IMG/VR virus record: IMGVR_UViG_3300025151_000390
Location: 1-20,503 of that record
DNA: 20,503 nucleotides
Reading direction: 5' to 3' (one strand)
Origin: a virus
Part shown: one piece after another, positions 1 to 20,503 of the stretch
How positions within the stretch are numbered: position 1 is the first letter of the stretch
Layout of the letters: every line of letters starts with the position of its first letter
Translations under genes and position numbers: made by a program
The notes under the pieces: generated by a model
Seen by the model: the letters and a program-made list of their open reading frames with translations, nothing else
Databases searched by the model: none
What the model was told of the DNA's origin: nothing

Positions 1-1
1 G

Positions 2-103
2 AGAATCATAGATATCATTTCCTATGTGGTAAACATTATTCAGGGCAAAAAACGGCCTGAACAAGACGAACATGAAATTTTTTTAGGTTCAGACACTTAC
101 TGA
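2..103 (+). CDS. C-terminal end of an unidentified protein (partial, 5' end outside window)
   Basis: An open frame runs from the window edge to a TGA at 101-103 and encodes 33 residues. The sequence looks protein-like: a hydrophobic helix-like start (IIDIISYVVNIIQ) followed by a charged tail (GKKRPEQDEHE). The start lies upstream of the window, so the length and family cannot be judged. The other two forward frames stop sooner (58-60 and 9-11), which makes this the best candidate. I do not recognise the family. It would be the last gene before the non-coding gap that opens the late region. The stretch is too short for the call to be more than tentative. Confidence 0.35.
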   Translation, partial: RIIDIISYVVNIIQGKKRPEQDEHEIFLGSDTY

Positions 104-128
104 TCTGTCAATGAACAATTTATGTGCA

Positions 129-161
129 TTGATATAGTACATCCTTATAGATATATATAAT
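129..161 (+). promoter_or_regulatory. Candidate sigma70-type promoter ahead of the late gene block
   Basis: TTGATA at 129-134 is one mismatch from a -35 box. It is followed 17 bases later by TATATA at 152-157; a perfect TATAAT sits at 156-161, but with 21-base spacing. The site lies in the only long gap (104-278) upstream of the small-gene/terminase block, where a promoter would be expected. In such A+T-rich DNA TATAAT-like words arise by chance, so this is suggestive only. Confidence 0.35.
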
Positions 162-180
162 ACACAACACTTCAAAACAG

Positions 181-241
181 GAACTTACCCAAGTTCTAGC
201 TTGTCAGGTTATGACATGGTGTTGATCCAGCTGGATTTTTT
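181..241 (+). other. Three consecutive hairpins plus T-run: candidate small RNA or structured leader/terminator
   Basis: Three perfect inverted repeats follow one another. GAACTT/AAGTTC lies at 181-186/191-196 with a 4-base loop. TGTCA/TGACA lies at 202-206/212-216 with a 5-base loop. ATCC/GGAT lies at 225-228/233-236 with an AGCT loop and runs straight into six T residues (236-241). CTAGCT at 196-201 can alternatively pair with AGCTGG at 229-234 (one G-T wobble), enclosing the middle hairpin. Starting from the candidate promoter just upstream, this would give a transcript of roughly 75 nt or a structured 5' leader. The last stem is short for an intrinsic terminator. Confidence 0.3.
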
Positions 242-284
242 ATTTGAAGTTTGTAAAAATTTTTAATAGAAAGGGTATATGGCT

Positions 285-503
285 ATGACACCATCAGAGA
301 AGAAGGCTGAAATCACTCGTAAAGAGAATAAAGCCTTAAAGAAAGATAATGCTGAACTAGCATTACAAGTTAAGTTCTTACTTGAAAGGTTAGAATTAAA
401 AAATGAACAGTTGTTTAAATTCAGAACGGAAATGTTAAACAAAACAGTTGATGAATTTATACAATTTAAAACAAACATAATGGAGATACAACAAAATGCC
501 TAA
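285..503 (+). CDS. Small coiled-coil protein, function unknown
   Basis: This first gene of the late block encodes 72 residues from the ATG at 285; an in-frame ATG at 279 would add two. I prefer 285 because the AAGGG ribosome binding site at 271-275 is 9 bases from 285 but only 3 from 279. The protein is highly charged, with heptad-like spacing of leucines over about residues 15-60 (KALKKDNAELALQVKFLLER, then LELKNEQL), which predicts a single long coiled coil. It has no signal peptide or membrane segment. I do not recognise a named family. Its 3' end overlaps the next small gene by 8 bases, so it probably belongs to the same transcript as the basic small proteins and the terminase. Confidence 0.7.
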   Translation: MTPSEKKAEITRKENKALKKDNAELALQVKFLLERLELKNEQLFKFRTEMLNKTVDEFIQFKTNIMEIQQNA

Positions 504-612
504 AGTTGGAAAAAAAACATACCCATATTCAGCCGCTGGAATGAGAGCAGCTAAAAAAGACGCTATGAAGAAAGGCGTTAAAATGAGTATGAAAAAGCCA
601 AAGAAAAAATAA
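496..612 (+). CDS. 38-residue lysine-rich protein, function unknown
   Basis: A short frame starts with MPKVGKKTYPYSAAGMRAAK and ends in a KKPKKK tail. Thirteen of 38 residues are Lys and one is Arg, so the product is extremely basic. The N-terminal pattern (MPKVGxKxYPY, then a Met/Lys-rich repeat) resembles short proteins often seen in marine podoviruses and myoviruses; this is from memory and no function is known to me. It overlaps the upstream gene by 8 bases, and its TAA overlaps the next ATG (TAATG), which supports real translation and coupling. The charge suggests nucleic-acid binding, but that is inference. Confidence 0.7.
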   Translation: MPKVGKKTYPYSAAGMRAAKKDAMKKGVKMSMKKPKKK

Positions 613-785
613 TGGCTAGTAAAGTTAATCAGGCTGGTAATTATACAAAGCCAGCCATGAGAAAAAGATTATTTAACAGTATTAAAGCTAGTTCTGTACA
701 AGGAACTGCTGCTGGTAAATGGTCGGCAAGAAAAGCCCAGCTGTTGGCTAAAAGATATAAGGCAGCTGGTGGGGGATATAAGTAA
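612..785 (+). CDS. 57-residue basic protein of a widespread marine-phage small family, function unknown
   Basis: The product begins MASKVNQAGNYTKPAMRKRL and ends KRYKAAGGGYK. The NxAGNYTKPxMRKRLF opening, the central GKWSARKAQLLAKRYK and the terminal GGGYK are, as I recall, a recurrent small protein in marine phages, with no established role. It is strongly basic with alternating Lys/Arg and aromatic residues, consistent with binding DNA or RNA. It starts in a TAATG overlap with the previous gene and ends in another TAATG, so it is very likely translated by re-initiation along one mRNA. Confidence 0.75.
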   Translation: MASKVNQAGNYTKPAMRKRLFNSIKASSVQGTAAGKWSARKAQLLAKRYKAAGGGYK

Positions 786-895
786 TGAAAAAGAAAATTG
801 TAACAATTAAGAAAGTTATCAAAGGTCTAAAAAAAGCATCTGTATCTCACAAGAAACAAGCTAAGACTTTAGCCAAAGTTATTAGAATGAAATAA
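785..895 (+). CDS. 36-residue lysine-rich protein, function unknown
   Basis: This tiny frame encodes MKKKIVTIKKVIKGLKKASV and a further 16 residues. Thirteen Lys and one Arg occur in 36 residues, with hydrophobic residues spaced so that a single amphipathic basic helix is likely. No family is recognised. It starts in a TAATG overlap with the preceding gene and is followed after 2 bases by the next ATG. Its status as a gene rests on the tight packing with neighbours, the absence of any other use for this segment and the shared basic character. It could be a nucleic-acid binding peptide or a membrane-active amphipathic peptide. Confidence 0.6.
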   Translation: MKKKIVTIKKVIKGLKKASVSHKKQAKTLAKVIRMK

Positions 896-897
896 TT

Positions 898-1146
898 ATG
901 GCTCTTGCTAAATCACAAAGAAGTTTAAAAGCATGGGGTAGTCAGAAATGGCGAACCAAATCTGGTAAACGATCTAGTGATACTGGCGAGAGATATCTAC
1001 CTACAAAAGCAATTCAAGCATTAACTTCAGCAGAATATGCTGCTAGTACTAGAGCAAAAAGAAAAGCAAAGGCTCAAGGTAAACAAGTATCTAAACAACC
1101 TAAAAAAATAGCAAAAAAAACTGCTGCTTATAGGAAGTTTAGCTAA
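898..1146 (+). CDS. DUF5872-like small basic phage protein
   Basis: The 82-residue product has the pattern SQRSLKAWGSQKWRTKSGK near the N-terminus, then TGERYLPTKAIQALTSAEYA and a C-terminal KQPKKIAKKTAAYRK. I recognise this as a small family common in marine T4-like and T7-like phages, which I associate with DUF5872; the accession is from memory. The role is unknown. The protein is Lys/Arg-rich with conserved Trp residues, which suggests a compact nucleic-acid or protein-binding fold. The start ATG has no clear ribosome binding site and lies 2 bases after the previous stop. Its own TAA overlaps the next ATG. It is part of the basic small-gene cluster upstream of the terminase. Confidence 0.75.
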   Translation: MALAKSQRSLKAWGSQKWRTKSGKRSSDTGERYLPTKAIQALTSAEYAASTRAKRKAKAQGKQVSKQPKKIAKKTAAYRKFS

Positions 1147-1388
1147 TGGTAGCTAAGAAACATCAGAATCCCACAGGTGGACTTAACCAAGCTGGTAGAG
1201 ATCACTTTAATCGTACTACAGGTTCTAAGTTAAAACGACCAGTAACAGGTAAAGTTAAACGAGGTTCTAAAGCAGCCAAGAGAAGAAAAAGTTTTTGTGC
1301 TAGAATGGGTGGAGTGAAAGGCCCAATGAAAGATTCTAAGGGTAGACCAACAAGGAAGGCACTAGCCCTTCGGAAATGGAAGTGTTGA
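1146..1388 (+). CDS. DUF6321-like small basic phage protein
   Basis: The 80-residue product begins MVAKKHQNPTGGLNQAGRDH and contains RRKSFCARMGGVKGPMKDSK followed by GRPTRKALALRKWKC. The pattern NPxGGLxxxGRxxFNxxTGSxLKxPV and the ending KGPMKDxKGRPTRKALALRKWxC match a small phage family I recall as DUF6321-like, of unknown function. Two Cys residues occur, one inside SFCARM and one at the C-terminus. The protein is strongly basic. It starts in a TAATG overlap and its TGA overlaps the next start (TGATG). The conserved Lys/Arg-Gly-Pro C-terminal half suggests contact with nucleic acid, but this is inference. Confidence 0.75.
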   Translation: MVAKKHQNPTGGLNQAGRDHFNRTTGSKLKRPVTGKVKRGSKAAKRRKSFCARMGGVKGPMKDSKGRPTRKALALRKWKC

Positions 1389-1606
1389 TGACCAATATTG
1401 ATGATGAAGTAAGTTTAGAAAATAGAAAACAGTTTCCTCTATCATATCAAGACAGACAAAGATTAAGAAAAATAGTTAAGAAGGTACATTTAAAGTTCTT
1501 GCCAGAGGAGTTCTTAACTGATAAAGAGGCTGATAAGATGATTGAATCATTAGGGCCAAGTGTTAGGGAGAAACTTATAGTTGAACATATTGACAAAGTT
1601 AAGTAA
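1388..1606 (+). CDS. Small protein directly upstream of terL; possible terminase small subunit (unproven)
   Basis: The product is 72 residues from the ATG at 1388 (TGATG overlap with the previous stop). An in-frame ATG at 1376 would add four residues. GGAAG at 1378-1382, five bases before 1388, favours the later start. It is mostly helical, with a basic middle (RQRLRKIVKKVHLKFL) and a C-terminal half carrying EEFLTDKEADKMIESLGPSV. It does not look like the Lys-rich proteins before it. Its stop overlaps the large terminase start. Position is the only argument for a small-terminase role; the protein is shorter than typical small subunits and no helix-turn-helix is obvious. It could equally be an unrelated helical adaptor. 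Confidence 0.7.
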   Translation: MTNIDDEVSLENRKQFPLSYQDRQRLRKIVKKVHLKFLPEEFLTDKEADKMIESLGPSVREKLIVEHIDKVK

Positions 1607-3120
1607 TGGAGTTCAATTATAAGCCAGATGGACAAACACTTAGAGGCTTTCTTAAATCAGACGATTTCTTTAGAGGACTTCGAGGCCCAGTTGGAAGCGG
1701 TAAGTCAGTTGCTTGCTGTGTTGAAATATTTAGAAGGGCACTTCAGCAAACTAAAGGTACTGACGGAAGAAGAAAATCTCGCTGGGCTGTTATCAGGAAC
1801 ACGAACCCTCAATTAAAAACTACAACAATTAAAACATGGCTGGATTGGTTTCCAGAAAATACATTTGGGCCATTTCGTTGGTCAGTTCCTTATACACATC
1901 AGATTACTATTGGTGATGCAGACTTAGAAGTTATCTTTCTTGCATTAGATAGACCTGAAGATGTTAAAAAATTATTATCATTAGAACTAACTGGTATCTG
2001 GGTAAACGAAGCAAGAGAATTACCCAAGTCAATCATTGATGCTTGTACTATGCGTGTAGGCAGATACCCTAGTATGCGTGATGGTGGTGCATCATGGTAT
2101 GGAGTTATAGCAGATACCAACGCACCTGAAGAAGATCATTGGTGGGCAGTCATGGCTGGTGATGTACCAGTGCCAGATCATATATCCAGAGAAGAAGCAT
2201 TAATGTTAGTCAAACCAGATAACTGGAGTTTTCATACACAACCTTCTGCATTATTAGAAAAAAAAAATGATAAGGGTGAACTTACTGGATATGAACGCAA
2301 TCCAGACTGTGAAAATAAAAAATATATTACAAATGCTTACTATGAAAACATAGTCAAAGGTAAAACTAAAGGATGGATAGATGTTTATGTAATGAACAGG
2401 CTAGGATCATTAGAAGAAGGTAAACCTGTATATCCAAGTTGGAATGAAGATATCCATGTTAGTAAAGAACCTCTTACACCATTCCCTACAGATGTATTTA
2501 TTGGTGTAGACTTTGGTTTAACACCAGCAGCTGTCTTTGGTCAGAAGCTAACAAGTGGTAGATGGGTAATCTTACAGGAGTTAGTTTGTTTTGATATGGG
2601 TATTGTTAGATTTACTGAATTACTAAAACACGAAATAGCAAAAACATACAAAGGATTAACAATAGATATCTATGGTGATCCAGCTGGAGACTTTAGAGTG
2701 CAAACAGATGAAGCTACTCCATTCCAAATTATGAGAGCGCAGGGAATCAGGGCTAGACCAGCTCCAAGTAATGATGTTTCTCTGCGTATAGAAGCTGTAG
2801 AAACAGCATTAGGTAGGTTGGTAGAGGGCAAGTCTGGATTTTTATTAAACAATAGCTGTGTGAACCTTAAAAAAGGATTTAATGGTGGCTATCATTACAG
2901 AAGAATCCAAACATCAGGAGATCGTTATGATGAAAAGCCAAATAAAAATAAATATTCTCATGTTCATGATGCTTTACAGTATATGTTAATGGGTGCTGGA
3001 GAAGGTAAACAGCTTACAGTAGGTAAAGCTACCCCTAGTGCAGTTGTTAAGACTAGAGGTTGGAATATCTTTGACAAAAAAAAGAAAAAATCAGTATGGC
3101 AAAGCAGATCAAGTTTCTAG
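1606..3120 (+). CDS. terL: Terminase large subunit (DNA packaging ATPase/nuclease)
   Basis: This 504-residue motor protein pumps phage DNA into the prohead through the portal and cuts the concatemer. The N-terminal ATPase shows a Walker A motif, GPVGSGKS, at residues 27-34. A Walker B-like strand ends in GIWVNEARE, with the probable catalytic Glu at 135. The C-terminal RNase H-like nuclease shows the first acidic site in IGVDFG (Asp302), a GDPAGD segment (Asp358) and the late acidic site in HVHDALQY (Asp455). The length is normal for the family. The C-terminus is basic (DKKKKK...). The start overlaps the previous stop (TAATG), and the 3' end overlaps the next gene by 25 bases. Unlike T7, where the terminase lies at the far right end, it here precedes the portal. 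Confidence 0.95.
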   Translation: MEFNYKPDGQTLRGFLKSDDFFRGLRGPVGSGKSVACCVEIFRRALQQTKGTDGRRKSRWAVIRNTNPQLKTTTIKTWLDWFPENTFGPFRWSVPYTHQITIGDADLEVIFLALDRPEDVKKLLSLELTGIWVNEARELPKSIIDACTMRVGRYPSMRDGGASWYGVIADTNAPEEDHWWAVMAGDVPVPDHISREEALMLVKPDNWSFHTQPSALLEKKNDKGELTGYERNPDCENKKYITNAYYENIVKGKTKGWIDVYVMNRLGSLEEGKPVYPSWNEDIHVSKEPLTPFPTDVFIGVDFGLTPAAVFGQKLTSGRWVILQELVCFDMGIVRFTELLKHEIAKTYKGLTIDIYGDPAGDFRVQTDEATPFQIMRAQGIRARPAPSNDVSLRIEAVETALGRLVEGKSGFLLNNSCVNLKKGFNGGYHYRRIQTSGDRYDEKPNKNKYSHVHDALQYMLMGAGEGKQLTVGKATPSAVVKTRGWNIFDKKKKKSVWQSRSSF

Positions 3121-3509
3121 TTTATTTCTTTGAAAACGAAGATGGTCATAGACACACCAAAATATTTAAAAAAGGATTCAAGCATTGTGGGGTTGTTAGT
3201 TATGATCCAACAAGTAAACATTGGATAATATTAGAGTATATATTTGGACAATTATTAATAGAAACAATAGATGATGCTACTGCTGAAGCGTTTTTTAGAA
3301 TGATTAGAATGAAAAATGGAGTAGTCTTAGAAGGAGATATGAAGAAAAGAAAGACTGGTTTTCCTAGCTTTATGGGATCATGGATTAAAGAACATAGTTG
3401 TGTAAGCTATGTGCAAAGAATCATAGGTTATAATAAATGGTGGATATTTACACCACATCAATTATATTGTGCGTTGAAAAAAGAAGGATATTCTGAAATA
3501 GAATTATAA
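3096..3509 (+). CDS. Small protein downstream of terL with His/Cys motifs; possible permuted papain-like enzyme
   Basis: The 137-residue protein starts inside the terminase 3' end. It has a beta-rich N-terminal half with GFKHCGVVSYD (His30, Cys31) followed by a Trp-containing strand (HWIILEY). The C-terminal half has SCVSYVQRIIGYNKWWIFTP (Cys102) and then HQLYCALKK. The arrangement GF(K/R)HC ... CVxxxKRxxGI ... TPxQLYxxL recalls a small protein I associate with the terminase/portal region of other podoviruses. A His first and a Cys at the start of a helix later is what a circularly permuted NlpC/P60- or papain-like fold would show. The catalytic assignment is inference, as is any role in cleaving peptidoglycan or a protein. 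The start at 3096 has no clear ribosome binding site. Confidence 0.75.
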   Translation: MAKQIKFLVYFFENEDGHRHTKIFKKGFKHCGVVSYDPTSKHWIILEYIFGQLLIETIDDATAEAFFRMIRMKNGVVLEGDMKKRKTGFPSFMGSWIKEHSCVSYVQRIIGYNKWWIFTPHQLYCALKKEGYSEIEL

Positions 3510-3733
3510 TGGGAAACTTATTCGGATCAACAAAATACAAAGAAACTCCAGCTGATAAAGCATTAAGAGAAGATATTGAAAGAAAGCGTAAAAAAGAACA
3601 AGAAGAACAAGATAGATTAGAAGCTATTGATAAACGAATAAAGAAAAGAAAAGCAAAAGGTATGCTAGGATCAAGAACTTTATTTTCTAGTGCTGGCACA
3701 CAAGGATTTTATAGAGATGGTGAACAAATTTGA
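3509..3733 (+). CDS. Small charged protein between terL and portal, function unknown
   Basis: The 74-residue product begins MGNLFGSTKYKETPADKALR. A highly charged helix of Glu, Lys, Arg and Asp follows (about residues 14-50, likely coiled coil), then a short C-terminal tail, GMLGSRTLFSSAGTQGFY. I recall similar small proteins near the portal in many podoviruses: a G-rich N-terminus with an FGS motif, a charged helix and a final basic-Gly-Arg-Ser-Leu/Phe motif. No function is known to me. The start is a TAATG overlap with the previous gene. The stop TGA overlaps a TTG that appears to start the next gene. It may be a virion or assembly protein. Confidence 0.7.
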   Translation: MGNLFGSTKYKETPADKALREDIERKRKKEQEEQDRLEAIDKRIKKRKAKGMLGSRTLFSSAGTQGFYRDGEQI

Positions 3734-4494
3734 GTAGTGAAAAAGGATCAGCTTCTGCTAGTAAAGGTGGAATGTCTAATAAGTCTGCAAAGACTAACCC
3801 AGTGGTACAAGGCATTAAAGCAGATCAATACGCAAAAGAAAAATTAGGAATTACTACTACAGTAGCTGGGCCAGTTACTGGTGCTAGTACAACACCAACA
3901 GGATTTTATTCTACTACATCATCTAATCAAATGTATGGTGCTGAATATCAAGCAGCTAGAAATGAATATTTAGCATCTCAAGGTTTAGGCACTATGCAAA
4001 AGAATGGATCATTTACTACAGGAGTACAAACAGATAAAGGATTAGTATTTACTTCTCAAGCTAATCAAGCATATCAAGCCTCTAAGAGAGAACCAATACC
4101 TTTGTCAAGACAGATGTATGATTCTCAACAACTATTTACTCAAGTAGCTGGAGCAATAGCTACAGGACTAAGTGGTATGCCTTCATTTTTTAGTGCAGCA
4201 TATTATGCTAGTAAAAAACCATATAGCAAGTATGTTGGAGAATATATGTCAGGTGCAAAAAAAGGTGTAGACAATAAAACAATTACATCAAGTAAAAATC
4301 AAACAAGAGAGAATATTACAACTACTGCGCAAATGAATGCTGATTTTAATGAAGCTCAAAAAGGTGATGAGAAGGCTTTGAAAAGAGTTCAAGCATTAGC
4401 TAAAAGTGGAGAAGCTGGTAGCCCTAACAGAAAGTTTTTAGTTACATCAGCAAAAACATTCTTAGGTTCAATGAAATCTGGTGGTAACTTTTAA
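3730..4494 (+). CDS. Ser/Ala/Gly/Thr-rich protein upstream of portal, function unknown (TTG start)
   Basis: The frame encodes 254 residues if read from TTG at 3730, which overlaps the previous TGA (TTGA). The first in-frame ATG is at 3772 and would remove 14 residues; AAAGGTGG just upstream of it makes that start possible. The protein is low in complexity, rich in Ser, Ala, Thr, Gly, Gln and Lys, with many tyrosines. One more hydrophobic stretch lies around residues 135-160 (VAGAIATGLSGMPSFFSAAY). No signal peptide or recognised domain is seen. Its stop overlaps the portal start (TAATG). The composition and location fit a minor structural or assembly protein, but nothing in the sequence proves this. 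Confidence 0.7.
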   Translation: MSSEKGSASASKGGMSNKSAKTNPVVQGIKADQYAKEKLGITTTVAGPVTGASTTPTGFYSTTSSNQMYGAEYQAARNEYLASQGLGTMQKNGSFTTGVQTDKGLVFTSQANQAYQASKREPIPLSRQMYDSQQLFTQVAGAIATGLSGMPSFFSAAYYASKKPYSKYVGEYMSGAKKGVDNKTITSSKNQTRENITTTAQMNADFNEAQKGDEKALKRVQALAKSGEAGSPNRKFLVTSAKTFLGSMKSGGNF

Positions 4495-6092
4495 TGCCAT
4501 ATATGCCTTATCCTCAAGATGATGCACCATACTCAGGCAACGATCCTAGAGTAGCTTCTTTTATAAAAAAGTTTAGAGATGCTGAATATATCTTTGATCA
4601 TTGGAAAGATAAATACGAAGAAGCATATGAATATACAATGCCTCAAAGAGAATCTTTTTACGAAGAAACAATAGGCGAAAGAAGAACAGATAAAATATTT
4701 GACGAAACAGCTGTAGTAGGTATTCAAGAGTTTGCTTCAAGACTACAAGCTGGAATGGTTCCAACCTATGGGCGTTGGGCAAACTTTGAAGCTGGTTCTG
4801 AAATACCTGATGATGCAATACCACTAGTTAATGAACAACTAGATGCTATTACTGAATATGTGTTTGAAGTATTAGGTGGCTCAAACTTTAATCAAGAAGT
4901 ACATGAAGCATTCATGGACTTAGCTATTGGAACAGCTGTTCTTCTAGTAGAAGAAGGTGATAGTCTTAATCCTATAAACTTCCAAGCAATACCTCTACCA
5001 AGAGTAATGCTTAACAATGGCCCAGATAATAAAATAGATACAATCTTTAGAACTAGATACATTAATTACAATCGTCTTATGGCTGCATACCCCAAAGCAG
5101 AAATGTCGCCAGAAATGTTAAAGAAGATTTCAGATGATGGTCATGCTAAAGCAAAAGTAGTAGAAGGTGTTTTTAAAGTTTACGATAAGCCTAACGAAGA
5201 AATATATAAATACTGTGTAGTTTGTATGGATATGCAAGAAATGATTTTAGAAAAAGAACTAAAAGGAGTAGGTGCAAATCCTTATATTGCCTTTAGATGG
5301 AATAAAGCATCAGGAGAAGTTTATGGTCGTGGCCCAGTATTTAATGCTATGGCTGCAATTAAAACTACAAACTTAACAGTAGAACTCATCTTACAAAATG
5401 CTCAAATGAGTATATCTGGTATCTATACTTTTGAAGATGATGGAGTAATAAATCCAGAAAATATTGCACTACAGCCCGGTAGTCTAATCCCTGTAGCACC
5501 AAACAGCAGAGGATTACAAGCACTACCAGCAGCTGGTAGGTTTGATGTAGCTCAGTTAATCTTAGGAGATATGAGAGCAAATATTAAAAAGGCTTTATAC
5601 ATGGAAACATTAGGTAGACCTGAAGGTACACCAATGTCAGCTACTGAGGTAGCAGAAAGAATGTCCGATCTATCACGACAAATAGGATCGTCATTCGGTA
5701 GATTACAATCAGAGTTTGTTACACCCTTACTAAGAAGGGTAATTAGAATATTAACAAAACAGGGTAAGATTCAAATCCCAACAGTTAATGACAGAGAAGT
5801 AAAAGTAGTATCTACTTCACCATTATCTAAAGCACAACATCAACAAGATATTGCAGATGTAATGAGATTCTCTGAGATATTGGGAACTACTTTTGGCCCA
5901 CAAATGTTGAACATGGTGGTCAAACAAGATGAAATAGCTAGATATTTAGTAGATAAAATGAACTTACCAGAAAAATTAGTAAGAACAGCAGAAGAACAAC
6001 AAGAAATAGTTTCAAGGTTGCAATCACAACAACAACAGGCTAATATGCAGCCAAATGAGTTGGGAGAAACTACAAACCAAGAAGTCCAATAA
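4494..6092 (+). CDS. Portal protein (T7 gp8-like head-tail connector)
   Basis: The 532-residue protein matches the podovirus head-to-tail connector family; T7 gp8 is about 536 residues. Typical features are the N-terminal FRDAEYIFDHWKDKYEEAYE helix and an RRTDKIFDETAVVGIQEFAS segment. Next come AGMVPTYGRWANF and, in the middle, YGRGPVFNAMAAIKTTN. Towards the end lie GRPEGTPMSATEVAERMSDL and a glutamine-rich C-terminal tail (QSQQQQANMQP). Twelve copies are expected to form the ring at one capsid vertex through which DNA is packaged by the terminase and ejected. It starts with TAATG coupling to the previous gene, and its 3' end overlaps the next gene by 38 bases. Confidence 0.93.
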   Translation: MPYMPYPQDDAPYSGNDPRVASFIKKFRDAEYIFDHWKDKYEEAYEYTMPQRESFYEETIGERRTDKIFDETAVVGIQEFASRLQAGMVPTYGRWANFEAGSEIPDDAIPLVNEQLDAITEYVFEVLGGSNFNQEVHEAFMDLAIGTAVLLVEEGDSLNPINFQAIPLPRVMLNNGPDNKIDTIFRTRYINYNRLMAAYPKAEMSPEMLKKISDDGHAKAKVVEGVFKVYDKPNEEIYKYCVVCMDMQEMILEKELKGVGANPYIAFRWNKASGEVYGRGPVFNAMAAIKTTNLTVELILQNAQMSISGIYTFEDDGVINPENIALQPGSLIPVAPNSRGLQALPAAGRFDVAQLILGDMRANIKKALYMETLGRPEGTPMSATEVAERMSDLSRQIGSSFGRLQSEFVTPLLRRVIRILTKQGKIQIPTVNDREVKVVSTSPLSKAQHQQDIADVMRFSEILGTTFGPQMLNMVVKQDEIARYLVDKMNLPEKLVRTAEEQQEIVSRLQSQQQQANMQPNELGETTNQEVQ

Positions 6093-6300
6093 AACAGAAA
6101 CAACAGACATAGATAAAGTGTTTGCTTCTGTCTTTAATCAGCCTGATGGCAAAAAAGTATTGGAATATTTAGAATCACTAACCATTAACGCATTTTGTTC
6201 GCCACAATCGAATGACCAAACGCTATGGCATTTAGAAGGACAAAGATGGATAGTGGGATTATTAAAAAGCAAAGCAAAAAGAGGTACAGTAAATGAGTGA
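6055..6300 (+). CDS. Bbp19-like small phage protein next to portal
   Basis: The 81-residue product starts within the last 38 bases of the portal gene in another frame. It carries FNQPDGKKVLEYLESLT followed by an EGQRWIVGLLK motif near the C-terminus. The layout (F-x-x-P-x-G-x-x-V-L-x-x-L, then H-x-x-E-G-x-R) resembles the small Bbp19-type family found beside portal genes in many podoviruses. The role is not established. The first nine or so residues (MSWEKLQTK) are encoded entirely inside the portal overlap, and there is no clear ribosome binding site. Its stop overlaps the scaffold start by 8 bases. Confidence 0.75.
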   Translation: MSWEKLQTKKSNKTETTDIDKVFASVFNQPDGKKVLEYLESLTINAFCSPQSNDQTLWHLEGQRWIVGLLKSKAKRGTVNE

Positions 6301-7024
6301 AGATCAATCAACTGAGAATACAGAAGCTAGTACAGAAACAGAGATACCATCTTATGTTCCTGAAAAGTTTTGGAATAGTGATCTTAATGAAGTAAATGTT
6401 GAGGAGCTTGGAGCTTCTTACAAAGCATTAGAAAAAAAATTAGGTCAAAGGACTGAGGAGTTAGCTGGTAATATTAGAGAAGAAGTATTAGCTGATATTA
6501 GTGGTCAAGCACCTGAAAAGTATGAAATGGTAATGCCTGAACTACCAGATGGTGTTCAGATAGATGTTGATCCAGAACAGCCATTATTAAAATGGTGGGA
6601 AGAAACAGCTAGATCAAAAGGTCTTAGTAATGAGGATTTTAACAAAGGCATAGAAGCATTTGTACAAAATGAAATAGCTGGATTACCAGATAGAGATACA
6701 CAATTAAATCTATTAGGTGAGAATGCTACACAAAGAATAGAATCAGCTGATCTATGGGCAAAAAAGAATCTAAGTGAAAGTAGTTATGCAGCTATAGCTA
6801 ATATGGCTAGTACAGCTGAAGGAGTAAAAGCAATAGAAGAAATTATGGCTTTAAATAAAGATGCTCCTATACCTACTACTGAAACAAAAGTAGATGTTCA
6901 ACTTGATCCACTTGATCTTAGATCAATGATGGCTGATGAAAGGTATTGGAAAGATGGAGCAAAAGATCCAGCATACATCAAAAAAGTCTCAGACCTATAC
7001 GAAAAATACGCAAACAAAGCGTAA
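6293..7024 (+). CDS. Scaffolding protein (T7 gp9-like)
   Basis: The 243-residue protein is strongly acidic at its N-terminus (MSEDQSTENTEASTETEIPS), followed by YVPEKFWNSDLNEVNVEELG and a helical, charged middle. SYKALEKKLGQRTEEL at about 43-58 is probably coiled coil. The C-terminus is short, basic and helical (ADERYWKDGAKDPAYIKKVS then DLYEKYANKA), as expected for the capsid-binding end of a scaffold. The EKFW motif near the N-terminus and the place between portal and major capsid protein match scaffolds of other T7-like phages. GAGG at 6281-6284 is 8 bases before the ATG and acts as ribosome binding site. The last 89 bases overlap the next frame. Confidence 0.85.
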   Translation: MSEDQSTENTEASTETEIPSYVPEKFWNSDLNEVNVEELGASYKALEKKLGQRTEELAGNIREEVLADISGQAPEKYEMVMPELPDGVQIDVDPEQPLLKWWEETARSKGLSNEDFNKGIEAFVQNEIAGLPDRDTQLNLLGENATQRIESADLWAKKNLSESSYAAIANMASTAEGVKAIEEIMALNKDAPIPTTETKVDVQLDPLDLRSMMADERYWKDGAKDPAYIKKVSDLYEKYANKA

Positions 7025-7244
7025 AAGAGTAAAAATACTTTGGAGAGATGCTATCAGTCATGCTGAATGGCTCTCTCCTACAGATGCTAAGAACTATAAA
7101 CCAGCTATAAATACTACAGAAGGCTACTTACTAGAAAAAAATAAACACGCCACAATAGTTTATATGTCCTACAATGATACGGATATTGGCGATACAACTG
7201 TAATTCCTACAGAAAATATTAAATCATTTAAATTTGTGCGTTGA
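6936..7244 (+). CDS. Small conserved-looking protein overlapping scaffold, function unknown
   Basis: The frame encodes 102 residues from ATG 6936 or 96 from ATG 6954, where AAAGG lies 10 bases upstream. The first 25-30 residues are read from the scaffold's 3' end in another frame and are basic (TKNTQTKRKRVK). The part beyond the scaffold stop looks like a compact domain: LWRDAISHAEWLSPTD, TTEGYLLEKNKHATIVYMSY and IPTENIKSF. This W-x-DA-x-S/H-x-x-x-W ... T-x-G-x-L ... IP-x-x-I layout is familiar from small proteins in many phages, with no known function. No ATG, GTG or TTG lies closer to the domain, so the overlap appears real. It could be fused to the scaffold only by a frameshift, for which no clear slippery site is seen. 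Confidence 0.6.
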   Translation: MKGIGKMEQKIQHTSKKSQTYTKNTQTKRKRVKILWRDAISHAEWLSPTDAKNYKPAINTTEGYLLEKNKHATIVYMSYNDTDIGDTTVIPTENIKSFKFVR

Positions 7245-7265
7245 ATCTTAGGTATTTTTATGTAA

Positions 7266-7340
7266 GTGATTGCATATAAGACCTCAGATGGCATTAGGAT
7301 CGCCCTTTCTAAGGATAACGATTGCTTCCAAACGAGATAA
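7266..7340 (+). CDS. Possible 24-residue peptide with GTG start in capsid leader
   Basis: A GTG-initiated frame encodes VIAYKTSDGIRIALSKDNDC followed by FQTR and a TAA. The sequence is protein-like, with few Lys codons made of A-runs and a charge pattern typical of small soluble proteins. It coincides with the less A+T-rich part of the leader. No ribosome binding site precedes the GTG, and no ATG is available. It competes with the RNA-structure reading of the same bases; either, both or neither may be real. It could also be the remnant of a longer gene. Confidence 0.2.
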   Translation: MIAYKTSDGIRIALSKDNDCFQTR

Positions 7341-7366
7341 TCTTTTTACATATAAACAAATAACTC

Positions 7367-7373
7367 AAAGGAG
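7367..7373 (+). promoter_or_regulatory. Strong ribosome binding site of the major capsid gene
   Basis: AAAGGAG lies five bases before the capsid ATG and is the best Shine-Dalgarno match in the window. Most neighbouring genes lack one and rely on stop/start overlaps, so this site fits the need for hundreds of capsid copies per virion. Confidence 0.8.
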
Positions 7374-7378
7374 ATAAA

Positions 7379-8224
7379 ATGAGTGCAACTATAACCAATG
7401 CTTTTATTACTCAGTTTGAAGCTGAAGTACATATGGCATATCAAAGAATGGGTAGTAAGCTCAAGAACTTAGTCCGAGTAGTTAATGGTGTATCAGGTGA
7501 ATCTGTTAAGTTCCAAAAAGTAGGAACAGGTGAAGCAACAACTAAAGCTAGACACGCTGAGGTTGTAGCGATGAACATTTCACACACAAATGTAACAGCA
7601 ACACTTGCTGACTTTTATGCATCAGACTATGTCGATAAGTTAGATGAGCTAAAAACTAACATTGACGAAAGATCAGTTATTGCAAACAACGCAGCTTATG
7701 CTCTTGGTCGTAAAACTGACAGTATATTAACAGATGCTATGGCTTCTGCTACAACACTAGCAAACAATGCTGGTGCTCAAGGTGGAACAGTAGCAACAGA
7801 CATGAACGTAGATAAGTTCCAAGAAATGCAAGCCTTATTTGGTACAAATGATGTGCCAGATGATGGTCAGCGTTACTGGGCTATTGGGCCAAACCAATGG
7901 TCAAACTTATTAGATGACGATCAATGGTCAAGAATGGAATACATTGGTTCTAACGAACTACCTTTTAGTGGTATGAACTATACAGCTAAGAAGTTCTTAG
8001 GATTCTTAGTATTCGTACATTCTGGACTAGACACATCTGGTTCAACAGACAGACACACAATCGCATGGCACAAATCATCAATGGGTCTAGGCGTTGGCTC
8101 TGAAGTAAGAACAGAAGTAAACTACATTCCTGAGAAGGTAGCTCACTTAATGACTTCTTACTTATCAATGGGTTCAATTCTAATCGATACCAATGGTATT
8201 AGAGTGCAGAAGTGTGCAGAGTAG
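7379..8224 (+). CDS. Major capsid protein
   Basis: The 281-residue protein forms the icosahedral shell. It begins MSATITNAFITQFEAEVHMA and continues with GVSGESVKFQKVGTGEAT and ATLADFYASDYVDKLDELKT. Later come DRHTIAWHKSSMGLGVGSEV and a C-terminal strand, GSILIDTNGIRVQKC. This set of motifs fits a phage capsid family with an HK97-type fold found in marine podoviruses, rather than a close copy of T7 gp10, which is longer (about 345 residues). It follows the scaffold and has the strongest ribosome binding site in the window. Codons are less A-ending and more C-ending (AAC, TTC, GAC) than in the accessory genes, as expected for a highly expressed gene. No frameshifted longer form was evident. 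Confidence 0.9.
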   Translation: MSATITNAFITQFEAEVHMAYQRMGSKLKNLVRVVNGVSGESVKFQKVGTGEATTKARHAEVVAMNISHTNVTATLADFYASDYVDKLDELKTNIDERSVIANNAAYALGRKTDSILTDAMASATTLANNAGAQGGTVATDMNVDKFQEMQALFGTNDVPDDGQRYWAIGPNQWSNLLDDDQWSRMEYIGSNELPFSGMNYTAKKFLGFLVFVHSGLDTSGSTDRHTIAWHKSSMGLGVGSEVRTEVNYIPEKVAHLMTSYLSMGSILIDTNGIRVQKCAE

Positions 8225-8233
8225 GAGTAAATA

Positions 8234-8482
8234 ATGGCATACGCAACTTCAAATCCTGTAAAAAAAATCTCTCAAATGGGAGATACTAACTCGCTATGGT
8301 ACTACTCTGACGGAGATGCTATAGGAACTATTGATGATGCAGATTACTTTCTAGCTTCAACAGCAGACTTAACAGCTGGTGATGTTATTATAGTAAATAG
8401 TGGTGGATCAAATGGTGTTGTTGATATCTTAATTGTATCAGCTGCAACATCCTCTACAGTAACAACTGCATTATTATCATAA
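8234..8482 (+). CDS. Small beta-rich protein next to capsid; possible capsid decoration or minor head protein
   Basis: The 82-residue product begins MAYATSNPVKKISQMGDTNS and contains DADYFLASTADLTAGDVIIV and a Val/Ser/Thr-rich C-terminus (VSAATSSTVTTALL). Alternating hydrophobic residues and turns suggest an all-beta domain. The pattern D-x-x-YF-x-x-x-x-x-x-L-x-x-GD-x-I-x-V followed by VTSAT-like strands recurs in small proteins placed after capsid genes of tailed phages. AGGAG at 8223-8227 is six bases before the ATG, so it should be well expressed. Decoration of the capsid surface is a reasonable inference from place and expression, not from a recognised fold. It is followed by a strong GC hairpin. 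Confidence 0.75.
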   Translation: MAYATSNPVKKISQMGDTNSLWYYSDGDAIGTIDDADYFLASTADLTAGDVIIVNSGGSNGVVDILIVSAATSSTVTTALLS

Positions 8483-8488
8483 TGATAT

Positions 8489-8509
8489 TGGGGGGTTTTA
8501 TACCCCCCA
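8489..8509 (+). terminator. G6/C6 hairpin after capsid block (terminator-like, without T-run)
   Basis: A run of six G (8490-8495), a TTTTATA loop (8496-8502) and six C (8503-8508), extended by a flanking T-A pair, form a very stable stem just after the capsid-associated gene. No T-run follows on either strand, so it is not a classical intrinsic terminator. It may pause polymerase or protect the 3' end of the capsid mRNA. In T7 a terminator (T-phi) sits at the equivalent place after gene 10. Confidence 0.55.
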
Positions 8510-8528
8510 CTAATGTAAAGGATTAATT

Positions 8529-9431
8529 ATGGCAATAACAGTAGCAGCAAGAGCATTAGCAAAAAAATTACTTAAAAATAAAAAGCTAAAAAAAGCAATA
8601 AATGTAACTACAGAACAAACAAATAAATTAAAAAATGCAGCTAAATCAGGTGCAGCAAAAGTATCTGGAGCTAGTGCAGCTAGTGCAGCAGCTGGAGCAA
8701 AAACACTTGCTAAAAAAACAGTTTCTAAAGGAAAAGACTTAGGTAAAAAAGCAGTTAAGAAAACTGTAGAAGGTGCAAAAAAAGCATCAACAGTTACAGC
8801 TGGAGCAGCAACAGGAGCTGCTGTTGGAGCTGCAAAAAAAGCTGGTAGTGCAATATCTGCTAGAGTACCAGCTGGAGTAAAAGAAGCAGCTAGAAAAGCT
8901 GGAGTAAAAACAAAAGATTTAGGAAATAAAATTAGGTCAGATGTAGACATAGGAGCTACAATAGCTGGTAGAAAAGCAAAAGCTGGTATGGCTGGTGCAA
9001 TAGGAGTAGGTAAAAAAGCAGCTGAAGCTGGTAAAAAGTTTGCAAAAAAAGATCCATTTGTTGCTGGTATGGCAGCACAAGGAGCTATAGATATTCCATT
9101 AACTGTAGGAGCTGTAGCATTAACTGCATCTATGGTTAAATCGTCTACACCAAAAGAATCAGAATATGATATTAAAAGAATGAGTGATGGAAGATTTAGC
9201 ACAACATTTAAAGATGCAAATGCTAATGCTGTTTTTTCAGATAAACAATTATCATCAAAAGAAACAGATCAAGTAAGAAGTTATCTTGCAGTATTAGACA
9301 GTATTATTCTTTCAGATGATCCAAGAAAAAGAAAAAATGAGTTTTTAGCAACATTACAGGTTTTAAAAGATCAATATGGCATATCAAACATTAGTGGTAA
9401 AAATTTATCAATAATGTTACCACAAGGATAA
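8529..9431 (+). CDS. Histone H1-like Lys/Ala-rich protein with hydrophobic segment, probable virion protein
   Basis: The 300-residue protein has three parts. Residues 1-174 are an Ala/Lys/Gly-rich region with repeated AKKA, GKKA and KKAG units, resembling eukaryotic or bacterial histone H1-like tails. Residues 176-203 are uncharged and hydrophobic (PFVAGMAAQGAIDIPLTVGA and onward) and could span or enter a membrane. Residues 205-300 are a soluble, mixed-charge domain with SDGRFSTTFKDANANAVFSD. AAAGGA at 8517-8522 is six bases before the ATG. The gene lies between the capsid block and tail tube A. I do not know a named family with this layout. DNA condensation in the head, or delivery with DNA through the host envelope, are both possible and unproven. 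Confidence 0.8.
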   Translation: MAITVAARALAKKLLKNKKLKKAINVTTEQTNKLKNAAKSGAAKVSGASAASAAAGAKTLAKKTVSKGKDLGKKAVKKTVEGAKKASTVTAGAATGAAVGAAKKAGSAISARVPAGVKEAARKAGVKTKDLGNKIRSDVDIGATIAGRKAKAGMAGAIGVGKKAAEAGKKFAKKDPFVAGMAAQGAIDIPLTVGAVALTASMVKSSTPKESEYDIKRMSDGRFSTTFKDANANAVFSDKQLSSKETDQVRSYLAVLDSIILSDDPRKRKNEFLATLQVLKDQYGISNISGKNLSIMLPQG

Positions 9432-10040
9432 ATGGCAGTAACTAAAGTAGATATTGCATCAAGAGCTTTGGTGATGGTAGGAGCTAATCCTATTTCATCA
9501 TTTACAGACAATTCTACAGAAGCATTAATTACAAACACTCTTTATGAAGAAGTAGTTGAATCTACATTATCAGAATGTTCATGGCGTTTTGCTATGGGCC
9601 AAAAACAATTATCATTACTAGCTGATGCTCCAACATCAAGATATGAATATGCATATCAGATGCCAGCAAATCCAGCTGTAATAACTATAGTTGCTGTAAC
9701 AAATAACGATCATCCAATACCTTATTCAAGATATGAAGATAAGATTTATTTAAATGGTTATGGTTCTAGTAGTAAAGTTTATATGGACTATGTATTTAGA
9801 CAGGATGAATCTTTGTTTCCAACCTATTTTAGACTAGCTTTAATTTATAGATTAGCTAGTGCATTTGGTGGATCATTGGGTAGAGATGCAGCTATGATTA
9901 ATTCATACGAAACTAAAGCTGAAAGACAAATGATTAAAGCAAGAAATATTGCATCACAAGAAACTACAAGCAAAAAACTAAATACTACTAGATTCATAGC
10001 TGAAAGAAGGAGCAGTCGAAGTGGACTTGTTGATTACTAA
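9432..10040 (+). CDS. Tail tubular protein A (T7 gp11-like adaptor)
   Basis: The 202-residue protein is close in length to T7 gp11 (about 196). Characteristic motifs are KVDIASRALVMVGANPISSF at the N-terminus, LYEEVVESTLSECSWRFAMG, YEYAYQMPANP and YFRLALIYRLASAFGGSL. It is expected to form a 12-fold ring beneath the portal that joins head to tail nozzle. It starts directly after the previous stop (TAAATG) and ends in a TAATG overlap with tail tube B, so the two are probably translated in step. Its C-terminal tail is Arg/Ser-rich. Confidence 0.92.
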   Translation: MAVTKVDIASRALVMVGANPISSFTDNSTEALITNTLYEEVVESTLSECSWRFAMGQKQLSLLADAPTSRYEYAYQMPANPAVITIVAVTNNDHPIPYSRYEDKIYLNGYGSSSKVYMDYVFRQDESLFPTYFRLALIYRLASAFGGSLGRDAAMINSYETKAERQMIKARNIASQETTSKKLNTTRFIAERRSSRSGLVDY

Positions 10041-12256
10041 TGCCCAGAAAAGTCAGACAAGTATTTACCAACTTTTCAGCTGGAGAGCTTAATCCTCTAC
10101 TAAACGCTAGAACAGACGCTAAAGCATATTTTGAAGGTGCTAGACAATGTAAGAACTGGTATCTTTTAGATGAAGGTGGTGTTATGCGTAGACCAGCAAC
10201 ACAGTTTACAGCAGAGCTACCAGCAGAAGCTAGAATTATTCCTTTCATATTTGCAGAAGATGAAGTAGCTGTATTTGCTTTATCTAATAATAGACTAGAT
10301 GTTTATAACTCTAGTGGTACTGCAATACAAAGCAACATTACTACAAACTGTAACTGGACTACAGCTCAGTTATTTGAACTAAGCTATGCTCAGTTTGCTG
10401 ATACAGTATTTATTTGTCATAGAAGTAATCCTATTGTTCAAATCAAAAGAACAGCCGCATCTACTTTCTCAGTTAGTTTATATGCGTTTGAAGAAGATGA
10501 TAGTGTTACTGTAGGTGGTGTAAATAAAACATTACAACCATTTTACAAATATGCAGATGCTACTGTTACTGTAACATTATCTGCTCATGCTACTGGCACA
10601 GGCAGAACACTAACTGCTAGTGCTAATGCTTTTAGCTCTAGCTATGTAAATACATATTTAACAGTTAATGGAAAACAAGTTTTTGTAACTGGATACACAA
10701 GTGCTACTGAAGTTACTGTTACTGTATTAGAAGATACAGTTACTGTTGGCCCTCATGCTGATTGGCAAGAACAACTTATATCTACTACTAGAGGATTTCC
10801 TCAAGCAGTAACATTACATGATAATAGACTTTGGTTTGGTGGTGTAAGAGATAATCCTTCGGTTATTATTGCATCTGAAATAGGTGGGTATTTTAGTTTT
10901 GATTTAGGTACAGGATTAGCTAATGAAGCTATCAATGTAAATATTACTGCCGATACGGTAAACGAAGTAAGACATTTAATATCTGGTAGAAACTTGCAAA
11001 TATTTACAGATTCAGGTGAGTATTATATTCCTCAAAGTAATGATAGTGCTATTACACCATCTACTATAGCCTTTCTTAGACAAACACCTTATGGATGTAA
11101 TAGAGCAAAGCCAACTCCTTTTGATGGTGCTACTATCTTTACATCTAAAAATGGCAAATCAATTCGTGAGTATGTTTTTTCTGATTTAGAACAAGCATAC
11201 AAATCTAACAGTATATCTGTATTATCTAGTCAGGTTATTGACAATCCAAAACAAATTACAATGATGACTGGTAATGAAGAAAGACCTGAACAGTTTGCAT
11301 ATTTTTTAAATAGTGGAACTAATTTAGATGGAAAAATAGCTGTGTTTCACAGTATTAGAGATGAAAAAATAGCTGGTTGGACTATTTGGAATACTAAAAC
11401 AAATGATAAGTTTCACAGTATTACATCTATTAATGAATTTTTATTTGTAGTTACAAAAAGAATATTACCATCAGGAACTAAGTATTTGTTAGAAAAATTT
11501 AGTAATGATGATTCTATAACTGTAGATTGTAGTACAACAACTACAGTATTTCAAAAAGGAACACCTTTAGTCAAAGGCGGTAGTCAATCTGGAACCACTC
11601 TAGTTATTGATGGAATTACTACTGCGCCATCAATACTTGAAACATTTACAATAGCTGGAAATGCAACTGAATATGCAATCCAAGCTGTAACACAGTTAGG
11701 TACTAATGAATATAGATTACAGTTAGATAAAACACTAGCAGCAACTCCATCAGATAATGCTGCAATTACAATAGTAAAAGGTTTTATTCATACTGTTAAT
11801 AGCATTTATGAACCAACTAATGTTGTAGAAGCTGTGTTTGGAAATGGTGCGTTGGGTTCTTATACAATAGATAGTAATAATAGAATTACTTTGGATAATG
11901 CACCACAAATTACTGGCGTTAGAGTAGGATACAATTTTACGCCTGTATTAGAAACAATGCCTATTGATAAAGAAATAGATACTGGCCCATTGACAGGACA
12001 GCCAAGAAGGATTAATAAAGCTATAATAGATATTTCTGGGGGTTTAGATGTAACTATGAAAGCTGCTGATTTAACTTCTAAAGAACTAATAATACAACAA
12101 GCCGATTTTACTATAGGTGATGATTTATCAGCTTCTGCTGGTAAAAAAGAATTTACATTTTTGGGATATAGTAAATCACCGACAATAACAATATCGCAAG
12201 ATAGCCCACTACCATTAAAGGTATTGGGTTTAGCTATGGAGATACAATTCGCATGA
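10040..12256 (+). CDS. Tail tubular protein B (T7 gp12-like nozzle)
   Basis: The 738-residue protein is similar in size to T7 gp12 (about 794). The N-terminus shows the classic nozzle pattern: FTNFSAGELNPLLNARTDAK, then YFEGARQCKNWYLLDEGGVM and RRPATQF. Around residues 250-300 the motifs GFPQAVTLHDNRLWFGGVRD and GYFSFDLGTG are typical of the family. RNLQIFTDSGEYYI and GAGG-poor beta-rich stretches follow. A Gly/Thr-rich small beta region lies at about 513-580. It is expected to form the six-fold tail tube that DNA passes through and to anchor the fibres. Its final bases overlap the next start (ATGA). Confidence 0.92.
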   Translation: MPRKVRQVFTNFSAGELNPLLNARTDAKAYFEGARQCKNWYLLDEGGVMRRPATQFTAELPAEARIIPFIFAEDEVAVFALSNNRLDVYNSSGTAIQSNITTNCNWTTAQLFELSYAQFADTVFICHRSNPIVQIKRTAASTFSVSLYAFEEDDSVTVGGVNKTLQPFYKYADATVTVTLSAHATGTGRTLTASANAFSSSYVNTYLTVNGKQVFVTGYTSATEVTVTVLEDTVTVGPHADWQEQLISTTRGFPQAVTLHDNRLWFGGVRDNPSVIIASEIGGYFSFDLGTGLANEAINVNITADTVNEVRHLISGRNLQIFTDSGEYYIPQSNDSAITPSTIAFLRQTPYGCNRAKPTPFDGATIFTSKNGKSIREYVFSDLEQAYKSNSISVLSSQVIDNPKQITMMTGNEERPEQFAYFLNSGTNLDGKIAVFHSIRDEKIAGWTIWNTKTNDKFHSITSINEFLFVVTKRILPSGTKYLLEKFSNDDSITVDCSTTTTVFQKGTPLVKGGSQSGTTLVIDGITTAPSILETFTIAGNATEYAIQAVTQLGTNEYRLQLDKTLAATPSDNAAITIVKGFIHTVNSIYEPTNVVEAVFGNGALGSYTIDSNNRITLDNAPQITGVRVGYNFTPVLETMPIDKEIDTGPLTGQPRRINKAIIDISGGLDVTMKAADLTSKELIIQQADFTIGDDLSASAGKKEFTFLGYSKSPTITISQDSPLPLKVLGLAMEIQFA

Positions 12257-12702
12257 GTGCTAATGCTGCAACTTTAATGTTAATCTCAGCTGGTGTAACA
12301 GCTGTAGGTACAATATCTTCTATGAGATCACAACAAGCTGCTCTCAATAGAGAAAATTATAGATTAGAAACAGAATCAAAAATGGCTGCACTAGCAGCTG
12401 CACAAGAAGAAAATGCTAGAAGGCAATATGCTGAAAAAGAAAAAGCAAATAACTTAGCTTATCAATCTATTGCTGGTTATGCAGATGATAGTATGTCATT
12501 CTTAAATATGAATAAACAAATTGTAGAAAACAGAAACAAAGACATTTCTGATATTAGACTAATGGGAAAATCTGTTGATTTAAAATATAGACAAATGGCT
12601 TTTGAAAATCAAGCTAGAATGGAAGCAGTAACTTTCGGTGGTTATACTTCTGTAATAGCTGGGTTAGTCAATGGTTATGGAAATTATAAATATTACAGCT
12701 AA
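12253..12702 (+). CDS. Internal virion protein, T7 gp14-like (ejectosome)
   Basis: The 149-residue protein has a hydrophobic N-terminal segment (about 4-24, AATLMLISAGVTAVGTISSM). It is followed by an Ala/Glu-rich helical stretch with QQAALNRENYRLETESKMAA, and it has a second hydrophobic region near the C-terminus (VTFGGYTSVIAGLVNGYGNY). The arrangement and the position just after tail tube B are those of gp14-like proteins, which in T7 form the outer-membrane part of the ejection channel. T7 gp14 is somewhat longer (about 196). The start is an ATGA overlap with the previous stop, and the stop is a TAATG overlap with the next gene. Confidence 0.82.
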   Translation: MSANAATLMLISAGVTAVGTISSMRSQQAALNRENYRLETESKMAALAAAQEENARRQYAEKEKANNLAYQSIAGYADDSMSFLNMNKQIVENRNKDISDIRLMGKSVDLKYRQMAFENQARMEAVTFGGYTSVIAGLVNGYGNYKYYS

Positions 12703-14876
12703 TGGCATTAACATCAGGAGATAGAAAAAGCAAAGCTACAGTCAGCTCTATACAGAGCAGAATGGGTGTAGTAGATTCATATTCAGGCAAAGATGCTTTG
12801 GGATTAGCAGCTGAAGGTGCATCTGCTGTATTAGATATTTTTGCAGAAAGAGAAGCTAATAAAGAAGAAGTAGCTTGGAAAACAGATTTTAAATTAAAAA
12901 CAAGAAATACATTAACTAATTATGCAAGAGAATATTATGATGATCCAGATGCATTTACTAATTCTGTAAATTCTTATAGAGATTCATTAGTAAATAGTAC
13001 ACCTACTAGATTTAAAAATTACGCAAAAGAATATATAGGAAATCTTGCATTTGAGTATGGAGATAAAATATGGCAAGAAGCTAAAAATCAAAAAGACCTT
13101 TTAATATTAGATAATTATTTAACTAACCATACTGATTTTATAGCAAATAGAAATCAAGCTATTATGGGTTTAACTGTAGATGAAATGCAATCATATTGGA
13201 CAGAACAATTATTACCTGAAATGTCAGATGCTATGGCTGATTATACTAAGTTATATAACTCCTATCCAGCTGCTATACAGCAACAATTAGCAGATCAATA
13301 TGGTACTCCTGATAGTGTAGATGCAGATGGTAATCTAGTTAAAGGAACATTTAATCAAACATTAGCAATAGGATTTGAAACACAAAGATTAATTAGTTTA
13401 GCTAAACAACAATTAGATCTAGCACAAGCACAAGATACAGCATTTATGCAACAAATGGGTGGAATACCAGAAAATTACATTACAGAAGTAGAAAAAGTTA
13501 ATAAAGCATTAGCTAAATATGGATTAGATTATATAGATAATCCTTTATTTGATGTAGATGATTCTAGTGTTTATAAAAATACAAACAGAGAAGAAAGAGC
13601 AGCAATATCATCAAGTGTTGGTAGCTATATAGAAACATGGAATAAAGCTAATGAAAAGAATGTAAAGAAACAAGAAGTATTAATAGAGCAAAATAAAATA
13701 GATGTTGTAGCAAATACAAAAGCTGCAATTATGGATGGTGATGTTTTTGCAGAAGATAGATTAAGAGTAATAGCTACAGAAAATGGTTTAGATTTAGATC
13801 AATTAAATGATTTGATGCAAGAAAATGCAAAAATGATGGCTATTCAGGATGTAAGTAGTCAAATTACTTATTTTGATAGTGGCAAAATTATAACAACAAT
13901 GTCTCAATTTGAGGTTAATACCATGATTCATGATAGAGTAAGAACTATAAATAATAGATTTGGTGAAGGAACTATAACAGTAGATGAATTAAAAGATGAA
14001 GCTATGATGCAACAAATGTATGAGTTGGTAAGCATTGAGTTTGAAGGTATGAGTAGAACTGTTTTTAACAATATGCCTATGTCTGCTGTAAATGAAAATG
14101 GTTTATTAAGTAATAATTTATTTTTAACATCCTTATTAGAACTATCAAAAACATATGGAGCAGTTCCAGATAAACTAGAAAATTATTTTGCTAGTGCTGG
14201 TACATTTAATTTTGAACAACCTAATGATAGGCAAGAACTTAGAAATATGGCTGAGTTTGCAAATAATTTAAGTTTAACTAAAGGAATAGCACCAGCATTT
14301 AGTAATGATGAAGCAAATTATTTATTTCCTCATTTATTAAGATTACACAAAGAGTTTGAAAGAATGGGAAGATTAGATGCAGAATTAGCTAATAGAACTG
14401 AACAAGAAATAAATGATATATTAGGCAAAAATACTATTGGTGAATATGAAGCATTAGTTGTAGAAAAATGGATTAGTGAAGTATACCCAGATCAAACACT
14501 TATGGATGAAAAAATACAATATTTAAATAAAGTTATTGTAGATAATGATGTAGATATAAATGAAATTATGTATGACTTTTTTAAAGATAGAGAAGAAGAT
14601 GGGCCTTGGTGGGGTTTGTTTTTTACAGATCAAGATTTATTAACTGGTAATGTAGAAGTTAATTTATTTGGAGATGATAGAGATTTAGAGCCATCTTTTA
14701 ATTTAGTATTGCAAGAAGCAAAAGAAATGTTTGATGTAAGAGTAGCGAGTTTATTTGGCAACACTAGTTATAAAGCAACTATGACACCAAAAGCTATTAA
14801 AGAAGCATTAAAAGAACAGTTACCTTATATTCTAAATACATTAAGAAGTGCTGGTTATGGATATAGTGAGAATTAA
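12702..14876 (+). CDS. Internal virion protein, T7 gp15-like (ejectosome core)
   Basis: The 724-residue protein is close to T7 gp15 in length (about 747) and in place. It is almost entirely alpha-helical by composition: Ala, Glu, Leu and Lys rich, with no membrane segment or signal peptide. It begins MALTSGDRKSKATVSSIQSR, with GLAAEGASAVLDIFAEREAN soon after, a common opening in such internal proteins. Later parts such as NNLSLTKGIAPAFSNDEANY are unremarkable. In T7 this protein forms the periplasmic tunnel with gp16. Overall similarity to gp15 is inferred from gene order, length and composition rather than a sharp motif. Both ends are TAATG overlaps. Confidence 0.8.
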   Translation: MALTSGDRKSKATVSSIQSRMGVVDSYSGKDALGLAAEGASAVLDIFAEREANKEEVAWKTDFKLKTRNTLTNYAREYYDDPDAFTNSVNSYRDSLVNSTPTRFKNYAKEYIGNLAFEYGDKIWQEAKNQKDLLILDNYLTNHTDFIANRNQAIMGLTVDEMQSYWTEQLLPEMSDAMADYTKLYNSYPAAIQQQLADQYGTPDSVDADGNLVKGTFNQTLAIGFETQRLISLAKQQLDLAQAQDTAFMQQMGGIPENYITEVEKVNKALAKYGLDYIDNPLFDVDDSSVYKNTNREERAAISSSVGSYIETWNKANEKNVKKQEVLIEQNKIDVVANTKAAIMDGDVFAEDRLRVIATENGLDLDQLNDLMQENAKMMAIQDVSSQITYFDSGKIITTMSQFEVNTMIHDRVRTINNRFGEGTITVDELKDEAMMQQMYELVSIEFEGMSRTVFNNMPMSAVNENGLLSNNLFLTSLLELSKTYGAVPDKLENYFASAGTFNFEQPNDRQELRNMAEFANNLSLTKGIAPAFSNDEANYLFPHLLRLHKEFERMGRLDAELANRTEQEINDILGKNTIGEYEALVVEKWISEVYPDQTLMDEKIQYLNKVIVDNDVDINEIMYDFFKDREEDGPWWGLFFTDQDLLTGNVEVNLFGDDRDLEPSFNLVLQEAKEMFDVRVASLFGNTSYKATMTPKAIKEALKEQLPYILNTLRSAGYGYSEN

Positions 14877-16426
14877 TGCCTAAAGAATTAGTTAAATATC
14901 CTATGTTTAAAACCTATATGGAAAAAGGTTTATCTCAAGATCAAATTAAAACAGATGCTGTGATGACTATTATTAATAGAGGTCTAGGATTAAATGATGG
15001 TGAAAGAGCTGCATTAGGTTTGAGTTCAGATTTTTTTACAGCTGAAAATATACTAGGTTTAATGGACAATAAAAGAATTAGATTTGATTATGATCCAGCT
15101 AGTATTGGTGATCCAACATATAGAATATCAATAGATACAGATGGTAATGGAATATTTATGGCATTAAATAATCCTAATGATCCAGATTCAGGATTTAAAC
15201 CTGAGGCAAATCCAGAACTAGCTTCTTCTTTAACATTACAAGGTGTAAGAGCTGATTTTCAAAATCAAGCATGGCAAAATTGGAAAAGTCAAAATATTAA
15301 AGCAGATGCTTTTTTTAAAACATACGGTTTCCTAAATATTGAAGAACAACCATTAGTTATGCAAACACTTAAAGGTATGTTTAATTTAGTTTATAACGGA
15401 TACAATAAAGGAAAAAATGGTGTAGAAGATTTAACCAGAATGTTTAATGACATTGAATGGTTACCAGATGTTAAAATACCTGATTTAAAAACTGTTGAAA
15501 GACAATTACAAGAAAATCAGATTCAATATTTAACATATCAAAAACAAAAAGAAGCTGGAGTCTTTGACGATTCTTTTGCTTCTCAATTCGAAGGTAAGGA
15601 GAAAACAGCTATGGGATATCAAAACACAGCAACAAATTTATTAATGGATACAATTACTAGACAAGAAGGTGGTTTCTATGCTCAGGCATATGATTCTGGT
15701 TTTACAGGAGATAGAAACAAAACATTTAATGTTGGTACTAGAGGTGGTGGTGGTGGCCCAGTAGAAATGGCTGCTGAAGGAAGTAAAATACAAAAAGCAG
15801 AATATGATCTTATGATGTCAGAAAATGGTGATCCTACTATTGGTACTGGGTTATCATTAAAAGATCCAACTGTTATAAGTCAATTAACAGAACTTGGTTA
15901 TGATGTTGATAAATTATTAACTGGTGAACAAACAATTACTAGAGAAGATAACAATATTGTTATGATGAAAATGATTGAAGATAAATTTGAGCTAGTAGAA
16001 AGACTAACTGGAATAAAAGACTTAGATACAAATAAAAATGCATACTTAGCAGTAGCATTAGTTAAATTAGCTTATAATAGTGCTACATGGATTGGGCCAA
16101 GATTTAGAGAAGCATTAAATAATTTTATAGAAACTGGAGATATGAAATACATAGGAAACTTTGGTAGCTATAAAGAAGGAACAGATGAATTTTACTCAGG
16201 TGCAACTGCTGCTGAAATAAAACAATATGAACCAGCATTATTAAATGAGTTATGGAATGATGCAGAAGGTCAAGCTGCAATAGGATATGGTGGCTTTAGA
16301 ACTATGATGAGAGATGTTTCAGAATTTATAACTGCATGGTCGGAAGGTCAAATGACATACTTTGCTGATTTACAAATTACAACATCACCACAAATTAAAA
16401 AGAAATCAAAATCAATATTAGACTAA
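14876..16426 (+). CDS. Virion-associated protein with T4-type lysozyme (GH24-like) domain
   Basis: The 516-residue protein has an N-terminal region (1-250) of unknown type and a C-terminal lysozyme-like domain (about 255-495). TRQEGG carries Glu264, AYDSG carries Asp273, and TIGTG carries Thr321. These match the Glu11, Asp20 and Thr26 active-site order of T4 lysozyme, with the same Glu-to-Asp distance of nine. Between Asp273 and Thr321 lies an extra loop of about 42 residues containing GTRGGGGGP. LTGEQTITRE and VKLAYNSATWIGPRFREALN fit the helical lobe. It would cut peptidoglycan glycan strands. There is no signal peptide, and it sits between the gp15-like and gp16-like genes, so it is probably carried in the virion to help DNA entry rather than to lyse the cell. 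Confidence 0.82.
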   Translation: MPKELVKYPMFKTYMEKGLSQDQIKTDAVMTIINRGLGLNDGERAALGLSSDFFTAENILGLMDNKRIRFDYDPASIGDPTYRISIDTDGNGIFMALNNPNDPDSGFKPEANPELASSLTLQGVRADFQNQAWQNWKSQNIKADAFFKTYGFLNIEEQPLVMQTLKGMFNLVYNGYNKGKNGVEDLTRMFNDIEWLPDVKIPDLKTVERQLQENQIQYLTYQKQKEAGVFDDSFASQFEGKEKTAMGYQNTATNLLMDTITRQEGGFYAQAYDSGFTGDRNKTFNVGTRGGGGGPVEMAAEGSKIQKAEYDLMMSENGDPTIGTGLSLKDPTVISQLTELGYDVDKLLTGEQTITREDNNIVMMKMIEDKFELVERLTGIKDLDTNKNAYLAVALVKLAYNSATWIGPRFREALNNFIETGDMKYIGNFGSYKEGTDEFYSGATAAEIKQYEPALLNELWNDAEGQAAIGYGGFRTMMRDVSEFITAWSEGQMTYFADLQITTSPQIKKKSKSILD

Positions 16427-19400
16427 ATGGGTGAGTTTTCTACATTAGGTGATATAAGTCAGTTAAAACCTAATATATCTGGTAGACCTGATCCAACACA
16501 GCCATTAAATTATTTTCAAGGTTTAAGAGATGTAGGTGCTGGTTGGGCAGATGAAAACATATTTGGACTAGCCTTTAAATACATTGTAGATGCTTCTGTA
16601 GCTCAAGATGATACAGAATTTGTTACTGATAAAAATTATAATATATTTGCAGATAGACAGGTAAAAGGTCTTGAACCTTATATTGGTAATTTTTTACACA
16701 GTAAAAGTCAAAAACACACAACAAAATTAATTAAAGATTTTATAGAAGATAGTAAAAAAGCAAATGGATCACCATCCTATATTGTAGGTAGGGTGCTAGG
16801 TGGTTTAACTGATCCATCTAGTTTATTTTTATTTACAAAAGCTGGTAGTTTTATGTTTAGTGGAAGTAGACTGCTTAGATCAGGTAAAGTAGGTAGTTTA
16901 ATAACTACAGAAGAAATGGCTAAACAAGGTTTAAGTGATACAAGAACATGGGAAGAAACAGCTTTAATATCAGCTAGTGGTTTTATTCTTCCAGCATTAT
17001 TTCCAGCAATTAATAATAAAATAGCTGGTAAACAGTTTGACGATACTGCTAATAAATTAGATAACATGGATACTCATTATTCTAATAGTCAGTATGTAGG
17101 TGGTGGTATTTATAAAGAAGGTTCTGTAGGTGCTGCTGCAACACAACCAATTAGAACAGAAACAGAATGGATTAAAGCAAATCAAATACAACCTACTGGT
17201 ATGGGATACTTAGGAGAAAAGTCAGGCTTTACTCCTTTGTTTAGAGTATTAGAAAAAGGTGGTTTAGAAGAACAAGATTTTATTACTAAGGTATTAGAAA
17301 ATCCATTACTAACTAGAGGTAATTTTGAAGGTATACCTTCAGCTCCTACTATTGAAAGAAAGATTAAATCAAGACATTTCATTATTAAAATTAGTGATGA
17401 TGCAGTCATGGGTGAATACAATGCATATTTAAAAAGACTAGGTAAAAATGAACAAGGATTTCTTGAAAAAACAGTAAACATTAAATTAGGTACAGGTTTA
17501 GATAAAACTGGAATAATGACACCTAGAGAGTTTTCTTCAGCTGTTACTAGAGCTAGATTAAATCCAGATGCTCCAGCAATACCTGAAGTAAAAGCAGCTG
17601 CAAAACATACACAAGATTTATTTTATGGCCCATTAGGTAAAGAATATCAAGAAAGTGGTATTTCTGAAGCATGGCATAAATATCAAATTGGTAGACTTGA
17701 TATGTTTATAAAACAAATGGATGGTAGTATTAAAGGTAGAAAAGCAGTTACTAATCCTAAAAAAGTACAAAAATTACAAGACCTAATTGTTTTAAGAAAA
17801 AAGTTAAAAGCTAAATTAAAGTTAATGCAAACTAAAGGTATTCATCTTAGAAAAAACTATATTAATCCATTATATAGACGAGATGCTATTGATGCTAATC
17901 CAGAGTTATTTAAACAAATAATGAGAGAAGAATTAGAAAAATTAGCTGCAAAAAATCCAGCATTATTAAAACAAAGCCCTAATATGACTGATGCTCAATA
18001 TGAAAAATGGGTAGGGGGATTGGCAAATGCTCCAGATATTATTGATGATATTATAGAATCATTTATGCAGTATCAGCCTACTCTTAGACTTAGACAAATT
18101 GATGATGTACTTAATGAAATACCAGAAGAAGCATTAGGAGAAGTTAATAAAATATCTAGTAGATTTTTAGGTAGAGATTTAGATATAGATTATACAAGAT
18201 TAATGAAAGAAGGATTTATGGAAGATGACATAATGCTTCTACAAAGACATTATTTTAATCAAGTAGTTCCTGATATAGAACTTACAAAAGTATTTGGTGA
18301 TCCTATGGGATATGGTACTCGTTGGTCAGCTGATAGTAGCTACTCACAAGGTTTAATGCAAATTGCTGATGAAATGTTAAGAAAAACTAAAAGGTACGAT
18401 ATGTATTATAATCAAAGATTTGATGAAAATGCTTTACCATTAGGTGCTTTTCTTACAAAACAACAAATAAAAAACCTTAAAGATTTAGATGCTTCTATAC
18501 ATTTAGTTAGAGGTACATATGGTTTGCCATATGATCCTAATAGAACTTTTAGTAGAGGTTTGAGAATGATGAAATTATACAATGCTACTACAATGCTTAC
18601 AGGTATAGCACAAGTAGTAGACACAGCTAGATTGGTTATGATTAATGGATTAACTAAAACATTTAAAATACAAACTGAAATGTTCCAGAGTGGTATGGCT
18701 AAAGAAATAATAAAAATGTCTAAAAACTCTACACAACTAGGTGGTGAGGCATTAGACATGATAGATAGCTCAAGAGCTATGGGTATGTATGGATTAGAAG
18801 ATGCTTTCGGTGTCTTTAATAAAATGGAAAGAGGTATGAGTAAAGTAGGTAATGTTTACTTTACATTCCTAAATGCAAGTAATCCTTGGAATGCTTCTGT
18901 AAAAACTATGGCTGGATTTTTTAATGGTACAAGAATAATAGAAAATGCAGAAAAAATAGCATTAGGCAAACCTATTTCTAAATTAAATAGAGCTAGAATG
19001 AACTTCTTAGGCATTACAGATGAGATTGCTAAAGAAATATATAAACAATATCAAAAACATGGTGTTGGTAAAAATGGTAAAATATCTAGTAAAACAGATG
19101 GTAATGACTTTAAATATATGCGTGTAGCTAATAGTGATGCTTGGGATGATACCCCTAAAGCTAAAGAAGCTGCTGAAATATATCATCAAGGATTATCTAA
19201 ACAAGTTAATGTAGATATAGTTACTCCAAGTAAAGGTGATGTACCATTATGGGCTAATACAGAAATGGGTGGTGCTATATCACAGTTTAAGAAATTTGGT
19301 GCAGCGGCTACACAAAGAATGTTAATGCGTGGATTACAAGAAAAAGATACTAACTTTATGCAAGGTATATTGCTACTAATGGCTGGTGGCATGATGGTAG

Positions 19401-19795
19401 ATGCCTTTAGACAAAAACAGTTTGGTAGAGATTATGGTAAGAAACCATTTGGTCAAAAGCTAGTAGATGGATTTGATAGATCAGGATTAGGTGGTATTTT
19501 TTCTGATATTAACAATGCTATAGAAAGACTAGGTAATAATCAAATTGGTCTAAGACCATTACTAGGGGGTAAGAAACCATACGGTACTTACAAAGATATA
19601 TTGAACAATCCTATACCTGATGTATTAGGCCCTACAGCTAGTCAAATAGCTAATATATCAGATATTATGTGGACATGGGGTACAGGTAAATACAACCATC
19701 ATACGGCTCGTAATGTGCGTAGACTAGTACCATTCCAGAATGTATGGTTTTTGGATTCGTTGTTCGATAAATTAGAGAAAGATGTATTAAGATAA
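16427..19795 (+). CDS. Large internal virion protein, T7 gp16-like, without transglycosylase domain
   Basis: This 1122-residue protein is the largest in the window and occupies the place of T7 gp16 (about 1318 residues), the inner-membrane part of the ejection channel. Several hydrophobic stretches are visible: GRVLGGLTDPSSLFLFTKAG and ALISASGFILPALFPA near residues 120-200, MLTGIAQVVDTARLVMINGL near 720-745 and MQGILLLMAGGMMVDAF near 978-995. The C-terminus (RNVRRLVPFQNVWFLDSLFD) is typical of large ejection proteins in podoviruses. No lytic transglycosylase motif is seen at its N-terminus, in contrast to T7; a separate lysozyme gene directly upstream may do this job. It starts directly after the previous stop (TAAATG). 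Confidence 0.85.
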   Translation: MGEFSTLGDISQLKPNISGRPDPTQPLNYFQGLRDVGAGWADENIFGLAFKYIVDASVAQDDTEFVTDKNYNIFADRQVKGLEPYIGNFLHSKSQKHTTKLIKDFIEDSKKANGSPSYIVGRVLGGLTDPSSLFLFTKAGSFMFSGSRLLRSGKVGSLITTEEMAKQGLSDTRTWEETALISASGFILPALFPAINNKIAGKQFDDTANKLDNMDTHYSNSQYVGGGIYKEGSVGAAATQPIRTETEWIKANQIQPTGMGYLGEKSGFTPLFRVLEKGGLEEQDFITKVLENPLLTRGNFEGIPSAPTIERKIKSRHFIIKISDDAVMGEYNAYLKRLGKNEQGFLEKTVNIKLGTGLDKTGIMTPREFSSAVTRARLNPDAPAIPEVKAAAKHTQDLFYGPLGKEYQESGISEAWHKYQIGRLDMFIKQMDGSIKGRKAVTNPKKVQKLQDLIVLRKKLKAKLKLMQTKGIHLRKNYINPLYRRDAIDANPELFKQIMREELEKLAAKNPALLKQSPNMTDAQYEKWVGGLANAPDIIDDIIESFMQYQPTLRLRQIDDVLNEIPEEALGEVNKISSRFLGRDLDIDYTRLMKEGFMEDDIMLLQRHYFNQVVPDIELTKVFGDPMGYGTRWSADSSYSQGLMQIADEMLRKTKRYDMYYNQRFDENALPLGAFLTKQQIKNLKDLDASIHLVRGTYGLPYDPNRTFSRGLRMMKLYNATTMLTGIAQVVDTARLVMINGLTKTFKIQTEMFQSGMAKEIIKMSKNSTQLGGEALDMIDSSRAMGMYGLEDAFGVFNKMERGMSKVGNVYFTFLNASNPWNASVKTMAGFFNGTRIIENAEKIALGKPISKLNRARMNFLGITDEIAKEIYKQYQKHGVGKNGKISSKTDGNDFKYMRVANSDAWDDTPKAKEAAEIYHQGLSKQVNVDIVTPSKGDVPLWANTEMGGAISQFKKFGAAATQRMLMRGLQEKDTNFMQGILLLMAGGMMVDAFRQKQFGRDYGKKPFGQKLVDGFDRSGLGGIFSDINNAIERLGNNQIGLRPLLGGKKPYGTYKDILNNPIPDVLGPTASQIANISDIMWTWGTGKYNHHTARNVRRLVPFQNVWFLDSLFDKLEKDVLR

Positions 19796-20503
19796 ATGGC
19801 TATAACAATATCAGATGTTACACCTAGAGTGCAATATACAGCTACAGCTGGGCAAACATCATTTACAGTTCCATTTGAATTTTTTGATGATGATGATTTA
19901 GTAGTAGTAAATACTAATTCTGGTGGTGTTGATACAACACTTACAAAAGCAGCAAGTCCTTCAAGTGTAACTCAATATTCAGTTACTGGCGCTGGTGTTA
20001 CTGGTGGTGGTTCTATTACACTAGGTTCTGGTGCTACTGTTAATGAAAAATATACTATTACTAGAAATGTACCTATAGCTAGAGCAACTGATTTTGCTAC
20101 TACTGGTGTATTTCCTATTGATTCTCTAAATACGGAATTAGACAAAATTGTTGCAATGATGCAACAACAAGTAGTAGATATTAATTTATCCCCAAGAGCA
20201 GCTTCTACTACATCTACAGCTTATGGTTTAATATTTCCAGAATTAACAGCTAACAAGATATTATCTGTAAATAGTTCTGGTAATGCTCTTATATTTTCTC
20301 AAGAAATAGGTAATTTTAAAGGTAACTGGTCAGCTAGTACAGCATATGTACAAAGAGATATAGTTAAAGACACTTCTACTAACAATATTTTTATAGCAAA
20401 TACTGCTCATACATCTTCAGGATCACAACCTTTAACAACTAATACAGATTCTGCAAAGTGGGATTTATTAGTAGACGCTGCATCAGCAACAACATCTGCA
20501 ACA
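19796..20503 (+). CDS. Tail fibre protein, T7 gp17-like N-terminus (partial, 3' end outside window)
   Basis: An open frame of 236 codons starts directly after the previous stop (TAAATG) and runs off the window. The N-terminus MAITISDVTPRVQYTATAGQ, the strand TSFTVPFEFFDDDDLVVV and the helix FPIDSLNTELDKIVAMMQQ (106-124) are the usual virion-anchoring domain of T7-like fibres, which docks on the tail tube. Residues 176-224 form a separate module, NWSASTAYVQRDIV ... IFIANTAHTSSG ... KWDLL. It resembles the Trp/Tyr pattern of CBM5/12-type carbohydrate-binding modules that recur in phage fibres. The rest begins a Ser/Ala/Thr-rich stretch. Receptor binding is expected from the missing C-terminal part. 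Confidence 0.88.
   Translation, partial: MAITISDVTPRVQYTATAGQTSFTVPFEFFDDDDLVVVNTNSGGVDTTLTKAASPSSVTQYSVTGAGVTGGGSITLGSGATVNEKYTITRNVPIARATDFATTGVFPIDSLNTELDKIVAMMQQQVVDINLSPRAASTTSTAYGLIFPELTANKILSVNSSGNALIFSQEIGNFKGNWSASTAYVQRDIVKDTSTNNIFIANTAHTSSGSQPLTTNTDSAKWDLLVDAASATTSAT

Follow-up and report, generated by a model that had tools for sequence, protein, structure and literature searches.

An optional and hypervariable gene for a Lys/Ala-rich protein in the virion gene block of a T7-type podovirus

The window analysed here is a 20.5-kb virus record of an uncultured marine phage with a GC content of 33%, and its genes are arranged as in a T7-type podovirus. Terminase, portal, scaffold (assigned by position), capsid, an 82-aa ORF, the Lys/Ala-rich protein gene that concerns us, tail adaptor and tail tube B follow one another, and behind them come a weakly gp14-like ORF (12253-12699), a 724-aa ORF that is gp15-like by position, a 516-aa ORF, a gp16-like ORF (16427-19792) and the fibre. 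The immediate neighbours of the gene all lie on the + strand: the major capsid protein (7379-8224; Pfam PF19821 Phage_capsid_2, 1.3e-70; PHROG 3437, major head protein), the 82-aa ORF 3' of it (8234-8482; PHROG 18004, 8.7e-10), which is kept in relatives with and without the Lys/Ala-rich gene, and the tail-adaptor or tail tubular A-like gene (9432-10040; PHROG 394, 2e-36), which begins immediately past the stop codon of the Lys/Ala-rich gene. Of the isolates, Pelagibacter phage EXVC031P Hodr comes closest in its capsid (56% identity), so that the host of the window phage is likely to be SAR11. Two small, strongly basic ORFs lie 5' of the terminase (898-1143 and 1146-1385); they match PHROG 14910 (unknown) and Pfam DUF6321, and Hodr has similar basic ORFs.

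The gene itself occupies 8529 to 9431 on the + strand, from ATG through the stop codon, with a coding part (8529-9428) of 300 residues; it is defined by its ORF, by 69 distinct family members at the same place and by dN/dS, and codon-level conservation identifies + as the coding strand. A ribosome binding site, AAAGGA, can be read at 8517-8522 (+ strand), and relatives carry AAGGA/GGAG-type sites 5' of the gene. An earlier, sequence-only reading of this DNA had described such an ORF with its own ribosome binding site, set inside the virion gene block between capsid and tail genes and encoding a basic region followed by a hydrophobic stretch and a folded C-terminal domain, and all of this is borne out. 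It had also described residues 1-174 as built from AKKA, GKKA and KKAG units; of this the Lys/Ala-rich composition stands and the repeat array does not. The region contains 45 Ala and 37 Lys (K+A 47%, net charge +34), and its units are weak, with 4 [AG]KK[AG] tetrads observed against 1.1 expected in shuffles (p ~0.02) and only short, degenerate tandem stretches; it is a Lys/Ala-rich region of the disordered type, and the impression of repeats is compositional. Over the whole protein K+A is 35%, versus 12-23% in nearly all other coding sequences of the window, the nearest being an 82-aa ORF at 898 (37%) and an 80-aa ORF at 1146 (28%). A genome biased towards AT could have more Lys through the codon AAA; the same bias would not raise Ala or Gly. 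Antisense to the gene runs an open frame of 230 aa (8510-9202, - strand), most likely a by-product of the gene's codon use (GC3 0.06, the lowest in the window).

Several parts can be told apart in the protein, all encoded on the + strand. A conserved basic N-terminal module (residues 1-36; 8529-8636) is recognised by invariant columns, by its dN/dS and by AlphaFold2 helices, which are of low model confidence (pLDDT 48-56). An exchangeable, Lys/Ala/Gly-rich middle cassette (about residues 47-203; 8668-9138) is delimited by identity profiles and by blastn alignments that break at 8667-8702 and resume at 9099-9138; it is predicted to be disordered (pLDDT 30-40). At its end lies a hydrophobic, predicted transmembrane segment (residues 185-203; 9081-9137; Kyte-Doolittle mean 1.59); of 51 family members inspected, most have a segment that passes the threshold and some have none. 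The region before this segment is strongly positive and that after it approximately neutral. GxxxGxxxG motifs are strongly enriched in the family, at 90 where shuffles give 11.9 +/- 3.7, and in many alleles there are two stretches that are both hydrophobic and rich in glycine. These stretches and the glycine zippers point to membrane insertion, and the protein probably inserts into a membrane. An amphipathic N-terminus resembling an antimicrobial peptide was also considered and rejected, as the moment of the window protein is not above that of shuffled sequences; N-terminal moments exceeded shuffles only in L102 and, marginally, in L107 (relatives are given by L numbers where they must be told apart).

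The folded C-terminal domain (residues 208-300; 9150-9428, + strand) is defined by its AlphaFold2 model and its dN/dS. Modelled with 41 homologs, the last 100 residues gave a pLDDT of 89 and a pTM of 0.79, in the order beta-beta-beta-alpha-alpha-beta-beta. Foldseek searches of this model against PDB and BFVD returned zero matches at E<=0.001. A relation of the domain to YegP/DUF1508, a duplicated beta-beta-beta-alpha domain, is unproven: a profile similarity spans about 42 residues (E=0.001), with neither a structural match nor a Pfam DUF1508 hit. A hit to the HP0242 knotted family at 2e-6 was set aside because it came from a tandem chimera, in which one weak match was counted twice; the native HP0242 profile matches only at E=0.02, and there is no structure match. 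A fold search with the full-length model was discarded, that model being of low confidence. The domain of the window protein would yield the tryptic peptides DANANAVFSDK, SYLAVLDSIILSDDPR and NEFLATLQVLK.

Judged from these comparisons, the Lys/Ala-rich protein belongs to an undescribed family. In IMG/VR the family comprises 140 ORFs at 138 loci (some overlapping on the same contig) and 69 distinct proteins, and every member with a visible flank has the capsid gene or the 82-aa ORF upstream and/or the tail adaptor downstream. No convincing match was found in Pfam, PHROGs, NCBIfam or PDB families; the PHROG internal virion proteins (T7 gp14/gp15/gp16) gave unrelated best hits at E ~0.03 or worse. 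Two peptide-pattern scans of 84,980 bacterial and archaeal species genomes found no relative, nor did tblastn of four divergent members against 50,697 phage records. The earlier reading knew of no standard T7-like counterpart at this position, and this agrees with the isolates: Hodr and Methylophilales phage MEP301 have capsid, small ORF and tail adaptor with nothing between, and HTVC010P has an unrelated acidic protein at the corresponding position. Variations on the locus were also seen. One genome (L033, 7425-9251) carries two tandem family members with differing N-termini and C-domain types; in two others an extra 67-aa basic ORF lies between the family gene and the tail adaptor (L083, 8071-8274; L078, 4937-5140); and L114 and L130, which are without the family gene, have other small ORFs at the same site.

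A GC-rich, terminator/attenuator-like hairpin (TGGGGGGT-TTTAT-ACCCCCCA; 8489-8509, + strand) lies 3' of the 82-aa ORF and just 5' of the gene, and is upheld by the spacers of relatives. Perfect stems in 54 distinct spacers have a minimum of 6 and a median of 8 pairs (shuffled median 4), and with 26 different 5' arms the differing arms still pair. The hairpin is kept in relatives with and without the gene, and T-runs follow it in some gene-less relatives. T7 has a terminator after gene 10, and by analogy we read the hairpin as a leaky terminator, which would put the gene in a lower-output tail/ejection unit.

Optional as well as hypervariable, the gene is present in 40 and absent from 34 of the 74 contigs gathered through the similarity of their capsids, and on the capsid tree this distribution takes 7 changes by parsimony, at least 4 of them forced by well-supported branches. 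Clean insertion or deletion is seen between otherwise collinear phages (L074 vs L075, L099 vs L038); in the former pair the genomes are collinear at about 93% up to the gene start, and the alignment resumes at the tail adaptor. A compensating gene elsewhere was rejected: the C-domain was not found in the whole available records of 13 contigs scored as absent and of two isolates. Three gene-less relatives (L076, L081, L101) have a longer, divergent gp14-like protein after tail tube B (206-220 aa vs about 150), and in these proteins a basic arm plus C-domain was not found.

Where the gene is present, its middle changes between phages that are otherwise nearly the same. Among capsid-recruited loci, not collapsed by the Lys/Ala-rich protein, 30 of the 43 pairs that both carry the gene and have capsid DNA at least 99% identical have an unrelated middle (<65% identity), and 5 further pairs at this capsid identity differ in the presence of the gene. 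A single 97% capsid cluster of 16 contigs includes 1 gene-less phage and 8 middle alleles (1 a truncated ORF). The window and L007 are 97-100% identical over 7270-8620, 32-65% in the middle and 99-100% from 9220, remaining high to 12.67 kb; L004 and L057 match at 98.8% over 4.3 kb and at 97.4% over 8.3 kb, on either side of a gap of about 445 bp within the gene. Against the window, L007, L013, L020 and L012 all break past codon ~46-58. Some exchanges involve the middle alone and others the middle together with the C-domain, between near-identical phages. Conversely, the window middle is 88-92% identical to those of L001, L002 and L004 despite capsid DNA identity of 82-83%. These alignments indicate that cassettes pass from one lineage to another, for which recombination at the conserved ends is the simplest route. 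Many pairs break at the same points and in frame, and independent metagenomes repeat the pairing of a given allele with a given backbone (L009/L010/L016/L017); an assembly chimera is therefore an unlikely cause of the pattern, though for one single contig it is possible.

A second hypervariable block was noted between the window and L007 at 12700-15600 (mostly 53-90% identity, with an upstream flank at 96-99%); it takes in the gp15-like gene (724 aa) and runs into the beginning of the 516-aa gene. Linkage of the alleles of the Lys/Ala-rich gene with the gp15-like protein was considered (partial Mantel r 0.37, p 0.0005, n=21) and set aside: the gene varies independently, differing alleles accompanying near-identical or similar gp15 in four pairs (L004/L021, L034/L053, L063/L071, L107/L110).

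Selection differs along the protein. Within allele types pairwise dN/dS, a rough measure at these few sites, is mostly 0.2-0.5 for the N-terminus and 0.06-0.25 in most comparisons of the C-domain; on the same rough footing the hydrophobic segment often gives low values, and the middle gives about 0.75-1.3. Purifying selection acts on the ends, the hydrophobic segment and the C-domain. Ahead of the hydrophobic segment, each of the 51 members examined carries between about +0.12 and +0.21 net charges per residue, and the middle retains charge, not sequence.

An accessory internal protein fits best with a gene that is dispensable, late, placed in the virion block and polycationic, with a membrane-type segment, conserved ends and an exchanged body. 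We therefore tentatively propose an accessory late protein that probably travels in the virion and, in the manner of T4 internal proteins, would pass at infection into the envelope or cell, with a DNA-binding arm and a membrane anchor. It would be a dispensable, fast-diversifying accessory protein of a marine podovirus clade, made late together with the tail/ejection module. As internal cargo it would be guided into the particle by its conserved N-terminus, and there the polycationic, disordered middle may hold it on DNA; once ejected, it would be anchored in the cytoplasmic membrane by the hydrophobic segment, and the C-terminal domain could then act by blocking a host defence or a competitor. 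Some points weigh against the proposal: no virion proteomics was found, the cultured-phage records searched contain no relative, the N-terminal module occurs on no second cargo in these contigs, and the N-terminus of the window protein is no more amphipathic than shuffled sequences. Nor was a prohead protease seen among the window genes, so that a cleaved signal is not expected. A bolder form of this proposal, which we hold to be doubtful, is a cassette-swapped, injected counter-defence or anti-competitor system of SAR11-type podoviruses, in which the ends, serving delivery and anchoring, stay constant while the polycationic/membrane middle is interchangeable and the C-domains fall into types. 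If it were true, each allele would be matched to a different host defence, and a strategy like that of the T4 internal proteins would operate in common ocean phages through a new fold.

The strongest rival, in itself unlikely, is a late membrane protein that is not packaged and acts in the producing cell, for example in superinfection exclusion or interference with competing phages. Its basic N-terminus would be cytoplasmic, the hydrophobic segment would anchor it and the C-domain would be periplasmic, as the charge asymmetry and the glycine zippers would allow; allele swapping would reflect phage-phage competition, and the hypervariability, with presence, absence and allele diversity among near-identical phages, could arise in this way. 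However, the gene is always in the virion block and never elsewhere in the 138 loci, whereas exclusion genes often lie in other parts of a genome and are switched on early, and some members are without a hydrophobic segment above threshold.

The sequence-only reading had called the protein histone H1-like and proposed that it could compact packaged DNA. The basic composition resembling an H1 tail stands and is kept across the 51 members, but membership of a histone family was rejected: neither linker histone PF00538 nor Hc1 PF07432 matched at E<=1 in the window protein and 14 homologs, and the winged-helix globular domain of eukaryotic H1 is absent, the sole confident fold being the beta3-alpha2-beta2 domain without a PDB match. 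A DNA-condensing packaging aid, whose disordered Lys/Ala arm neutralises packaged or host DNA, is improbable. Such an arm would explain why the sequence of the middle is free, since only composition would matter, as in H1 tails; the middle has no confident structure in AlphaFold2, and one jumbo-phage lineage encodes an H1-like PF07432 protein (PMC12619734). Compaction as the main function is nevertheless weakened, because the gene is optional and cleanly gained or lost (many relatives with nearly the same capsid package their DNA without it), because it follows the terminator-like hairpin after the capsid unit, which suggests lower output, and because phages that are almost identical differ by exchange of its middle. 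With a bare H1-like compactor the arm is accounted for and the rest is not: the sharing of discrete middle alleles by distant phages, the membrane-type segment and the constrained C-domain are left over. The further suggestion that the protein travels with the DNA into the cell is possible and forms part of the reading that we prefer. Taken together, the protein resembles a rapidly changing accessory protein, perhaps an injected one, more than it does a true histone, and the gene's hypervariability is of greater interest than the histone label.

Quite improbable, finally, is a minor head-tail junction part or extra ejection (core) protein needed in the lineages with the gene: the gene adjoins the tail adaptor and its N-terminal module tracks tail-adaptor and tail-tube similarity (Spearman 0.81/0.68) better than the middle or C-domain do, but L004 and L021 share capsid, tail tube, gp14-like and gp15-like proteins at 98-99% with middles at 33% and C-domains at 45%, sister phages lack the gene with no replacement at the site, and gp14-like and gp16-like core proteins are already encoded.

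If the accessory, virion-carried protein is the right reading, a single small gene would concentrate much of the selection between closely related strains of common marine phages, and would offer a place to seek injected proteins that act in anti-defence or competition. The phages concerned infect a host group, probably SAR11, in which such genetics is almost unknown. Even with another function, this is an undescribed family with no cultured-phage member among the records searched, and its domain, though predicted with confidence, has no structural match. That alignments so often break at the gene may also partly explain the contig fragmentation of these phages.

Among known systems, histone H1 tails, Chlamydia Hc1 and phage H1-like proteins share with the Lys/Ala-rich protein a basic arm of the disordered type in which composition is kept and sequence is not, but it differs from H1 and Hc1 in having no profile match to them, a hydrophobic segment and an unrelated folded C-domain. 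The T7 ejection proteins gp14/gp15/gp16 are alike in lying in the same late virion gene block, with delivery at infection proposed for the Lys/Ala-rich protein; they differ in showing no homology, and gp14-like and gp16-like genes are encoded besides it. T4 internal proteins are basic and late. Those of the T-even phages are non-essential and share an N-terminal signal for packaging; after injection they act as inhibitors of host restriction enzymes, which vary, each protein being specific for one enzyme variant (PMC12373910). The family resembles T4 IPI, IPII and IPIII (Tequatrovirus ip loci), which are non-essential and variable between related phages with a conserved N-terminal signal (PMC12373910), in being absent from close relatives and in joining a conserved N-terminus to an exchanged body. 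It differs in the absence of a sequence relation, in its hydrophobic, glycine-zipper segment and in a C-domain kept family-wide, and its packaging is one that we infer. The T4 signal is common to several cargos, whereas for the N-terminal module a single gene family was seen, an N-terminal HMM across these contigs hitting family members and no second cargo protein. Hypervariable regions are described in HTVC010P-type pelagiphages (PMC10504331) and as metaviromic islands (PMC3909814); those are reported from internal virion/ribonuclease and lectin/tail regions, as against an accessory gene between capsid and tail here, and they share with it variability at the population level within marine phage virion genes.
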